NCBI RefSeq assembly: GCF_014697615.1
Contig: NZ_JACJSD010000002.1
Location: 124,001 to 188,000, forward strand
Direction: 5' to 3'
Length of the DNA stretch: 64,000 nucleotides
Source of the DNA: Nostoc sp. FACHB-280
GTDB lineage: Bacteria > Cyanobacteriota > Cyanobacteriia > Cyanobacteriales > Nostocaceae
Under the pieces are notes generated by a model that had not been told where the DNA came from, did no database searches, and saw only the letters and a list, made by a program, of their open reading frames with translations. This document shows positions 1 to 64,000 of the stretch, piece by piece (position 1 is the stretch's first letter; each line of letters begins with the position of its first letter). The translations under genes were made by a program, and so were the position numbers.

Positions 1-120
1 CTTGTGGTAGCTGGCTAAAGCTACAGGTACAATCCCAGGCTGCACACTCCAGTAACACACCAAAACTATGGTCAAAAAAGTTACAAAAAATCGGACAATC
101 CTGGCAAGCAATTTCATCAT
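1..120 (-). CDS. Partial secreted or membrane-anchored protein (N-terminus only)
   Basis: An open frame on the minus strand starts with two consecutive ATGs at 120 and 117 and runs off the left edge without a stop, giving about 40 residues. The translation has a basic start (KLLARIVR), a hydrophobic core (FFVTFLTIVLV) and an ALA-S end that resembles a Sec signal-peptide cleavage site. No clear Shine-Dalgarno sequence is visible. It lies 107 bases beyond the hmpE stop on the same strand, so it may be a downstream neighbour of the hmp cluster. The mature part is outside the window and I do not recognise the family. That it is a signal peptide is inference from composition. Confidence 0.5.
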   Translation of the reverse strand, partial: MMKLLARIVRFFVTFLTIVLVCYWSVQPGIVPVALASYHK

Positions 121-227
121 AGAAATAGTAGATTCAGAACAGAGCTACATCTAGTAAAAACAGTATGACTTACACTCCGCCCAGGCTACTTAGCTTTGAG
201 GACTTTGTTAACCAATACGCTATGTCT

Positions 228-3200
228 CTAACTGCTACTACTAACTAATTTTTCCCCTTTCAACATCCTGACAGCAGCTTCGAGTAAGGCTTCTTCGAGA
301 TAAGGCTTAGTGAAGTAACCACTAGCACCAAGTTGAATTGCCATTTGTCTGTGTTTGTCAGCACCGCGTGAGGTTAGCATAGCGATAGGTAACTGATTCA
401 AGCTGGAATCTTTTTGAATGCGTGATAGTAACTCCAGTCCGTCGCAACGGGGCATTTCAATATCACAGAATACAATATCGCAAGGTAGTCCAGAGCGCAG
501 TTTATCCCAAGCTTCTTGACCATCACGGGCTTGTTCAACGCGATAGCCTGCTTTATTAAAGGTCAAAGATAACAATTCTCGAACTGTAATTGAGTCATCA
601 ACAATGAGTACAGTTGGATCAATTTTCTCAGCCGGAGTTTCTGTAACGTTAGGCGGAACTTTTTGCTGCCAAGCAGTACCACCAGCATTTTTAGATATCC
701 GTCCTTGGAAGATGTCGATAATTTCCAACACGTCAGCAATTGGCATAATTCGACCATCACCGAGAACCGTAGCACCTGCTACACCGATGGGTTTTGGTGC
801 TGGCCCTTCAAATTGCTTAATTACAATTTCTTGTTCACTGAGTACCAAGTCAATTTGTAAAGCAATTAACGTATTACCCGATCGCACCACCACCACTGAA
901 ACTGTATCATCATCCCTTGTACCACCGTAAACATTACCGCGACTCAACTGGCGATTAAAAGATAACAGTTCTTTTAACGGACGGAAGGGTAAGACTGTAT
1001 CCCGCCAAGAAATAAATGCTTGGCCATCAGCATTATGTTGAATGTTCTTAGCCGGGATATCTAAAGTATCTTCCACACCGTCCATCGGGAAGGCAATTCG
1101 CGCTTTATCGGATACGCAACACAGGGCTTTACAAATACTTAATGTCAGTGGTAGACGAATCGTGAATGTTGTACCTTTACCAATGGCGGAATCTGTATTC
1201 ACCGTCCCGCGAATTTCACTAATCTCGGAACGCACCACATCCATCCCTACGCCACGACCAGAAATTTCATCGGCTTTATCTTTGATACTAAAGCCCGGTT
1301 GGAAAAGCAAATCATAAACTTCCATCCGCGAGATGCTTCTTGCCTGTTCTTTGGTAATCATCCCGACTCTGACGGCCTTAGCTTTCACTTTTTCGGGGTC
1401 GATACCTGCACCGTCATCACCCACAGAAATAACGGTTTGGTTTCCTTGATGGAAGGCGCGAATAGTAATTTCGCCCACTGGTGGTTTACCCGCAGCTTGT
1501 CGTTCTTCGGGAGTTTCGATTCCATGTGCGATCGCATTATTCAACATGTGGGTTAACGGATCGGTGAGATGATCTAAAATCATCTTGTCAATTAAAGTAT
1601 CGCCACCTTCAATTACCAACTCTACTTGTTTACCGCATTTAATCGCGTTATCTCTCACACCGCGCCGCAAACGGTCAATTGCCTGGGAAAATGGCACCAT
1701 GCGGGCGCGGGTTAAACCTTCTTGCAATTGCGTTGTGACTTGGCGGAATTGTCTAGCGACACGTTCAGTTTCTTCGGTTACAAAGTCGATGTCACTCGCT
1801 GACTCTCGTACTCGTACAATCAATTCAATCATTTCCTGAGACAATGTGTGGAACGGCGTAAACCGATCCATTTCTAATTCGCTGAAACCTCGGTCAGTAT
1901 CAGGTTCTGAAGATTGGATTTGAGCTTCTCGTTTGTTGCGGCTGGCTAAGAGAGAAGCTTCTAAGAGCGATCGCTCATACAATTCTTGCATTCTCGCGCC
2001 CACATCGGACAACTGCTGCACTTGAATTAACAAGTTATCTAGTGACTGTCGCAACCGTTCATGATCCTGTTCTAAGGTGTTGCGATTCACCACTAATTCC
2101 CCAACTAAATTACTCATATCATCCAGTTGTTTAACTGGCACTTTCATTGTTTCTTCAAATCTGCGTCGTCCTCCTCCCGTACGAGGCGCTTTACCTGTGT
2201 TGGGTTTAATTTGTGATGTGTGGGCTATGGTGTTATCTGCTTCCGCCAGGAGTTTTTCTAAATCACTAAATTCATCGTCTAATTTTGGTGGGGCTGGTGT
2301 TGCGTTAGCAGGATTATGATTAGTTGTGGCGGCAGGAAATTCTTGAATATTAGTGTGATGAATTTCTGGTGCAGGAGGTTGAGGGGTCTGCTTGTTGCCA
2401 CCTAATAACGCTTCTAAAGCGGCAAAATCATCAGAGGCGATCGCTGCATCATGATTCGGTAATTCTTCACCTAATAATGCTTCTAAATCCGCGAAGTCAT
2501 CTTCTGCGGCTGATTCTTGATTTGTATTTTCTGGAGTTGCAATGCTTTCTGCTGCTAATGGTTCAACTGTTGGTGTATCTTCTACGGTTTCAAGAATTTC
2601 TAATAATAATTCTGGCGACTCTGTTGTTTCTCTTAATACATCAACGGCAACTGTCTCATTAATATTTTCATAAACTTCTAGCTTTAATCCTACCTCGCCA
2701 TTACTGGCAGATGGCATGTCATTACTGGAAAATAAATCAAAATTATCGTTAACGCTTGGTTCTTTTGTCTCTGATTGATTATTATCAGTTACAAATGAAT
2801 CATCGAGTAAATTATCAAAACTAGGTAGTTGGGAAAAATCAATAATTTCTGTTTCTGCCAGTAATCTATCTAAATCTGGATCTAATTCACTAATATCTGT
2901 AGCTAATAAATCATCGAATAAATTCAAGTCTGCATCTTGATTAACCACTGGTTCTTGGGCAGATAACTCAGCAGTTTCCCCAAGGCTCATATCGCCAAAC
3001 AAATCAAAATTGGGACTATCGGAACTATCTAACTGAATATAAGTGCCATGAATTTTTACTTCTAAATCATCTAAAGTAATTGCTTCATTCTCTGCCGTTG
3101 TTTCTAGATCATCAAAAAGATTTAATTCCAAGTCACCAAAATTTTGGGCATCAACAGCCTCGGATTGTGGTGATTTTTCGGTAAATTCAGGCTTGACATC

Positions 3201-5363
3201 TAATGCCTCTGGTTCTTGGGTAAAACTGTGAATTTCTGAAGATGATCCAGCGCGATCGCTCACAACAGGCGGCTTAATATTACCAAATAAATCATCCTCT
3301 TGGTCAACATCAAAATCTAATTCTGACTGGAGAAAAGTTATGTCAAACTCATCTCGGTAGTCACCTATATTTGCCGAACTCGTATCTGAGAAATCAACAA
3401 AAATCTCCCCAGAAGCCGCCGCCGCAAATAAACTTTCTTCTAACGCTTTAGCAACATCTTCTTCTAAACCATGCTCAAATTCTGAAGTTGTATCTACCTC
3501 TGTGGAGGAATTCCAGAAGTTATGCAAATCATCTTCTGTCTGGGATAAATTTGTTGTACCAGATGGACTCTCAAATAAATCCCCAATGCCTGACTCCTCT
3601 GTGGGTATGAGGGTATTTTCTGCCCCTTCCGTAAATAAACCATCTAAAGATAAAGCGTTGGGTTCAGAATTTGATAACTCAATTTCTGGATGATCAGTAC
3701 TGATTTCAGCATTTTCCAGGAATAATTCATCTAAAATGTCTTGCTGGGTCGCAGATAATTCACTATTTGGATGGGTTGGATTTGCTGGTTGAGTAACTTC
3801 GCTTGTAGTTGAGTGTTGCGGCTCATCTCCAGTCAATGCTAATAATTCATCGACATCTGGATTACTAACACTACTAGAATCTGCCTGAGTTTCTGGTGCT
3901 GTGGTTGATGCTGAAGGCTCTTTTTCTAAGAAATGATCGCCAAATAAAAGTCCCAGGTCTTCACTCGTGTCGAGATTACTGGTTGATGAGTCAGCCAAGT
4001 TATGATCTAAAGACAGAAGATCATCTAAATCACTATCATGATCTGCTGTGGGATCTTCAGTAATATCTATTTCTAAATCACTGATGGGATGAATCTCCAG
4101 AATTTCTTCCTGCTGCCAAGTTTCATCTAATTCTGGTGTCTCTCCTTCAAATAAATCCGCTAAAGTATTTAATTCTGCTATTCCCACCTCTGGGCCGTGA
4201 TGATCAATTCGCGCCACAGTCAATGATTCATCTTCGCCCTCACTAAACAGCAAATTGACCCCATTTTCATCAGCCGGATGAATTGCAGCTTGATCTTGAT
4301 TCAGCTGTTCATTCAAATCCGTCAAGCTGATAACACTATCTGTTGGTTGGACACTAGCAATCAGTGAAACTTCCTCATCTGCGCCGGTGTTGATAATTGG
4401 GGTTTCTGTCTCGGCTGGCGCTGCATTGTCCAATAAATCAAAGTCTAAAGAAAAAGACTCCAGTTCAGGAAAACTCAGCAGTGCTTCTAACTGCTGACTA
4501 ATGGTAATTTCAGCATCTCTCCCTTGCAGAACTAATTCCTGAGCTTGTTTAATCTCAGTAATCACGATTTTGGCTAAGGTCAGATAAGTATTTTCACTAT
4601 TACAAATTGCATTAGCCGCCGCTTGACATAAACTCGACCAGTTAGGCAAATTCCATCTTTGTCCGAGTTTTTCTAACTGGCTACAGCACTGCTGAAGATT
4701 TTGCCGTGATTCTGATGTTGCTTGTTGCTTAAACAGTTGCAACATTTGTCGGAGCGATTGCAGCACCTGGTTTTGGAATTCGCTCCAAGTATTTTCCGGT
4801 GCTGGTAATGCTGGCGCGGAAATTTGGGTGTCTTCTGTCGCTGCGGAAATATCCTCGCGCCGGAAAATCTCGGTCAGCGTACTGACAGTTTCGATATGGG
4901 CAGCTTGGATGATAGTATGACCATCTTCGGCTGCACCGCCTTTTTGTACCAACAAGTCTAAATGTTCATTTAGCCATTTAAATACAGGTTCAGCTTCCGA
5001 CATTAAATTATTGGCTGCTTCTTCGGAAAGTCCGTAAGGGCCACTCAAATGTTCTAATAAAGCTTTCAGAGTATCAGCTACACCCAAAAACAAAGACTCT
5101 AATTTTTCATCAACCCGCACTGGATGTTCTTTGAGAACTTTAAAGCAATCTTCCAGACGGTGAGATGTATGCTGGATACTGGTTAAACCCAGCATCGCTG
5201 CGCCGCCTTTTATAGAATGGGCTGCCCGAAAAACTTCATTGATCATTTCCGGGTCGTTCAAGGTACTTTGCAGATTTAGCAACCCCTGTTCAATGGTGTT
5301 CAGGTGGTCTCGCGCTTCTTCGATAAAGTAACCTAAAATCCGCTGTTGTTGTTCCGGCAGCAT
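228..5363 (-). CDS. hmpE: HmpE: CheA-type hybrid histidine kinase for pilus motility
   Basis: CheA-like kinase of about 1711 residues. An N-terminal Hpt domain carries the phosphorylatable His near residue 49 (AAHSIKGGAAMLG). A second helical segment lies at about 190-300 and a very long acidic linker at about 300-1070. These are followed by the dimerisation domain, the ATPase (NNAIAHGIE near 1273, then GDDGAGID and GRGVGMDVV), a CheW-like P5 domain (about 1411-1554) and a C-terminal receiver (VDDS, acceptor Asp in VFCDIEMP). The frame also opens with GTG at 5369; I prefer ATG 5363, but neither has a good ribosome site. It is the last gene of the minus-strand cluster hmpA-B-C-D-E. In Nostoc punctiforme this locus controls hormogonium pili and gliding; PixL/PilL are the Synechocystis counterparts. 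The symbol rests on order and domain make-up. Confidence 0.9.
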   Translation of the reverse strand: MLPEQQQRILGYFIEEARDHLNTIEQGLLNLQSTLNDPEMINEVFRAAHSIKGGAAMLGLTSIQHTSHRLEDCFKVLKEHPVRVDEKLESLFLGVADTLKALLEHLSGPYGLSEEAANNLMSEAEPVFKWLNEHLDLLVQKGGAAEDGHTIIQAAHIETVSTLTEIFRREDISAATEDTQISAPALPAPENTWSEFQNQVLQSLRQMLQLFKQQATSESRQNLQQCCSQLEKLGQRWNLPNWSSLCQAAANAICNSENTYLTLAKIVITEIKQAQELVLQGRDAEITISQQLEALLSFPELESFSLDFDLLDNAAPAETETPIINTGADEEVSLIASVQPTDSVISLTDLNEQLNQDQAAIHPADENGVNLLFSEGEDESLTVARIDHHGPEVGIAELNTLADLFEGETPELDETWQQEEILEIHPISDLEIDITEDPTADHDSDLDDLLSLDHNLADSSTSNLDTSEDLGLLFGDHFLEKEPSASTTAPETQADSSSVSNPDVDELLALTGDEPQHSTTSEVTQPANPTHPNSELSATQQDILDELFLENAEISTDHPEIELSNSEPNALSLDGLFTEGAENTLIPTEESGIGDLFESPSGTTNLSQTEDDLHNFWNSSTEVDTTSEFEHGLEEDVAKALEESLFAAAASGEIFVDFSDTSSANIGDYRDEFDITFLQSELDFDVDQEDDLFGNIKPPVVSDRAGSSSEIHSFTQEPEALDVKPEFTEKSPQSEAVDAQNFGDLELNLFDDLETTAENEAITLDDLEVKIHGTYIQLDSSDSPNFDLFGDMSLGETAELSAQEPVVNQDADLNLFDDLLATDISELDPDLDRLLAETEIIDFSQLPSFDNLLDDSFVTDNNQSETKEPSVNDNFDLFSSNDMPSASNGEVGLKLEVYENINETVAVDVLRETTESPELLLEILETVEDTPTVEPLAAESIATPENTNQESAAEDDFADLEALLGEELPNHDAAIASDDFAALEALLGGNKQTPQPPAPEIHHTNIQEFPAATTNHNPANATPAPPKLDDEFSDLEKLLAEADNTIAHTSQIKPNTGKAPRTGGGRRRFEETMKVPVKQLDDMSNLVGELVVNRNTLEQDHERLRQSLDNLLIQVQQLSDVGARMQELYERSLLEASLLASRNKREAQIQSSEPDTDRGFSELEMDRFTPFHTLSQEMIELIVRVRESASDIDFVTEETERVARQFRQVTTQLQEGLTRARMVPFSQAIDRLRRGVRDNAIKCGKQVELVIEGGDTLIDKMILDHLTDPLTHMLNNAIAHGIETPEERQAAGKPPVGEITIRAFHQGNQTVISVGDDGAGIDPEKVKAKAVRVGMITKEQARSISRMEVYDLLFQPGFSIKDKADEISGRGVGMDVVRSEISEIRGTVNTDSAIGKGTTFTIRLPLTLSICKALCCVSDKARIAFPMDGVEDTLDIPAKNIQHNADGQAFISWRDTVLPFRPLKELLSFNRQLSRGNVYGGTRDDDTVSVVVVRSGNTLIALQIDLVLSEQEIVIKQFEGPAPKPIGVAGATVLGDGRIMPIADVLEIIDIFQGRISKNAGGTAWQQKVPPNVTETPAEKIDPTVLIVDDSITVRELLSLTFNKAGYRVEQARDGQEAWDKLRSGLPCDIVFCDIEMPRCDGLELLSRIQKDSSLNQLPIAMLTSRGADKHRQMAIQLGASGYFTKPYLEEALLEAAVRMLKGEKLVSSSS

Positions 5364-5371
5364 AGTCACAA

Positions 5372-5487
5372 GTTAAAAGGTAAAAGTTAAAAGGTAAAAG
5401 AAAAGGCAACGGCAAATTGAAAGGTAAAAGACAAAGCACAAAAGTAGATATTTCTTTTTACTTTTGCCTTTTTACTTTTGCCTTTTT
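5372..5487. repeat. A/T-rich tandem and inverted repeat between hmpD and hmpE
   Basis: The left half repeats AAAGGTAAAAG units (5376-5442) and the right half repeats CTTTTTACTTTTGCC units (5453-5490). The halves are roughly complementary, so the RNA could fold into a long weak hairpin. The hmpD stop codon (5486-5488) lies in the right half. It may be a partial terminator or an RNA stability element inside the operon; function is inferred. Confidence 0.6.
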
Positions 5488-8386
5488 ACTTTGATTCCAA
5501 GGTGTCCACGCGGAAACGCTCAACGGAAGCGATTAAGTCACGGGACACACCCACGAGGTTTTGGAGTGCGCCAGAAACTCGTTGTGCTTCTTGGGAGGTT
5601 TCTTGGGCTGTGAGTTCTACTGATTGCATAACTTGAGCGACAGCACGGGAGGTTTCTGTTTGTTCTACGGTGTCGCTGGTAATTGAGCGCACAAGAATAT
5701 CAATGCGGTTTGCTACTTGAATAATATTTTCGAGCGATCGCTTGGCTTCTTCCGCCAGTTTTGTGCCTTTAATTACCTGTTGTGTGCCTTCTTCCATTGC
5801 TGTCATTACTGAACCAGTTTCACTTTGGATTTGCATCACAATCTGTTCAATTTCTTTCAAAGATTTTGCCGATTTATCTGCCAACTGGCGGACTTCATCA
5901 GCCACAATTGCAAATCCCCGTCCAGCCTCACCTGCCCTAGCTGCCTCAATACTGGCGTTGAGTGCCAGTAAGTTGGTACGGGAGGCAATTTGGGAAATTA
6001 ACGCCACAATCTTAGAAATTTCTTGGGAAGATTCTGCTAAACGTTTCACCTTACGGGTGGTTTCCGCTACAGTTTCCCTAATTTCTAAAATCCCCGCTAC
6101 GGTGTTTTCTACTGCTTCCCCACCTTTGAGCGCAATGCTACTAGCATCACGGGCAACGGCTTCAGCTTCTCGCGCCGCTTCTGCCACCCGTTGAATTGAG
6201 TCGGTCATCACCTGCACCGAATTTAAGGTGACGGCTAATTCTTCCGCTTGGCGCAAAGCGTCACTAGATAAGGCACGGGCAAAGGTTTCAGAATTGGTTG
6301 CGCCTTTGGTTACTTCCCGCGCGGCGACTTTTACCTGTTGGACAATATCGCGCAAGTTTTGAATTGTCAGGTTAAAGGCATCAGCAACGGCTCCAAGTAC
6401 GTCTGCTGTCACCTCTGCCTGCACTGTCAAGTCACCTCTAGCTGCCCCTTCTACGTCGTCTAGCAATCGAATTACTTGCCGTTGGAGGTTTTCTTTGGCT
6501 TCTTCTTGTTCATCGGCTTTGCGTTGGGCTTCATTGGTGGTAGTAAAAATTACCCGCGCCATTTCATTAAAGCCAGTAGCCAATAAACCTAATTCATCTT
6601 CGGAATATACGGTGGCTTGGACATTGAGATTACCTTGGCGGACAGCATCAAACTGACTTTGTAAATCCTTGGTAGTACGGCGAATTTGCTTCAGGGTGAG
6701 ATTGCTCATAAAAGCAGCCGTGGCAAACCCAGAAATTCCAGCCGCCAGGGACATCGCCCAGCCTGTGTTACGAATGGATGCTCGCTGTTGGGGTTCGGAA
6801 AAAGAAGTTGCCCCAAAGCTGACCACAGCTACCACCATTGCCGAGAAAATTCCCACAGTTCCAGCTACTAAAAAAGGCTTCATATCCAAAGAAGCATTTT
6901 CGAGGGGGGCTAACCAGCCTTGCTCTACACTGGCTACTGGGTCTAATTTTGACACATCTGTTTGCGTAAATATCGGGACAGCTTCTTGCGACCCTGTAAT
7001 GGTGAATAGTTCTTCATCGCGATCGCTACTGCCATTATTCGGGATAGGTTCATTCGACTTACTACGGGGACTACTGTTGGTTTCCAATGGACCAGACAGT
7101 ACCACATCCCCAAAGCTCATATCCGAGTCTGCTAAATCAAACCCCGGAATATTACCAAGGTCGTCAAATTCGTCAAAGTCATCTAAAAACTCAATATTAC
7201 TTTTAGAATTTTCACTACTGAGCATACTGTTGGTATCCTCAGTGCTTCTAAATTCATCTGAGCCAAAGGCAGACTCAAAGGCTTCAAAATCAAAATTATC
7301 ATCACCATCAAACGAGTTGGTGTCTAAAGTTGTGCCAGCTTTTAAAGGAGAGTTTTGCAAAGAAAAATCGTCGTTAACAGATGAGTTGGTATTTGTAGAA
7401 TTATCCGGAAATTCTATTTTTTCTAACCAATTACTTGGTTGGGCAGCAAAGACATTATCTTGATTGGTTTTTATGTCCACATTCGGGATATCTTCTGGCG
7501 ATTTTGGTAAAGTTTCATCCAGAATACCCATTTTCGTGTCTAAACTTGCCATACTTGGCTCAAAAGACTTTTCTGCGGCTACCACATCCTCAGCAGTATC
7601 TAAAATATTACTTGAGAGTAAATTATCTGGTGCAAACGGAGAATCAACGCTATTGCTATCGAAGGGTGAGCTGGCTTGATTTACATTTGTCCCACTATTA
7701 AAGGGGTTATTTGCAATGCTGGAATCATCTAAATTGATGACAGATATGTCTTCTTGCCAAAAAGCTGGTAAATCTAGAGCAATTTCTTCTTCTGGACTGT
7801 GATTGAGTTCGGCATTTTGGTTATCTAGACTGACAGCAAAAGGATCATCTATGACCGCAGGTGACTCTTCAACCGTTTTGTGCATGATAATGCTGTCAGT
7901 GGGAATATCAAATGGGTTCGATGGTGATTGAGGTTCTGCCAAGCTATCAAAATTCAAACTTTGGCTGTCTAAATTAGCAAATGCGTCTAAGTCTTGTAAG
8001 TCTGATGTATCCATCTCTGAGGGATCAGAAATCCCTGTCAGCCCAGTCAAGCTGATTGACTCAATTGACTCATCAATCTCACTCGGAATCGCTTGTTCTT
8101 CTAATGGTTGTAAATATTGATTGATATTCTCCAGACCATTTTTAGCAAAACTGATGATTTCGGGATCATCAGTCAACTGTAATACTTTTTGATATTCGGC
8201 TTTGGCAACATCGTACTGCTGCAAAACATAGTAGACGTGACCCCTTAATAAATGGCAGTTAGGGTCATCTGGTACATTTTGTACTACCTGATCAACTAAG
8301 GTAGCAGCGAATTCATAGTCTTGTTCCGCATAGGCTGTACAAGCCTGCTGATATGTTTCTAGATAATCATCTATTGTTGCTGCCAT
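5486..8386 (-). CDS. hmpD: HmpD: methyl-accepting chemotaxis protein
   Basis: Chemoreceptor of 966 residues. The start is ATG 8386 because GGGAGGGAGC lies just upstream; a longer frame to 8446 would overlap hmpC. Order: TPR-like helices (about 1-95), an acidic Asn/Ser/Asp-rich linker (about 100-495), two membrane helices (about 505-525 and 543-563), HAMP segments (about 565-700) and the methyl-accepting signalling domain with its hairpin tip ([19 protein letters not shown]). The two membrane helices are separated by only about 17 residues, so there is no periplasmic ligand domain, and sensing must be cytoplasmic or within the membrane. It resembles PilJ/PixJ-type receptors. The gene follows hmpC by 16 bases. 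The end of the frame runs into an A/T repeat. Confidence 0.92.
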
Positions 8387-8402
8387 TTGCTCCCTCCCAA
8401 TA

Positions 8403-8933
8403 TCATCCTGCCCACCTTGCACTCCGCACAATCGCCGTTTGATCAAGTAATCTTAAACACTGGTTGTTCTTAGTACCTAATGACCACTCGCCACGTAAAA
8501 AGGGAGCCATCGTATCTGGTAGATTTGTTGGTGGCATCAGATTTTGTACATCTAGCCAATCCATACCGCCGACTTCCTCGACTGCTAAACCGACTATTGT
8601 TTCCTGCTCCTCAATGGCAATTACTGGGATTTCTGCTCTATCAGTATTTAGCGCAGTTCCTTCGCCCAGAAATTGACCCAAATCTGCCACCCAAATTACT
8701 CGACCTCGTAAATTTAGAGTACCCAAAAGTAAAGGAGAAGCATTAGGAATCGGGGTAATTCTATCAGGGCTTAATTCTAAGACTTCTCGAATACCAGTAG
8801 CTGGTAGGGCAAACTCCTGATGCGAGGGAATATAAAAACGTAAATGTAACTCACCTTCAGGACTTTCTACTTGTAATTCCGGGCGGAAGTGGTCTTGACC
8901 AGTGCCACCTAAAAAGTCCGGTTTGCTCATCAT
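8403..8933 (-). CDS. hmpC: HmpC: CheW-like coupling protein
   Basis: A 176-residue single CheW domain that should couple the receptor HmpD to the kinase HmpE. Visible CheW features are the strand-turn pattern around [24 protein letters not shown], a central [12 protein letters not shown] segment (the common NLRG.I..V.DL signature) and [11 protein letters not shown]. Length matches CheW. It begins with two ATGs (8933 and 8930), with AAGGAT about ten bases upstream. It lies 13 bases after hmpB and 16 before hmpD, consistent with one operon. Confidence in the family is high; the name comes from the cluster order known in Nostoc punctiforme. Confidence 0.9.
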
Positions 8934-8946
8934 ATAATTTTCATCC

Positions 8947-9312
8947 TTATCCTCGCAGGAGTTGTTTGACTGTTCCTACCAACTCTGTTGGTTGAAACGG
9001 TTTGGCGATATAAGCATCCGCCCCCTGTTTCATTCCCCAGTAGCGATCAAATTCTTCACCTTTAGAAGAACACATAACTACAGGGACATTTTGAGTTTTG
9101 GGGTCAGATTTTAACCGCCGACACACTTCGTAGCCGTTCATCCGTGGCATGACAATATCCAATACCACCAAGTCTGGTGGAGCGGTTTGAATGGCCTCCA
9201 ACGCTTCTACTCCGTCACTGGCATAAGTGACTGTTAAACCAGTGGCTTTCAGGAGGTCAATAATCATCTCCCTCTGTGCGAGACTGTCTTCCACAATCAG
9301 AACTGTACTCAT
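8947..9312 (-). CDS. hmpB: HmpB: CheY-like response regulator
   Basis: A 121-residue stand-alone receiver domain: acidic pair in VLIVEDS, acceptor Asp in LVVLDIVMPRMNG, conserved Ser in VVMCSSKG and Lys in AKPFQ. It has no output domain, so it probably acts as a diffusible CheY/PilH-type regulator of the pilus motor, phosphorylated by HmpE. A strong AGGAGGT lies about 11 bases before ATG 9312. It is separated from hmpA by a 183-base gap holding interleaved inverted repeats, so its expression may be set apart from hmpA. Confidence 0.93.
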   Translation of the reverse strand: MSTVLIVEDSLAQREMIIDLLKATGLTVTYASDGVEALEAIQTAPPDLVVLDIVMPRMNGYEVCRRLKSDPKTQNVPVVMCSSKGEEFDRYWGMKQGADAYIAKPFQPTELVGTVKQLLRG

Positions 9313-9432
9313 AAATGTTTATCTACCTCCTGATGTAGACGTTCCTGTTTGGAACATTCCCTGACTCCCCGTTAAAATTACTTGTATAAATTTATGCTAT
9401 TATTTCACTAATTGACTAGATAATAATTGGGC

Positions 9433-9488
9433 ATGGGGTTAGTTGATTCTGTGATAACATTTTTTACCCCATCTTTTATAGAATCAAC
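9433..9488 (-). promoter_or_regulatory. Two interleaved inverted repeats after hmpA (pseudoknot or switch)
   Basis: In transcript direction, GTTGATTCT (9488-9480) is complementary to AGAATCAAC (9450-9442), and ATGGGGT (9472-9466) is complementary to ACCCCAT (9439-9433). The arms interleave, so the two perfect stems (9 and 7 bp) form either a pseudoknot or two mutually exclusive hairpins. The element begins eight bases after the hmpA stop. A role in processing or differential expression of hmpA versus hmpB is inferred. Confidence 0.5.
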
Positions 9489-9495
9489 AAGTCTT

Positions 9496-10704
9496 CTATT
9501 TCTTTGGTGTTCCCATAAAAGACTTGTAATTAACATATTTCTCAACGAGCATAAGTAATTCGGAATCATCAAATGGTTTTGTAAGATAATCTGTTGCGCC
9601 CACCATCCTGGCTCTGACCCGATCAATAAAGCCATCTTTGCCGGTGAGCATAATAATCGGTACTAGGCGAAATGCCGTAGAATGACGCAGCATACTACAA
9701 ATCTCGTAACCATCGAGTTCTGGCATAGCGATGTCGCATAAAATTAAGTCGGGTCGTAGTTGAAAGACTAATCCCAGTGCTTCTAAGGGTTGATTGAGGG
9801 CGATCGCTTCATAACCATGCAACTTTAAAATTGACTCTACAGCCTCACAAATCGTTGTTGTATCATCAATGCAAACAATCCGCGCACGATGGTTTTCTGC
9901 TCCTAACTCTGGTGTGAAGGTCTGGGAATGATTTGTCGCTGCATCCACTAGTTGCAACCAACCTTGCTGCACATAGGGATATATCGCCTTCGCAATCGTC
10001 AATAAATCTCGATTCAGGTAACGCGCCAGTTGTCGCAGTGATGTTTTACCATCCGCCCAATGCTGTAATTTATTCACCGTTGCTTCTGGTAGGGAGGAAC
10101 GTAATTCCACTGTATCAACTAATACTGGTAATTGTTCTGGTGATTGAATTTGCGGATATAGGCGCTTCCATTCCTGGACTTGTTTGGTGATTTTAACTAC
10201 TAAAGGTGCAATTTCTAAACTGGTTAATTGTGGTGCGAGAGCTGCTCCTTGACGAAAAGTAAAACTACCTTGGTGTAAACTCAACAAATCAAACAGAGTT
10301 TCTTGCACGAGGCGCTGAATAATACTATGAGCTATCTTGGGGCTGATGATATTTCGCTCTAAAAGTGTCCACAAATATCCATACTCTGGAACATTTTGGG
10401 TAGCTAGTGAAGTATTTTGCTTTTGTTCTAATCCTGTCTCAACTCGGTAATGACGTAAATAATCGTCAATCCGCGATAAATTACTATCACCGGCTTGACA
10501 ATAAATAATTTGACCATTGAGAAAAAAGACAAACCATGATTGTTTTCGGTGATTTTTGCTATGGCGATGTCTGATGGTCTCATCCAGGCTGAGATGATCT
10601 TGCTTGTGAAAGCCAGCTTCCACTAAAAGTTGTCCAGTTCGCTGGCCTAACTCAATCAATTGCAAAATACTGCGAATATCAATTTCATTTAAATTTCCCT
10701 GCAT
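9496..10704 (-). CDS. hmpA: HmpA: PATAN-type response regulator
   Basis: A 402-residue protein. The N-terminal part (about 1-240) begins GNLNEIDIRSILQLIELGQRTGQLLVE in the translated order typical of PATAN (DUF4388) domains. The C-terminal part (about 270-395) is a receiver: CIDDTTT, acceptor Asp in LILCDIAMPELDG, Lys in TKPFD. The arrangement matches PatA/PixG/PilG, and HmpA at the head of the Nostoc hmp locus. AAGGAG lies upstream of ATG 10704. The start faces hmpF across a 404-base shared upstream region. Regulators of this type act on pilus polarity or directional control; the exact partner is not visible here. Confidence 0.9.
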   Translation of the reverse strand: MQGNLNEIDIRSILQLIELGQRTGQLLVEAGFHKQDHLSLDETIRHRHSKNHRKQSWFVFFLNGQIIYCQAGDSNLSRIDDYLRHYRVETGLEQKQNTSLATQNVPEYGYLWTLLERNIISPKIAHSIIQRLVQETLFDLLSLHQGSFTFRQGAALAPQLTSLEIAPLVVKITKQVQEWKRLYPQIQSPEQLPVLVDTVELRSSLPEATVNKLQHWADGKTSLRQLARYLNRDLLTIAKAIYPYVQQGWLQLVDAATNHSQTFTPELGAENHRARIVCIDDTTTICEAVESILKLHGYEAIALNQPLEALGLVFQLRPDLILCDIAMPELDGYEICSMLRHSTAFRLVPIIMLTGKDGFIDRVRARMVGATDYLTKPFDDSELLMLVEKYVNYKSFMGTPKK

Positions 10705-11108
10705 TTAGCTCAACGCAACTCCTTGTTATATTCTTGACTTAAGTTTGCCCAGCAATTTTCTCTAGACTTCTCATAAGTAAAGTAAATTATTACCTACTAG
10801 CATTCGCCATCTTATTTCTCCAACAACTAATGTCTATCAGGAGATACATTTAGCTATAAACCGTAAATTTTCGTAATACTACTGGATAAACTTAGTAATC
10901 ACACGGAAGTCATGATTACTATCACGAGTACAAAATATAAAGGCGCGACTCAATCGCTTTGATGAAATCTGACGACGTGAATTATCACGTCTATCAATAG
11001 TCTTGTCTATATTTTTTCCTACACCACGGTGAAATTCAGACAAACTTATATAAGTATCTCAAGTATATCTAAAAACACGGACATTAAGTACGCAAGAGGA
11101 CGAACGGT
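10705..11108. promoter_or_regulatory. Divergent control region between hmpA and hmpF
   Basis: No convincing coding frame is present in these 404 bases between two divergent starts, so promoters for both the hmpA-E operon and hmpF should lie here. I see A/T-rich stretches but no motif I would name with confidence. AGAGGA at 11095-11100 is the ribosome site of hmpF. In Nostoc punctiforme hmp transcription is hormogonium-specific and sigma-factor dependent, which is background knowledge rather than something read from this stretch. Confidence 0.55.
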
Positions 11109-12866
11109 GTGCTGTATTTAGCAGAAGTACAAAAGCAGAAGGGCGGCTTACTTAGTGGTGGTTCTAAAACCGAACTAAAACTGCTAGCTTGTCAGCGAAC
11201 CGACCAGAATTGGAGTACTGTGTCGGAAGAGGTGATTACGGCAGAAGAAGCCAGCAAATTAAACGATGGTGCATTAGTGCTAGTCGAACTGAATCCAAAT
11301 CGCCAAGTGCAAAGGATTCAAGAAGCGGGACGGCCATTGGTCAATATATTGCAAAATTTTTCGCGGCAGCTAGAAAAATTTAAACTCAAGGAAGATGAGA
11401 TTGATCAGTGGAAGCAGTCGCTAACATTTCAGGCGCAGGAAATGAATCGCCGCGAAATGGAAATGGAAGCACGCTTAGAACAGTTGCAACAACTGGAAGA
11501 TGACTGTCAACGTCTAGATGAGCAAAAACAGGAAGTTGATTCATCTCGTGAGGAAATTGAAAAGTTACAAGCGGAAATTGAGCGGAACCGCCAGGAATTA
11601 GAAGGTGCTTGGGAGCATCTACGCGGTGAACAGCGCCGCTTAGAAGAACGACAAGCCGAGTTCAAACAAGGTAATGTTTTAGATGAAGAACAAAGTCGGG
11701 TGATGAGTGATTTATTGAATCGCTTATCTAGCCGGGTTGCACCGACAGAAACAGTAAGAGAACATCTCCATTTAGCGTTTGAATTAATTGAACAGCAACA
11801 GGCCACTTTAAATCCACACTGGGAAAAGTTAGAGCAGCAAAAAACATTAGCTTCCCAACAGCAAGAAGAAGTTGAGCGTTTGGCTCAGACTGTAAGCGAT
11901 CGCCAAAACGAATGGCAACAAGCACATAATTCTTTAGAACAGCAAACTACTCAATTAAAAGTTAACTTAGCCACTATTACAAGTAAGCAAGAATACGCTC
12001 GGCTAGTCAAAGAGCAGTTGCAATCTCAAGAAGATTTATATCAAAAGGTGAATTCTCTAGCTGCTAGTTCTGGTGATATTCCTGGCGAGAAGGTTGATAT
12101 AGAAGCATTAGAAAAAATGCCGTTAGATGAACTACAAAAAATAGTTCAAGATTTAGCTAAAAAATTAGAAATCGACTCTAGCTTTGTGCATGAGCAGGAA
12201 CAAGAACTGCAATATAAACAAGCAGATATTGCTGAATTAGAAAATAAACTCACTCAAGCTTCTGACCAGGATCATATCAATTTAGAAATGGAACTGGCAG
12301 ATGAAAAAGACCATTATCAAATGCTGAATAAAACTTTAGAAGGTCAACGCCGGAGTTTATTGCAGCGTGATAAAGTGCTGAAGCAACATCAAAATGTATT
12401 ACTCCGCCGCCAAGGACAACCTGTCCCCAATGTCGAAGAAGAAAAAACAGTTGATTTTGCGCCAATTTTGCTACAAATTGATAGCCAGCGACAACAACAA
12501 TCTCAGGAACTACAAAAACTAGAACAAGAAATTGAGCAGATGCGGTCTGCTATTGAGCTTGACCAAGGGATGATTGATAATCAAAATCATGACTTGTCCC
12601 AAAAACAACAAGAAATCAAAAATCTCGAAGCTAATTTACAGTCTTTGCGAACAGCAGTGGCTGAATCCTGGGCGCGAGTGAATTTATATCAAGAAGCCTT
12701 AAGACCAATTCAAGATTCTTTGGATGGTTTGCGCCAAAAACTGCAAGGAATTAATGATTCATTGGCGCAAGTCCAAGAAGTGAGTGATTATCAACTACAA
12801 ACCATTAGTGAAATGCGTCAGACTCTGCAAAATATGACATCTCAGCCGGAATTAATAGCGTCTTGA
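11109..12866 (+). CDS. hmpF: HmpF: coiled-coil pilus motility protein
   Basis: A 585-residue protein with a GTG start at 11109 preceded by AGAGGA. A short globular N-terminus (about 1-80, MLYLAEVQKQKGGLL then a strand-rich segment) is followed by nearly continuous heptad-like coiled coil rich in Glu, Gln, Leu and Lys (about 85-575). No membrane segment is visible. It is divergent from hmpA, exactly where hmpF lies in Nostoc punctiforme. There HmpF localises dynamically to cell poles and activates type IV pili under the control of the Hmp chemotaxis system. Assignment rests on position, the N-terminal sequence and the architecture. It could be confused with other long coiled coils if the context were absent. 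Confidence 0.88.
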   Translation: MLYLAEVQKQKGGLLSGGSKTELKLLACQRTDQNWSTVSEEVITAEEASKLNDGALVLVELNPNRQVQRIQEAGRPLVNILQNFSRQLEKFKLKEDEIDQWKQSLTFQAQEMNRREMEMEARLEQLQQLEDDCQRLDEQKQEVDSSREEIEKLQAEIERNRQELEGAWEHLRGEQRRLEERQAEFKQGNVLDEEQSRVMSDLLNRLSSRVAPTETVREHLHLAFELIEQQQATLNPHWEKLEQQKTLASQQQEEVERLAQTVSDRQNEWQQAHNSLEQQTTQLKVNLATITSKQEYARLVKEQLQSQEDLYQKVNSLAASSGDIPGEKVDIEALEKMPLDELQKIVQDLAKKLEIDSSFVHEQEQELQYKQADIAELENKLTQASDQDHINLEMELADEKDHYQMLNKTLEGQRRSLLQRDKVLKQHQNVLLRRQGQPVPNVEEEKTVDFAPILLQIDSQRQQQSQELQKLEQEIEQMRSAIELDQGMIDNQNHDLSQKQQEIKNLEANLQSLRTAVAESWARVNLYQEALRPIQDSLDGLRQKLQGINDSLAQVQEVSDYQLQTISEMRQTLQNMTSQPELIAS

Positions 12867-12907
12867 GCAGTCTGAAGTGTGAAGTATGAAAAATATTTTG
12901 GACTTTA

Positions 12908-13885
12908 TTAAGTCTCTTTGATGATAATCCAATCGCCTTGGACTTGCGCGATCGCACCACCAGGAAAGGGATCGGTTTGGGAACGGTTGGGGGCGATAAT
13001 TAAAGCTGTTAATTTCTCAATATGCTCAAAATTAGGTGCGTCAGGTAAAATTTCTAATAATACTTGTCGCATCACCCGCCTTTTTAAAGCTATTGGTGCT
13101 GGTTTTAATATTTGACGATTTAATTTAAAAACATTCCCATTTTCCATAGTTGCTGCTTCCCGCAACTGCTGGGCTGCTTGTTCTAAATATTCAACATCCG
13201 CTTGCAAAAGTTCTGCTGTTTGGGCTAAAGCTGATTCTACTTTAGGATTAAAGTTGGTTTGTAAATAGGGAATTAATTCTTGGCGGATACGGTTGCGTGA
13301 ATACTTGATATCTTGATTGGTAGAATCTTCCCAAATAGGTAATTGAAAATCTTGACAAAATTGCCCTGTTTGTTGACGAGTAATTTCCAATAGTGGACGG
13401 ATTAAAATAACTTTTTCCGATAACGGACGTTGCCAATTTAAAGCTTGTAAACCATCAGCGCCAGTACCACGCATTAAATTGTACAGCAGAGTTTCGGCGC
13501 GATCGCTGGCTGTGTGTCCAGTAACTATATATTGATAATTATATTTTTGGGCGATCGCATTTAAAATTTGATACCGCCAATCACGCGCCGAAGCTTCGCT
13601 ATTTACATGTTCTTTGGCAGTTTCTAAATAAAAATCTACGCCCCAATTTTTAGCCAAATTTTCTACATGATTCGCATTCGCTTGTGAATCCTCACGCCAG
13701 CGATGATCGCAATGAGCAATACTGAGATACCATCCCCATTTGGATTTTAAATCTAAGAGTAATTTAATTAAACATAGAGAATCTTGTCCACCAGAAACCG
13801 CTACTAATAGCCGTTCCTGATGTTTAAATAAATGACGCGATTTGATAGTGCGATGAATTTTGGCGTGTAAGGGAGTCCATACCAT
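12908..13885 (-). CDS. tilS: tRNA(Ile)-lysidine synthase TilS
   Basis: A 325-residue N-type ATP pyrophosphatase that converts C34 of the CAU-anticodon tRNA-Ile to lysidine, changing both its charging and its codon reading. The PP-loop SGGQDS (near residue 30), HCDHRWREDS, TGHTASDRAETLLYNLMRG and the RNRIRQELIPYL region are all visible and in the usual order. It is the short cyanobacterial form without the extra C-terminal domains of E. coli TilS. It ends 42 bases from the convergent hmpF stop and is probably transcribed alone. Expected to be essential. Confidence 0.95.
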   Translation of the reverse strand: MVWTPLHAKIHRTIKSRHLFKHQERLLVAVSGGQDSLCLIKLLLDLKSKWGWYLSIAHCDHRWREDSQANANHVENLAKNWGVDFYLETAKEHVNSEASARDWRYQILNAIAQKYNYQYIVTGHTASDRAETLLYNLMRGTGADGLQALNWQRPLSEKVILIRPLLEITRQQTGQFCQDFQLPIWEDSTNQDIKYSRNRIRQELIPYLQTNFNPKVESALAQTAELLQADVEYLEQAAQQLREAATMENGNVFKLNRQILKPAPIALKRRVMRQVLLEILPDAPNFEHIEKLTALIIAPNRSQTDPFPGGAIAQVQGDWIIIKET

Positions 13886-13896
13886 TTTGAATTATT

Positions 13897-13959
13897 AACC
13901 ACAGATAGATGCAGATAATCGATAATTTTATCAGCGTGCATCCTCGTACATCTGCGGTT
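13897..13959. repeat. Dispersed hairpin repeat (AACCRCAGAT...ATCTGCGGTT family)
   Basis: AACCACAGAT at the left pairs with ATCTGCGGTT at the right (one mismatch), around a degenerate middle that includes a GCAGATAA segment. Related copies occur at 39774-39804 and 50253-50314. It lies upstream of tilS and could form a hairpin. A short interspersed palindrome; no gene in it. Confidence 0.65.
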
Positions 13960-14034
13960 TCAAAAATAGAATCTATTCACAAAATATTAAACATAATTTC
14001 ACCCCTCTCTACTGATCAAGAGGGGCTAAGACTA

Positions 14035-15090
14035 TTAAAAAAACCAACCGTAAGAATGTAAACCTTTGCCTAAAAGATTCACACCCAGATAACAAATCCA
14101 AACAACAACAAAGCCACTGGCTGCTAAAATTGCAGGGCGACGACCTTGCCAACCACGGGTAATTCTGGCGTGGAGGTAAGCTGCAAAAACTAACCAAGTA
14201 ATTAATGCCCAAGTTTCTTTCGGGTCCCAACTCCAGTAAGAACCCCAAGCTTCATTCGCCCAAACTCCGCCAGCGATAATCCCAATTGTCAGCAGGGGAA
14301 AGCCTAAGCCAATGATGCGATAGCTAATATTATCTAGGGTATCGGCAAGGCTAAGACGTTGGGGTGAAAGAACTGCGGCGGTTGCTGTAGCTTCTGATGG
14401 TGCAGTTGTGACCAAGTTTAAAACTGCGGTGTTGCCGTTGTTACTATTAGTTTCAAACCGACGAGCAGAACCATTATTTTCGCCAACAGGTGTTGCTGCT
14501 TGAGTCACAAGTTCACCTGCTTTGTGTATGCGATAACCATTACTGCGGTAGCCACCAGTACCAACTGAACTACCTTGTAGTTCGATTTTTTGACCGCGTG
14601 TTACAACCAGAAAAGCGATCGCTAATATCGAACCTACCATTAATGCAGAGTAGCTCAACATCATCACGCTAACGTGCATCATCAGCCAGTTAGATTTTAA
14701 TGCAGGCACTAATGGTTCTGCTGCTTGCATTGTGGATGGTAGAGTCAAGGCGGCAAAAGCAGTGATCCCCATTGCCACAGGTGTAGTAAAAACTCCCACT
14801 AAGCGGCTACGGGTACCATTTTCCGCAATTAAATGAACGGCTGTAATTCCCCAAGTTAAAAAAAACAGTGATTCATACAAGTTACTCAGGGGAAAATAAC
14901 CTGCTTCTATCCATCTTGCGCCTAAAAGGGTGGCGATACACAAATTAGCGATCGCCATTCCAGCTGTTCCTAAAGCACCCAGTGCTGGTAGCTTTGGAAA
15001 AGCTGCACCTCCCCAGTAAACCAACATGGTGAGGAATAACACAGCAAATGAGGCATTATCTAGCCAGTTCTGGAGTCCAACCAGATTCAT
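14035..15090 (-). CDS. ccsA: CcsA (CcsB in some naming): cytochrome c heme-ligation protein
   Basis: A 351-residue polytopic membrane protein of system II cytochrome c maturation. It delivers and helps attach heme to apocytochromes on the lumenal or periplasmic side, with its partner Ccs1. The WWD signature is present near residue 280 ([14 protein letters not shown]), with conserved His residues in flanking helices ([32 protein letters not shown]). About seven or eight membrane helices are expected. A hydrophilic, low-conservation loop sits at about 170-240. Length agrees with cyanobacterial homologues. It is flanked by gaps of 149 and 277 bases and looks monocistronic. Confidence 0.93.
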
Positions 15091-15367
15091 ACAGTATTCT
15101 CCACCGTTATTGCTTAAAGTTGCGATTCTAACTATTTTGATCCTAACTTGAGTTTAATTAGAGACTCAGCGTAGATAGAATAAATTAATGTCGTAATTAT
15201 TAATTCAGCTGGCACAATCAAGATTACGAAGTGCTGAGTCACCAAAGTTTGCCCGAAAGGAAACTCTTGTCGCTACTTATCGCTGAGTTGAAAGTACTTA
15301 GTATGAAACCAGTTTGCTCAGAGCTTTGAGCAACATAGTCTCAAAGTTCTCTAAGGATGCTGAAAGT

Positions 15368-17119
15368 TCAAGGTTTTGAACTACTAATATTGGGATGATT
15401 GGCAGAATTAGGGGCAGTAGCGGCATCGGTTGATTTTTTCAAAGAGACAAAAATATCGTAGCGAGTACTGCGGCTGTCACTCACTGAGGTTGTTGCGCCA
15501 ATGGAACGAGTCGCTTCTAAAAAAGTTTTTTGTTTGGGAAATAGGGTATTGAGGGTAAAGTTATTTACCATTCGTTCGACATCTATAAAAAATGCACTAT
15601 TCGTTGGATTCAATTCTGTCGGCACAGAGTTTTTATATGCAAGATTGCTGGCTAATGTGCTGCTGGGTTTAGGCACAATTTTATCGGTAACAGGAGCGCC
15701 TAAGACTATGAAAGCAGTATCTTGATCTAACCAACCGTGGCTGGCTGTTAAAGTGCCGAAAGGGCCAATCCAGTTAACAACGGGTTGACCTGCAACTGTC
15801 CCTGGTTGAATTTGGAATTGATATTGAGTTTTAATTACGTCATCTAGCTTTTGGAGAGATGCTTCCGCTAATTTGCGATCGCTGGCTTTGATCATAAATA
15901 CCAATCCAGCTCTAAAATCTGCTGGTGTGCCATTTTTCGGTACGTTTGGAATCAGCGAGATAGCAAACTCACCTTTCATCCAACTGAGTAAATCTCGTTC
16001 CAAATCGAGGTTCGTCAGCGATTTCACCCCACTACGCAATTGTTCGGGAGATACGGGTGAAAGCGGATTTCCTTGAGATGTGAGGATGTAGTCACCCCAC
16101 AGCCGTTGTAAATTACTACCAGATAACATCATCAAGGTTTCTGCTGGCATTCGCTGTTGCATATTACCTGCTGAGTTATCAACTGAAAGTAGACGCTGGC
16201 TTTGCGGATTCAACCAAGAAACACCCTTTAAGCGTATACCGTCTGATTCTAGACTAATAGCCCCCGCTAAACCTTGATTATTTTGCAGTTGTGCCAAAAC
16301 TTGGGCTGGTAAACGTCGATTTGGCGCAGTAGTAGCAATCTTGGCCGCATTGGGAACATTGACATAAAACTGGGCAAAAGAATTAGACTCCGAAATTTTG
16401 GGAAAATTCTCAGCGAAACTGGCAACTGTTGCTAAGGATGTTTTATTTTTATAGGCATCAATCGCCCGTTCTGCGGCTTTAGGATTATCAGTAATAACTA
16501 GGAATCGTTGGTCTAATAATGTAGCTGAAATATTTGTGCCAAATTGCCCTTCGCTTTGTTTGATAGGCACTCCCTCATAGGTGCGGTCAATCCATTTCCC
16601 GGTTTTTAATGCTTTGGGTTGTGCCAAAATTTTTTGTGCTAACTCTGAGTTTTTGACTGGTAAAACCATCACTATTGACTGCTGAGTTTCAGCCGCAACG
16701 CTATCGGTGGCTACAGGCTTAGGAGCAGGCTGATTTGTTCCGGGCGCTAAAATTGCGAAGGTAACTTCTTTGTCTACCCAAGGTTGAATATCTTGCTCAA
16801 AATTAAAACCATTATTAGTCAGAAAGCGATCGCGTAACTGGATTAAAGTCTTATTTAGTTCTGCTTGCGACTCTTTTGTGCCGAACTCCTGTAATTTCTG
16901 CCATTGTTTGGGATCTGTAGTCAGAGAAGCAGCAAACAGAGCATCGTTCGGAATAATATTTGCACCAACTAATAAATTTCCAGAATATAAATGCCCCTGG
17001 CTGAACAACCGATAGGCTACCCCACCACCAATAATTAATAAACCAGTAGCAGAGAGCGTCAATGCCAGAGACGGTTTCTGTTTTTTCTTCATGGGAACAG
17101 ACACAATAGGCAGCGCCAT
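15368..17119 (-). CDS. DUF3352 family membrane-anchored protein
   Basis: A protein of about 583 residues with a cytoplasmic basic start (MKKKQKP) and a single membrane helix (about 18-38, LSATGLLIIGGGVAYRLF). A large soluble part begins with a segment on which the family is based (NDALFAASLTTDPKQWQKLQEFGT). The frame opens with TTG at 17128; ATG 17119 is taken here. The product recalls cyanobacterial DUF3352 proteins of unknown function, anchored and facing the periplasm or lumen. The tail is Ala/Ser/Asn-rich. It stands alone between ccsA and a 745-base non-coding stretch. No catalytic motif is recognised. Confidence 0.78.
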   Translation of the reverse strand: MALPIVSVPMKKKQKPSLALTLSATGLLIIGGGVAYRLFSQGHLYSGNLLVGANIIPNDALFAASLTTDPKQWQKLQEFGTKESQAELNKTLIQLRDRFLTNNGFNFEQDIQPWVDKEVTFAILAPGTNQPAPKPVATDSVAAETQQSIVMVLPVKNSELAQKILAQPKALKTGKWIDRTYEGVPIKQSEGQFGTNISATLLDQRFLVITDNPKAAERAIDAYKNKTSLATVASFAENFPKISESNSFAQFYVNVPNAAKIATTAPNRRLPAQVLAQLQNNQGLAGAISLESDGIRLKGVSWLNPQSQRLLSVDNSAGNMQQRMPAETLMMLSGSNLQRLWGDYILTSQGNPLSPVSPEQLRSGVKSLTNLDLERDLLSWMKGEFAISLIPNVPKNGTPADFRAGLVFMIKASDRKLAEASLQKLDDVIKTQYQFQIQPGTVAGQPVVNWIGPFGTLTASHGWLDQDTAFIVLGAPVTDKIVPKPSSTLASNLAYKNSVPTELNPTNSAFFIDVERMVNNFTLNTLFPKQKTFLEATRSIGATTSVSDSRSTRYDIFVSLKKSTDAATAPNSANHPNISSSKP

Positions 17120-17128
17120 TGAAACCAA

Positions 17129-17864
17129 TACCTCATACTTGCGAACTTTTTACTTGCTTGACCAAGTAAAATTAAGCTTTTTTCTTGCTTTTGGGCAGTT
17201 TTTCAACAATTTTCTCTACCTCAACTTTTGCTGATCCTTCGGTAATCAACCTTAGCTATTTTTTCTTTAAAAGTAGTGATTTTGTTGTTAGTTAATCTTT
17301 TTAACATGCTTTGCCTTATTTCGCAGGCAACTTTTCTCTAAAAGTTTTCTTAGTCACTTAAGCTTAATTAGATAACTCTGTAATAATTTACGCATTCCTA
17401 CTACGAATCAATAATTTCAAAGTTGGACGTAGCCAAGTAAAAATCTTGTGTCCATATATTCTGAAACACTGACATTTACTCTTCACAGACAAACTTTCTG
17501 CATAAGTTTTTCACTTTATTCTCAGCATTATGAGGATATAACTAACTCCAAAAAGCTGCAAGTCGCCAGAAATTGGTAATTTTTACTACTTATACATCTG
17601 AGTTATTCTATATTTAACGCTCAAAAATATAGCCATAACGCGCTAATTTTTGAAATTATAATTACTGATGACTATTTTTACCAAAATTAGCAAAACTCAA
17701 TTTTTGGCAATTTAGGGATATTTTGACGGTTAATATTAGCTAGATAGCTGTAATTGCATCAGCAAGCTAGATATTATTTTTAGATAAATTTAATTTTTAT
17801 TAGGTCAGGTAAATTTTATTACCTAATCATACTTGTAGTTTACTGTAGCGATCGCCATCACATT
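17129..17864. other. Non-coding A/T-rich stretch
   Basis: About 736 bases with stops in all frames and long A/T runs between the DUF3352 gene and chorismate lyase. It should hold the promoter of the DUF3352 gene (right-to-left). I see no hairpin, tRNA or repeat of note other than a HIP1-like GCGATCGC near 17848. Confidence 0.5.
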
Positions 17865-18494
17865 CTACACTTTGCCATTTCCTGCACTCAACTGCATCGG
17901 CCCCAAATACTTGGTTAAATACGGCGAAAACACCTCATAAATTAAAGTTAACGGTTGTCCATGATGCCAAAACAAGTAATGACGACCCCAAAACGGCCCA
18001 GGCACATCAAAACCAGACTCTAAGGCCGCCGAGTTTCCATAATAAATACCGCGCACATCTCGATACAACTCTGTACGGAGACGCGCCAAACTCGCCCAAA
18101 TTGGCAATGAACGATTTTGTAAATATTCATCTACATGACTGGCTTCCCACCAAGATGTTGCATAAGCTAATCTCTGCCCCGACCTAGTACGTAGCCACAC
18201 CTGGCGACGCAGTCTAGGCCCTGGCACAGCTTGAATTAACTCAGGCGCATCATCTAAATCTGTGCCAATCAATGACATATCAATCACATCTACTTCTGTT
18301 GGCTCACCTGTCAGCAATTCTAAATGCCGAGTCGGAGAACCATCGCCCAACAACAGCAGTTGCCAAGCGGGAGCCAACTGTGTGTGCGGCAAACTCTTTT
18401 GGATAACTTCTTCGTCTCCTTGCCAAACCGGAGTTAGACGGTGCCAAGCTGTTGGCAGCGCGGGATTGTTCGTCAGAGAAAAAATAGCAGTCAA
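17865..18494 (-). CDS. Chorismate lyase (chorismate-pyruvate lyase, DUF98 type)
   Basis: A 209-residue soluble protein resembling the cyanobacterial chorismate lyases, which split chorismate into 4-hydroxybenzoate and pyruvate, the head-group step of plastoquinone synthesis. Supporting segments are LLGDGSPTRHLELLTGEP near the N-terminus, RRQVWLRTRSGQRLAYATSWW in the middle and FGRH-like GPFWGRHYLFWHHGQPLTLIYEVFSP near the end. Length fits the family. It stands alone next to tRNA-Leu on the same strand. Together with the menF gene in this window it marks two separate chorismate-consuming quinone branches. The family call is good; activity is inferred. Confidence 0.8.
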   Translation of the reverse strand: MTAIFSLTNNPALPTAWHRLTPVWQGDEEVIQKSLPHTQLAPAWQLLLLGDGSPTRHLELLTGEPTEVDVIDMSLIGTDLDDAPELIQAVPGPRLRRQVWLRTRSGQRLAYATSWWEASHVDEYLQNRSLPIWASLARLRTELYRDVRGIYYGNSAALESGFDVPGPFWGRHYLFWHHGQPLTLIYEVFSPYLTKYLGPMQLSAGNGKV

Positions 18495-18677
18495 TTTTAT
18501 TTACAAAAGTTCATCTATCTCTATAAAAGCACAAAAAAAGTCAATAGTTCAAAGCTGATAATCAGTAGTTAGGCATTGCTTCACTATTGACCATTCACTT
18601 GTAACCATTGACCAAGCCCTTGCGGGGCGGAAACAGGAAGGTTGTCGAAGTCTTCTCTGTTTCCTTTTCATCAAAAA

Positions 18678-18758
18678 TGCGGATGGCGAGACTCGAACTC
18701 GCAAGGCAAAGCCACACGCACCTCAAGCGTGCGCGTATACCAATTCCGCCACATCCGC
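18678..18758 (-). tRNA. tRNA-Leu (GAG)
   Basis: The minus strand folds as a tRNA. The acceptor stem is GCGGATG with CATCCGC, followed by discriminator A. The anticodon stem CACGC/GCGTG encloses loop TTGAGGT, giving anticodon GAG. There is a short class II variable arm and a T-loop in GAGTTCGAGTCTC. The D region GGCGGAATTGGTA is typical of tRNA-Leu. CCA is not encoded. It reads CUU/CUC leucine codons. Confidence 0.95.
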
Positions 18759-18929
18759 GAGAGTTCACTGAAGAACTAATATAGCACAACAAAGTGATTA
18801 TAGTAAGGTAATATCTAATTTTGCAAAATTTACCAAAAATTTAAGTGAACATGTTCACAACTTTCCCGAAGGTGGATATCAGACTAACAGAAATGTAATA
18901 GCGCCACAAGTGATATTAAAAGGGGTATA

Positions 18930-19119
18930 GCTACTTTAAGATGTTCCGCACTCACCACAGCCTCGTTCGGGAAACTGGCACAGACAAGCAGATGTGAAGC
19001 TGTTAATCTGGTTAAGACCCGTAGAGACTCCCTGGCAGTCCTGACCTTTGTGAAACTGCGAAGGGCGTATATATACTGCTCAGGATGCTGCTGAAAAAAC
19101 TCTTATTGTCATTTGTAGC
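18930..19119 (+). ncRNA. Probable 6S RNA
   Basis: A GC-richer block of about 190 bases in an otherwise A/T-rich gap. It carries GATGTTCCGCA near its start and AAACTGCGA about 112 bases later. Escherichia coli 6S RNA has GATGTTCGCA and AAACTGCGA at similar spacing. Pairings support a rod: GCTAC with GTAGC and AGATG with CATTT close the ends, CGCA pairs with TGCG, CACAG with TTGTG, GGGA with TCCC, and CAGAT with ATCTG at the tip. An unpaired central region of roughly 8 and 14 bases remains, as expected for the RNA polymerase-binding bubble. TATAGC just upstream could be the -10 box. The orientation and ends are my estimate. It could instead be another structured RNA or a leader of accC. Confidence 0.6.
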
Positions 19120-19191
19120 CAAGTCAAAGCTTTGTTGCAAATCAGATAAGAGAAAATGTCAATCTACTGGTACTAATATCGAAACTCGAAA

Positions 19192-20535
19192 ATGAAGTTT
19201 GACAAAATACTAATTGCTAATCGGGGAGAAATCGCCCTTCGTATTCTCCGCGCCTGTGAGGAAATGGGAATAGCGACTGTTGCGGTTCACTCCACTGTTG
19301 ATCGGAATGCGCTCCATGTACAGTTGGCTGATGAAGCCGTTTGTATTGGTGAGCCTGCAAGCGGTAAAAGTTATTTAAATATTCCCAACATTATTGCTGC
19401 CGCCTTGACCCGTAATGCCACTGCCATTCATCCTGGTTACGGTTTTTTGTCAGAAAATGCCAAATTTGCCGAAATTTGTGCAGATCATCATATTGCGTTT
19501 ATTGGCCCGACTCCAGAAGCAATTCGCTTGATGGGAGATAAATCCACTGCCAAAGAAACCATGCAAAAAGCTGGAGTGCCAACAGTACCAGGAAGTGATG
19601 GTTTAGTCGAATCAGAGCAAGAAGGATTAGCACTAGCTAAGGAAATTGGCTATCCCGTGATGATTAAAGCCACGGCTGGCGGCGGTGGACGGGGGATGCG
19701 TTTAGTCCGTTCGGAAGAAGAATTTGTTAAACTGTTTTTAGCTGCTCAAGGTGAAGCAGGCGCAGCCTTTGGTAATTCTGGCGTTTATATCGAAAAATTT
19801 ATTGAACGTCCCCGCCATATTGAATTTCAAATTTTGGCAGATAACTATGGCAATGTGATTCACTTGGGTGAACGGGATTGTTCTATTCAACGCCGCAACC
19901 AAAAATTATTAGAAGAAGCCCCTAGTCCGGCGCTTGACCCTGACCTGCGCGAGAAAATGGGACAAGCTGCGGTCAAAGCTGCCCAGTTTATCAACTTTAC
20001 CGGAGCAGGTACGATTGAATTTCTCTTAGATCGGTCGGGTAACTTCTACTTTATGGAAATGAACACCCGCATTCAAGTAGAGCATCCTGTCACCGAGATG
20101 ATTACTGGTGTGGACTTAGTAGTCGAACAAATTCGGGTTGCTCAAGGCGAAAGACTCAGGCTAACTCAAGACCAAGTGATTTTGCGTGGTCATGCCATAG
20201 AATGTCGCATCAACGCTGAAGACCCAGACCACGATTTCCGTCCCGCCCCAGGTCGCATTAGTGGTTATCTTCCCCCCGGTGGCCCTGGCGTGCGAATTGA
20301 TTCCCACGTTTACACCGATTACCAAATTCCTCCCTACTACGATTCTCTGATTGGTAAGTTGATTGTGTGGGGGCCAGACCGTTCAACTGCTATTACCAGG
20401 ATGAAACGCGCCTTACGGGAGTGTGCCATTACGGGACTACCAACAACTATTGGTTTTCATCAAAGAATTATGGAAAACCCACAGTTTTTACAAGGCAACG
20501 TTTACACTAATTTCATTCAAGAAATGAAACTTTAG
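19192..20535 (+). CDS. accC: Biotin carboxylase subunit of acetyl-CoA carboxylase
   Basis: A 447-residue ATP-grasp enzyme that carboxylates biotin on AccB, the first half-reaction of fatty acid synthesis. Diagnostic segments are [14 protein letters not shown] at the N-terminus, [11 protein letters not shown], the glycine-rich ATP lid GGGGRGMR (about residue 165), [42 protein letters not shown] and the C-terminal [10 protein letters not shown]-like [13 protein letters not shown]. Length is exactly that of bacterial AccC. The ATG at 19192 has no obvious ribosome site. accB is not adjacent. The preceding gap carries the likely 6S RNA. Confidence 0.97.
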
Positions 20536-20868
20536 GGAATTAGGAAGTAGAACGGTAAAGGGAAAGGGTAAAAGGCTGAGAAATATCTTATTTTCAGTTG
20601 ACTATCTATCCCTTTCCTGTTCACACACTCAGGTTGGTTTAGATTAATCGTAAATCCCGTTAAATACAAAATCCTGGTTAATCAAGGGGACTACATAAAG
20701 CTTTATCGATCGCAATCTCACTCAAAAAAATCGTTGTCATGGGGATCAGATGTTCCTGAACTAACCCATCAGACTAATTGATAGAATCATTAAACTCTAG
20801 AAATTGCCCATACAATAAGCCAGTATCCTCGACCTTTTCACCCAATCTTCAGAAAAGGAGATTCTCAC
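20536..20868. other. Non-coding gap after accC
   Basis: These 333 bases carry no supported gene. Just after accC there is a short purine-rich run (GGGAAAGGGTAAAAGG) of the kind scattered through this genome. AAAAGGAG at 20851-20858 is the ribosome site for the next small gene. No clear terminator is visible. Confidence 0.45.
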
Positions 20869-21072
20869 ATGTCATTAGCTGAACTCATGTCACAAATCCA
20901 AGAACTTCCAAAAATTGACAAGCTTCGGCTGATGCAGTTTCTCGCTACAGAACTGGTCAAAGAAGATGATGCAAACTTCTTTGTGGCGAACCAAGAGTAT
21001 CCGATCTGGTCGCCTTACAATTGCTCTGAGGCTGCCAATGCTTTAATGAATCTTCTGGCGACAAATACTTAG
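20869..21072 (+). CDS. Small uncharacterised protein next to brnTA
   Basis: A 67-residue ORF with a strong AAAAGGAG ribosome site and ATG start, so translation is likely. The first half (MSLAELMSQIQELPKIDKL) is a predicted amphipathic helix pair resembling the short N-terminal regions of cyanobacterial antitoxin-like proteins. The second half is acidic and then hydrophobic. It ends 59 bases before brnT on the same strand, so it may be a third member of the module or an antitoxin left over from another pair. No family is recognised with confidence. Confidence 0.6.
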   Translation: MSLAELMSQIQELPKIDKLRLMQFLATELVKEDDANFFVANQEYPIWSPYNCSEAANALMNLLATNT

Positions 21073-21131
21073 AATAGGGACTGTAACGACAATTTGTAAC
21101 TACAATTGCATATTGTAGCTGTCGTTCAGTT

Positions 21132-21407
21132 ATGGAATATGAATGGGATGAAGCAAAACGTCTTGCTAATCTTCGTAAACACGGCATCGATTTTGTTGAT
21201 GTTCCAGCCGTATTTGACGGCGATATCTTAACGGTTGAGGACGACCGTTACAGTTATGGAGAGCAGCGTTTTGTCACATTCGGTTTGTTGCAAGGGCGAG
21301 TGATTGCCATTGTCCATACAGAACGTGAGGATTGCACTCGTATTATTTCTGCAAGAAAAGCGACGAAATATGAACAACGAACCTACTTCGAGCAACTCTC
21401 AAACTGA
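21132..21407 (+). CDS. brnT: BrnT family toxin
   Basis: A 91-residue protein with the BrnT signature. WDEAKRLANLRKHGIDF stands at the N-terminus, then the VFDGD strand and a closing RIISARKATKYEQRTYFEQ. BrnT is a RelE-fold ribonuclease that inhibits translation and is neutralised by BrnA. The ISAR...E..Y motif is complete, so the toxin looks functional. Its last 38 bases overlap the start of brnA, giving translational coupling in the usual toxin-first order. The complex normally represses its own promoter. Confidence 0.92.
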   Translation: MEYEWDEAKRLANLRKHGIDFVDVPAVFDGDILTVEDDRYSYGEQRFVTFGLLQGRVIAIVHTEREDCTRIISARKATKYEQRTYFEQLSN

Positions 21408-21645
21408 TTGGCAACGATTAGACGCAATGAGTGATGAGGATATTGATTTGTCAGACTGTCCAGAAATTACACCAGAAATGTTTGCTAAGGCAGTAGTGCG
21501 ACGAGGTTTACCTACCACAAAAACCAAAGCTCAAGTTACACTTCGCATTGATAGCGATGTATTGGAGTGGTTTAAGTCGCAAGGGCGAGGTTATCAGACA
21601 CAGATCAATCAATTGCTACGAGCGTATATGGAGGCACATCAATAA
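21370..21645 (+). CDS. brnA: BrnA family antitoxin
   Basis: A 91-residue antitoxin. I place the start at ATG 21370; the frame is open to 21304, but that part overlaps brnT and does not resemble the family. The C-terminal half has the BrnA ribbon-helix-helix DNA-binding region (KAQVTLRIDSDVLEWFKSQGRGYQTQINQLLRAY), and the N-terminal half is the acidic toxin-binding part (MSDEDIDLSDCPEITPEMF). It overlaps the toxin gene by 38 bases. It should bind BrnT and autoregulate the operon. Confidence 0.92.
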   Translation: MNNEPTSSNSQTDWQRLDAMSDEDIDLSDCPEITPEMFAKAVVRRGLPTTKTKAQVTLRIDSDVLEWFKSQGRGYQTQINQLLRAYMEAHQ

Positions 21646-21800
21646 CAGGCAGGTTGAGATTGCCTACGAGAATCAAGATTGAAGCTGTTTGTTAGTAACG
21701 ATGCGTGCTTCCTTAACGTTTCTGATCTTCATACAGAGAGCGATCGCTCCAAACATGATAAAGTTGGTGCCGGAAGTGCGATCGCATCCTTCCCTATCCC

Positions 21801-22094
21801 CTAACTGGTATGAGACATCATCGTGATTAATCCTTGCTGACCTAAGAGAATTTCCCGCAGCAAGCTGAAAATTCCTACCCAAATAATTGGGGTAATGTCC
21901 ACTCCGCCTATTGGTGGTACTAGCTTACGTAAAGGTACTAAAAATGGCTCAGTCGGCCAAGCTATGAGATTGAAGGGCAACTTATTTAAGTCGGCTTGGG
22001 GATACCAAGTCAGAACAATGCGGAAAATAAAGAGAAATGTCATCACCCCCAACAGGGGGCCGAGAGTCCAAACGGTAAAGTTAACACCAGTCAT
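21801..22094 (-). CDS. YggT/YlmG family membrane protein
   Basis: A 97-residue protein with two hydrophobic segments (about 10-30, LGPLLGVMTFLFIFRIVLTW, and 68-88, ITPIIWVGIFSLLREILL). They flank the conserved loop WYPQADLNKLPFNLIAWPTEPFL and the LRKLVPP-GG-DITPI signature. In cyanobacteria and chloroplasts this family (YlmG/CCB3-like) is linked to nucleoid distribution, cell division or cytochrome b6f maturation; the precise role here is not shown. ATG 22094. It is transcribed opposite to brnTA and psbX. Confidence 0.9.
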   Translation of the reverse strand: MTGVNFTVWTLGPLLGVMTFLFIFRIVLTWYPQADLNKLPFNLIAWPTEPFLVPLRKLVPPIGGVDITPIIWVGIFSLLREILLGQQGLITMMSHTS

Positions 22095-22618
22095 CTGTTT
22101 GCGCTACTATTTTTGAACGAAGAAAATTCCGAGAAGTAAATAAGAAAGTTTGAAGGTTTGTAAAGCTTATAGATATATTTTATGGCAAATGCCAGTCAAG
22201 CAATTTTGGATTTGGGATTAATACCATTTCACTTGAAAAATAATCCAGATATGCAAGCTACAAGAAGCAGCGCCTCGACTGCGCTCGGCAACCGGGAGCA
22301 GAGGCATAGAGGAAGTGGTGATTTGTATCAGTACTTAAGTGAATTGGTATGACTCCACAAATAAATCTGGCAACTTTGACCATTCCGCTAACATTGGTCA
22401 CAATCAACACAAAAGCACCACTTTGGCTAAATATTAAGATTTCTAGAGATTTTTGTGAAAATAATTTGTGTCTAGTTACAGGAAATACTGAGCGATAAAT
22501 ATTCATCCCTAGCTCCTAGCCTGAATTTTCTGGTTTTAAAGCTTATACCCAAAGGCTTCTCAAGGAAGTACTACACTATTAGAATTATGATGAAGTGTGT
22601 AAAAAAAGGTTGAGAACA
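22095..22618. other. Intergenic region before psbX, with a REP-like fragment
   Basis: These 524 bases lie between divergent ylmG and psbX and should hold both promoters. The block 22258-22315 (CCTCGACTGCGCTCGG and flanks) is GC-rich and resembles the TTCGACT...GCGCTC palindromes found elsewhere in the window. The rest is A/T-rich. No ORF here is convincing. Confidence 0.5.
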
Positions 22619-22738
22619 ATGACACCATCTTTAGCAAATTTTCTTTGGAGTCTGGCTTGGGGTACTGCGATCGTTGTTATCCCTGCTACTGTTGGGCTAA
22701 TTTTCATTAGCCAAAAAGATAAAATCCAACGTTCTTAA
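22619..22738 (+). CDS. psbX: Photosystem II reaction center protein X
   Basis: A 39-residue protein, too short for ordinary ORF calls. It starts MTPSLANFLWSL, has one membrane helix (about 9-30, with IPATVGLIFIS) and ends in the charged SQKDKIQRS tail characteristic of PsbX. It is a single-helix subunit of photosystem II near cytochrome b559, involved in quinone exchange at the QB site. AAGGT lies about ten bases before the ATG. It is followed by ycf66, a common cyanobacterial neighbourhood. Confidence 0.95.
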   Translation: MTPSLANFLWSLAWGTAIVVIPATVGLIFISQKDKIQRS

Positions 22739-22775
22739 TCTTTTGTCGAGTCAATTAGACTCTAAGACAAGTATT

Positions 22776-22860
22776 CTGTCAGCTAATTACCTAATTGCAT
22801 TCACATTAGCAATCTTCCTTGTGAGGACAGGGTATACTTAGCTGACAGATACAAATTTTT
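22776..22860 (+). terminator. Structured element between psbX and ycf66, probable terminator
   Basis: CTGTCAGCTAA (22776-22786) is perfectly complementary to TTAGCTGACAG (22838-22848), with 51 bases between the arms, and is followed by ATACAAATTTTTTT. A smaller TCCT-TGTG-AGGA hairpin sits inside. This could be a branched terminator for psbX or a short structured RNA. Confidence 0.6.
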
Positions 22861-22994
22861 TTGGCTGGCAATGATTAAAAAGCTTCAGACCTTCTGAGCC
22901 AAAAGCCGTGAAGCTCAACTATATTGTGATTAATTAAAGTAGTGATTTTAATTTTGACTCGCTAACATAGATTGTGATATTGGGATAAAGAACA

Positions 22995-23912
22995 ATGCTA
23001 AATTTTGGGCTGAACTCAGCCAGTGTTCTGGCTCAGGTCAATGTGGGAACGAACTCAGCCAGTATTCTAGGAATTTTCCTGGCTGTGGCTGGGGCAGCAC
23101 TGTATTTTATGCGGACTGTACGCCCAGAACTTTCACGAGATCAAGATATCTTTTTTGCGGCTGTAGGTTTACTCTGCGGCTTTATTTTGATTTTCCAAGG
23201 ATGGCGGTTAGACCCGATTTTGCAATTTGGTCAATTGCTGTTGGTGGGAACAACGGTGTTTTTTGCGGTGGAAAGTATTCGCCTACGTAGTATCGCTACT
23301 CAGCAAGCCAAGCGTAATACTCCAATTGTCGATAGAGAACGGGAAGTCAGCGATAACTATTCATATAATAGGAGGTCGCGCAAAGACTATGAAGCTGAGG
23401 TAGAAGACGAGTACGAACCACTACCTTATGAGGAGGAAGAACCTCCAGCACGTCCGAGAATTCGGGGTAGCAGAGATGAACGCTCATCTCGTGATGATTA
23501 TTATGAGGAGCAACCACCCCGCCGCTCAAATCGTCGTCCCAGCAATGAACGGACAGACACAACTGATAAAAATCGTCGCCGGACTTCTACTCGTTCCAAT
23601 AGCCGTTCGACTGAGAAATATGACGATGAAGGAAGTTGGGGTTCGGCTTCCACAAGACAGGTAGATGATTGGGAAAGTCCCAGTGATGAAGGGAGAAAAC
23701 CTGCTCGTCGTGGAAGTAACGGTACTCAGCGTCCAGAAAGCCGGGAAGATGATGTTCCGGCTAGACCCAGAAAACGTCGTCCATCTGCTGAGACAAGTTC
23801 GCGCCGCGACAGTGCAGATGATGATGTCATCCCCGCAGATTACGTTCCATACAAGCCAATAGACCAGTCTGATGATGAATCAGATAATTCAACTAATTTT
23901 GATGATGTCTAA
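22995..23912 (+). CDS. ycf66: Ycf66 family protein
   Basis: A 305-residue protein. The N-terminal third holds the Ycf66 core with three membrane helices (about 23-42, 50-68 and 73-95) and segments ILGIFLAVAGAALYFMRTVRPELSRD-type then FFAAVGLLCGFILIFQGWRLDPILQFGQ. From about residue 105 to the end it is a highly charged, low-complexity region rich in Arg, Asp, Glu and Ser, likely disordered. Ycf66 is conserved in cyanobacteria and some plastids; function is unknown. It follows psbX with 256 bases between, including a terminator-like element, so it probably has its own promoter. Confidence 0.9.
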   Translation: MLNFGLNSASVLAQVNVGTNSASILGIFLAVAGAALYFMRTVRPELSRDQDIFFAAVGLLCGFILIFQGWRLDPILQFGQLLLVGTTVFFAVESIRLRSIATQQAKRNTPIVDREREVSDNYSYNRRSRKDYEAEVEDEYEPLPYEEEEPPARPRIRGSRDERSSRDDYYEEQPPRRSNRRPSNERTDTTDKNRRRTSTRSNSRSTEKYDDEGSWGSASTRQVDDWESPSDEGRKPARRGSNGTQRPESREDDVPARPRKRRPSAETSSRRDSADDDVIPADYVPYKPIDQSDDESDNSTNFDDV

Positions 23913-23963
23913 AACTGGTGGGATGGATGTAAGCTAGAGGCGATGTAAAAAATAACAGTAGAG

Positions 23964-24527
23964 GTGAAAAAATTTACGCCTATTGTGTGGCTCCAAAGAC
24001 CGATTCATTGGAGCCTGATTTTTGGCTTAAGTAGCTTACTTGTATCTTGTGGTGCCAGTGAGATTCCCCTGGGGCCGACTTCGTTAAACAGCCGTTATAC
24101 AGAAGAACAACCGACGTTAAGTGGTAACGGTCGGTTCTTGGCGTTTGTTTCAAATCGTAATGGTAGTCACCAATTACTCATATATGATTTGCAACAGCAA
24201 ACATTTGTGAGAACTCCGGGTTTAAATCGACCAGAGACAATTAGTGAAAGCCCTAGCTTGAGCTATACAGGGCGTTATATTGTTTATTTAACAAGCGACC
24301 AAGGTAGACCAGTGGTAGCCCTTTACGATCGCGCCATACAACAGTCGCAAGTTCTCACACCTGTCTATCGTGGCTGGGTGCGAAATCCTGGGATTAGCCC
24401 TGATGGACGTTATGTTGTGTTTGAAACAGCCAGTCGTGGTCAATGGGATATTGAAGTTTTAGACCGTGGCCCGAATGTTGAATTAGATATTCCTAATGGG
24501 GCGACGGTGGATGGGCCGAGGAATTGA
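23964..24527 (+). CDS. TolB-like (PD40) lipoprotein, three blades, first copy
   Basis: A 187-residue protein with a GTG start at 23964 (GAGGTG context). The N-terminus is a lipoprotein signal with lipobox LLVSC (Cys about 29), so it is probably anchored to a membrane facing the periplasm. The rest contains three beta-propeller units of the WD40/PD40 type. Each holds a GRF/YxxFxS-type strand: GNGRFLAFVSNRNGS, TGRYIVYLTSDQGR and DGRYVVFETASRGQWD. A closed propeller needs six or seven blades, so this is a half propeller. The next gene is a close paralogue of the same design. Functions of such lipoproteins in cyanobacteria are unknown; TolB-like interaction is inference. Confidence 0.78.
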   Translation: MKKFTPIVWLQRPIHWSLIFGLSSLLVSCGASEIPLGPTSLNSRYTEEQPTLSGNGRFLAFVSNRNGSHQLLIYDLQQQTFVRTPGLNRPETISESPSLSYTGRYIVYLTSDQGRPVVALYDRAIQQSQVLTPVYRGWVRNPGISPDGRYVVFETASRGQWDIEVLDRGPNVELDIPNGATVDGPRN

Positions 24528-24651
24528 GGAGAGAGGGACAGGAGAGACAAGGGAGACAAGGGAGACGAGGGGGACAAGGGAGATGAGGGGAAATTAACAA
24601 AGGACAAAGGACAAATGACTAATGACAAATGACTAATGACTAATACGACTA
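24528..24651. repeat. Short tandem repeats between the two lipoprotein genes
   Basis: GGGAGACAA/GGGAGACGAG units (about 24537-24590) are followed by ACAAAGG and ATGACTA/ATGACAA heptamers up to the next start. These are the degenerate heptamer repeats (STRR) typical of Nostocales. They also replace any normal ribosome site for the second lipoprotein. Confidence 0.75.
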
Positions 24652-25173
24652 ATGACCAAACGTAGTATTTTTATATTTGCTTGTTGTAGTTTACTAACTG
24701 GTTGTTTTGGCTATCCCCGGTTGGTGAGTTATCCGTTTGATCCGGGGGGGCGGAGTATGAATAGTTTAGCTTCGGAGTTAAATCCGCAAACTTCTGGGAG
24801 ATATATTGTTTTTATTAGCGATCGCCGGGGTAGTCAAGATGTTTATATGTTTGATACCCTGACGCGCAATTTAATTGATTTACCTGGTTTAAATGCTTTA
24901 GATACGATCGCCTCTCACCCCAGCGTTTCTCAAGATGGTCGTTATGTTGTATTTGCTGCTAGTCGTCAGGGGCGATCGGCGATTTTTTTATATGACCGCG
25001 AAACCCGTCAATCTCGCAATTTGACTAATAATTTGCAAGCGGAAGTTCGTCACCCAACTATTAGTGCTGATGGGAGTCGAATTGCCTTTGAGTCGAGTAA
25101 TAACGGGCAGTGGGATATTTTAGTTTATGACCCTTTTGGGCGACCATTAGATATACCCCAAGATCCTCGATAA
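24652..25173 (+). CDS. TolB-like (PD40) lipoprotein, three blades, second copy
   Basis: A 173-residue paralogue of the preceding gene. It has a lipoprotein signal with lipobox LLTGC (Cys about 18) and then three PD40 units (SGRYIVFISDRRGSQDV, DGRYVVFAASRQGR, DGSRIAFESSNNGQWD), ending PLDIPQDP. The tails of both proteins share a GQWDI-(E/L)V core and a -LDIP- end. Both are in tandem on the plus strand, 124 bases apart. Three plus three blades could form a six-bladed propeller if they pair, which is inference. The ATG at 24652 sits in repeat sequence without a Shine-Dalgarno site. Confidence 0.76.
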   Translation: MTKRSIFIFACCSLLTGCFGYPRLVSYPFDPGGRSMNSLASELNPQTSGRYIVFISDRRGSQDVYMFDTLTRNLIDLPGLNALDTIASHPSVSQDGRYVVFAASRQGRSAIFLYDRETRQSRNLTNNLQAEVRHPTISADGSRIAFESSNNGQWDILVYDPFGRPLDIPQDPR

Positions 25174-25304
25174 AAATAGGGAGTTGGGAGTGGGGAATTG
25201 GGAATAAGGTTTTAGATATAGGGTTTAGGGGTATGAGGGGTGGGAAGTGTGGGAGGATGGTGAAGAAAATTTTCCCCCCACACTCCCCTCTCTCCCCACA
25301 CTCC
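25174..25304. repeat. G-rich/C-rich heptamer repeats, possible terminator
   Basis: GGGGTGGGAAGTGTGGGAGG (from about 25232) faces CCCCACACTCCCC and CTACTCC heptamers (25274-25326). The two arms are roughly complementary, so a hairpin is possible between the convergent lipoprotein gene and sdhB. The right arm continues into the sdhB coding end. Confidence 0.65.
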
Positions 25305-26318
25305 CTACTCCCTACTCCCTACTCCCTTAATTTTCTGTACAGATTCAATGAGCGATCGCACTTGTTCTGTCCCGGCTGATGGTTCAAAAGACAAGGGGAA
25401 TTTACCTTTGGCGATCATTCTTAATCCCAGGGGGGCGAGACTTAATAATCCTCTCAAATCACGGAAATAATTACCCACAACTTGCAGACCAAATTGGCGT
25501 TCATCAATCCAGCCACCTTCTTTGACTAATTCCACCAAAACTTTGCGGTGACGTAGGGAACGGGTATCAGCTGTTTGTTTGTGAGAGAGAATTTCTTGTT
25601 TAATTTTGGTAATTTGTTCCAGGGGGGCGACTTCCATTGGACAAACGGAATCGCAATATAAACAACGAGTGCAACCCCACACTCCTTTAGTACCTTCGTT
25701 GTAATTTTCTAAGCGATTTTCTGTATCACCATCACGAGAATCTGCAACCATTCGATAGGCTTTAGCTAAAGCATGGGGGCCGACAAAATCAGGATTCACT
25801 TCGCGGGCGTTGCATTCAGAATAACAAGCACCACACATAATACAGTTACCAGTTTGATCTAAAAGCGATCGCTCTTGGGGTGTTTGTAAAAATTCTCGTT
25901 CTGGAATTTGTCTGGCTGCTGTACTAACATAAGGAGCGACTGCTTCCAAATTGTCCCAAAAACTGCTCATATCTACCACTAAATCTTTAATCACAGGCAT
26001 ATTACCCAGGGGTGCAACTGTGATTTCTAAGTTGGGATTTTCTGTATTGGTCAAAGATTGAATTTGCTGTAATCTAGCTATTTCACTCCCGACGTTTTCT
26101 TTACAAGCTAAAGCCGAACGCCCATTAATTCGCATTGCACAACTACCACATATAGTATTGCGGCAATTTTTGCGAAATGCTAATGTACCATCTTGCTCCC
26201 ATTTAATGCGATTTAGACAGTCAAGGATTGTATTACCAGGTTCTACCTCTAGTGGGTAAGTTTGCACCACAGGTAGAGAATTTTGTTGCTGTCGAATAAC
26301 CTTAAAAATAACTTTCAT
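25305..26318 (-). CDS. sdhB: Succinate dehydrogenase iron-sulfur subunit (SdhB)
   Basis: About 337 residues from ATG 26318; an upstream frame to 26366 lacks resemblance and a ribosome site. An N-terminal 2Fe-2S domain (NCRNTICGSCAMRINGRSALACKEN) is followed by two ferredoxin-like Cys clusters for [4Fe-4S] and [3Fe-4S] centres (CIMCGACYSECNARE and CTRCLYCDSVCPMEV). It belongs to complex II, which feeds electrons into the thylakoid plastoquinone pool. No sdhA or membrane anchor is adjacent, as usual in cyanobacteria. The last residues and the stop codon (25305) are encoded by CTACTCC heptamer repeats, so the C-terminal few residues (GVGSRE) come from repeat sequence. Confidence 0.92.
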   Translation of the reverse strand: MKVIFKVIRQQQNSLPVVQTYPLEVEPGNTILDCLNRIKWEQDGTLAFRKNCRNTICGSCAMRINGRSALACKENVGSEIARLQQIQSLTNTENPNLEITVAPLGNMPVIKDLVVDMSSFWDNLEAVAPYVSTAARQIPEREFLQTPQERSLLDQTGNCIMCGACYSECNAREVNPDFVGPHALAKAYRMVADSRDGDTENRLENYNEGTKGVWGCTRCLYCDSVCPMEVAPLEQITKIKQEILSHKQTADTRSLRHRKVLVELVKEGGWIDERQFGLQVVGNYFRDLRGLLSLAPLGLRMIAKGKFPLSFEPSAGTEQVRSLIESVQKIKGVGSRE

Positions 26319-26366
26319 TGCCACCAACCAAGGTCTTAAAATTGCTTTACCAGCCTGAAAAATCAT

Positions 26367-27730
26367 AACTAAAGGCTAGTAGGTGCGAAAATTGAGCTAT
26401 ACTCTTGTTGCTCTTAATTCAATGCCTAGTGTTAAAAGGCTGATGAGCAAAGAGCCACTGATTATAGTTCCAGGATAACCATTAAAATTTTAGTTGTATT
26501 ACCACCATGTCCGAGATTTATGTTAAGCTCTGAGCTTTAGTACCAAACAGGCGATCGCAGCTGATTGTTTACCTTCCCTGTTTGGGAGTTATAAATAAAA
26601 GAGTTTTTCGGGAGACCAACTTAAGTTAATTATCTACATAACGATAATATTCCCATTTACTACACTTCATCTGCTTAATACATCTTTATATCTACAAGGC
26701 TTGTAGCTAAAATCTACTTATTGGAGAAATTAGGAAAATAATTACCAAAAGTTAATTTTGGCTGATCTGGAAGTCTCAAAGCTGATAATAAACATCTAAT
26801 GAGGCTAATCAAGGACTTGACAGATGGGCAAGATATTTATTCTTCCCATAGACAGACACTCAAAATACTTAAGAGGTTGTTTGACTTGTGAGAATCAACT
26901 CGCAAGTCAAACCTCTCTGTATTTTTGTCTCTTCTCAATTTCCAATATCAAAGAATGGCTCTTGCTCAAAACTACCGATCTAACTTTAGATGAATTTTTA
27001 TAAAAGTGATGCAGCAATACGCATGGTAGCTAATAAACCCACATGAAAATCCTGACTGCTTGTTACCTCGTTAAGCTAAATGATTGAGATAAAAGTTTGT
27101 CTGTAAATTAAATTCAAACATAAACAATTATTTTGCTATTATTAGTCCATGCTAGTATTTAATATAAAATTACGAAGTAACAAAACTAGTCTCAATCGTC
27201 TTATCAGCGCGATTACCACTACTTTGTTTTTTCGTAACCTAGAGACATAAAATTTTTTGTCTCTACATCTGAGGCAAAAGGTGTATGTCCAAGAGAGCAT
27301 AACAAATACTATGCTGTCTTAAGCTTAAGAGGAAGAACGGTTAAAACCTACAACTCAAGAGCAATAAAGGCAAGTACTGACAGTGGAAAACCTGCAATTC
27401 CTTGGGTCTACTACTTATTTGGAGTAGAAACAACCTTATTTGTAAAGGTGACTTAAAGTTACACCGCTACAGTAGCGCCAAAAGAGAAAATTATTGCGTT
27501 TTCAATGGCGGATCATGGTTAAAAGTGCCCTAAAATCACCAAAATAAATGTCTGTGACAATGCTGGCTTTAATCTGTTGCAGGCAAACATAATATAGGCG
27601 CTTGTTGCTCCTCTATCAGTAGCAATTTAACCCTTCCCTTAAAATTTTGAGTATCTTTTTGCGGATACTCGAAAGTTAAATACTGCCGTCAGACTACATA
27701 GTTTATCAGTTTGGAGAGAGTAAGGATAAT
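26367..27730. promoter_or_regulatory. Long non-coding region upstream of sdhB and calA
   Basis: About 1.36 kb with no supported coding frame between divergent sdhB and calA. It is A/T-rich with small dyads, for example AAGCTC-T-GAGCTT near 26525, CGCTAC-A-GTAGCG near 27462 and a strong hairpin listed separately at 26872-26916. It must hold both promoters. The length suggests a long leader or an unannotated small RNA. Long upstream regions are common for cyAbrB genes in Nostocales, but I see no named motif. Confidence 0.55.
26872..26916 (+). terminator. Strong hairpin with T-rich tail
   Basis: The left arm AGAGGT plus TTGACTTG (with a three-base bulge) pairs with CAAGTCAA plus ACCTCT, about 17-18 pairs in all, around an AATCAA loop. 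CTGTATTTTTGTCTCTT follows. This looks like an intrinsic terminator on the plus strand although no coding gene ends here. It may close a small RNA, or terminate transcripts entering the calA leader. Confidence 0.6.
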
Positions 27731-27739
27731 TTGAGCGTA

Positions 27740-28171
27740 ATGACAGAAACTGCAACTGCACCATTAACGGGAAAAGCACTGCTTGCTAAGGTAAAAGAAC
27801 TTTCTAATTTACCTAGAAGAGAAAGAGCAAAGCAGTGTGGCTATTACACTGTTACTAAGAATAACCAGGTGCGCGTCAATCTGACTGATTTTTATGATGC
27901 TTTACTATCGGCTAGAGGAATTCCCTTAAGTCCAGAAGCACCTAAAGATGGCCGTGGCCGCGAACCGACATATCGGGTTAGTGTTCATCAAAATGGTCAA
28001 ATTGTCATTGGTGCAACTTACACCAAGGCAATGGGTTTAAAACCAGGAGATGAATTTGAAATTAGACTGGGTTACAAACATATTCACCTGATTCAACTGG
28101 GTGAAAGTGATAAAAAAATCTCCCCAGATGACATAGATGAGGTAGATGAAGACTTAGACGAAGAAGAGTAA
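27740..28171 (+). CDS. calA: cyAbrB transcriptional regulator (CalA-type)
   Basis: A 143-residue protein of the cyanobacterial AbrB family. The N-terminal region (LTGKALLAKVKELSNLPRRERAKQCGYY) and the C-terminal swapped-hairpin DNA-binding part (GQIVIGATYTKAMGLKPGDEFEIRLG) are clear, with a Glu/Asp-rich tail (DDIDEVDEDLDEEE). cyAbrB proteins act globally on nitrogen, carbon and cell-division genes. In Anabaena PCC 7120 CalA lies next to the cox1 cluster, as here. ATG 27740 is used; TTG 27731 lies four bases after AAGGA and is a serious alternative. The symbol follows the synteny. Confidence 0.9.
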   Translation: MTETATAPLTGKALLAKVKELSNLPRRERAKQCGYYTVTKNNQVRVNLTDFYDALLSARGIPLSPEAPKDGRGREPTYRVSVHQNGQIVIGATYTKAMGLKPGDEFEIRLGYKHIHLIQLGESDKKISPDDIDEVDEDLDEEE

Positions 28172-28340
28172 ATTGTTGCGTAGTAGGGAGAGTTTTCGGG
28201 AAATCCTGAGCAAACATATCCCTACTACTAGAGCAAATAACTCTGTTTAAGAATTCTGTACTAATAAAACGATACGATGAGACATATGACTCAAGCCACA
28301 AATTTTGCTAGAGTCTTGACGACCAATTAAAAAGTCTATC

Positions 28341-29207
28341 GTGTTTTGTTTATTTGATTTAGCAATTTTTTTTCAGCCATCAGGCAACACAATACTGTTA
28401 TTGCGAGAAAATGCACCAGTAGCTGTTGTCTTGATGGCATTTTTTATTAGCTGGGTAGTATGTTGGCTGCCATTGGCAGTCATATCTGCTATTTTTATGG
28501 GTTGGCAACCAACAAAACCTTTACAGCCAGAACAGAAGTTACCCTTCATTGTGACGCTTTACTTATTAGCTCCCCTAGTGCTTTGGGGCGTAATTTGGCT
28601 GTTTTGTAGGTCTTTTGCTGAGTATGGCTTAGGAGTAAATCTTTCCCTGATGGGTGGTATGGGGATAGGTTTTGGTTTAGGAGTACTCAGCCTCGCTGTA
28701 ATGTTTGCTGTGGAATTGAGGCTTGGTTGGTGTGAATTTGCCCAGATTAATATTAAAGTCTTACCATCTATCTTGTTGCCAATTTTATTAGTCGCGTTAT
28801 TGGTAGGTGGCGTAGAAGAATTAGTTTTTCGTGGGTTTTTATTGACGGAATTAGAAAGAAATTACTCAATATGGATAGCAGCCGCAATTTCTAGCTGTAT
28901 ATTTGCTATCTTGCACTTAGTTTGGGAACAGAATGAAACTCTACCACAAGTACCGGGACTGTGGCTGATGGGAATGATGTTAGTGATGGCGAGAATAGCA
29001 GACAAAGGCAGTTTGGGTCTCGCTTGGGGATTACATACAGCTTTGGTATTTGCGATCGCTACTATAGATACAGCCCAACTCATCACTTACACAGGTAAAG
29101 TACCAGAATGGTGGACTGGTAAGTACAAAAAACCCCTGGCTGGGTTAGCTGGGGTTTTTTGCGTTCTGGGAGCTAGCCTAATACTCTGGTTATTTTCCGT
29201 GTTATGA
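28341..29207 (+). CDS. CPBP family intramembrane metalloprotease
   Basis: A 288-residue multi-spanning protein (about seven helices) with a GTG start at 28341. The family glutamate motif EELVFRGFLLTE is present near residue 160. Further ligand regions are FAILHLVWEQ and WGLHTALVF with conserved His residues, as in type II CAAX-processing/bacteriocin-immunity (CPBP) proteases. Activity is expected inside the membrane on unknown substrates. The stop codon overlaps the ATG of the next gene by ATGA, so the two are translationally coupled. It lies 169 bases after calA. Confidence 0.87.
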   Translation: MFCLFDLAIFFQPSGNTILLLRENAPVAVVLMAFFISWVVCWLPLAVISAIFMGWQPTKPLQPEQKLPFIVTLYLLAPLVLWGVIWLFCRSFAEYGLGVNLSLMGGMGIGFGLGVLSLAVMFAVELRLGWCEFAQINIKVLPSILLPILLVALLVGGVEELVFRGFLLTELERNYSIWIAAAISSCIFAILHLVWEQNETLPQVPGLWLMGMMLVMARIADKGSLGLAWGLHTALVFAIATIDTAQLITYTGKVPEWWTGKYKKPLAGLAGVFCVLGASLILWLFSVL

Positions 29208-29605
29208 GACAACAAACTTATACTTTGTTTAAGGTTATTGCTGAGAGGGGAAGATTTGCAAAAGTAACTATCTTACTTGATAAGCGTACAAACAACCAGC
29301 CTCTAATTCTTATTGATGATTCAGCTTTCGATGCTTGCTTTGATGACAGGCTTAACCTGCCAGCTCTTAAAGATGGTGCTAGAGTTGGAGTTCAGTATGC
29401 TCTTCAATCAGTTGAGCAGGTTATTGATACAACACAACTAACTTTTTGTGTAACAGAAATTGTTGCACATCCTTTTGATTCTGATCCAGGAACAGTAGCT
29501 TATGCAGCTTGTCATGCAACTTGGGCCTTATTTAACATAAATTCTTCAACTACTCCTCAGTTACGTTCTTGGCTTACTGATAAGCTACATCAGTATCCAG
29601 TATAA
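29204..29605 (+). CDS. Uncharacterised protein coupled to the CPBP protease
   Basis: A 133-residue soluble protein translated by ATGA overlap with the upstream protease gene, which suggests a shared job. I do not recognise the family. The C-terminal half (TEIVAHPFDSDPGTVAYAACHATWALF) faintly recalls the alpha-beta fold of elongation factor G domain IV, but I would not build on that. No membrane segment, signal peptide or metal motif is visible. Two Cys residues lie near the middle (FDACFDDRL) and the end (ACHATW). Confidence 0.7.
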   Translation: MRQQTYTLFKVIAERGRFAKVTILLDKRTNNQPLILIDDSAFDACFDDRLNLPALKDGARVGVQYALQSVEQVIDTTQLTFCVTEIVAHPFDSDPGTVAYAACHATWALFNINSSTTPQLRSWLTDKLHQYPV

Positions 29606-29712
29606 ATTTTAAATTGAGGTGGTCTATAGATTTGACGAACGCGATCGCTTTTTTATTCATGTTAAGCTGATTTTTATATCATCAAATTAACTGTTAATTT
29701 CATGTTGAGTCT

Positions 29713-30000
29713 ATGATTGACCTCAATAACATTCACTCGCTCTCGGAATTTCAGCGAAACACCAAACAGTACATCCAGCAGATGGAAGAAAGCGAAAAAC
29801 CGCTCGTGCTGACTGTTAATGGTGCTGCTCAACTTGTTGTCCAGGATGCTAAAGCCTATCAAAAGCTCTTGGAACGTTTAGAATATGCTGAAACTGTAGC
29901 TGCACTCAGACAAGGAATTCAGGAAATCGAGCAAGGAAAAGGAGTTCCAGCTAAAGAAGCACTAGAAGGTTTAAGAAGAAAGCATGGAATTTCGCGTTGA
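29713..30000 (+). CDS. Phd/YefM family antitoxin
   Basis: A 95-residue antitoxin. The N-terminal Phd/YefM DNA-binding fold is evident (IHSLSEFQRNTKQYIQQMEESEKPLVLTVNGAAQLVVQDAKAYQKLLE), and the C-terminal helical tail (ETVAALRQGIQEIEQGKGVPAKEALEG) should wrap the toxin. ATG 29713. The stop overlaps the start of the downstream toxin frame (29984), the classic arrangement. Because that toxin frame carries a stop, this antitoxin may now be orphaned, or it may counter a related toxin elsewhere. Confidence 0.9.
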   Translation: MIDLNNIHSLSEFQRNTKQYIQQMEESEKPLVLTVNGAAQLVVQDAKAYQKLLERLEYAETVAALRQGIQEIEQGKGVPAKEALEGLRRKHGISR

Positions 30001-30310
30001 CATCTCTCCATTAGCATTAGCTGATGCGGAAAATGCCTATCTTTGGATTCGAGAACAAGATTCTGATTTGGCTGACAAGTGGTTTGACGGACTGCTTGAT
30101 GCAATTCATTCGCTTTAACGCTTTCCGGCTCGTTGTCCTGTAACTCCTGAAAGTGAGGAGTTAGGAATGGAGATTCGCCAATTGCTCTACGGAAAATCGA
30201 AAAGATTCCGCTACCGAATTCTTTTCGGGATCTCTGAAACTGAAGTGAACATTTATCGAATTAGACATACTGCACAACAATACTTGACAAAAGATGATGT
30301 GGAGTTATAG
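29984..30310 (+). pseudogene. ParE/RelE family toxin, interrupted by one stop codon
   Basis: The frame opens at ATG 29984 (overlapping the antitoxin stop) and would code for about 108 residues: MEFRVDISPLALADAENAYLWI at the start, then KWFDGLLDAIHSL, and in the same frame after a TAA at 30116-30118 continues RFPARCPVTPESEELG, RQLLYGKSKRFRYRILFGI and YRIRHTAQQYL up to TAG at 30308-30310. The order and spacing match ParE/RelE toxins. The TAA is codon 45. A single base change (for example GAA to TAA) would explain it, with no frameshift. An internal ATG near 30168 could restart, but would lack the N-terminal half. Other readings: an assembly error, or readthrough. Confidence 0.85.
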
Positions 30311-30406
30311 AAATAATCAAAATTATTGTTTAGTAGTATTTTAATGTTGAGAAATACGATCGCACCCCTTATTCTCCTAGTGCGATCGCATTCATTTTGG
30401 ACTGCC

Positions 30407-31360
30407 TTAATTAAACAAGTGCAACTGAGCAATAACAGTACTCACCAAATGATGAGTGATGGGTAGACTATCAATCACCATCGCTAAACATAACAGCATC
30501 ATGTAAGAGATGGAGTAGAGAAACAGTTCCCTGGCTACAGTGCGGTCTTCTGGCTGTTGTAATAAACACCAGGATTTGCGGATAAATAATCCACCTAAAC
30601 CAGCTGCGATCGCTGCATAAATAATCCCACTGGCGTGCAGGGGATAAAACAACAACAACGTGGCGATGACTGTAGTTAGGGTATAGTACCAAATTTGTTT
30701 GACTGTGGCTGTTGCACCAGCAATCACCGGAAGCATTGGTATGCCTACCTTGGCGTAGTCATCACGAATCATCAACGCCAGCGCCCAGAAATGGGGGGGT
30801 GTCCACAAAAAGACAATGGCAAAAATTAACCATGCTGCCCAGCTTAAAGTATCTGTCACAGCCGCCCAACCTACCAAAGCCGGAATCGCACCAGCAGCCC
30901 CACCAATCACAATATTTTGAGTGCTGTGACGCTTGAGCCAATGGGTGTAAATCAGTACATAAAAAACAATGCCAGAGAATGCCAGACAAGCTGCCAGTAA
31001 ATTAGCAAACACAGCCAGTAGGGTAAACGAAAGTACAGCCAAAACGGCTGCAAAAATCAGTGCATCTCTTGGCTGTACCCTGCCAGAAGGCATGGGACGA
31101 TGGCGCGTCCGTTCCATTTCATAATCAATATCTCTGTCGTAGATACAGTTAATTGTCTGGGCGCTGGCTGCTGCCAAAGTACCACCAGTCAGAGTGACTA
31201 ACAACAGTAACGGGTCTACTTGTCCCTTCGCTGCCACCCACATACTCCCAGCCGTGGTAATCAAAAGCAAGGGAATAATGCGGGGTTTTGTTAGTTGGTA
31301 ATAGCTTTGAATTACCTGGAGGAATGTTTCGTGGTGGCGAGAGACATTAGTCTCAATCAT
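30407..31360 (-). CDS. ctaB: Protoheme IX farnesyltransferase (heme O synthase)
   Basis: A 317-residue UbiA-family membrane prenyltransferase that adds farnesyl to heme b, the first step to heme A. The two Asp-rich sites are visible: [24 protein letters not shown] (about residues 85-108) and [12 protein letters not shown] in the second half. Eight or nine membrane helices are expected. It lies on the minus strand with ctaA 302 bases upstream, and divergent from ctaCDE, so the oxidase and its cofactor genes are grouped. Confidence 0.95.
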
Positions 31361-31662
31361 CTTGGTTCTATTTCCTTAATTGTCAACAATGTGTGTCTAG
31401 TTTCTGTCTGGCTGTGGAGAGCGATTTGCCCAGACTACCTTTACTTGGAGAAGAATCTTGAACCTTGCCGTTTCTGTGTTTGAAGCGTCAATTAAGTTGC
31501 TAGTGTTTGAGAAACTGAGGCAAAGGTAAAGACAGGGAGACTTACACCAGTTTTAGTTACCGGAGATGCGGTTAATGGCTCAATGACTAATGGCTAATGT
31601 CTTATCACCATTAGTCAAGAGTCATGGTAGCGATCGCATCAGTTTATCCCCAAAAGGTTAAT

Positions 31663-32619
31663 TTAGGGATTTGAGCTAATGGCTGGGTTAGACAAACTGT
31701 TGATTTCACGACTAGCAGCCCAATCACGCAATGCTAGAACCGTAAAACCCACCAAAGTACCTAACAAAGCAGCACCTACAGCTTGGTGAGAGACCGTTAA
31801 CGGCTCGACTTGCAAATGCAAGCGAAAAGTAGCAACTCCCAACAAAATTTGTAAAATTAACAAACCACCAGCCATATTTGCCAATCGCCGCAAAGCGGGA
31901 TGGAGGGCTGGTGTACGCCAGGAAATTAACACTACTGCTAAGGTGGCGACGGTTGGCGGGACTAAACCAAAAATATGGCTGTACATCACAGAGCAGAGTT
32001 CTGCCGTACCAAAACACTGGTGTAGCGCCCAACGAGAACCCACAACCGCACCCAGTAAACTCTGCACGTACACCAAAATAGCTGCCGCTAAACCAATCCA
32101 GGGCAACTTACCGACATTGCCAGTTCCCTGATATGGAGCTATGGCTGTACCGACGACTAGTAGGGTGGTAAAAAATAACAGTGCTGTTCCCAAGTGGGCG
32201 GTAACGATATCAAACCGCAGCAATTCGGTGACTGTGAGTCCCCCTAAGATGCCTTGAAACACGATTAAAAACAGGGCGAAGCTTGCAGCCCAAGGCAACC
32301 AGACAGGCAAAGAACGACGGTGCCACCAAGATAAACCAGCAAGTGCGATCGCGCTCACACCAATTAAGCTTGCATCCAAGCGGTGAAACCACTCCAAAAA
32401 CACTTGGAGATTCATTTGTTTGGCTGGTACCAGTTCCCCGTAGCATAGGGGCCAGTCTGGGCAAGCAAGTCCGGCATTCATTACACGGGTGGCAGAGCCA
32501 ATAGCCATTAAAATCAACGTGGCTATAGCCATTCGCCACACCAAGCGACGAATCATTTCCTTCGGCTTTTGCTGCTCGATTGTCGCATCATTTTGTTGTT
32601 TTAGGACAAATTCGTTCAT
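31663..32619 (-). CDS. ctaA: Heme A synthase (CtaA/Cox15)
   Basis: A 318-residue membrane protein with eight predicted helices that oxidises heme O to heme A for the cytochrome oxidase. Conserved features are NAGLACPDWPLCYGELVP with the first-loop Cys pair, EWFHRLDASLIG and TAHLGTALLF with the His ligands, and LHQCFGTAELCSVMYSH and VSHQAVGAAL in the second half. ATG 32619. It faces ctaC across a 405-base region. Downstream, HIP1 and short repeats separate it from ctaB. Confidence 0.94.
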   Translation of the reverse strand: MNEFVLKQQNDATIEQQKPKEMIRRLVWRMAIATLILMAIGSATRVMNAGLACPDWPLCYGELVPAKQMNLQVFLEWFHRLDASLIGVSAIALAGLSWWHRRSLPVWLPWAASFALFLIVFQGILGGLTVTELLRFDIVTAHLGTALLFFTTLLVVGTAIAPYQGTGNVGKLPWIGLAAAILVYVQSLLGAVVGSRWALHQCFGTAELCSVMYSHIFGLVPPTVATLAVVLISWRTPALHPALRRLANMAGGLLILQILLGVATFRLHLQVEPLTVSHQAVGAALLGTLVGFTVLALRDWAASREINSLSNPAISSNP

Positions 32620-33024
32620 GAACGATTCCTTCTGCCGATCTTGGTAGTAGCTCTCTTAAAATTTCTAATTTTTCCTTGCCAACCCCTCTCCACCCTAGCG
32701 TATACAACTTGGTTTCGAGATGGAGTTTCACTTATTACTTTGAATCACTTCAGATGGTTTTAGTCTGAAGCTTTAGGTATTTTTCAAGATGTGTCATAGA
32801 CAGTTAACAAACAATTTTGCTAACCTAAATTTTTTCTTAAATTTTTCCAGCGATCGCTATTTATCCTTGTCAGTATCTAATAAATCTCTTTTACTCAGAA
32901 ATAGGAAAGTGGCTGAAAAAATTAATAAAAATTTCAGACCATTTAGCTTTTTGTTTAATAGCCTAGACTACCTTAGTAAGTGGGCAGCTTTAAAAAAACG
33001 TAGTCAATTAATTCTAGGTAAGCC
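32620..33024. promoter_or_regulatory. Divergent promoter region ctaA/ctaC
   Basis: These 405 bases separate the ctaA start from the ctaC start. An open frame of 79 codons (32789-33028) ends on the ctaC start but has no family resemblance or ribosome site, so I treat the stretch as control DNA. No motif is named with confidence. Confidence 0.5.
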
Positions 33025-34101
33025 GTGAAAATTCCAAGTTCAGTCTGGACATTACTGATTGGCATCGGACTAACGTTAGCCAGTCTTTGGTACGGTCAAA
33101 ATCACGGTCTGTTGCCAACAGCAGCTTCAGATGAAGCCATCTTAATTGATGGTTTATTTAATTCGATGATGACCGTTTCTGTCGGTATATTTTTGCTTGT
33201 TGAAGGTGCTTTAATCTACTCTGTAATTAAATATCGACGACGCGCTGGTGATCAAGAAGACGGGCCGCCAGTGGAAGGTAATGTTCCACTAGAAATCCTC
33301 TGGACGGCGATCCCCGCCATTATCGTCATCGGTATTTCTGTCTATAGCTTTGAAGTTTATAACGACATCGGTGGCTTCGATCCCCACGCCGTTCACGAAG
33401 CGCCGATGAATCAAAGTTCGATGAATATGCCAGGAGCCGCGATTGCTGCCACTTTGACGGAAGCTCCTGTCAACCGCAATCAAGCAAAATCTGATGAGGC
33501 GATGCAAGACCCAGCCACCGCAGCCGTCCGCAATGCTGATCAAATTCCCCAAAAGGTTGATGCTCCTGGTGTTGGTAGTGTGGCTCCAACTCTAGGCGCT
33601 AGTCCTGACAAAGCAGGTCAGCCAGCGAGTTTGATCGTCAATGTCACAGGTCTGCAATATGCCTGGATTTTTACCTATCCCGAAACCGGAGTGACCACAG
33701 GCGAGTTACACGTTCCCATCGGGCGGGAAGTACAAGTCAATATGACCGCTAACGATGTAATTCATGCCTTTTGGGTGCCAGAGTTCCGCGTAAAACAAGA
33801 TGCGATCCCCGGTAGACAAAGCGAAATTCGCTTTACACCCAAAAAAGCTGGCGATTATGCCCTAATTTGTGCAGAACTTTGCGGCCCTTACCACGGCGCG
33901 ATGCGAACCCAAGTGGTTGTGGAAAGTCAAGAGAATTTTGACAAATGGATGCAAGAGCAGTTGGTGGCAAGTCATGAAACCATGAATCAAGCCATTGCTG
34001 TCAATCCATCTGACTTGACTCCCGATGAATATCTCGCTCCCCGTATCAAAGAAATGGGAATTAAGCCAGAAACTTTACATCAAATTCAACATAGTCATTA
34101 G
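33025..34101 (+). CDS. ctaC: Cytochrome c oxidase subunit II
   Basis: A 358-residue subunit with GTG start at 33025. Three hydrophobic segments (about 8-24, 45-68 and 92-110) precede a periplasmic or lumenal cupredoxin domain. The CuA site is complete: HAFWVPEFRVKQDAIPG (His), then CAELCGPYHGAM (two Cys, His, Met). It accepts electrons from cytochrome c6 or plastocyanin. Between the last helix and the cupredoxin fold lies a long Ala/Pro/Met/Asn-rich insertion (about 113-200), not needed for the fold. It is the first gene of ctaC-ctaD-ctaE. By synteny with calA it is probably the vegetative-cell oxidase (cox1). Confidence 0.95.
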   Translation: MKIPSSVWTLLIGIGLTLASLWYGQNHGLLPTAASDEAILIDGLFNSMMTVSVGIFLLVEGALIYSVIKYRRRAGDQEDGPPVEGNVPLEILWTAIPAIIVIGISVYSFEVYNDIGGFDPHAVHEAPMNQSSMNMPGAAIAATLTEAPVNRNQAKSDEAMQDPATAAVRNADQIPQKVDAPGVGSVAPTLGASPDKAGQPASLIVNVTGLQYAWIFTYPETGVTTGELHVPIGREVQVNMTANDVIHAFWVPEFRVKQDAIPGRQSEIRFTPKKAGDYALICAELCGPYHGAMRTQVVVESQENFDKWMQEQLVASHETMNQAIAVNPSDLTPDEYLAPRIKEMGIKPETLHQIQHSH

Positions 34102-34179
34102 TCATTGGTCATGAGTCATTGGTCATACATGACGCAGGACAAAGGACAAACGACAAAGGACAAATGACAACTAACTCCT
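34102..34179. repeat. Heptamer repeats between ctaC and ctaD
   Basis: Degenerate units AGTCATT/GGTCATG, then GGACAAA/CGACAAA/TGACAAC fill the whole gap up to the ctaD start, so no standard ribosome site is seen for ctaD. This is a short tandemly repeated repetitive (STRR) sequence of the Nostocales type. Confidence 0.8.
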
Positions 34180-35940
34180 ATGACACAAGCCCAAATACAA
34201 GAAACTGCCAATATCCCGGTGCTGATTGATGAGCCAGGGAAGCGAAAATGGCGAGATTACTTTAGCTTCAACACAGACCATAAGGTGATTGGGATTCAAT
34301 ACCTAGTCACTTCCTTCATTTTTTACTGCATTGGCGGTGTTTTAGCTGACTTGGTACGGACAGAACTACGTACGCCGGAAGTCGATTTTGTCACCCCAGA
34401 AGTGTACAACAGCTTGTTTACACTGCACGCCACAATCATGATTTTCTTGTGGATTGTGCCAGCAGGTGCGGGGTTTGCCAATTATTTGATTCCCCTGATG
34501 ATTGGGGCTAAGGATATGGCATTCCCCAGATTGAATGCTGTGGCTTTTTGGATGATCCCGGTTGGGGGTTTAATGCTGGTGGCGAGTTTAGCTGTAGGCG
34601 ACGCGCCGGATGCTGGTTGGACTTCTTACCCGCCTCTGAGCTTGGTGACAGGCCAGGTGGGTGAGGGGATTTGGATTATGAGTGTGCTGTTGCTCGGTAC
34701 GTCATCGATTTTGGGGGCTATTAATTTTCTCGTCACCCTAATCAAGATGCGGACTCCAGGTATGGGAGTACATCAAATGCCTTTGTTTTGTTGGGCGATG
34801 TTTGCGACTTCAGCACTGGTGTTGATGTCTACTCCTGTTTTAGCCGCCGGTTTGATTTTGCTGGCTTTTGACTTACTAGCAGGGACAACATTTTTTAACC
34901 CGACTGGTGGTGGTGATCCCGTAGTTTACCAGCATATGTTCTGGTTTTACTCCCATCCGGCGGTGTACATCATGATTTTGCCTTTCTTTGGGGCAATTTC
35001 TGAGATTATTCCCGTACATTCTCGTAAACCAATTTTCGGTTATAAAGCGATCGCCTACTCATCCCTAGCAATTAGCTTTTTGGGGCTGATAGTTTGGGCG
35101 CACCACATGTTTACCAGTGGTATTCCCGGTTGGTTGCGGATGTTCTTTATGATCACGACGATGATCATCGCTGTACCCACGGGGATCAAAATTTTCAGTT
35201 GGTTAGCAACCATGTGGGGCGGCAAAATTCAACTCAACTCCGCCATGTTATTTGCCATTGGTTTTGTTGGTACCTTCGTAATTGGTGGTATCAGTGGTGT
35301 CATGTTGGCGGCTGTACCCTTTGATATTCACGTTCACGATACTTATTTTGTCGTGGCGCACCTCCACTATGTATTGTTTGGTGGTAGCGTGTTGGGGATT
35401 TTTGCCGCTATTTATCACTGGTTCCCGAAGATGACGGGACGAATGGTCAACGAATTTTGGGGTCAGGTGCATTTTGCTCTGACCATTGTTGGTCTGAATA
35501 TGACCTTCTTACCCATGCACAAGCTAGGGATGATGGGGATGAATCGCCGCGTCGCTCAGTATGACCCCAAATTCACCCTACTGAATGAAATTTGTACTTA
35601 TGGCGCTTACATACTTGCTGTTTCCACCTTTCCATTCATTATTAATGTGATTTGGAGTTGGTTGTATGGCGAGAAGGCTGGTAATAATCCTTGGCGGGCG
35701 CTTACCCTAGAGTGGATGACAACTTCCCCACCAGCAATTGAAAATTTTGAGGGATACCCAGTCTTAGCTACAGGGCCTTACGACTACGGCTTAGAAAGAG
35801 CTAACGAAGGTGTACCATTATCCGATGCCAATCCTTTATTATCGGCTGGCCCCAACTCAGTACTCCGTGCTGATCCTGATGAGCCATATCCCACCATTGA
35901 GTCTGACTTGGAACAGCGTGTTTCTGGGACTAGGGATTAG
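34180..35940 (+). CDS. ctaD: Cytochrome c oxidase subunit I
   Basis: A 586-residue heme-copper oxidase core with twelve expected helices. Ligands are visible: TLHATIMIF (heme a His), FWFYSHPAVYIMILP (CuB His with the cross-linked Tyr), WAHHMFTSG (two CuB His) and DTYFVVAHLHYVLFGG (heme a3 and heme a His). The sequence has YSHPAV rather than a Glu in HPEV, the hallmark of the A2 subtype, in which a Tyr-Ser pair takes the place of the D-channel Glu. It reduces oxygen to water and pumps protons. The gene follows ctaC by 78 bases of short repeats. Confidence 0.97.
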   Translation: MTQAQIQETANIPVLIDEPGKRKWRDYFSFNTDHKVIGIQYLVTSFIFYCIGGVLADLVRTELRTPEVDFVTPEVYNSLFTLHATIMIFLWIVPAGAGFANYLIPLMIGAKDMAFPRLNAVAFWMIPVGGLMLVASLAVGDAPDAGWTSYPPLSLVTGQVGEGIWIMSVLLLGTSSILGAINFLVTLIKMRTPGMGVHQMPLFCWAMFATSALVLMSTPVLAAGLILLAFDLLAGTTFFNPTGGGDPVVYQHMFWFYSHPAVYIMILPFFGAISEIIPVHSRKPIFGYKAIAYSSLAISFLGLIVWAHHMFTSGIPGWLRMFFMITTMIIAVPTGIKIFSWLATMWGGKIQLNSAMLFAIGFVGTFVIGGISGVMLAAVPFDIHVHDTYFVVAHLHYVLFGGSVLGIFAAIYHWFPKMTGRMVNEFWGQVHFALTIVGLNMTFLPMHKLGMMGMNRRVAQYDPKFTLLNEICTYGAYILAVSTFPFIINVIWSWLYGEKAGNNPWRALTLEWMTTSPPAIENFEGYPVLATGPYDYGLERANEGVPLSDANPLLSAGPNSVLRADPDEPYPTIESDLEQRVSGTRD

Positions 35941-35948
35941 TGTTGGTC

Positions 35949-35981
35949 AGATCCCCGACTTCTTAGAGAAGTCGGGGATCT
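35949..35981. repeat. Perfect palindrome, copy 1 (AGATCCCCGACTTCTT...)
   Basis: A 33-base hairpin with arms AGATCCCCGACTTCTT and its reverse complement, just after ctaD. A near-identical copy lies at 57162-57194 after crtO. It could end or attenuate ctaD transcripts before ctaE, or protect the RNA 3' end; no T-run follows. The family appears dispersed. Confidence 0.8.
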
Positions 35982-36033
35982 AGCAGCCATACTGCATTTT
36001 TCATACTTCATACTTCACACTTTATAAAAATTC

Positions 36034-36657
36034 ATGCAAAGTCAAACCATTGACCCAGCTAAAACTGAATTAAATCATCATCACAGTACAGCCACAGTTG
36101 ATCATCACGAAGCACATCCAGATCATCGCTTGTTTGGTTTGTTTGTCTTCTTGGTGGCTGAAGGGATGATTTTTATGGGCTTATTCGGAGCCTATTTAGC
36201 TTTTCGTTCCACCTTACCTGTGTGGCCGCCGGCGGGTACTCCAGAGTTAGAATTATTGCTGCCTGGAGTCAACACCGTTAATCTAATTGCCAGCAGTTTT
36301 GTGATGCACAATGCTGATACAGCAATTAAAAAGAATAATGCGCGGGGGGCGCGAATTTGGTTAGCCATCACTGCCGCAATGGGGGCAATTTTCTTGGTAG
36401 GTCAGGTATATGAATATACTCACCTAGAATTTGGTTTAACCACCAATTTATTCGCCAGTGCCTTTTATGTGTTGACTGGGTTCCACGGACTACACGTTAC
36501 TATCGGTGTTTTAGCAATTGTGGCAGTGTTGTGGCGATCGCGCGTTCCCGGTCATTATAGTAATGAAAAACACTTCGGTATTGAAGCCGCAGAAATCTAC
36601 TGGCACTTTGTAGACGTAATTTGGATAATTTTATTCGGATTACTGTATCTTCTGTAG
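36034..36657 (+). CDS. ctaE: Cytochrome c oxidase subunit III
   Basis: A 207-residue membrane protein with five expected helices and a His-rich N-terminus (HHHSTATVDHHEAHPDHR). The family core is present: LVAEGMIFMGLFGAYLAFRS, then GFHGLHVTIGVLA and EAAEIYWHFVDVIWIILF. It stabilises the oxidase core. The sequence before the ATG (CATACTTCATACTTCACACTT) is a heptamer repeat without a Shine-Dalgarno site. It is followed by an intrinsic terminator at 36704, which ends the oxidase operon. Confidence 0.95.
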   Translation: MQSQTIDPAKTELNHHHSTATVDHHEAHPDHRLFGLFVFLVAEGMIFMGLFGAYLAFRSTLPVWPPAGTPELELLLPGVNTVNLIASSFVMHNADTAIKKNNARGARIWLAITAAMGAIFLVGQVYEYTHLEFGLTTNLFASAFYVLTGFHGLHVTIGVLAIVAVLWRSRVPGHYSNEKHFGIEAAEIYWHFVDVIWIILFGLLYLL

Positions 36658-36703
36658 GTATTAATTACCAAGTTGTTCACTCCACGCGAATAACTTAAAA
36701 ATC

Positions 36704-36725
36704 AACCCCCATCGGGGGTTTTTTT
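36704..36725 (+). terminator. Intrinsic terminator of the ctaCDE operon
   Basis: AACCCCC-ATC-GGGGGTT forms a perfect seven-base stem with a three-base loop and is followed by TTTTT, 46 bases after the ctaE stop. Orientation fits plus-strand termination. Confidence 0.88.
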
Positions 36726-36770
36726 ATTGCAACTTTATCAGTGCTGAGTTGGGAGTGCTGAGTATAAGCT

Positions 36771-36909
36771 TATAGCAGAAGGCAGGAGGCAGAAGGAAAA
36801 GTCTTACTATTCCTAGCATTCAAGCTTTCAAATTGTCCTAACATATCTGACTACGGCTATATTAGTTGGAACTGACGCAAAACACCTCTCAAACTCTCAT
36901 TTCTCCGTG
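36771..36909. repeat. Composite dispersed repeat, copy 1
   Basis: 36771-36861 (TATAGCAGAAGGCAGGAGG...) matches 44051-44141 in inverted orientation over about 90 bases with few differences. The adjoining part 36867-36909 (CTGACGCAAAACACC...CTCATTTCTC) matches 42735-42775 inverted. The region 36658-37011 holds only this, the ctaE terminator and STRR-like repeats; no gene. Confidence 0.75.
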
Positions 36910-37011
36910 AACTCTGTGCCTCTGTGGTTCGTTTTTTCATGATTTTGCGAGTCACGTTAGTTTAAGAATGTTATGAGCTATTGGTCATTTGTACTGACGA
37001 AGAACTAATGA

Positions 37012-38427
37012 CTAAACTAACGCTTTCAATAACGCTTGGAGTTTGAGTTGAACTTCAGCAAATTCCTTATCGGGGTCAGAACCGGCGACGATACCTGCAC
37101 CTGCGTACAGTCTAGCGCGATCGCCATCAATTAAGGCCGAACGAATCCCCACAATAAATTCGCAGTTACCTTGAGAGTCTATCCAACCCAAAGGTGCAGC
37201 ATATAAACCCCTCTCAAAGCTTTCGTAACGCCGAATTTCTGCACAAGCCACGTCTCGCGCTGCGCCAGCAACGGCTGGTGTGGGATGCAGTTGCGCCACA
37301 ATTTTTAAGGGGTGGACGTTAGGGGGAACAATGGCGCTAATGGGTGTCCATAAATGTTGGATGTTAGATAGCTGTCGCAGACGTGGTGGTAATGTTTGAG
37401 GGGATAATCCTAGTTGTGATAAGCGTTGAGTTATAAAATCAATGACTAATGAGTGTTCATGTCTTTCTTTTTCACTGTTGAGTAAGCGATTTGCATTCGC
37501 CGCGTCTTCGGCTGGTGTTTTACCCCGTGGCGCAGAACCAGCTAAAGCATCGGTGATTAATTGTTGATTTTGAATACAAATTAATCTTTCTGGACTTGCA
37601 CCGATAAAGTTTTGTCCTTTACCATTACTGGTGGAAAAAACATAACAATTAGGATGAATTTTTCTAAGATTATCTAATGATTTATATAAATTAAACTGAT
37701 GATTTGCCCGGACATCTAAAGCATCTGCTAAAACAATTTTGCTGAGATGACTAGCTTGGATTTTTTCTAAAGCCGAAATAACAGAACGCTTAAATGCTTT
37801 ACCTTGCGTTACAGGTTGTTTACTAAAATGGGTTGAGAAAAAGTCAAGTTTAGGTGAGAAATATTCTAAAGAATTAATCAGTTCGACTTTACTCCATAAA
37901 TCATGCCAGATTTTATCTAAATTGGTGTTGGCTGTGATTAATAGGTTAGCGACTAAGATACAGTCCTGATTTTTTACAGCTATTTGCCAGCGCGGTAAAA
38001 ATATCGTCGCTGAAGGAAAAGGATAATCTGTTTGAATATTTTGGTTAAAAAAACTAAAGTAACAAAAAAAGCGGGGACTGGCAAAAGGTTTGTTAATATC
38101 TCCAAAAGGAATTATATTTTTTAGACAACTTTTGATAAAATATTCTGCTTGATTAAATCGGTCTTGCCCATTAATTTGTAATTTTGTGACAGCATCAATC
38201 GCGGCGATCGCTTCGCCTTTACCTCTATTCTCAAAGTAAAAATTTATTTCATTTGCTTGCGCTAGTTTATCCAATACAACTAAAGGATCAACCCAGTCGA
38301 GTTCTAGGGAAATACTCACAATTTGCCGACAATTATTGGTGAGGCAATTTTCTTGAACCGCTAACAGAAATTGGTATATGTCTTTGTGCGTTACAAAGAA
38401 GTTGTTACGACATGGTGAAACTGTCAT
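37012..38427 (-). CDS. menF: Isochorismate synthase (MenF/EntC family)
   Basis: A 471-residue chorismate-binding enzyme that isomerises chorismate to isochorismate, the first committed step of phylloquinone (vitamin K1) synthesis for photosystem I. The C-terminal catalytic half is clear: FIGASPERLI, ALAGSAPRGK, LNSEKERHEHSLVIDFI, HPTPAVAGAARDVA and RLYAGAGIVAGSDPDKEF. The N-terminal part is variable, as usual. It is divergent from menA, with 416 bases between, and near menC and menE, so the window carries four of the pathway genes. Confidence 0.93.
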   Translation of the reverse strand: MTVSPCRNNFFVTHKDIYQFLLAVQENCLTNNCRQIVSISLELDWVDPLVVLDKLAQANEINFYFENRGKGEAIAAIDAVTKLQINGQDRFNQAEYFIKSCLKNIIPFGDINKPFASPRFFCYFSFFNQNIQTDYPFPSATIFLPRWQIAVKNQDCILVANLLITANTNLDKIWHDLWSKVELINSLEYFSPKLDFFSTHFSKQPVTQGKAFKRSVISALEKIQASHLSKIVLADALDVRANHQFNLYKSLDNLRKIHPNCYVFSTSNGKGQNFIGASPERLICIQNQQLITDALAGSAPRGKTPAEDAANANRLLNSEKERHEHSLVIDFITQRLSQLGLSPQTLPPRLRQLSNIQHLWTPISAIVPPNVHPLKIVAQLHPTPAVAGAARDVACAEIRRYESFERGLYAAPLGWIDSQGNCEFIVGIRSALIDGDRARLYAGAGIVAGSDPDKEFAEVQLKLQALLKALV

Positions 38428-38843
38428 GGATCTAGGAATAGTAAATTTTTTTTAAGTAATCTTCCTAAAGTGTAATTAATCATGGTCTATTTCTACAGGT
38501 ATCATATTCAGACGACATTTCACCAGAGTATAGTTTGCTTTGTTTTAGGTATTACCAAACGCTGACAATCTATGCTCAGTTTTAGCCTGCAACCAAAAAA
38601 TAAGTTTTACTAAGGATATGCTTAATCAGTTCAAAAAAGTGCTGACTATTCAGGGCTAATTGCTGAGTAAAATAATTAAAGAAGAATTCAGAAGTCAGGA
38701 TTTAGGAGGCAGAATTAATGAGTGGGGATGCAAGCCAGTCATTAATTCTAGACCAATGATTTTGAGATGTTTGAGGGTTGAACTCATTGATTCACACCTA
38801 ACATAGACTGAATTCTATTTTGATAAGCAATCAATATTAACTA
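38428..38843. promoter_or_regulatory. Divergent promoter region menF/menA
   Basis: These 416 bases separate divergent menF and menA and should hold both promoters. I see no ORF, strong hairpin or named site; composition is A/T-rich. Confidence 0.45.
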
Positions 38844-39743
38844 ATGACTACCAAGCAGATTTCACATTCCAAAAATAAGCTGTGGATGGCGGCAATTAAA
38901 CCACCAATGTACAGTGTGGCGATTATGCCTATATGGATAGGAACAGCAATTGCTTTTGCCGAAAAGAAGATTTTGAATACAACAGTATTTTTAACTTTTT
39001 TAGTAGCAGCAATATTAATTCTGGCATGGGAGAACTTAAGTAATGATGTATTTGATTCTGAAACAGGAATCGATAAAAATAAACATCATTCCCTAGTGAA
39101 TTTAACAGGGAAGAAGTCGCTTATATTTTGGTTGGCAAATCTGTGTTTGGTAATTGGGTTGTTAGGAATACTCGCGATCGCTATTTGGCAACAAGACCCA
39201 ACTGTGATCATCATGGTGTTAGCGGCTTGTGCTTTGGGTTATATGTACCAAGGGCCACCCTTTCGGCTAGGATACCAAGGATTAGGCGAAATTCTCTGCT
39301 TTTTTGCTTTTGGGCCTTTATTAGTGCCAACAGCATATTACAGCCAAACTCAAACTTGGTCATTTGCTAGTTTTGCAGCTTCGGTGATTGTTGGGATTGT
39401 GACTAGCTTAATTTTGTTTTGTTCACACTTTCACCAAGTTAAGGATGACATAGCCGCAGGAAAGCGATCGCCAATTGTGCGTTTAGGTACAACCAACGGT
39501 GCAAAAGTTTTAGTTTGGTTTACCGCCAGTATCTATCCTTTGTCTTTGTTGTTGGTGATTTTGGGAATCTTCCCAGTCTGGACATTATTGAGTTGGCTGA
39601 GTCTACCATCCGCCTTCAAATTATGTCGTCACGTCCAAGAAAATCACAACTATCCAGATAAAGTTAGCAACTGTAAATTTATCGCGGTGGCTGTACATTT
39701 CTGGAGTTGTTTGTTCTTGGGTGTAGGGTTTTTTATTGGGTGA
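38844..39743 (+). CDS. menA: 2-carboxy-1,4-naphthoquinone phytyltransferase
   Basis: A 299-residue UbiA-family membrane enzyme that attaches the phytyl chain to the naphthoquinone ring, the prenylation step of phylloquinone synthesis. Asp-rich site one is NDVFDSETGIDKNKHH (about residue 67-83) and the second is in HFHQVKDDIAAGKRSPIVRLG. About eight or nine helices are expected (WMAAIKPPMYSVAIMPIWIGTAIAF at the start). It is followed within 50 bases by menC, probably one operon. Confidence 0.93.
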   Translation: MTTKQISHSKNKLWMAAIKPPMYSVAIMPIWIGTAIAFAEKKILNTTVFLTFLVAAILILAWENLSNDVFDSETGIDKNKHHSLVNLTGKKSLIFWLANLCLVIGLLGILAIAIWQQDPTVIIMVLAACALGYMYQGPPFRLGYQGLGEILCFFAFGPLLVPTAYYSQTQTWSFASFAASVIVGIVTSLILFCSHFHQVKDDIAAGKRSPIVRLGTTNGAKVLVWFTASIYPLSLLLVILGIFPVWTLLSWLSLPSAFKLCRHVQENHNYPDKVSNCKFIAVAVHFWSCLFLGVGFFIG

Positions 39744-39773
39744 TGAGTTGTAAGAGGTACGAAAAGAATAATT

Positions 39774-39804
39774 AACCGCAGATGGACGCAGATGAACGCA
39801 GATA
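39774..39804. repeat. CGCAGATGGACGCAGATGAA repeat carrying the menC start codon
   Basis: AACCGCAGATGGACGCAG continues as ATGAACGCAGAT, a degenerate 11-base repeat of CGCAGATGRAC. The only in-frame ATG for menC (39792) lies within it. A related family is seen at 13897-13959 and 50253-50314. Confidence 0.75.
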
Positions 39805-40994
39805 AATTTGTACCTCAACATTCACACTTCGACTTACCTCGACTTCGCTCGGTACAAGTCGCTCAGTGTCCAGCACTCAGCACTCAGCACTCAGCACTCA
39901 GCACTCACACTTCGACTTACCTCGACTTCGCTCGGTACAAGTCGCTCAGTGTAAAGCACTCAGCACTCAGCACTCAGCACTCAGCACTTTTCACATTTCG
40001 TCCTTACCAGCGTAAATTTGCGCGTCCACTCACTACTCATCATGGTGTTTGGGAGATGCGCGAAGGAATTATCTTGCGTCTGGTTGATGAAGCGGGGAAT
40101 GTTGGCTGGGGGGAAATTGCACCTATTAGTTGGTTTGGTTCGGAAACTTTAGATCAAGCTTTGAATTTTTGTCGCCAACTACCTAAAGAAATTACATCTG
40201 AAACTATTGTTTCAATTCCTGATGATTTACCCGCTTGTCAATTTGGGTTTGAGTCAGCGTTTGATGGAATGGGGAGTAGGGAGTGGTGGTTCGACTACTT
40301 CGGCTGCGCTCAGTACAAGTCCGCTCACCAACCGGGATTGCGTGAGAATTTGAGTTGTAGCGGGTTACTTGCTGCGGGTGAAGTGGCTTTACAACAATGG
40401 CAAACCCTATGGCAACAAGGATATCGTACATTTAAATGGAAAATTGGTGTTGATGCGATCGCCAAAGAACTCGCAATTTTTGATAACCTATGTCGTAGCT
40501 TACCCGCCTCAGCTAAACTGCGCCTCGATGCTAACGGCGGACTCAGCTATGAAGAAGCCGAGTTATGGCTAGAAACTTGTGGCAAAATTCAGGGTGAAGT
40601 AAGCGCAGAAATTGAATTTTTAGAACAACCCTTACCTGTGAAAGACTTAGCAGGGATGTTGGAGTTAAGTAAATTTTACCGAACTGCGATCGCATTAGAT
40701 GAATCTGTCGCCACACTCCAGCAACTCATCAGTTGTTATCAACAAGGTTGGCGAGGAATTTTCGTCCTTAAACCCGGAATTATCGGTTCACCATCAAAGT
40801 TGCGTCAGTTTTACCAACAACATGAAATTGATGCTGTATTTTCCTCTGTATTTGAGACTGTCATTGGTAGACAAGCTGCACTTAACCTAGCAGCCGAATT
40901 ATCTCGCAAAAACAGAGCCGTTGGTTTTGGCGTTGATCATTTTTTTGCCCAAGCAGCAGCAACAAATCCTGAAAGTTTATGGAACAACTTTTAA
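39792..40994 (+). CDS. menC: o-Succinylbenzoate synthase, with repeat-derived segments
   Basis: A 400-residue enolase-superfamily enzyme that dehydrates SHCHC to o-succinylbenzoate. The family core begins at about residue 67 (FTFRPYQRKFARPL) and carries TFKWKIG, LDANGG, FLEQPL, ALDESV and FVLKPG. Residues 1-66 are encoded by dispersed repeats (tandem 83-base units plus the CGCAGATG repeat). No other in-frame start is seen, so the native start seems lost. A second repeat (40288-40333) adds about 15-20 residues around DYFGCAQYKSAHQPG. Lysines and acidic residues of the active site appear intact. Translation of the N-terminal extension is inferred; a non-standard start nearer 39990 is possible. 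Its end overlaps menE by 16 bases. Confidence 0.88.
   Translation: MNADKFVPQHSHFDLPRLRSVQVAQCPALSTQHSALSTHTSTYLDFARYKSLSVKHSALSTQHSALFTFRPYQRKFARPLTTHHGVWEMREGIILRLVDEAGNVGWGEIAPISWFGSETLDQALNFCRQLPKEITSETIVSIPDDLPACQFGFESAFDGMGSREWWFDYFGCAQYKSAHQPGLRENLSCSGLLAAGEVALQQWQTLWQQGYRTFKWKIGVDAIAKELAIFDNLCRSLPASAKLRLDANGGLSYEEAELWLETCGKIQGEVSAEIEFLEQPLPVKDLAGMLELSKFYRTAIALDESVATLQQLISCYQQGWRGIFVLKPGIIGSPSKLRQFYQQHEIDAVFSSVFETVIGRQAALNLAAELSRKNRAVGFGVDHFFAQAAATNPESLWNNF
39823..39988. repeat. Two tandem 83-base repeat units within the menC 5' coding region
   Basis: Units at 39823-39905 and 39906-39988 each have an imperfect palindrome (ACACTTCGACTTACC...GGTACAAGTCGCTCAGTGT) followed by CAGCACT tandem tails. 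Because 83 is not a multiple of three, the two copies are read in different frames. The second gives STYLDFARYKSLSV, as does the copy in menE. Confidence 0.9.
40288..40333. repeat. 46-base palindromic element inside menC
   Basis: GGTTCGACTACTTCGG...GCTCACCAACC. The reverse complement of 41360-41405 in menE is nearly identical to it. It is in frame, and lies in the region between the capping domain and the SGLLAAGE segment. Confidence 0.85.
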
Positions 40995-42511
40995 CTTATC
41001 TGCAAAATTTACCTCAATCTGATTGGTTAATTGCTAACAACAGCCATCAATTTTCAGTAATAGCGAAAAAACTATATTTAGAACTCACAGAAATATTAAA
41101 ACAACGCCACACACCACCAAAAATTATCTTAGCTGAACGCGAACCAGTCAAATTTTTAGCCAGCTTTCTCGCCGCTTGTGCAGCCAATTGTCCGGTATTT
41201 CTTTGTAACCCCGACTGGGGAACCCAAGAATGGCAACAAGTATTTGAATTAGTCCAACCAGATATTATCTTAGGAATCAATTTTAATTCCCATTCCTGCT
41301 TACTGAGCGAACTTGTACTGAGCGCAGCCGAAGTAGCCGAAGTACACTCCTCATTCTCGGTTGGTGAGCGAACTTGTACTGAGCGTAACCGAAGTAGCCG
41401 AACCAATACGTACACTTCGACTTACCTCGACTTCGCTCGGTACAAGTCGCTCAGTGTACAGCACTCAGCACTCAGCACTCAGCACTCAGCACTCATAATG
41501 ATTCCCACAGGTGGCTCGTCGGGTAACATCAAATTCGCCATCCACACTTGGGAAACCCTCACCGCCTCTGTGCAAGGATTTACAGAATATTTTCAGTTAA
41601 ACCAAGTGAATTCTTGTTGCATATTACCCCTTTATCATGTCAGTGGGTTAATGCAATTTATCCGTTCTTTTACAACTGGCGGTAAACTCACTATTCTGCC
41701 ATTCAAAAATTTAGAAACTGGACAAATACCTACAATTCAACCAGCAGAATATTTCATTTCTTTAGTACCAACTCAATTACAACGCCTTTTACAAAATCCA
41801 GAATTAACTCAATGGTTAGCCCAATTTCAAACTGTTATGTTAGGGGGCGCACCAGCTTGGCCAGAATTATTAGAAAAAGCCCGCTTTCATAACATAAGAT
41901 TAGCCCCAACCTATGGTATGACAGAAACCGCCTCGCAAATTGCCACCCTTAAACCTGATGATTTTCTTCAAGGTGAATTTAACAGTGGGCAGATTTTACC
42001 TCATGCCCAGGTAACAATTCGCAATCAACAAGGAGAAGTTTTACCACCTAATCAAATTGGGAATATTACTATTCAAGCCAAATCTTTAGCAATTGGTTAT
42101 TATCCTCATCATTGGGAAAATCAAGGTTATTTGCAAGTAGATGATTTAGGCTTTTTAGATAATCAAGGTTATCTAAATATTATCGGACGCAACAGCGACA
42201 AAATCATTACAGGCGGCGAAAACGTTTACCCCTCCGAAATTGAAGCAGCCATCCGCGCAACTCAATTAGTTGTTGATGTTTGTGTAATTGGTGTACCTGA
42301 TAAACATTGGGGACAAGCCTTAACAGCTATATATATTCCTCAAGATATTAATATTTCTCATTTAGAAATCGCAACGTTACTAAAAAATCAACTCAGTAAA
42401 TTCAAAATTCCTAAACATTGGATTTGTCTGGAAGATTTACCCCGTAACGCCCAAGGTAAAGTTAACCGTCAAGCACTACAACAAATAGCCGCAGAATTTC
42501 TGCACAATTAA
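40979..42511 (+). CDS. menE: o-Succinylbenzoate-CoA ligase, with an in-frame repeat insertion
   Basis: A 510-residue adenylate-forming enzyme that makes OSB-CoA. Motifs are MIPTGGSSG (P-loop-like, about residue 172), APTYGMTETASQI, YLQVDDLGFLDNQGYLNIIGR, TGGENVYPSEIE and the catalytic Lys in PRNAQGKVNRQ. The start overlaps the menC end by 16 bases. About 66 residues (roughly 107-172, including ELVLSAAEVAEVHSSF and STYLDFARYKSLSVQHSAL) are encoded by repeats (41296-41494). They sit just before the phosphate-binding loop. The frame is kept throughout, so the enzyme may tolerate the insert as a surface loop. Family size without it is about 445, which is typical. Confidence 0.9.
   Translation: MEQLLTYLQNLPQSDWLIANNSHQFSVIAKKLYLELTEILKQRHTPPKIILAEREPVKFLASFLAACAANCPVFLCNPDWGTQEWQQVFELVQPDIILGINFNSHSCLLSELVLSAAEVAEVHSSFSVGERTCTERNRSSRTNTYTSTYLDFARYKSLSVQHSALSTQHSALIMIPTGGSSGNIKFAIHTWETLTASVQGFTEYFQLNQVNSCCILPLYHVSGLMQFIRSFTTGGKLTILPFKNLETGQIPTIQPAEYFISLVPTQLQRLLQNPELTQWLAQFQTVMLGGAPAWPELLEKARFHNIRLAPTYGMTETASQIATLKPDDFLQGEFNSGQILPHAQVTIRNQQGEVLPPNQIGNITIQAKSLAIGYYPHHWENQGYLQVDDLGFLDNQGYLNIIGRNSDKIITGGENVYPSEIEAAIRATQLVVDVCVIGVPDKHWGQALTAIYIPQDINISHLEIATLLKNQLSKFKIPKHWICLEDLPRNAQGKVNRQALQQIAAEFLHN
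41296..41494. repeat. Repeat cluster inside menE
   Basis: Two copies of TGAGCGAACTTGTACTGAGC-type element (from 41304 and 41365, 61 bases apart; inverted relative to 40288 in menC) are followed by a 46-base ACACTTCGACTTACC...CAGTGT palindrome (41412-41457) and about five CAGCACT heptamer-decamer units. The total inserted length of about 198 bases is divisible by three. Confidence 0.88.
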
Positions 42512-42516
42512 CCCGT

Positions 42517-42645
42517 TGATAACAAACGAGTTAAGATTTTCTATGGATGAGGTAAGGTTAATAAGAAACCTTACGTCATTTGTAACAAATGAGTTAAGGT
42601 TCTCTATGGATGAGATAGCATTCGTCAGGAACCTTACCACATATC
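42517..42645. repeat. Two tandem ~61-base repeats after menE
   Basis: GATAACAAACGAGTTAAG and the related GTAACAAATGAGTTAAGG head two similar units containing TCTATGGATGAG. The first includes a perfect hairpin GTAAGGTT-AATAAGA-AACCTTAC (42552-42574). They give short open frames on both strands that I do not regard as genes. It may serve as a 3' end of the men transcript. Confidence 0.7.
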
Positions 42646-42781
42646 TTGCACCTAGCCCCGACGAATGGAAATTCGCACGCCAGTACATACTTTGTTGGGT
42701 TTCGCTATGGCTCCACCCAACCTACTTTTCTTAGTTAGAAGAGAAATGAGAGTTTGACTGGTGTTGTGCGTCAGTCTTGTA

Positions 42782-43378
42782 TCATTTTCCAGCTTGGAGA
42801 TTACGTGAATAAATCTCATTTTCTCGTTGAATGAATTTGTGGCTAATTAAATCACGTCGCAAGGTTATGTAATCAGGATGATAACGATTGAGAATTTCAT
42901 TCACCATCTGTTCAGGATATTCAACTCCTGGCTCAAACTTCTGAGAAAGCCATTTAAGAATGACTAAGCGTTTTTTACGACTTACAGGAATTTCCTTAAG
43001 GCGCTGAAATCCATCTGAACTGTTGGAATTACTTTCTAAATAACTGTGCAAAACTTTGTTTTCCCAAGCTTCAGTATCTATATTTTCAATTAAAGATGCT
43101 ATCCTTCCTGGCGTAAAAATTTCCTTACTGATGTTTTCTAAGGCTTCACTATCTAACTGATACAAACGGCTGTTACCATCAGGGCGCATGGTCACTAAAT
43201 TTACTTCTTTCAGTTTCGCTAAATGGTGAGATACGGTCGGTTCTTTGAGTTGCATGAGTACAGCCAATTCTTCCACACTACACTCTTGATTTGCCAAAAT
43301 ACCTACTATCTTCAATCGACTTTCGTCAGCCAATACTTTAAAAAACTGTAGCAGGGTTTGAAACTGTTCTTTTCCCAT
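42782..43378 (-). CDS. ArsR-type regulator with C-terminal DUF2087
   Basis: A 198-residue protein. Residues 1-95 form an ArsR winged helix (ILANQECSVEELAVLMQLKEPTVSHHLAKLKEVNLVTMRPDG). The C-terminal part (RKKRLVILKWLSQKFEPGVEYPEQMVNEILNRYHPDYITLRRDLI) is a DUF2087 domain with a further DNA- or ligand-binding look. No metal-binding ELCVCDL motif is seen, so metal sensing is unlikely by that route. An inverted repeat just upstream of the start (43394-43429) suggests autoregulation. No target gene is adjacent except the HTH micro-gene at 43552. Confidence 0.88.
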   Translation of the reverse strand: MGKEQFQTLLQFFKVLADESRLKIVGILANQECSVEELAVLMQLKEPTVSHHLAKLKEVNLVTMRPDGNSRLYQLDSEALENISKEIFTPGRIASLIENIDTEAWENKVLHSYLESNSNSSDGFQRLKEIPVSRKKRLVILKWLSQKFEPGVEYPEQMVNEILNRYHPDYITLRRDLISHKFIQRENEIYSRNLQAGK

Positions 43379-43393
43379 AATTTTGTTATAATC

Positions 43394-43429
43394 AATTCGA
43401 TCCCGATCTAATTAGAAAGAAATCGAATT
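43394..43429. promoter_or_regulatory. Inverted repeat, candidate operator of the ArsR-DUF2087 gene
   Basis: AATTCGAT (43394-43401) and ATCGAATT (43422-43429) form a perfect eight-base inverted repeat separated by 20 bases (centres about 28 bases apart), with a CTAATTAG palindrome between. It begins 16 bases upstream of the start codon, a usual place for an ArsR-family operator. Confidence 0.55.
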
Positions 43430-43551
43430 AGTTATGCTGTCCTCCTAAGATGCAGCGCAATCTCCTATTGGTTAATTTTTTTATTAATGTCAATTTTGCG
43501 ATTTGTTTAGAAAAAAAATGAATTTTCTTAAGTTGTTCTTTACATTTCGCT

Positions 43552-43767
43552 ATGCTGAAACATTCGTTAGTAAGAAAAATCAGAAACAGAACAATTAAAC
43601 AAGGTACTTCTCTTGTACAAGCGGCTAAATTTTTAGGCGTAGACCAGAGTACCTTGTACGTGGCTATTCAAAAAGGGCAAATTCCTACAACTACTAGAAA
43701 TGGCAGGACTGTGATTAGTCAAGGAGCTTTAATGGACTATCAAGCGAGGATTAGACCTCTCTTATAA
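43552..43767 (+). CDS. Small helix-turn-helix (excisionase-like) protein
   Basis: A 71-residue basic protein: TSLVQAAKFLGVDQSTLYVAIQKGQIPTTTRNGRTVIS is a MerR/excisionase-type helix-turn-helix with a short wing, and MDYQARIRPLL follows. It is divergent from the ArsR-DUF2087 gene and shares its 173-base upstream region, so the two may be co-regulated. It has no integrase nearby, so excisionase function is not supported. Confidence 0.72.
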   Translation: MLKHSLVRKIRNRTIKQGTSLVQAAKFLGVDQSTLYVAIQKGQIPTTTRNGRTVISQGALMDYQARIRPLL

Positions 43768-44165
43768 GTAATTGAAATAGTAAGTATTAGCAATTGAAAT
43801 GATGTTGAGATAGATTCGCGATCGCCTAGACAATGTCAATGATTAATTGACATAGAGTTCTAGTCTAGCGTAAGAAAAACCAATTCAAGATAGCAAATAC
43901 AAATTTGTGCAGATAAGCAATGTTTTTGGATGAAACTATATTTTCATCAAAAACAGATATTTTTCTGTGTAAATTTTTAGTTGATGTTTTGTCAGCTAGG
44001 TTTGGCGATCGCTTCACTAAAACCATCACCCAAGTTTATTGATAAAGTAATATAGCGGTAGTCAGATATGTTAGGACAATTTGAAAGCTTGAAGGCCAGG
44101 AATAGTAAGACTTTTACTCCTGCCTTCTGCCTTCTGCTATATATAATATTTTCCTTGTTGAAATT
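43768..44165. repeat. Intergenic region with inverted copy of dispersed repeat
   Basis: 44051-44141 is the inverted copy of the ~90-base repeat at 36771-36861 (TATGTTAGGACAATTTGAAAGC...CTTCTGCCTTCTGC). The rest of the 398-base gap is A/T-rich, with HIP1 sites, and should hold the promoter of the Uma2 gene. No gene is seen. Confidence 0.7.
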
Positions 44166-44813
44166 ATGACTACTGTTATTCGCGTTGCAAAACCTGTTAG
44201 CCAAATGCAACTAGCGCCCGGTAGTGCAGTGACGATACCTGATGTCAGTTGGTCAGAGTTTGAAGCGATTTTGGCGGAATTGGGACACAAGCGGCGTTCC
44301 AGAGTAGCTTACAGCCAGGGTACTTTAGAAATTATGGTTCCTTTACCTGAACATGAAATACCCAGAGACCTACTTTCAGATATTGTTAAAGCTTTAGTCA
44401 GATTTCAGGGTAGAAGGTATGAACCTTTTGGTTCGACTACTTTTAAAAGGGAAGGTGTCGCCGGAGTTGAACCCGACGCTTGCTTTTACATCCAAAATTA
44501 TCAGCGCATGATTGGTCGTCGTCGCTTGGAACCAGACGACCCACCACCCGATTTAGCAATTCAATCGGATGTTACTTCTAAAACTAAACTTGATGCTTAT
44601 GCAGCCGTTGGTGTGCCGGAACTTTGGGTTTATGATAGCGGCACACTAAAAATTTATGTATTGCGTGATGGAATTTATTTAGTTTCTGATGACAGTCCTC
44701 TGTTTGAAGATATCCCAATCAAGCAAATCATTCCTAATTTTGTGGAACGTGCTTGGCAAGTTGGTAATCTGCAAGCATTAGAAGAATTTGAAGTGGCGAT
44801 CGCAAACGGATGA
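44166..44813 (+). CDS. Uma2 family endonuclease (DUF820)
   Basis: A 215-residue PD-(D/E)XK-type nuclease of the Uma2 family, of which cyanobacteria carry many paralogues. The core is present: EILAELGHKRRSRVAYSQGTLEIMVPLPEHE at the start, GVEPDACFYIQNY (metal-binding Asp), PDLAIQSDVTSKTKLDAYAAVGVPELWVYD and LKIYVLRDG. The catalytic E-V-(S/T)-(S/P) position reads IQSDVTSKT, with Asp in place of the usual Glu. Roles are unknown, with links to mobile DNA suggested. It is monocistronic. Confidence 0.9.
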   Translation: MTTVIRVAKPVSQMQLAPGSAVTIPDVSWSEFEAILAELGHKRRSRVAYSQGTLEIMVPLPEHEIPRDLLSDIVKALVRFQGRRYEPFGSTTFKREGVAGVEPDACFYIQNYQRMIGRRRLEPDDPPPDLAIQSDVTSKTKLDAYAAVGVPELWVYDSGTLKIYVLRDGIYLVSDDSPLFEDIPIKQIIPNFVERAWQVGNLQALEEFEVAIANG

Positions 44814-44892
44814 CACTTCAGTATAAATATTATCTATTGAGGCTGGGTGTGGGGTACAAGGGTGTAAGGGTGTAGGTTTTCATTCAGCACCA

Positions 44893-45013
44893 AGCGACTG
44901 AAGTCGCGGCTACACAGACAAAACCCGCCTGCGCGGGTTCAAAACCCTTAATTCTCTGTTAGTCCGCGTAGGCGGACTTTGTTCTTATAGCCGCGAATTC
45001 CATTCGTTGGGGC
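44893..45013. repeat. Compound palindromic repeat after the Uma2 gene
   Basis: GCGACTGAAGTCGCGGCTA at the left resembles the reverse complement of TAGCCGCGAATTCCATTCG at the right, giving a ~120-base imperfect palindrome. Inside are two perfect hairpins, AACCCGC-CTGC-GCGGGTT (44922-44939) and AGTCCGC-GTAG-GCGGACT (44961-44978). The second half recurs at 54267-54323. Flanking AGGGTGTA/CACCCTTACA heptamers add a further inverted repeat. Confidence 0.8.
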
Positions 45014-45069
45014 TAAATGCAAGAAATGTATACACCCTTACACCCTTTCACCCCTACACCCTCAATTTA

Positions 45070-46356
45070 TTAACCAAACTGCTGTTCAACATCCAAGTTA
45101 AACAACATTTGTAGAGTTTGCATACAGCGCCTTCTGGCTTCTACATCCTGCTGCGCTCGCAATTGCACCATCGGATCATGTAAAATTTTGTTAACGATGC
45201 CTCGCGTTAAAGCCTCAATGACCTCTTGATGTTTGTCACCAAATTCGGAACCTAAGCGTGATAAAGCTTTTTCCAGTTCTTGCTCACGGATGGTTTCGAT
45301 TTTATTTCGCAGACAGCTAATAGTGGATACAGTTTCTAAACTGCGCCACCACACATCAAAAGCTTCTACTTCTTCATCTAAAAGTCTTTCGGCTTCTTGC
45401 GCCATTTTGCGGCGGCTTTCGTAGTTTTGTGCAACGACGGCTTTTAAATCATCAACATTAAACGCTTGGACATGCGCCAATTCGTTTACGTCGGAGTGAA
45501 CGTTACGCGGCACAGAAATATCAAATAACATTAAAGGACGGCCAGGTTCTAAAACTATTTCTAACTTGGCACGGTCAAGTATTGGCTCAGTTGCAGATGT
45601 GCTTGTAAATACTAAATCACTTTCGGCAATTACAGTCATCATTTCCCCAAGTAAATGAGTGCGGATGGGGTGTTCTGAGAACTGCTGTGCTAATTCTTGG
45701 GCGCGATCGCGGGAACGATTCACAATACTAATTTGTGTCGCACCTTTAGAAACTAAATGCTGTACCAACAACCGCGACATTTTGCCAGCGCCAAGAATTG
45801 CCACGCGACAAGCCGCCAAATTATCTACTTTGATTTGTGCCAATTCCACAGCCGCCGAACTAATAGAGACTGCACCAGTACCAATACTAGTTTCGGTGCG
45901 GACTCGCTTACCAGCTGTAATTGCTTGTTTAAATAACCGATTCAAAATTGTTTTTATACCGTTGTATTGCTGCCCCAGTTTGTGCGTATTCTTCACCTGA
46001 GCCAGAATTTGACCTTCGCCGAGGACTAAACTATCTAAACCTGCGGCGACGCGCATAATGTGCATCACAGCATCTTCGTGCAGCAATACAAACAAGTGTT
46101 GTCTCAAAGAAGCTACAGGTAATTTGCTGTGTTCTGAAAGAAACTGAGTAACTTCGCGCACACCTTGGTCAGTTTCGCTGGCGACAATGTAAATTTCCAG
46201 ACGGTTGCAAGTGCTGAGTATGGCTACTTCGTCAATATGGGGATAACTAGTTAAATTAGCGATCGCACTTTCAGTTTGTGGTTCTGGAATACTCAGCTTT
46301 TCTCTAACTTCGACTGGGGCTGTTTTATGGCTTAACCCCACCACTGCAATATTCAT
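45070..46356 (-). CDS. hemA: Glutamyl-tRNA reductase
   Basis: A 428-residue enzyme that reduces glutamyl-tRNA(Glu) to glutamate semialdehyde, the first committed step of tetrapyrrole (heme, chlorophyll, bilin) synthesis. Features include [15 protein letters not shown], the catalytic Cys in [20 protein letters not shown], the NADP-binding [11 protein letters not shown] and the dimerisation helices at the C-terminus. Length fits. ATG 46356. It follows glpX on the same strand; a heptamer/AT hairpin in the 145-base gap suggests separate transcription. Confidence 0.97.
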
Positions 46357-46401
46357 TTCTTATCAACAATTAATAATGGGTTATTAACAATTGGGGAGTG
46401 G

Positions 46402-46471
46402 AAGTAAAAAGTCAAAAGGCAAAAGTAAAAAACAAAAATATTTTTTACTTTTTACTTTTTACTTTTGACTT
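46402..46471. repeat. A/T inverted repeat between glpX and hemA
   Basis: Left arm AAGTCAAAAGGCAAAAGTAAA pairs roughly with the CTTTTTACTTTTTACTTTTGACTT right arm around AACAAAAATATTTT. It resembles the repeat between hmpD and hmpE, so it is probably a dispersed element of the same type. Possibly a weak terminator. Confidence 0.7.
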
Positions 46472-46501
46472 AATGAATCTCTCTCCCTACTCCCTGAGTT
46501 T

Positions 46502-47539
46502 TTAGTGCAATTGCAGAGTCTTAGGCTGGTCGAACATGTGGATTGTATCGACGAATCTAGCTGTCTTAGACTGGCTAGAAATAACCAAGCTTTGAGTTCT
46601 CGCACCGCCGTGGAAGAAACGGACACCTTGCATTAAGTTACCAGAGGTAATACCGCAAGCAGCAAATAGCACATTTTCACCAGAAGCAAGTTCATGAGCA
46701 TCGTAAACCCTGTCAGGATCAGTGATGTTCATAGATTGCAAACGCTCAATGTTAGCTTCTTTGCTTTCCCCAATTAGACCTGTTTTGACTACAGCTGGAT
46801 CGTAGATCAATTGGCCTTGGAAATGTCCACCCATAGCCCGCATAGCCGCCGCAGAAATCACACCTTCAGGTGCAGCACCAATACCCATGAGTGCATGAAT
46901 ATTAGTTCCTGCAAAACCACAAGATATAGCAGCGCCTACGTCACCATCAGAAATGAGTTGGACTCTAGCGCCAGCATCGCGGATTTCTTTAATCAAGTCG
47001 TTGTGGCGTTCGCGCTTCATTACAACTACTACGAGTTCATCAATTGAGCGATCTAGACACTCGGAGAGAATTTTGAGGTTTTCGGTGGCTGACTTGTTAA
47101 TGTCTACCTTGCCTTTAGCGGCTGGAGGTGCTGCGAGTTTCTTCATATAGAAGTCAGGTGCAGCAAATAAACCACCTTTTTCAGAAATTGCCAAAACAGC
47201 CATTGAACCAGGCTGTCCGTATGCTACCAAGTTTGTACCTTCGCAGGGGTCTACGGCGATGTCAATTTCGATTAATTCATCTGGGTTACAGAAGTCTTTT
47301 GCATCGGGACGAGCGCAGATACCTACTTCTTCACCGATGTACAACATAGGAGCGTCATCACGTTCCCCTTCCCCAATCACAATGCGACCGCGCATGTAGA
47401 TTTTGTTCATACGCTCCCGCATAGCTTCTACTGCTACTTGGTCAGCTGTATTCTTTTCGCCTTTACCCATCCACTTTGCAGATGCGATCGCGGCTTGTTC
47501 TACTACCTCAATAATTTCTAACCCAAGCGTATTTTCCAC
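46502..47539 (-). CDS. glpX: Class II fructose-1,6-/sedoheptulose-1,7-bisphosphatase
   Basis: A 345-residue GlpX-type phosphatase that in cyanobacteria hydrolyses both bisphosphates and drives the Calvin cycle. Visible are [38 protein letters not shown], the metal-binding [17 protein letters not shown] and [22 protein letters not shown] start at 47539 follows GAGAGGGG, a good ribosome site. It precedes hemA on the minus strand. Confidence 0.96.
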
Positions 47540-48076
47540 AGAGTCCCCCTCTCAACTGCTCTCTATTGCGTTATTTCATCTAGCCATTTCAGTTTTCAAG
47601 TCTACCAAAGTGCCGATACCTATGGAAAATAGTATTCACTCACACAATTGTTAATTTTTGCTGCTGATTGATGTAAATCTATACCAGTAAGGCAAAAATT
47701 ACAGTTCTTTTGTACTATTGGCATTTGAGTATTAAAGTAAGTAGATAAAATCACTCAAGTGATTGCTACAAAAGACTTTAAGGCAAACTGTTCAATTTTA
47801 ATATGATTTCTCAATGATTCGCTCGGTATAATAAATATGCTTTTGTAGTCTGTGCATCTAACTAGAGCAAGTCAAAAAAACTGCGTATAAGTTGACGAAA
47901 AAAATTAGCTAAATTCTACAATCAGGATAAGCACCTAGCACAGACAAGTAGAAAGTCGTTTACTGAGTGCAGTCGAAGTGCAGCAACTTCAGCCCCTCAG
48001 TGTAAGATGTCAATAAATTCACCCCTCAATTCATCAACACCAATTTTTCACACTTCAAACTTCACACTTCAAAATT
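47540..48076. promoter_or_regulatory. Divergent region glpX/grxC with REP-like element
   Basis: These 537 bases include both promoters. 47962-47980 (ACTGAGTGCAGTCGAAGTG) is an inverted copy of the CACTTCGACT...CTCAGT core found in menC/menE. Just before grxC, CACACTTCAAACTTCACACTTC heptamers occupy the place of a ribosome site. No ORF is convincing. Confidence 0.6.
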
Positions 48077-48388
48077 ATGTTCGACTTCCTCAACCCGCTT
48101 CTCGGTCGCCATCCAGAAAAAATTAAAGCTAACGTCGAAATTTATACTTGGCAAACCTGCCCTTACTGCATCCGTGCCAAAATGCTGTTGTGGTGGAAAG
48201 GCGTAAACTTTACCGAATATAAAATTGACGGTGACGAAGCCGCTAGAGCCAAAATGGCAGAACGTTCAAACGGTCGTCGTACAGTCCCGCAAATTTTCAT
48301 CAATAATCAACACATCGGCGGTTGTGATGACATTTATGAGTTAGATACTCAAGGTCAACTCGACCCGCTATTAACTCAGACAGTGTAA
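48077..48388 (+). CDS. grxC: Glutaredoxin 3
   Basis: A 103-residue monothiol/dithiol glutaredoxin with the dithiol site TCPYC (residues about 27-31), RRTVPQIFINNQHIGGCDDIYELD (cis-Pro and GSH-binding Gly-Gly) and a short N-terminal extension. Glutathione-dependent disulfide reductase of the cytosol. ATG 48077; the upstream heptamer repeats replace a normal ribosome site. It is convergent with the TPR gene, with 59 bases between. Confidence 0.95.
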   Translation: MFDFLNPLLGRHPEKIKANVEIYTWQTCPYCIRAKMLLWWKGVNFTEYKIDGDEAARAKMAERSNGRRTVPQIFINNQHIGGCDDIYELDTQGQLDPLLTQTV

Positions 48389-48447
48389 ATAATTTTCAAA
48401 TCTAGATGCAAAAACTGTGTAGAAAAGACTCCCGATCTTGAGGCAGT

Positions 48448-50151
48448 TCAAGCATGATTAATTTTATTAATTCTTTCAATAATTATCTTTTCATAATTGT
48501 GATATTCTTGTTGTCTAGTGATAGCTAATGCTTGTTGATAATATTCAAGAGCTTTAGATTTTTGTTCTAGTGTAAGATATAATTCACCAATCTTTTCAAG
48601 ATTGTTCACTTGACTCAAGTAATTACCTAACTGTTGACGAATTATCAAAGACTTTTGATATTCTTCTAATGCCCTTTCATATTGATTCAACTGTCTATAC
48701 ATTGAGCCTAAAATATCAAGAGTATCACTTTCACTCATTCTATCTCCAATTTTTTGGCTAATAATGAGAGCTTCTTGAAGAGACTCCCTTGCTTTAGAAT
48801 ATTTTTCTAAATGGCAATAGAGATTGCCCATTAAATAGAGTGTTTCTGCTTGACCTGGCAAAACGTCAATTTTTCTGCGTAGAGCTAAGGCAAGCTCATA
48901 GTAAGTTAATGCTTTTTCAAATTCTTGTAATTCAGAATGAAGCAATCCTAAATTACTTAAAACAGTAGCTTCTGTATCACGATCGCCAGTTTTACTAGCT
49001 ATCACTAATGACTCTTGATAGTATTCTAAAGCTGCTGAATGTTCTCCATAGCGATAGTATATTTGAGCTATATTATTGAGAGTTGTACCTTGACTATTCA
49101 ACTCTCCTATTTCTTGTTGTAAACTCAACGCTTCTTTATAGTATTGAATTGCTTTAGGGTAGTCTTCTAAAAAAGTATAAACTGCTCCAATATTATTTAA
49201 TGTAGTACCTTCATTTTTTCTGGCTCCTATTTCTCGACGGATTGATAAAGCTTGATGGTAATAATTTAATGCTTCATTATATTTTCCTATCTGGTCATAA
49301 ACACCTCCAAAATTATGGAGCGTGGTAGCTTCATTAGTGCGATCTCCTATTTTTTTAGCAATTTTTAAAGCTTTATTATAGTATTCTAAAGCTTTTGAGT
49401 ATTGCCCTAGATTACGATAAATAGCACCTATGTTATTCAGGGAAGAAACTTGACCTGATAAATTATTATTTTCTATTTCAATAGCAATACACTGCTGATA
49501 TAGTTCTAATGCTTTTTCATATTGACTTAAATTACTATAAACTGAGCCTAGGTTATTAAGAACAGCCGCCTCTCCATTACGATTACTTTTATTTTGATAA
49601 ATTTTTAACGCTTCTTGATATTTTTGTAATGCGTTTTGCGGTTCTCCAAGGCTTTCATAAATTAAGCCAGTATTATTGAGATTAGTAGCTTCATTAGAAA
49701 AGTCTCCTATTTCTCTACTAATAATTAAAGACTGATTATAATGGCTGAGAGCTTCTGAATATTGTCCTAACAAGTAATATACTGTGCCAATACCACAAAG
49801 TGTTTTTCCTTCCATTTTACGATCCATGATTTGAAGATGAATAGACATAGCTTTTTCATATATTTCTAAAGCTTTAGAATATTCGCCCATACCACGATAT
49901 GCGCTACCAATACTACTAAGAGTAGTACCTTCGTTTTGTAGGTCATGAATTTTTTGAAAATAATATAGAGCATCAATATACTGGTTTAAAGCATCTTGAT
50001 ACCGTCCTTGATTATATAAACTAAGTCCAAGATTAGAATGTGTTAATGCGTCTGCTTGCTGTTGTTGTTTTATTAAAAACTTAATTAATCGATGAATGGC
50101 TTTGATTGGCTTAAGTAAAAATGAAGCTATGACACGTAGGTAAGATAGCAC
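48448..50151 (-). CDS. TPR repeat protein
   Basis: A 567-residue protein almost wholly made of about a dozen 40-residue TPR units of the kinesin-light-chain type (ATLNNIGLIYESLGEPQNALQKYQEAL-style repeats with spacing 40). A short N-terminal segment (MLSYLRVIASFLLKPIKAIHRLIKFLI) is amphipathic and may associate with a membrane. Start is GTG 50151 with GAGG about nine bases upstream. Such arrays are protein-interaction scaffolds; cyanobacteria often fuse them to CHAT or NACHT domains, which are absent here. No partner is evident from the neighbours. Confidence 0.87.
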   Translation of the reverse strand: MLSYLRVIASFLLKPIKAIHRLIKFLIKQQQQADALTHSNLGLSLYNQGRYQDALNQYIDALYYFQKIHDLQNEGTTLSSIGSAYRGMGEYSKALEIYEKAMSIHLQIMDRKMEGKTLCGIGTVYYLLGQYSEALSHYNQSLIISREIGDFSNEATNLNNTGLIYESLGEPQNALQKYQEALKIYQNKSNRNGEAAVLNNLGSVYSNLSQYEKALELYQQCIAIEIENNNLSGQVSSLNNIGAIYRNLGQYSKALEYYNKALKIAKKIGDRTNEATTLHNFGGVYDQIGKYNEALNYYHQALSIRREIGARKNEGTTLNNIGAVYTFLEDYPKAIQYYKEALSLQQEIGELNSQGTTLNNIAQIYYRYGEHSAALEYYQESLVIASKTGDRDTEATVLSNLGLLHSELQEFEKALTYYELALALRRKIDVLPGQAETLYLMGNLYCHLEKYSKARESLQEALIISQKIGDRMSESDTLDILGSMYRQLNQYERALEEYQKSLIIRQQLGNYLSQVNNLEKIGELYLTLEQKSKALEYYQQALAITRQQEYHNYEKIIIERINKINHA

Positions 50152-50252
50152 TATAACCTCGAAAATTTAGATTTTGAACTTAAACTTATTCTTCCCATTT
50201 AAAAACGTCAAAAATTCTTTGTTTTCCTCAATTAAAGAAGTTTTATAATAAA

Positions 50253-50314
50253 AACCGCAAACATACGCATAGAACACTAATTTATGTTCGTTCATATACG
50301 TGTATCTGCGGTTA
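50253..50314. repeat. Dispersed hairpin repeat (AACCGC...GCGGTT family)
   Basis: AACCGCAAACATACGCATAG at the left and CGTGTATCTGCGGTT at the right form a hairpin; ATACG and CGTAT arms also pair. Same family as 13897-13959 and 39774-39804. It lies between the TPP enzyme and the TPR gene. Confidence 0.65.
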
Positions 50315-50336
50315 ATTTTTATTCCTAAAACTCAGC

Positions 50337-52550
50337 TTAATGCACTAACTCAATAGCCCGCTTCGTTAACGTCTCAGCAGTCAAACCATTAAACGCCATC
50401 AACTCGCCAGCACTAGCTGTAGTTTCCCCACGTTTCCAGGCAAAAGTATCGCGCTTGCTGTTACTTCTTAACATAATTGGTTCTAGCATCGCCGCAGCAC
50501 CACCCGTTACACCAATTAGTGCATCACCACCAAATAATTGGGCGAATTTTGCATCATCAATAAAACCACCATCGGCTTCAGAAACAGTATCCCAAGCAAC
50601 ATCACTAGGACGATATAAACGGCGGGGGTTAATAATAGAAACTATCTTCACCCCAATACCTTCTGTTTCTAAAAATGCTGCGGCTTCAAAGACAGGAATT
50701 AATGTCATATCCCCAATAACAGCAAACACAACTTGCTTATCTCCAGCAATTTCATGCAATAATATCGCACCCTCTTCTAAGCCTTGCTGGGTTTGTTTTA
50801 ATGTGGTGCGAATTGGCAATGGTGACTTACTGGCAGTAATAACAATTCCTTTATTTCTTGTTTGTAATGCCCAGTCATAACAAGCTTGGATACTATTAGC
50901 ATCGGGTGGGAATACAGGAAATACATTTCCATTCCGCATCATCGATGCAAAGTAAGCTTCAATTTCGGGACGTTGGTGAGTCCAACCATTACGACCTTGT
51001 TCTAATGCGCCAGCAGTAAATAATGTAATTGTTGAGGGAGTTTGACGGCGTAATTCTGCCATTGCTTGGGTGACTGTTTGCCAAATTGGTAAACCATTGA
51101 TGGCAAAAGATTCATAAGAACACCACAAACTTCTCGCACCCATGAGAGATAAACCAACGGCTAAACCTGCACAAGCATCTTCACTTAATGGTTCATAAAC
51201 TTGACCGTTTGGTGCTTGATTATATAAGTCGTCAGTTGTGGGGTGAATAATTTTTAATGCTTGGTTGATGTTGCCAATTCCTGATGCTTCATTACCGTCG
51301 GCGTTGGTGACGAGGAAATTTTTGTCCTTTTGTCCGACAACACCAACTAATCTACCCATTGCGGTGGTTGAAACTTTTGGTTCACCGCCAACTGCATATT
51401 CTTCTAATGGTAATTCGCCTAAGTTTGGTAATTCTAATTCAAATTCTGTGACGACAGTTTTAGCTGCGGGGCCGCCACCAGCGCGTTCGGCGTTGGTTCT
51501 GACTGTTTGCCAAGCTTCTGCTGATAAGGCGCGGGTTTGTAATGCAGAGACAATGTGCGGTGCGTCTAAGGTGTCTTTAGGATATAAGTTGTGAGATTTT
51601 GCACCTCTAGCGTGAACACCTGCGCCTTTGAGTTGTTTGATAATAAATACGGTGAGTTTACCACTGAGGGCGGAACGGGCTGCTTTATCAACGGCTACTA
51701 GTACGGCTTGGGTAAAGGCGAGGCGTTGCTCAAAGGAAAAGGCTGTACTATCTACGTATTCTCCTGGTTGATTTTGGTCGTCAAATTCTTTGGCATCGAC
51801 AAGAATGACTTCTTCAAAACCGTTACCTTGCCAGTATGCTTTCATCTCATCATTGGTTTTGAGGGAAACCATACTGTGATGTTCTTGGCTGTACCCATTC
51901 CATACCAGCACAGGTAAGAAGTTGGTGACGCTGGGATAGGCGGTGTTAAAGTGTGCCATTGAACTCATAATATATGGTTCACCTAGTCCACCGTCGCCGA
52001 GGGTGAAGGGGAAAAGTTTGTCACGGTGGAGGAGTGCAGCCGCCATTGCAAAGTGTTGCCCTTGTCCCAAAGGCCCGGCGGGTGCGAGAATGCCGGGAAT
52101 GTAACCGGAGAGGTGTCCTAAAAGACCATGTTTTTCGCGGAAGCGATCGCGCAATTGTTGTACTGTAAAAATGCCCATGTCTTCTAAGGAACGATCCAAA
52201 AACATGGCACTATAAAATCCAGGGGCGTGGTGTCCGACTTCCGTAATAATATTTTTGTAGCCCAGCATGACCAATGCTGCATACGCTTCCGCTTGGCTGG
52301 CAAACCCGCCTGGGTGTCCTGATGCTTTACTACCAGTGATTTGCAATGTCAGATAACGCAAGGCATCAGCAGCCAGTAAAGTTTGATATACGGCTGCTTT
52401 ATCTGTAGAAGATGCGATCGCTACTTTATCTGAATCTATCGCAGGTGTAGCACCATAAGTGGCAAAATCTGGTAATGCTTCGCCAAAATATTGAATTCCT
52501 TCGCAAAAATTAGGAAGCGCGGAAGATGCCTTTGGTGTAATTGCTGTCAT
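50337..52550 (-). CDS. Transketolase-family thiamine diphosphate enzyme
   Basis: A 737-residue TPP-dependent enzyme. GHPGGFASQAEAYAALV in the N-terminal third, GDGGLGEPYIMSSMAHFN followed by VLVWNGY (TPP/Mg-binding GDG...N) and ITLFTAGALEQGRNGWTHQRPEIEA in the C-terminal half are typical of transketolase/phosphoketolase-type enzymes. The N-terminus lacks the LDAYWRAANYL-type start of phosphoketolase, and the length is nearer transketolase (about 670) than phosphoketolase (about 790). Which donor it splits cannot be told from sequence alone. It is alone on the minus strand, between a TPR gene and the divergent P450. Confidence 0.85.
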   Translation of the reverse strand: MTAITPKASSALPNFCEGIQYFGEALPDFATYGATPAIDSDKVAIASSTDKAAVYQTLLAADALRYLTLQITGSKASGHPGGFASQAEAYAALVMLGYKNIITEVGHHAPGFYSAMFLDRSLEDMGIFTVQQLRDRFREKHGLLGHLSGYIPGILAPAGPLGQGQHFAMAAALLHRDKLFPFTLGDGGLGEPYIMSSMAHFNTAYPSVTNFLPVLVWNGYSQEHHSMVSLKTNDEMKAYWQGNGFEEVILVDAKEFDDQNQPGEYVDSTAFSFEQRLAFTQAVLVAVDKAARSALSGKLTVFIIKQLKGAGVHARGAKSHNLYPKDTLDAPHIVSALQTRALSAEAWQTVRTNAERAGGGPAAKTVVTEFELELPNLGELPLEEYAVGGEPKVSTTAMGRLVGVVGQKDKNFLVTNADGNEASGIGNINQALKIIHPTTDDLYNQAPNGQVYEPLSEDACAGLAVGLSLMGARSLWCSYESFAINGLPIWQTVTQAMAELRRQTPSTITLFTAGALEQGRNGWTHQRPEIEAYFASMMRNGNVFPVFPPDANSIQACYDWALQTRNKGIVITASKSPLPIRTTLKQTQQGLEEGAILLHEIAGDKQVVFAVIGDMTLIPVFEAAAFLETEGIGVKIVSIINPRRLYRPSDVAWDTVSEADGGFIDDAKFAQLFGGDALIGVTGGAAAMLEPIMLRSNSKRDTFAWKRGETTASAGELMAFNGLTAETLTKRAIELVH

Positions 52551-52876
52551 GCTGAGTACCTTATAAGGATGAAGGGAAACTGTAGATGCCCGTTGAATTT
52601 AACAAAAATTTTACATCTTTAGGGATGTGAAGAAATATCAGTGTTTCATGATGCTCAAGATAAGTAGTTTAAATAGCTAGACACTAAAAACTATTATTTT
52701 TCCTCAAAACTCAGCACTCAGCGAGAAGTTGCGTGCGGAGAGAACTTGCGTGCGCGGGTTCCCCGCGTTGAGCAAAGTTCGGAGGGTTCCCCCCGTTGAG
52801 CAAACTTCGGTGACTCAGCACTTAGCACTCAATTTAAGTAAAAATAACGATATCAATCAACTACACCTACATTTTT
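52551..52876. repeat. Intergenic repeats upstream of the P450 gene
   Basis: Two 28-base tandem units (52756-52783 and 52784-52811, GGGTTCCCCGCGTTGAGCAA and a close copy) are preceded by a duplicated GAAGTTGCGTGCGGAGA/GAACTTGCGTGCG and flanked by CTCAGCACT heptamers. The open frame 52729-52968 reads through this and is not a gene. The 326-base gap should also hold promoters of the P450 and TPP enzyme. Confidence 0.8.
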
Positions 52877-54262
52877 ATGCAGCTACCACAAACCCCAAAG
52901 ACTCCAGTAGCTTTACAAATGTTGAATTGGGTATTCCGCCCTATGTCCTATATGGAGGAGTGTACTAAACGTTATGGGGACGTTTTTGCACTGAAACTGC
53001 AAAAAAATATTCCTCCTATAGTTTTTGTCAGTCATCCTCAAGACCAACAACAGATTTTGACTCATGACACTAAAGAATTAGAAGCACCTGGAGATTTAAA
53101 TAGTTTGTTTGAAGGCTTACTTGGTAAGCGTTCTTTAATTTCTATGTCTGGTGAAGAACATCAACGCCAACGACAATTAGTAATGCCGCCTTTGCATGGT
53201 GAAAGAATGCGCGGCTATAGCCAGATTATTAATGATATTACTGCCAAAGTCATCAGCCAATACCCAGTCGGACAACCTTTTAATATTCGCACTGTTAGCC
53301 AAGATATTACTCTGCGTGTAATTATGCAGGCTGTGTTTGGTTTAGATGAGGGACTCCGCGCCGAACAACTCCAACAAAAGTTAAAAGTAATTTTAGAAAA
53401 TAGCAGTTCTGTGTGGCGTGTAGCTTTGCTATATTTCCCGGCATTACAAAGAGATTTTGGGCCGATTAAAGTTTGGGGAAGGCTAGAAGAAATTCAGCAG
53501 CAAGCTGACCAACTTATATATGAGGAAATTCAAGAACGGCGGGAACATCCAGACGCATCACGCACAGACATCCTCAGCTTACTCATGGATGCTAGGGATA
53601 CGGAAGGTCGACCGATGACCGATGTCGAGTTACGCGATGAATTGATGACTCTATTAGTCGCAGGTCATGAAACCACAGCCACAGCTATAGCCTGGGCTAT
53701 GTACTGGATTCACAAATTACCCCAAGTTAAGGAAAAACTGATCCAAGAACTAGATAGTTTAGACGATAATCCAGACCCAAATACAATTTACAAGCTACCT
53801 TACCTGAGTGCTGTTTGCTCAGAAACTTTGCGAATTTACCCAGTGGGAATGATAACTTTTCCTAGACGAGTGAAAACACCTATCACTGTCGGTGGTTATG
53901 AACTTCCACCGGGTACGCCAGTTATGGGTGCAATTTACTTAACCCACCAACGGGAAGATATCTACCCACAACCAAAACAGTTTAAACCAGAACGCTTTTT
54001 AGAAAAACAGTTTTCACCTTTTGAATATATACCCTTTGGGGCTGGTGCAAGACGCTGTATTGGTTTAGCCTTTGCTCAATGGGAAATGAAACTAGCGATC
54101 GCTAAAATGTTAACCATAAGAGACTTAGATTTAGTAGACCGCACAGAAGTCCAACCCCAACGCCGTGGTTTAGTCACTGGGCCAAACCGTCCTATTCAAA
54201 TGGTGGTTAAAAGTCAGCGTCAAATCAAGTCTCGCAGTTTAGAAACTAGCACTGTAGCTTGA
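52877..54262 (+). CDS. Cytochrome P450, CYP110-like
   Basis: A 461-residue P450 with all hallmarks: the I-helix oxygen-binding AGHETT, ExxR in SETLRIYP, a PERF motif in FKPERFLEKQF and the heme-thiolate loop FGAGARRCIGLAFA. The start and overall length agree with the CYP110 family, which is restricted to cyanobacteria and hydroxylates fatty acids or hydrocarbons in tested members. It has no membrane anchor. It is followed by a terminator hairpin; no ferredoxin partner is adjacent. Substrate here is unknown. Confidence 0.92.
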   Translation: MQLPQTPKTPVALQMLNWVFRPMSYMEECTKRYGDVFALKLQKNIPPIVFVSHPQDQQQILTHDTKELEAPGDLNSLFEGLLGKRSLISMSGEEHQRQRQLVMPPLHGERMRGYSQIINDITAKVISQYPVGQPFNIRTVSQDITLRVIMQAVFGLDEGLRAEQLQQKLKVILENSSSVWRVALLYFPALQRDFGPIKVWGRLEEIQQQADQLIYEEIQERREHPDASRTDILSLLMDARDTEGRPMTDVELRDELMTLLVAGHETTATAIAWAMYWIHKLPQVKEKLIQELDSLDDNPDPNTIYKLPYLSAVCSETLRIYPVGMITFPRRVKTPITVGGYELPPGTPVMGAIYLTHQREDIYPQPKQFKPERFLEKQFSPFEYIPFGAGARRCIGLAFAQWEMKLAIAKMLTIRDLDLVDRTEVQPQRRGLVTGPNRPIQMVVKSQRQIKSRSLETSTVA

Positions 54263-54266
54263 AGCA

Positions 54267-54323
54267 AACAAAGTCCGCGAGGCGGACTTTGTTTTAATAA
54301 CCGCGCATTCTATTCGTCTGAGC
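54267..54323 (+). terminator. AGTCCGC hairpin repeat, probable terminator of the P450 gene
   Basis: AGTCCGC-GAG-GCGGACT (54272-54288) is followed by TTTGTTTT and then a conserved CCGCGCATTC tail. The same ~54-base unit occurs at 44957-45013, so it is a dispersed repeat that may serve as an intrinsic terminator here, 10 bases after the stop. Confidence 0.75.
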
Positions 54324-54540
54324 TATGTACTTTAAGATGGAAATTTGTATTTTAATAACTTAAAATCTGCTGCCAGAATTTTGTCAATTCAATAATATAA
54401 ACATCCTGAATTTATTAAAAGGATGGTCTTGTTATTCTTTAACCCATTATACTCCTAACTGCATATATCATCTTATAGATCCATTTTGAGGTATGTAAAG
54501 TCTAAAGTAAGCATTATGGGACGCTATGAGATAAAAATTC

Positions 54541-55299
54541 ATGCCAGAAGAACGCAGGTTGGAAGAACAGTTAATCTCACAGGAAGCCGAACGTCGGCTA
54601 TCCAACCAACTGGATGAAGCAGAACAAATTGATGTAAATGTGCAGACTGATTTGTTCAAAATAGTTCAAGGACAAGCAGATGGTGTTTCTCTGAGTGGGA
54701 AAGGATTAGTTTTTAAAGAAAATATCCGGGTTCAAGACATCAAACTACAAACTGATAGTATTGCTGTAAATCCTTTCAGTGCAATTTTTGGACAGATTGA
54801 ATTCAATGCACCAGTAAATGCGATCGCTCGCATTGTCATGACAGAATCAGATATTAATCAAGCCTTAAAATCAGAATTTGTGCAGAATTCAGCCAAAAAT
54901 TATGACTTAAATGTCGAAGGCGAAATTGTCAGGTTTGAAATACAAAATATGCAATTATCTTTCCCTGAAAATAACAAAATTGAATTCCAGGGATTAATGA
55001 CAATCACAGAGAAAGGTAAAAGCCGTCCACTTGGTTTTACAGCCCGATTTCAACCCCGAATTTATGCTAATCCTATCATCTTAGAAAGCTTTGATTGTCA
55101 TCAGGGTGAAGGGGTAAGTTTAGAATTAGTTTTAGCACTAATGCAGAAAGTAAAAGAACTAATAAATCTCCCAGATTTTACATGGGAAGGTACAAAATTT
55201 AAAATTATCAATATGGAGGTTAAACAGCATCATTTAATACTCTTAGTGGAAACTCAAATACGTCAAATACCTCCTTCAATCTCAGAAATTACTAATTAG
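54541..55299 (+). CDS. DUF2993 (LmeA-like) lipid-binding protein
   Basis: A 252-residue protein with a helical, Glu-rich start (PEERRLEEQLISQEAERRLSNQL). A DUF2993-type beta-rich domain follows (VNVQTDLFKIVQGQADGVSLSGKGLVFKENIRV). Family members such as mycobacterial LmeA bind phosphoinositide lipids, and cyanobacterial members are of unknown role. No signal peptide is evident. It lies between the P450 and crtO on the same strand, with gaps of 278 and 104 bases, so a link to lipid or pigment metabolism is possible but unproven. Confidence 0.82.
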   Translation: MPEERRLEEQLISQEAERRLSNQLDEAEQIDVNVQTDLFKIVQGQADGVSLSGKGLVFKENIRVQDIKLQTDSIAVNPFSAIFGQIEFNAPVNAIARIVMTESDINQALKSEFVQNSAKNYDLNVEGEIVRFEIQNMQLSFPENNKIEFQGLMTITEKGKSRPLGFTARFQPRIYANPIILESFDCHQGEGVSLELVLALMQKVKELINLPDFTWEGTKFKIINMEVKQHHLILLVETQIRQIPPSISEITN

Positions 55300-55403
55300 G
55301 AAAATTATCATAGTACTAGTTGATTTAACTAAACACACTCAATGTTGTAATTTCTTTTGAGCCTTTGTAATATTAACAAGCCACTCTATTCTAAACTACA
55401 AAT

Positions 55404-57098
55404 ATGCAAGAATATGATGTTGTAATTATCGGTGCTGGGCATAACGGACTAGTTTGTGCAGCATATTTGCTCAAAGCTGGTTATAGTGTCCTACTTTTAG
55501 AAAAACGTTCTGTTCCTGGTGGTGCAGCCACAACCGAAGAATGTTTACCCAAAGAAGCCCCCGGATTTAAATTTAATTTGTGTGCAATTGACCACGAATT
55601 TATTCACTTGGGGCCAGTAGTTGAAGAATTAGAACTGAAAAAATATGGCTTAGAATATTTGGAATGTGACCCAGTAGTATTCTGTCCCCATCCAGATGGC
55701 AAGTATTTCTTAGCACATAAATCTCTAGAAAAAACCTGTGCCGAAATTGCCCGTTATAGTGAACGTGATGCTAAAAAATATGCCGAATTTACTGAATATT
55801 GGCAACGGGCAATCGGGGCAATGATTCCGATGTTTAATGCACCACCAAAGTCAATTATTGATATTGCGGGTAACTACGACATCACAAAAATCAAAGATTT
55901 ATTGTCAGTCATTGGTTCGCCAAATAAAACCCTCGATTTTATTCGCAACATGATGACCAGTGCTGAAGATTTACTTAATGAGTGGTTTGATTCAGAATTT
56001 TTAAAAGCACCACTAGCCAGATTAGCATCTGAATTAGGTGCGCCTCCATCACAAAAAACCATTGCGATCGGTGCAATTATGATGGCGATGCGTCATAATC
56101 CTGGCATGGCAAGACCGCGTGGTGGCACTGGTGCATTAGTCAAAGCTTTGGTGAATTTAGTTACTAGTAAAGGTGGCACAATTCTCACAGATCAGCATGT
56201 TGAAAAAGTGTTGATTGATAATGGTAAAGCTGTGGGTGTGCGCGTTGCTGGTGGTACAGAATATCGAGCGAAATACGGTGTAATTTCTAATATTGATGCC
56301 AAGCGGTTGTTTTTGCAAATGACCGATAAAAGCGATATTGATTCAGCCGATCCTGATTTGTGGGAAAGATTAGAACGTCGCATTGTTAACAATAACGAAA
56401 CCATCCTCAAAATTGATTTGGCTTTAGATGAACCGTTGCGCTTTCCTTTCCACGCCCACAAAGATGAGTATTTGGTTGGTTCTATCTTGATTGCTGATTC
56501 TGTGGCGCATGTGGAACAGGCTCATAGTAAGTGTACCTTGGGCGAAATCCCTGATGCTGATCCATCAATGTATGTAGTGATGCCCAGTTACCTTGACCCC
56601 ACATTAGCACCACCAGGAAAACATACTGTCTGGATTGAATTTTTCGCCCCCTATCAAATTGCAGGTGCAGAAGGTACAGGCTTAAAAGGTACTGGCTGGA
56701 CTGATGAGTTAAAAAATCAAGTTGCAGATAAGGTAGTTGATAAGTTAGCTACTTACGCACCTAATGTTAAAACCGCGACTATTGCTCGTCGGGTAGAAAG
56801 CCCCGCAGAATTGGGAGAAAGATTAGGTGCATACAAAGGAAATTACTATCACGTCGATATGACTTTAGATCAGATGGTATTTTTCCGCCCCCTACCAGAA
56901 ATTGCCAACTATAAAACCCCCATTGACAATTTATTTTTAACTGGCGCGGGTACTCATCCTGGTGGTTCAATTTCCGGGATGCCAGGACGCAATTGTGCGC
57001 GGGTATTTTTACAATCGAAGCATCCGATTACTCAGACATTGAAAGATGCCAGAGATTCGATTAAATCGACTGTCGGTTCTGTGTTTGGGATTGTTTAG
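55404..57098 (+). CDS. crtO: Beta-carotene ketolase CrtO
   Basis: A 564-residue FAD-dependent phytoene-desaturase-like enzyme. It has the dinucleotide-binding VVIIGAGHNGLVCAAYLLKAGYSVLLLEK (residue 6 on) and the C-terminal LTGAGTHPGGSISGMPGRNC signature. Regions such as APLARLASELGAPPSQK and NNNETILKIDLALDEPL resemble Synechocystis CrtO. It adds a 4-keto group to beta-carotene to give echinenone, the pigment of the orange carotenoid protein. It is followed by a palindrome (57162) and a terminator (57238). Confidence 0.93.
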   Translation: MQEYDVVIIGAGHNGLVCAAYLLKAGYSVLLLEKRSVPGGAATTEECLPKEAPGFKFNLCAIDHEFIHLGPVVEELELKKYGLEYLECDPVVFCPHPDGKYFLAHKSLEKTCAEIARYSERDAKKYAEFTEYWQRAIGAMIPMFNAPPKSIIDIAGNYDITKIKDLLSVIGSPNKTLDFIRNMMTSAEDLLNEWFDSEFLKAPLARLASELGAPPSQKTIAIGAIMMAMRHNPGMARPRGGTGALVKALVNLVTSKGGTILTDQHVEKVLIDNGKAVGVRVAGGTEYRAKYGVISNIDAKRLFLQMTDKSDIDSADPDLWERLERRIVNNNETILKIDLALDEPLRFPFHAHKDEYLVGSILIADSVAHVEQAHSKCTLGEIPDADPSMYVVMPSYLDPTLAPPGKHTVWIEFFAPYQIAGAEGTGLKGTGWTDELKNQVADKVVDKLATYAPNVKTATIARRVESPAELGERLGAYKGNYYHVDMTLDQMVFFRPLPEIANYKTPIDNLFLTGAGTHPGGSISGMPGRNCARVFLQSKHPITQTLKDARDSIKSTVGSVFGIV

Positions 57099-57161
57099 AG
57101 TAGAAATAAACCCCTCAAAATGGAAGTCTATCCTACGTGAGTTGTAAAAATTGAGAGGCTC

Positions 57162-57194
57162 AGATCCCCGACTTCTTTAAGAAGTCGGGGATCT
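57162..57194. repeat. Perfect palindrome, copy 2 (AGATCCCCGACTTCTT...)
   Basis: Identical in arms to the palindrome at 35949-35981 (loop differs), 63 bases after the crtO stop. A dispersed hairpin that could protect or end transcripts. Confidence 0.85.
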
Positions 57195-57237
57195 TGTTGT
57201 TTACAAATGATTTAGGACTGCCATATCACAAAATAAA

Positions 57238-57261
57238 AACCCCACAAAAATTTGTGGGGTT
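57238..57261. terminator. Bidirectional terminator between crtO and the 57340 gene
   Basis: AACCCCACAAA and its complement TTTGTGGGGTT with a two-base loop form an eleven-base stem; A-rich sequence precedes it and TATTTT follows, so it could act in both directions for the convergent crtO and the minus-strand gene ending at 57340. Confidence 0.78.
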
Positions 57262-57339
57262 ATTTTGTGAATTACGGTGACTCTAGTTATCTAAAACACA
57301 TCAACTTGGTTCAGTTCAGGCTATTTTAGGTTACAAAAA

Positions 57340-58038
57340 CTAAACATTTGTGAGACGTTGTTCCAATTCTTCAATACGTTGAGCCATTAAGCTGAGTACT
57401 TCTTGGCTATCGTCTACAGTATTGGGTTCGCCAGGTTGAGATGTCACAACAGGCGGACGGACAATAGATGGTAATCTGACTAAGCTACCACCACTTGCTG
57501 TAGGCAGAGCGTAGGCAATTTGATCAAAGTCAGGAACAGAATCATCAATGTTTTTGGGTAAGAAAGTTCCGCGATGTTCTGGAGTAACTAGCAGTTCATA
57601 AGCTGGCCCGGCGATGGTAGCTCTAGAGATGCTCACATACCCACGAATCTCTAAATTTTTAGCTCCTGTAAACAAGTCTACGTTTTGTAGATCAGGTAAT
57701 AAAGTAATTAGTGCAGTATCATTCGCAGGAATACCAACATTAAAAGTAAAACGTTTAGGATTACCCGGAACTGGAATCAACTCAGAAAATTCATTGTTTC
57801 CTAAAACATCACGGATTGTGACTGTATCTGCTAGATTTAATTCCGGTGTTGTCGCTGTAAATTCCAGTCTCAAACGTGCAGGTGCATCAGTAGTATTAGC
57901 AATAGTTAAAAAGTAACCTTGCACAACTCTACGAGCAACTTTTCCTAGCTTTTGAACAACATCGGGTGGTAAATTACCTAAATTATCTGTAGGAGCGATA
58001 GGGTTAACAAGTAATTCAAATGTTGAAACTAATGGCAT
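57340..58038 (-). CDS. Uncharacterised protein, beta-rich with a C-terminal coiled coil
   Basis: A 232-residue protein I do not recognise. The first ~160 residues are strand-rich with many Asn/Thr (FELLVNPIAPTDNLGNLPP, RVVQGYFLTIANTTDAPARLRLEFTAT) in the manner of Ig-like or structural proteins. Residues 175-200 are Pro/Ser-rich, and the end is a short coiled coil (LSLMAQRIEELEQRLTNV). There is no signal peptide or membrane helix. GGAGA seven bases before ATG 58038 supports translation. It is monocistronic between crtO (convergent) and the SRPBCC gene. Confidence 0.65.
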   Translation of the reverse strand: MPLVSTFELLVNPIAPTDNLGNLPPDVVQKLGKVARRVVQGYFLTIANTTDAPARLRLEFTATTPELNLADTVTIRDVLGNNEFSELIPVPGNPKRFTFNVGIPANDTALITLLPDLQNVDLFTGAKNLEIRGYVSISRATIAGPAYELLVTPEHRGTFLPKNIDDSVPDFDQIAYALPTASGGSLVRLPSIVRPPVVTSQPGEPNTVDDSQEVLSLMAQRIEELEQRLTNV

Positions 58039-58495
58039 AATTAATTCTCCATGTAATCTAGTTTATGTCTCTAAAATTGTGATGGTTATTACCAGATTTA
58101 TAAATGGCAAAATCACAAAATTAGAGTGGGATTGCAGACTGAGGAATGTTTTTTTGTCTGCTAATTATTCCACAGACTTAAATCTTGAATTTACGCAAAA
58201 CTTCTGACTCTTTAACATTTCTTTACAATTGTACTGACTGAGGTATATCCAGAAAATTGATGAAACTCTTGCTGGATAAGAATTATCAGCTATATGAATC
58301 TATGCAAGAAATACGGGGAAAGCACATATAGCCATTCTCAAGGACTCACGCACATCTCTATTACCTGTCTCTGTTATGAAATAATTAGAGCTTGCTATTA
58401 TGCAAAAAATTCTACTGATAAAAAATATAGCCCAGACTTTTGTATAGTCTGGGCTATATGCAGATCATAGATTAATTCTATTGCCAATATTGTGA
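58039..58495. other. Intergenic region ending in the SRPBCC gene terminator
   Basis: These 457 bases include the promoter of the 57340-58038 gene (reading leftwards) and, at its right end, the terminator listed separately. No ORF is seen. The sequence is A/T-rich without recognisable repeats. Confidence 0.5.
58420..58459 (-). terminator. Intrinsic terminator of the SRPBCC gene
   Basis: On the minus strand ATATAGCCCAGACT pairs perfectly with AGTCTGGGCTATAT around a seven-base loop and is followed by TTTTTATCAG, 36 bases beyond the stop of the gene at 58496. The stem of 14 pairs and T-run are typical. Confidence 0.85.
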
Positions 58496-59050
58496 TTACT
58501 GCCTACACAAAACCTGACGCATTTTCCGCATATTTGCAGGTAGTTCAAAGTTCATGGCTTGCTGAATAAAAATTGAAGGAATGGGAATATTGGGTGTGGC
58601 TTGGACATTATAAGCCAGCAAAGTGCCGTTACCAAAATCTTTTAAATCTACGCAGGCGCTAAAGTCTTCAAAAGTGCCTTTTTCCATACGGAAGTGAATT
58701 TGTTGTCCAATGACTTCCGCAACGCTGAGATAAATTTCTACTTGGGCTGTGAAAAATAAAAAGGCTTTTTGTGCTGCTTGGTACAGGCGTTTTGCTTCGC
58801 CTCTGTGCAGAACTTCGCTTCTGGTGATATCAGGAAAATATTGCACCCAACGAGGGTAGTCAGTGAGTTGCTGCCATACTTGCGATCGCATCATTGGTAA
58901 ATACATCCATGCAGTAACTGCACCGCCCCACGCCGTATGCGATCGCGCTTCTACCAAAATTTCGCCCTGCATTAACAATCTTCGCTTGTCATCGCTCCAA
59001 GGCATATCTAAACCTGCAATAATTGGGTCGGAAATATGAGACGCAGCCAT
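58496..59050 (-). CDS. SRPBCC (START/polyketide-cyclase-like) family protein
   Basis: A 184-residue protein with the helix-grip fold pattern: a beta strand GEILVEARSHTAWGGAVTAWMYLPM, the helix-turn segment QVWQQLTDYPRWVQYFPDITRSEVL, the strands YLSVAEVIGQQIHFRMEKGTF and a long C-terminal helix NFELPANMRKMRQVL. Such cyanobacterial proteins (Coq10/cyclase-like) bind lipids, quinones or pigments; which one is unknown. ATG 59050. A strong terminator follows. Confidence 0.82.
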   Translation of the reverse strand: MAASHISDPIIAGLDMPWSDDKRRLLMQGEILVEARSHTAWGGAVTAWMYLPMMRSQVWQQLTDYPRWVQYFPDITRSEVLHRGEAKRLYQAAQKAFLFFTAQVEIYLSVAEVIGQQIHFRMEKGTFEDFSACVDLKDFGNGTLLAYNVQATPNIPIPSIFIQQAMNFELPANMRKMRQVLCRQ

Positions 59051-59319
59051 ATTAAGTCACTCACTCCTCACTTTGCCACACTTCCAGGGTTAAAGTTAAT
59101 CAACGTCTATTAGACTTTAAGATCAACTCAATTAAATTTAGTTCCACTTTTCTAGCACCATTTTCCGGAACTAATATCATCTCATGTTATTTTTCTGTGA
59201 AATCACTTATAAAATCGTATTGCTGATTACATTTAATCAAATCTAAATTTCGGCAGCTTTAACAATAACACTACTTCTAATATAGAAGTGTAATAAATTT
59301 TGAATCAAAGGCGCATTCC

Positions 59320-59514
59320 ATGAATCAATCTTCCTTAAATCGTTGGCTAACTCAAGTTTTTGGAATGCTACTGGGTATTGGCATTGCCATTTGGATTCTC
59401 AGGGGTTTTGGGATTCTGACATTTCTTCCAGGCGGAATCATTTGGTTGTTTGTCTTAGGTGCAATCTCAGTGGCAATCATCAATTTTGCTCAAAGAACAT
59501 GGTGGCGTTTCTAA
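59320..59514 (+). CDS. Small membrane protein, two predicted helices
   Basis: A 64-residue hydrophobic protein (MNQSSLNRWLTQVFGMLLGIGIAIWILRGFG and GGIIWLFVLGAISVAIINFAQRTWWRF) with a short loop between two helices and a basic end. No family is recognised with certainty. It lies 205 bases before the rubredoxin gene on the same strand. The composition argues for a real gene, since coding sense is kept through both helices. Confidence 0.65.
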   Translation: MNQSSLNRWLTQVFGMLLGIGIAIWILRGFGILTFLPGGIIWLFVLGAISVAIINFAQRTWWRF

Positions 59515-59718
59515 TCTAGAACTCATCAGTAAATTGTGTGATATTACTGAAATAAGTTTGTTTAAGTTGGTAGCCATACAACTTTTTCAACTTATTAAAG
59601 TTTAGTTATTTTAGAAATAAACACCATAAAGAGAAAATGCTGAGGTTTGAGTACTGAGTGCTAAAGAAAAACCTCAATCATCCTTAAAAAATCATTTAAT
59701 AAATACAGGGATAAAAAA

Positions 59719-59880
59719 ATGGAAAATTACGAATGTACAATTTGTGGCTACGTGTATGATCCAGAAGTAGGTGATCCTGATGGGGGCATTTCCCCAGGAA
59801 CACCATTTGAAGATATCCCCGAAGATTGGGTGTGTCCCGTTTGCGGCGCGACAAAAGACCAATTTGAACCAGTAGTATGA
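59719..59880 (+). CDS. Rubredoxin
   Basis: A 53-residue protein, too short for ordinary ORF calls, with the two iron-binding motifs [18 protein letters not shown] and [15 protein letters not shown] (CxxCG...CPxCG). All four Cys are present, and the [16 protein letters not shown] core is typical. It is a small one-electron carrier of the cytosol type (no membrane tail like the photosystem II-linked RubA, which is membrane-anchored). The flavoprotein that follows could be a partner, though adjacency alone shows nothing. Confidence 0.95.
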
Positions 59881-59979
59881 AGTATGTAGATACCCTTTGG
59901 CTGGCTTCTTGAAGGGTAGTGTGAAGTATGAAATTTCATCCTTCTGCCTTCTGCCTCCTGCCTTCAGGACTATTGACCA

Positions 59980-61305
59980 TTGACTAATCAACGAGATTTT
60001 TTAAAATTGCAACCGTTACAAATTGTCGTTATAGGGGGTGGGGCTGCGGGATTTTTTGGTGCGATCGCTTGTGCTAATGCCAACCCCTACGCCCGTGTTA
60101 TTTTACTCGAAGCCAGCCGTCAACCACTAGCCAAAGTCAGAATTTCTGGTGGCGGACGCTGCAATGTCACTCATGCTTGTTTTGAACCAGCCGCCTTAGT
60201 GGCGAATTACCCCAGAGGTGGAAAAGCTTTGCGGGGTGCTTTTAGTCGCTTTCAAGCTAAAGATACTATTTCTTGGTTTGCTAATCACGGAGTCCCACTG
60301 AAAAAAGAAGCTGATGGGCGAATGTTTCCGGTGACAGACAGTTCGGAAACAATTGTGCAGTGTTTGATGAATGCGGCTGAAGAGATGGACATAGAATTGC
60401 GGACGGGTACACCAGTTGTCTCAGTGAAACGACTACCTAGCACTCAGCACTCACACTTCGACTCCGCTCAGTGTACAGCACTTGAAACTCAAAACTCAGC
60501 ACTCAAAACTCAGTTTGAAGTGTATTTGAAATCGGGTGAAACATTAAAATGCGATCGCCTACTATTAGCTACTGGTAGTAACCCCATCGGCTATAAAATC
60601 GTCCAAGAATTTGGCCATCAAATTGAACCACCAGTTCCTTCACTATTTACCTTTAACATTGCTGACCCCAATTTGCGTGCCTTAAGTGGCGTGAGTATGA
60701 ATCCAGTGCGGTTACGGTTGTCTGTTCCCCAACAACCAACCTTAGAACAAATGGGGCCGTTGCTGATTACCCATTGGGGTGTAAGTGGCCCGGCGGTGTT
60801 GAAACTTTCGGCTTGGGGGGCGAGAATTTTGTCTGACAACCGCTATCAAGCCACTTTAACAATTAACTGGCTACCTGATTTATCACAAGAAGAAGTCCGG
60901 GAGAAAATTGTAGCAGTTAAAAATGAATGGGGCAGAAAAGCGATCGCCTTGCATCGTGGAATTGATTTACCTCATCGTCTTTGGCAATACTTGATTAACC
61001 GTGTCGATATTAATACGGAAATGCGCTGGGCAGAAATTTCTAACAAAACCCTAAATCTACTAGTGCAAGAGATTTCCCAGGGAAAATACTTAATTAATGG
61101 CAAAGGTGTTTTCAAAGAAGAATTTGTCACCTGCGGTGGTGTCAGCCTTAAAGAAGTAAATTTTAAAACAATGGAAAGTAAACTTATTACTGATCTTTAC
61201 TTTGCAGGAGAGATTTTGGATATTGATGGCATTACAGGTGGATTTAACTTCCAAAGTGCTTGGACAACAGCTTATTTAGCAGGTTTAGCAATGGCAGAAA
61301 ATTAA
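59980..61305 (+). CDS. HI0933/YhiN-type NAD(P)/FAD-dependent oxidoreductase, with an in-frame repeat
   Basis: A 441-residue flavoprotein: the FAD-binding VVIGGGAAGFFGAIACANAN, ISGGGRCNVTHACFEP and the C-terminal YFAGEILDIDGITGGFNFQSAWTTAYLAG are diagnostic of the HI0933 family. Function is unknown in cyanobacteria. The start is TTG 59980, within CCATTGACTA repeat sequence; no ATG or GTG lies near. A repeat (about 60438-60513, STQHSHFDSAQCTALETQNS) adds roughly 25 residues between the first flavin half and the insert domain. Confidence in the family is high; start and expression are less certain. Confidence 0.87.
   Translation: MTNQRDFLKLQPLQIVVIGGGAAGFFGAIACANANPYARVILLEASRQPLAKVRISGGGRCNVTHACFEPAALVANYPRGGKALRGAFSRFQAKDTISWFANHGVPLKKEADGRMFPVTDSSETIVQCLMNAAEEMDIELRTGTPVVSVKRLPSTQHSHFDSAQCTALETQNSALKTQFEVYLKSGETLKCDRLLLATGSNPIGYKIVQEFGHQIEPPVPSLFTFNIADPNLRALSGVSMNPVRLRLSVPQQPTLEQMGPLLITHWGVSGPAVLKLSAWGARILSDNRYQATLTINWLPDLSQEEVREKIVAVKNEWGRKAIALHRGIDLPHRLWQYLINRVDINTEMRWAEISNKTLNLLVQEISQGKYLINGKGVFKEEFVTCGGVSLKEVNFKTMESKLITDLYFAGEILDIDGITGGFNFQSAWTTAYLAGLAMAEN
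60438..60513. repeat. REP-like repeat inside the HI0933 flavoprotein
   Basis: AGCACTCAGCACTCAC, a 22-base ACACT...AGTGT palindrome (60453-60474) and degenerate CTCAAAACTCAGCACTCAA tail. It is the short variant of the element in menC and menE. About 76 bases, reading frame preserved. Confidence 0.82.
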
Positions 61306-61508
61306 TAAAAACTCCAGAATTCTGAATCTGAGCTATCTAAGTACTGTATCCTTTGTTCTGCTGTAAAGAAGTGGGAATGCTACTTCAGTAAATCTATAAT
61401 CCGCGTAAAAAATAATACTTGTTTTCAAGCATTTCTCTCATTGTCACTCCACATTTGCAGCAGCCACCCTAGAGTAAGCGATTTTTCGCATTTTTTGTTA
61501 AAGGGTGT

Positions 61509-62582
61509 ATGTCAAACTACCAATCTACTCTGTCTGAAATTACATTGCAGGGCAGTCAATATATGCTGCATGGCTTTCCCGTATTAGGAATGCCCTCTCA
61601 AGAACGTGCCGTTAAATACTTTAGTCTAAATCCATTTCTCCCAGATGCCCAGAATCGTTGTCCCGTTGAATGTGCTTATTGTGTCTGTCACCAAGACCGG
61701 GAATGGCACCATCATCCAGAAAGCTTTGAGAATAATGTTACACCTTCTGACCTACTTGATCGTTTATTAGACCGAATTTTTGCCACCCCAGAAGGACAAA
61801 AAGGCTATCCCATTTCCTTATGCGATTATTCTGACCCCTTCATTCCAGCCCATCGGGAACGTGTATTGTCAATCCTCGATGCACTGATTGACCGTCAAGT
61901 CGCCAATATGGTCTACATCACCACCAAAGTTCATCCAGGTCAAGCATTTCTTGAACGTTTGAAAGCTACCTTAGCTAGACCAAATGCACTACGAGTCACA
62001 GTGTTTGTAAGTTTACCACCCTTGAAACCTGGTTATGAACAAGCTTCAATTCCAGGTAGAGTCAGGCTGTTACAAGATTTAGTTCAACTGGGTATTCCCT
62101 GCTGCTGGTACCTCCGTCCTTTAGTGGAACAGTGGTTTGATGAAGCTTTGATGTGGCAATTAGCACGTACACTTCTACCCTACGTTGCCCATCATGTAAT
62201 TTTGTCTGGGATTGTCATGTCGGAAGAAATTGAAGAGAGTTTATTAAAACAAGGTTTGATAGTACCCCAATGGGATCGTACACAACCAGGGCGCAAACAA
62301 CTTTTATCAGCAAAATTTGAGTCACAATTACGTTCTATTCTCAGTACAGTGGCGAGTGAACAAAATATTTCCCTTGGCCCAGTTATGGGACATCGACTAT
62401 GTGGTACAAATGGCAATCATGCTTATGGCTGTTTGATGTGTGCTAAACAAAACCGTTATTGCCAGCTGTTTCAGCTGCATCACTACGGTGAAACGATCAC
62501 GGCAGAAGATAATCAACGATTAAAAGTTTTGCTGCGGCAGAATCTCCAACCTAAAGTGCCATCAGCAGAAGAATGCCATTAA
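61509..62582 (+). CDS. Uncharacterised radical SAM protein
   Basis: A 357-residue protein. The radical SAM cluster motif CPVECAYC (CxxxCxxC, about residue 51-58) is followed by VCHQDREW. A TIM-barrel-like run follows (ISLCDYSDPF, MVYITTKVHPG, RVTVFVSLPP). The C-terminal part (after LGPVMGHRLCGTNGNHAYGCLMCAKQNRYC) has four more Cys, suggesting an auxiliary iron-sulfur cluster or zinc site. It is distantly reminiscent of the spore-photolyase-like group, but I cannot name the substrate. It has its own start (ATG 61509) and stands alone between the flavoprotein and lpxD. Confidence 0.78.
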   Translation: MSNYQSTLSEITLQGSQYMLHGFPVLGMPSQERAVKYFSLNPFLPDAQNRCPVECAYCVCHQDREWHHHPESFENNVTPSDLLDRLLDRIFATPEGQKGYPISLCDYSDPFIPAHRERVLSILDALIDRQVANMVYITTKVHPGQAFLERLKATLARPNALRVTVFVSLPPLKPGYEQASIPGRVRLLQDLVQLGIPCCWYLRPLVEQWFDEALMWQLARTLLPYVAHHVILSGIVMSEEIEESLLKQGLIVPQWDRTQPGRKQLLSAKFESQLRSILSTVASEQNISLGPVMGHRLCGTNGNHAYGCLMCAKQNRYCQLFQLHHYGETITAEDNQRLKVLLRQNLQPKVPSAEECH

Positions 62583-62998
62583 AAAATGTAGTACTTAGTA
62601 TTTAAGTAGAAGGACATAAATAATTGTAATTAGGACAAGGCAGGAGGCAGGAGGGAAGAGGTTTTTAGCTATTTTGCCTAAGACTTTTCTAGTTAAGTTT
62701 ATTTGTGTCTTCTTACTTAGAATCCAGAATTTATTAATGGGGGATGCCAATCCCCTATTTTCTTGTTTACAGGAATTACGCACCAAGATTGTCTATGGAA
62801 AATTGGTGTATGGATCTAAAGGTCTGAGGTGTCAGGGTTTGAGATACATACACCCCCAAATCCCTACACCCTTACTCAAACCCTTGATTTTTCACCTCAG
62901 CGCGTAAGTTTTTAGCAAATTAACACTTACGATGAATTCTTGGTTGATAAAGAGAGACAATAATCTTGCTTTGGACAAGTTTTTAATCAACCTAAAAA
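62583..62998. other. Intergenic region with short repeats
   Basis: The 416 bases before lpxD contain GGCAGGAGGCAGGAGGG, TACACCC/CCCTTAC heptamers (62849-62885) and an open frame of 77 codons (62674-62907) that I do not regard as coding. The lpxD promoter should be at the right end. No other element is clear. Confidence 0.5.
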
Positions 62999-64000
62999 AT
63001 GAAATTCAGCGAAATCGTCAGCCAATTCAGGGAAATTACTACTGGTAACAGTCTAATAACTTACCCAGACCAAGATATAGATATTACTGGGGTTGCTGCT
63101 ATTGATGAAGCCAAAACTGGGGCTATCAGTTATGTCGAAGGCAGTAAATTTGCATCTTTAATTAATCAGACAAACGCAAGTGCTTTAATTCTGCCCGAAG
63201 ATCCAACTTTACAAAATCAAGCCCAAGAACGTGGAATTGCTTGGGTAAGTACAAAAGAACCAAAACTATTATTTGCCAAAGTGTTGACTCTGTTTTATCA
63301 ACCATATCGCCCTAGTCCAGAAATTCATCCGACAGCTGTGATTCATCCCACTGCCAAAATCGGTAATGATGTTTACATTGGCCCTCACGCAGTGGTGCAA
63401 GAAGGGGTCGAAATTGGCAATTATGCAATTATTCATCCGAATGTCGTGATTTATCCTGATGTCAAAATTGGCGATCGCACTACCTTACACGCTAACTGTA
63501 CAATTCACGAACGCAGCCAAATTGGTGCAGATTGCGTAATTCACAGTGGCGCTGTGATTGGTGCAGAAGGTTTTGGCTTTGTGCCTACCCGCACTGGTTG
63601 GTTCAAAATGGAACAGTCAGGCTACACAGTTTTAGAAGATGGTGTAGAAATTGGCTGTAACAGTGCTGTTGATCGTCCAGCAGTTGGTGAGACGAGAATT
63701 GGGAAAGATACCAAAATTGACAACTTAGTACAAATCGGTCATGGTTGCCAAATAGGGATGGGTTGTGCGATCGCTGGTCAAGCGGGGATGGCTGGCGGTG
63801 TCCAAGTTGGTAATCGAGTGATTTTAGCCGGACAAGTGGGAGTCGCCAACCAAGTCAAAATCGGTGATGGGGCGATCGCCTCTGCCCAAACTGGTATTCA
63901 CAGCGATGTCCCACCCAAGGAAATTGTTTCTGGGACTCCCGCCATACCTCACAAAATTTATCTCAAAGTTAGTGCAATTACTAGTCGTTTGCCAGATATG
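62999..64000 (+). CDS. lpxD: UDP-3-O-acylglucosamine N-acyltransferase (partial, 3' end missing)
   Basis: A 334-codon frame, open to the right edge. An N-terminal uridine-binding domain (MKFSEIVSQFREI..., FASLINQTNASALILPEDP) precedes a left-handed beta-helix of hexapeptide repeats (HPTAVIHPTAKIGNDVYIGPHAVVQEGVEIG). The catalytic His segment (LVQIGHGCQIGMGCAIAGQ) and C-terminal PPKEIVSGTPAIPHK are typical of LpxD, the third step of lipid A synthesis. Full length should be about 340-350, so little is missing. ATG 62999 lacks an obvious ribosome site. Confidence 0.95.
   Translation, partial: MKFSEIVSQFREITTGNSLITYPDQDIDITGVAAIDEAKTGAISYVEGSKFASLINQTNASALILPEDPTLQNQAQERGIAWVSTKEPKLLFAKVLTLFYQPYRPSPEIHPTAVIHPTAKIGNDVYIGPHAVVQEGVEIGNYAIIHPNVVIYPDVKIGDRTTLHANCTIHERSQIGADCVIHSGAVIGAEGFGFVPTRTGWFKMEQSGYTVLEDGVEIGCNSAVDRPAVGETRIGKDTKIDNLVQIGHGCQIGMGCAIAGQAGMAGGVQVGNRVILAGQVGVANQVKIGDGAIASAQTGIHSDVPPKEIVSGTPAIPHKIYLKVSAITSRLPDM

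Follow-up and report, generated by a model that had tools for sequence, protein, structure and literature searches.

How do repeat families that are mostly intergenic come to lie, in frame, inside two neighbouring genes for conserved enzymes of the vitamin K pathway? The question is raised by menC and menE of Nostoc sp. FACHB-280, which lie on the 64,000-nt stretch of DNA analysed here (the window), part of a 7.64 Mb draft assembly in 113 contigs. The menC ORF (39792..40994, + strand; o-succinylbenzoate synthase, 400 aa) and the menE ORF (40979..42511, + strand; o-succinylbenzoate-CoA ligase, 510 aa) are both downstream of menA, a gene identified by where it lies and by having served as a query, and the menE start overlaps the menC stop. 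Both ORFs remain open through their repeats and match the Pfam MenC and AMP-binding-enzyme families, respectively, so the inserts keep the frame, as a sequence-only reading of the locus had claimed. The observation of in-frame repeats in both genes is thereby confirmed; the interpretation attached to it, which stressed two adjacent genes of one pathway, is partly supported, as detailed below.

We dissected the inserts of the window into their units. In menC there are two parts, a repeat-derived N-terminal extension and a single internal repeat insert. The extension contains two ~83-nt units. Unit 1 (39824..39906, + strand) consists of an outer palindrome, ACACTTCGACTT^CGCTCAGTGT, in which a 24-nt palindrome termed A24 is nested at 39836-39859, followed by CAGCACT heptamers; unit 2 (39907..39989, + strand) is built in the same way with A24 at 39919-39942 and adjoins the native FRPYQRKF start of MenC. 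The internal insert occupies the MenC hot loop (40260..40358, + strand; aa 157-189, between FGFESA and SGLLAAG). Here the 46-base element previously described at 40288-40333 is present, within a 48-nt composite (40287..40334, + strand) made of a 24-nt outer palindrome, TGGTTCGACT^CCGCTCACCAACCG, that encloses A24 (40297-40320), the outer borders being taken from comparison with un-nested copies. A 101-nt query around this element gave 41 matches in the same genome.

The MenE hot loop (41274..41497, + strand; about aa 99-173) stands directly before the IMIPTGGSSG P-loop, where the insert had been placed. It holds composite 1 (41297..41344, - strand), an A24-like outer palindrome of approximate borders with A24 nested at 41311-41334, which makes it a case of self-nesting; composite 2 (41358..41405, - strand), CGGTTGGTGAGCGA^AGCCGAACCA with A24 at 41372-41395; and the 84-nt unit 3 (41412..41495, + strand), which shares 99% identity with unit 1 and contains A24 at 41424-41447 and CAGCACT heptamers. 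Inverted copies of the menC element do occur in menE, at 41291-41341 and 41352-41405, but with 86% complementarity over 51 nt and 89% over 54 nt the earlier term "near-identical" was slightly too strong. The ACACTTCGACTTACC...CAGTGT unit with its CAGCACT heptamers was found as described, at 41412-41495. The peptide STYLDFARYKSLSV(K/Q)HSALSTQHSAL is indeed common to MenC and MenE, but it is not encoded by the element at 40288-40333 to which it had been linked; its coding units are the ~83-nt ones, at 41412-41495 in MenE and at 39824-39989 in the MenC N-terminal extension, the latter outside the region that the sequence-only reading had covered.

A24 (ACTTCGRCTNCGCTCAGTACAAGT, reading ACTTCG...ACAAGT) proved to be repeated genome-wide. 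A pattern search of the whole genome recovered 44 copies of this 24-nt core at no more than two mismatches and 0 copies of the reversed control pattern. In 39 of the 44, A24 is nested so that it splits another palindrome of ~24 nt, always at one fixed central point, with hosts of the type TGGTTCGRCT^NCGCTCACCAACC or ACACTTCGACT^NCGCTCAGTGT; the remaining five stand alone beside heptamer-like DNA. Since its net length of 24 nt equals eight codons, insertion and nesting of A24 both keep the frame. A24, its hosts and the composites are open in five of six frames; the variant of A24 found in the ~83-nt units is open in all six. At the site of MenE composite 2 the closest relatives, L012 and L014, carry a plain 24-nt palindrome within an ACTCCCN array, and the window carries the same palindrome with A24 at its centre, 48 nt in all. 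When the 24-nt palindrome of L012 is removed, 21 of 22 positions still follow the heptamer phase, and relative L015 has a MenE heptamer array without any palindrome. Six of the 44 A24 copies fall within ~1.66 kb at the men locus, compared with 0.0096 expected under an even spread. Three of these six are parts of the ~83-nt unit; its inner A24 variant occurs in five exact copies in the genome, three of them in the men locus. This crowding is not chance and points to local copying.

We then compared the MenE loop, which separates the conserved N part from the P-loop, across 96 distinct loci, a set that includes the genome of the window and from which identical loci had been dropped. Each locus has its own insert, and the length is divisible by three and free of stops in 96/96. 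A period-7 (heptamer) DNA array was present in 82/96, as against 3.7% of codon shuffles, which model neither slippage nor phylogeny, and 1-22% for other periods; the loci are related to one another, so these counts are not independent. The other 14 loci showed no clear heptamer array in a search that is blind to decayed repeats. On translation the heptamers give peptides such as NYQLPIT, PNAQCPM, GTGDWGL and HSALSTQ, and among the same-genus loci alone 10/11 have arrays, with three or more heptamer types represented (ACTCCCN, CAGCACT, GGCAGGG). Period-7 matches outside the loop (15/96, at a score of at least 10) were set aside: the strong ones extend into the loop boundary, and the remaining ones are weak AT-rich matches scoring 10-12. 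Could the inserts be an artefact of mis-assembly, be confined to pseudogenes, or be removed by RNA or protein splicing? The draft state of the assembly, with repeats hard to assemble, leaves some room for this, but all 96 loci, which come from many assemblies including single-contig ones, keep the frame, and conserved residues are retained on both sides of the insert, which makes such an explanation a negligible prospect.

The corresponding MenC loop, at the site of the 46-base element, had a period-7 array in 50/95 loci (1.8% of codon shuffles), a count kept separate from the array count inflated by a run of N in menC of relative L112, and no clear heptamer array in the other 45. In the neighbouring menA, arrays were found in 7/76 at the same threshold and in 0/76 at a score of 12. 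In other families of the order, where 19 loci were measured and one further locus has no MenE N part, the MenE loop is 17-41 aa long, with 72 aa in one, and the period-7 score reaches at least 8 in 3/19. The same segments in distant cyanobacteria without the repeats were not seen; the sites of the relatives hold other repeats.

We mapped the arrays, sorted into 15 coarse heptamer families for MenE, on a FastTree tree of MenE without its loop. For MenE, with 68 arrays, a minimum of 33 changes of coarse family and 19 changes in the presence of a strong array is required; the corresponding minima for MenC are 22 and 20. Single lineages (window, L010, L012/L014, L056, L058 and L095) also acquired different palindromes at the site. 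A single old insertion in the common ancestor of the group, followed only by drift in sequence and unit number, would fit a site that is common to nearly all relatives, since arrays could persist by slippage. It is extremely unlikely as a full account, given the number of family and presence changes on the MenE tree and the separate arrival of those palindromes, though part of it stands, in that such an insertion may have seeded the array.

The two loops do not change together. A heptamer family was common to both in 7 of the 30 genomes with two arrays, as compared with 5.3 (sd 1.9) by permutation, and a sign test of array presence carried little information, the second trait going the same way in 1.8 and the opposite way in 2.1 of the pairs examined, on average. 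With family agreement only at the permutation level, the MenC and MenE loops evolve independently. This bears on the idea that the loop is under selection at the protein level, as a disordered tether or docking segment for which length or composition is important and which is held long and hydrophilic irrespective of its sequence. The universal presence of a variable loop at the MenE site, in 96/96 loci and in 19/19 from the other families, is what such selection would leave, but the loops have no sequence in common, the MenE gap from anchor to anchor ranges from 24 to 222 nt in the main set, and MenC and MenE loops are uncorrelated; we therefore regard selection for the loop as improbable.

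Why, then, do MenC and MenE of the window share a peptide? Probably because the ~83-nt block was copied locally, in the window lineage, from the menC start into menE, 1.5 kb away. The direction is suggested by two relatives: at the menC start, L012 has half of a composite of the ~83-nt type and L015 an un-nested one, and the MenE loops of both are without it, from which we infer local copying from menC to menE. The menC start itself has been remodelled. The native MenC start, M-x-YQFE-FRPY, is kept in L019, L021 and L022, and in 8/11 same-genus loci it is replaced by an upstream ATG that is read through the repeats. In the window there is no in-frame ATG, GTG or TTG from after 39792 to the conserved MREGI stretch; full-length MenC thus needs the repeat-encoded N terminus.

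We next consider whether the men genes stand alone. The survey of the genome covered the window and a further sixty stretches of 20 kb each, in total 1.264 Mb or 16.5% of the 7.64 Mb, a non-random sample from contigs previously named by repeat searches. Among 237 heptamer arrays, 217 lay outside ORFs of at least 120 aa, although such ORFs cover 77% of the sample; the densities of 0.021/kb inside and 0.73/kb outside ORFs agree with the earlier premise that such repeats are normally kept out of coding DNA. The arrays that do lie in ORFs are oriented non-randomly, with 19/20 in a stop-free orientation compared with 46% expected from non-ORF arrays. They occupy 19 ORFs, in 12 of which the array is at least 30 aa from both ends. 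A Pfam scan of nine internal-array ORFs besides menC and menE, together with a flavoprotein of the window, gave matches in 9/10. The array-bearing ORFs encode an NRPS, PBP1C, a GH1-RmlD fusion, TrpD, a C39 ABC transporter, a radical-SAM protein, an M20 peptidase, an A-adding tRNA nucleotidyltransferase and an HI0933 flavoprotein; one, L195, has only weak, below-cutoff NCBIfam matches. In relatives, arrays with differing heptamers recur in the same loop of TrpD (5/30), HI0933 (3/30, where three rows have empty loops and ORFs broken there), the M20 peptidase (5/30) and the A-adding tRNA nucleotidyltransferase (14/30).

A24 behaves similarly. ORFs of at least 100 aa contain 16 of its 44 copies, six of these being in men genes. 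For the ten ORF copies outside men, nine host genes were scanned; eight of the copies are in genes with Pfam matches and one is in a gene with none, the matched genes being of the SMC, P-type ATPase, HMA, GH38, hydantoinase B, UvrD, HMGL/LeuA-like and M20 types. With the men locus left out, A24 is within ORFs more often than heptamer arrays are (10/38 vs 21/234; Fisher p 0.004, and p 0.004-0.008 at four ORF cut-offs). This higher rate per copy fits a frame-neutral unit, as expected. MenE is the extreme case of a general pattern, and neutrality alone does not explain why it is occupied far more often than other genes. As for the pairing of menC with menE, palindromic repeats do lie in frame in both adjacent genes, but the significance once given to their common pathway is not supported: unrelated conserved genes carry inserts as well, and the sharing of heptamer families between the two loops is not beyond permutation, on which ground we set aside a pathway-level cause. 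By chance, 0.15 adjacent pairs would be expected (12/875 sampled ORFs having internal arrays), so adjacency alone is a mild coincidence.

Structure prediction placed the inserts in disordered segments on recognisable MenC and MenE folds. In the AlphaFold model of MenE, pLDDT falls below 50 at residues 104-108 and 111-168, and also at 179-181 in the glycine-rich P-loop; MenC has low confidence at 1-59 and 177-183, and the rest of both proteins is mostly well predicted. The best PDB matches were B. subtilis MenE (5x8f), with moderate overall TM-scores for MenE (0.65), and T. elongatus OSBS (3h7v); the sequence alignment of MenC with the T. elongatus enzyme has a gap at the MenC insert.

At the RNA level, the inserts might instead act as mRNA hairpins that pause translation, stabilise the mRNA or couple menC to menE. 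The MenE loop of the window folds better than its shuffles (z -4.4), as do 6 of 20 relatives' loops at z <= -2 (the 20 folded being drawn from 62 within the length limit), and a role in transcript stability or translational coupling has been proposed for STRRs elsewhere (PMC2670836). The other 14 loops fall short of z -2, four of the 20 are positive, and the menC element has z +1.1, making this role very improbable. A conserved hairpin was set aside, no common RNA structure being seen among the folded loops.

From the comparison of these sequences, we consider it quite likely that the inserts reflect a near-neutral, recurrent colonisation of insertion-tolerant loops by STRR heptamers and SDR-like elements, with a filter that acts on reading frame and stop codons. 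The inserts would be translated segments of tandem heptamers of the STRR type and of 24-nt palindromes, which may integrate, at a fixed position, into other palindromes as well as heptamer arrays. Such repeats would colonise a few disordered surface loops, and expand, shrink and be replaced there, where extra residues presumably do little harm. Selection would remove copies that shift the frame or bring stops, a test that 24-nt units would pass automatically. In the window lineage, the MenE loop would have gained nested 24-nt units plus the ~83-nt block from the repeat-rich menC start, and turnover of arrays and elements may proceed partly by local copying.

A further, tentative possibility, which we think doubtful, is that Nostocales keep standing "landing loops", MenE first, then MenC and others, in which 24-nt palindromes and heptamers turn over continually, and that the 24-nt length is an adaptation of a mobile element to coding DNA; frame openness alone is not counted as evidence for that adaptation. 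If this were true, each lineage would have its own disordered loop. More generally, mostly intergenic repeat families appear as predicted translated sequence at fixed protein loops across the order, with heavy turnover. The dozens of MenE variants, whose main difference is one loop, amount to a natural experiment. They bear on the origin of new disordered protein segments and, through fixed-point nesting and the 24-nt net insertion, on the movement of the smallest mobile-like repeats known. They also carry a warning, since loops of this kind yield strain-specific peptides and annotation noise.

How do these inserts compare with known systems? The small dispersed repeats (SDR) of Nostoc described by Elhai et al. 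(2008, Genome Res) are reportedly palindromic, 21-27 nt long and dispersed in tens of copies, and are said to lie within heptamer arrays and to be nested in themselves or each other. By this description, A24 is alike in unit size (~21-27 nt), copy number (tens), dispersal, nesting and heptamer-array setting. What differs is the setting of the men inserts, in frame within conserved enzymes and at a repeatedly occupied loop. The STRR of heterocystous cyanobacteria likewise consist of tandem 7-nt units, dispersed and mostly noncoding. STRR heptamers occur in variable loops of structured RNAs, as the RNase P RNA insertion and the tRNA-Leu intron; here, in contrast, they fill protein loops, in 82/96 MenE loci. 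For SDR, PMC4390886 cites Elhai et al. 2008. In our literature search, which did not include Elhai 2008, recurrence of heptamers or SDRs in Nostocales protein loops was not described.

Intragenic repeats as such are already known from Rickettsia and from REP-rich bacteria, and the men-loop repeats resemble both in kind (PMC2229807, PMC3733652). Rickettsia palindromic elements (RPE) are Rickettsia-specific, 105-146 bp long and tolerated in frame in conserved proteins, one enzyme (Gmk) having been shown to be active (PMC2229807). The likeness lies in the in-frame palindromic insert in conserved proteins; unlike RPE as described there, the inserts here are 24-nt units and heptamers in a cyanobacterium, and one loop is refilled with different repeats order-wide. 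GTAG/CGTC REPs are described as 20-40 bp palindromes inside ORFs, and recB of two Xanthomonas has different REPs at about the same site (PMC3733652). The GTAG/CGTC tag is absent from the ends of A24 and from the outer units (TGGTTCG...CAACC and ACACTTCG...CAGTGT), and, compared with the REPs as portrayed there, the recurrence seen here is order-wide, extends to several genes and involves nested units.

At the MenE loop, the insert site just before the P-loop, the locus of one relative (L139, genome G036) carries a five-residue repeat of the HSPGF/HSPEF type in place of heptamers. At the MenC loop, the Dolichospermum-type loci L097-L104 have in common the insert THAGGFRLCSRDFQSPG, which is present in duplicate in L101; this insert is a further repeat family occupying the MenC site.

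Within the window, a 60-nt unit lies directly 3' of menE as two tandem copies that are 78% alike (42520-42642). An HI0933-family flavoprotein gene (59980-61302) contains an in-frame insert of palindrome plus heptamers near residues 150-178, and in three relatives (G007, G009 and G016) a stop falls within the corresponding N part.

Elsewhere in the same strain's genome, a single ORF (L133:13545-15797, minus strand) fuses a GH1-like domain to an RmlD domain, with a heptamer array at about residue 464, in the linker immediately N-terminal of the RmlD domain; the join itself may run across this array. The 24-nt palindromic element A24, nested or plain, is found in frame at L324, L339, L334, L354, L348, L331 and L350, in genes for SMC, a UvrD helicase, a P-type ATPase, a GH38 mannosidase, hydantoinase B, an HMGL/LeuA-like enzyme and an HMA protein of that genome.

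The C-terminal part of UreD (L161:1402-2394, plus strand) holds three palindromic elements in about 110 nt, and a 163-aa ORF that may be a gene (L132:9547-10035) is built from repeats spaced by about 132 nt, each containing the TCCCTTCGACTTCGCTCAGGGA palindrome.
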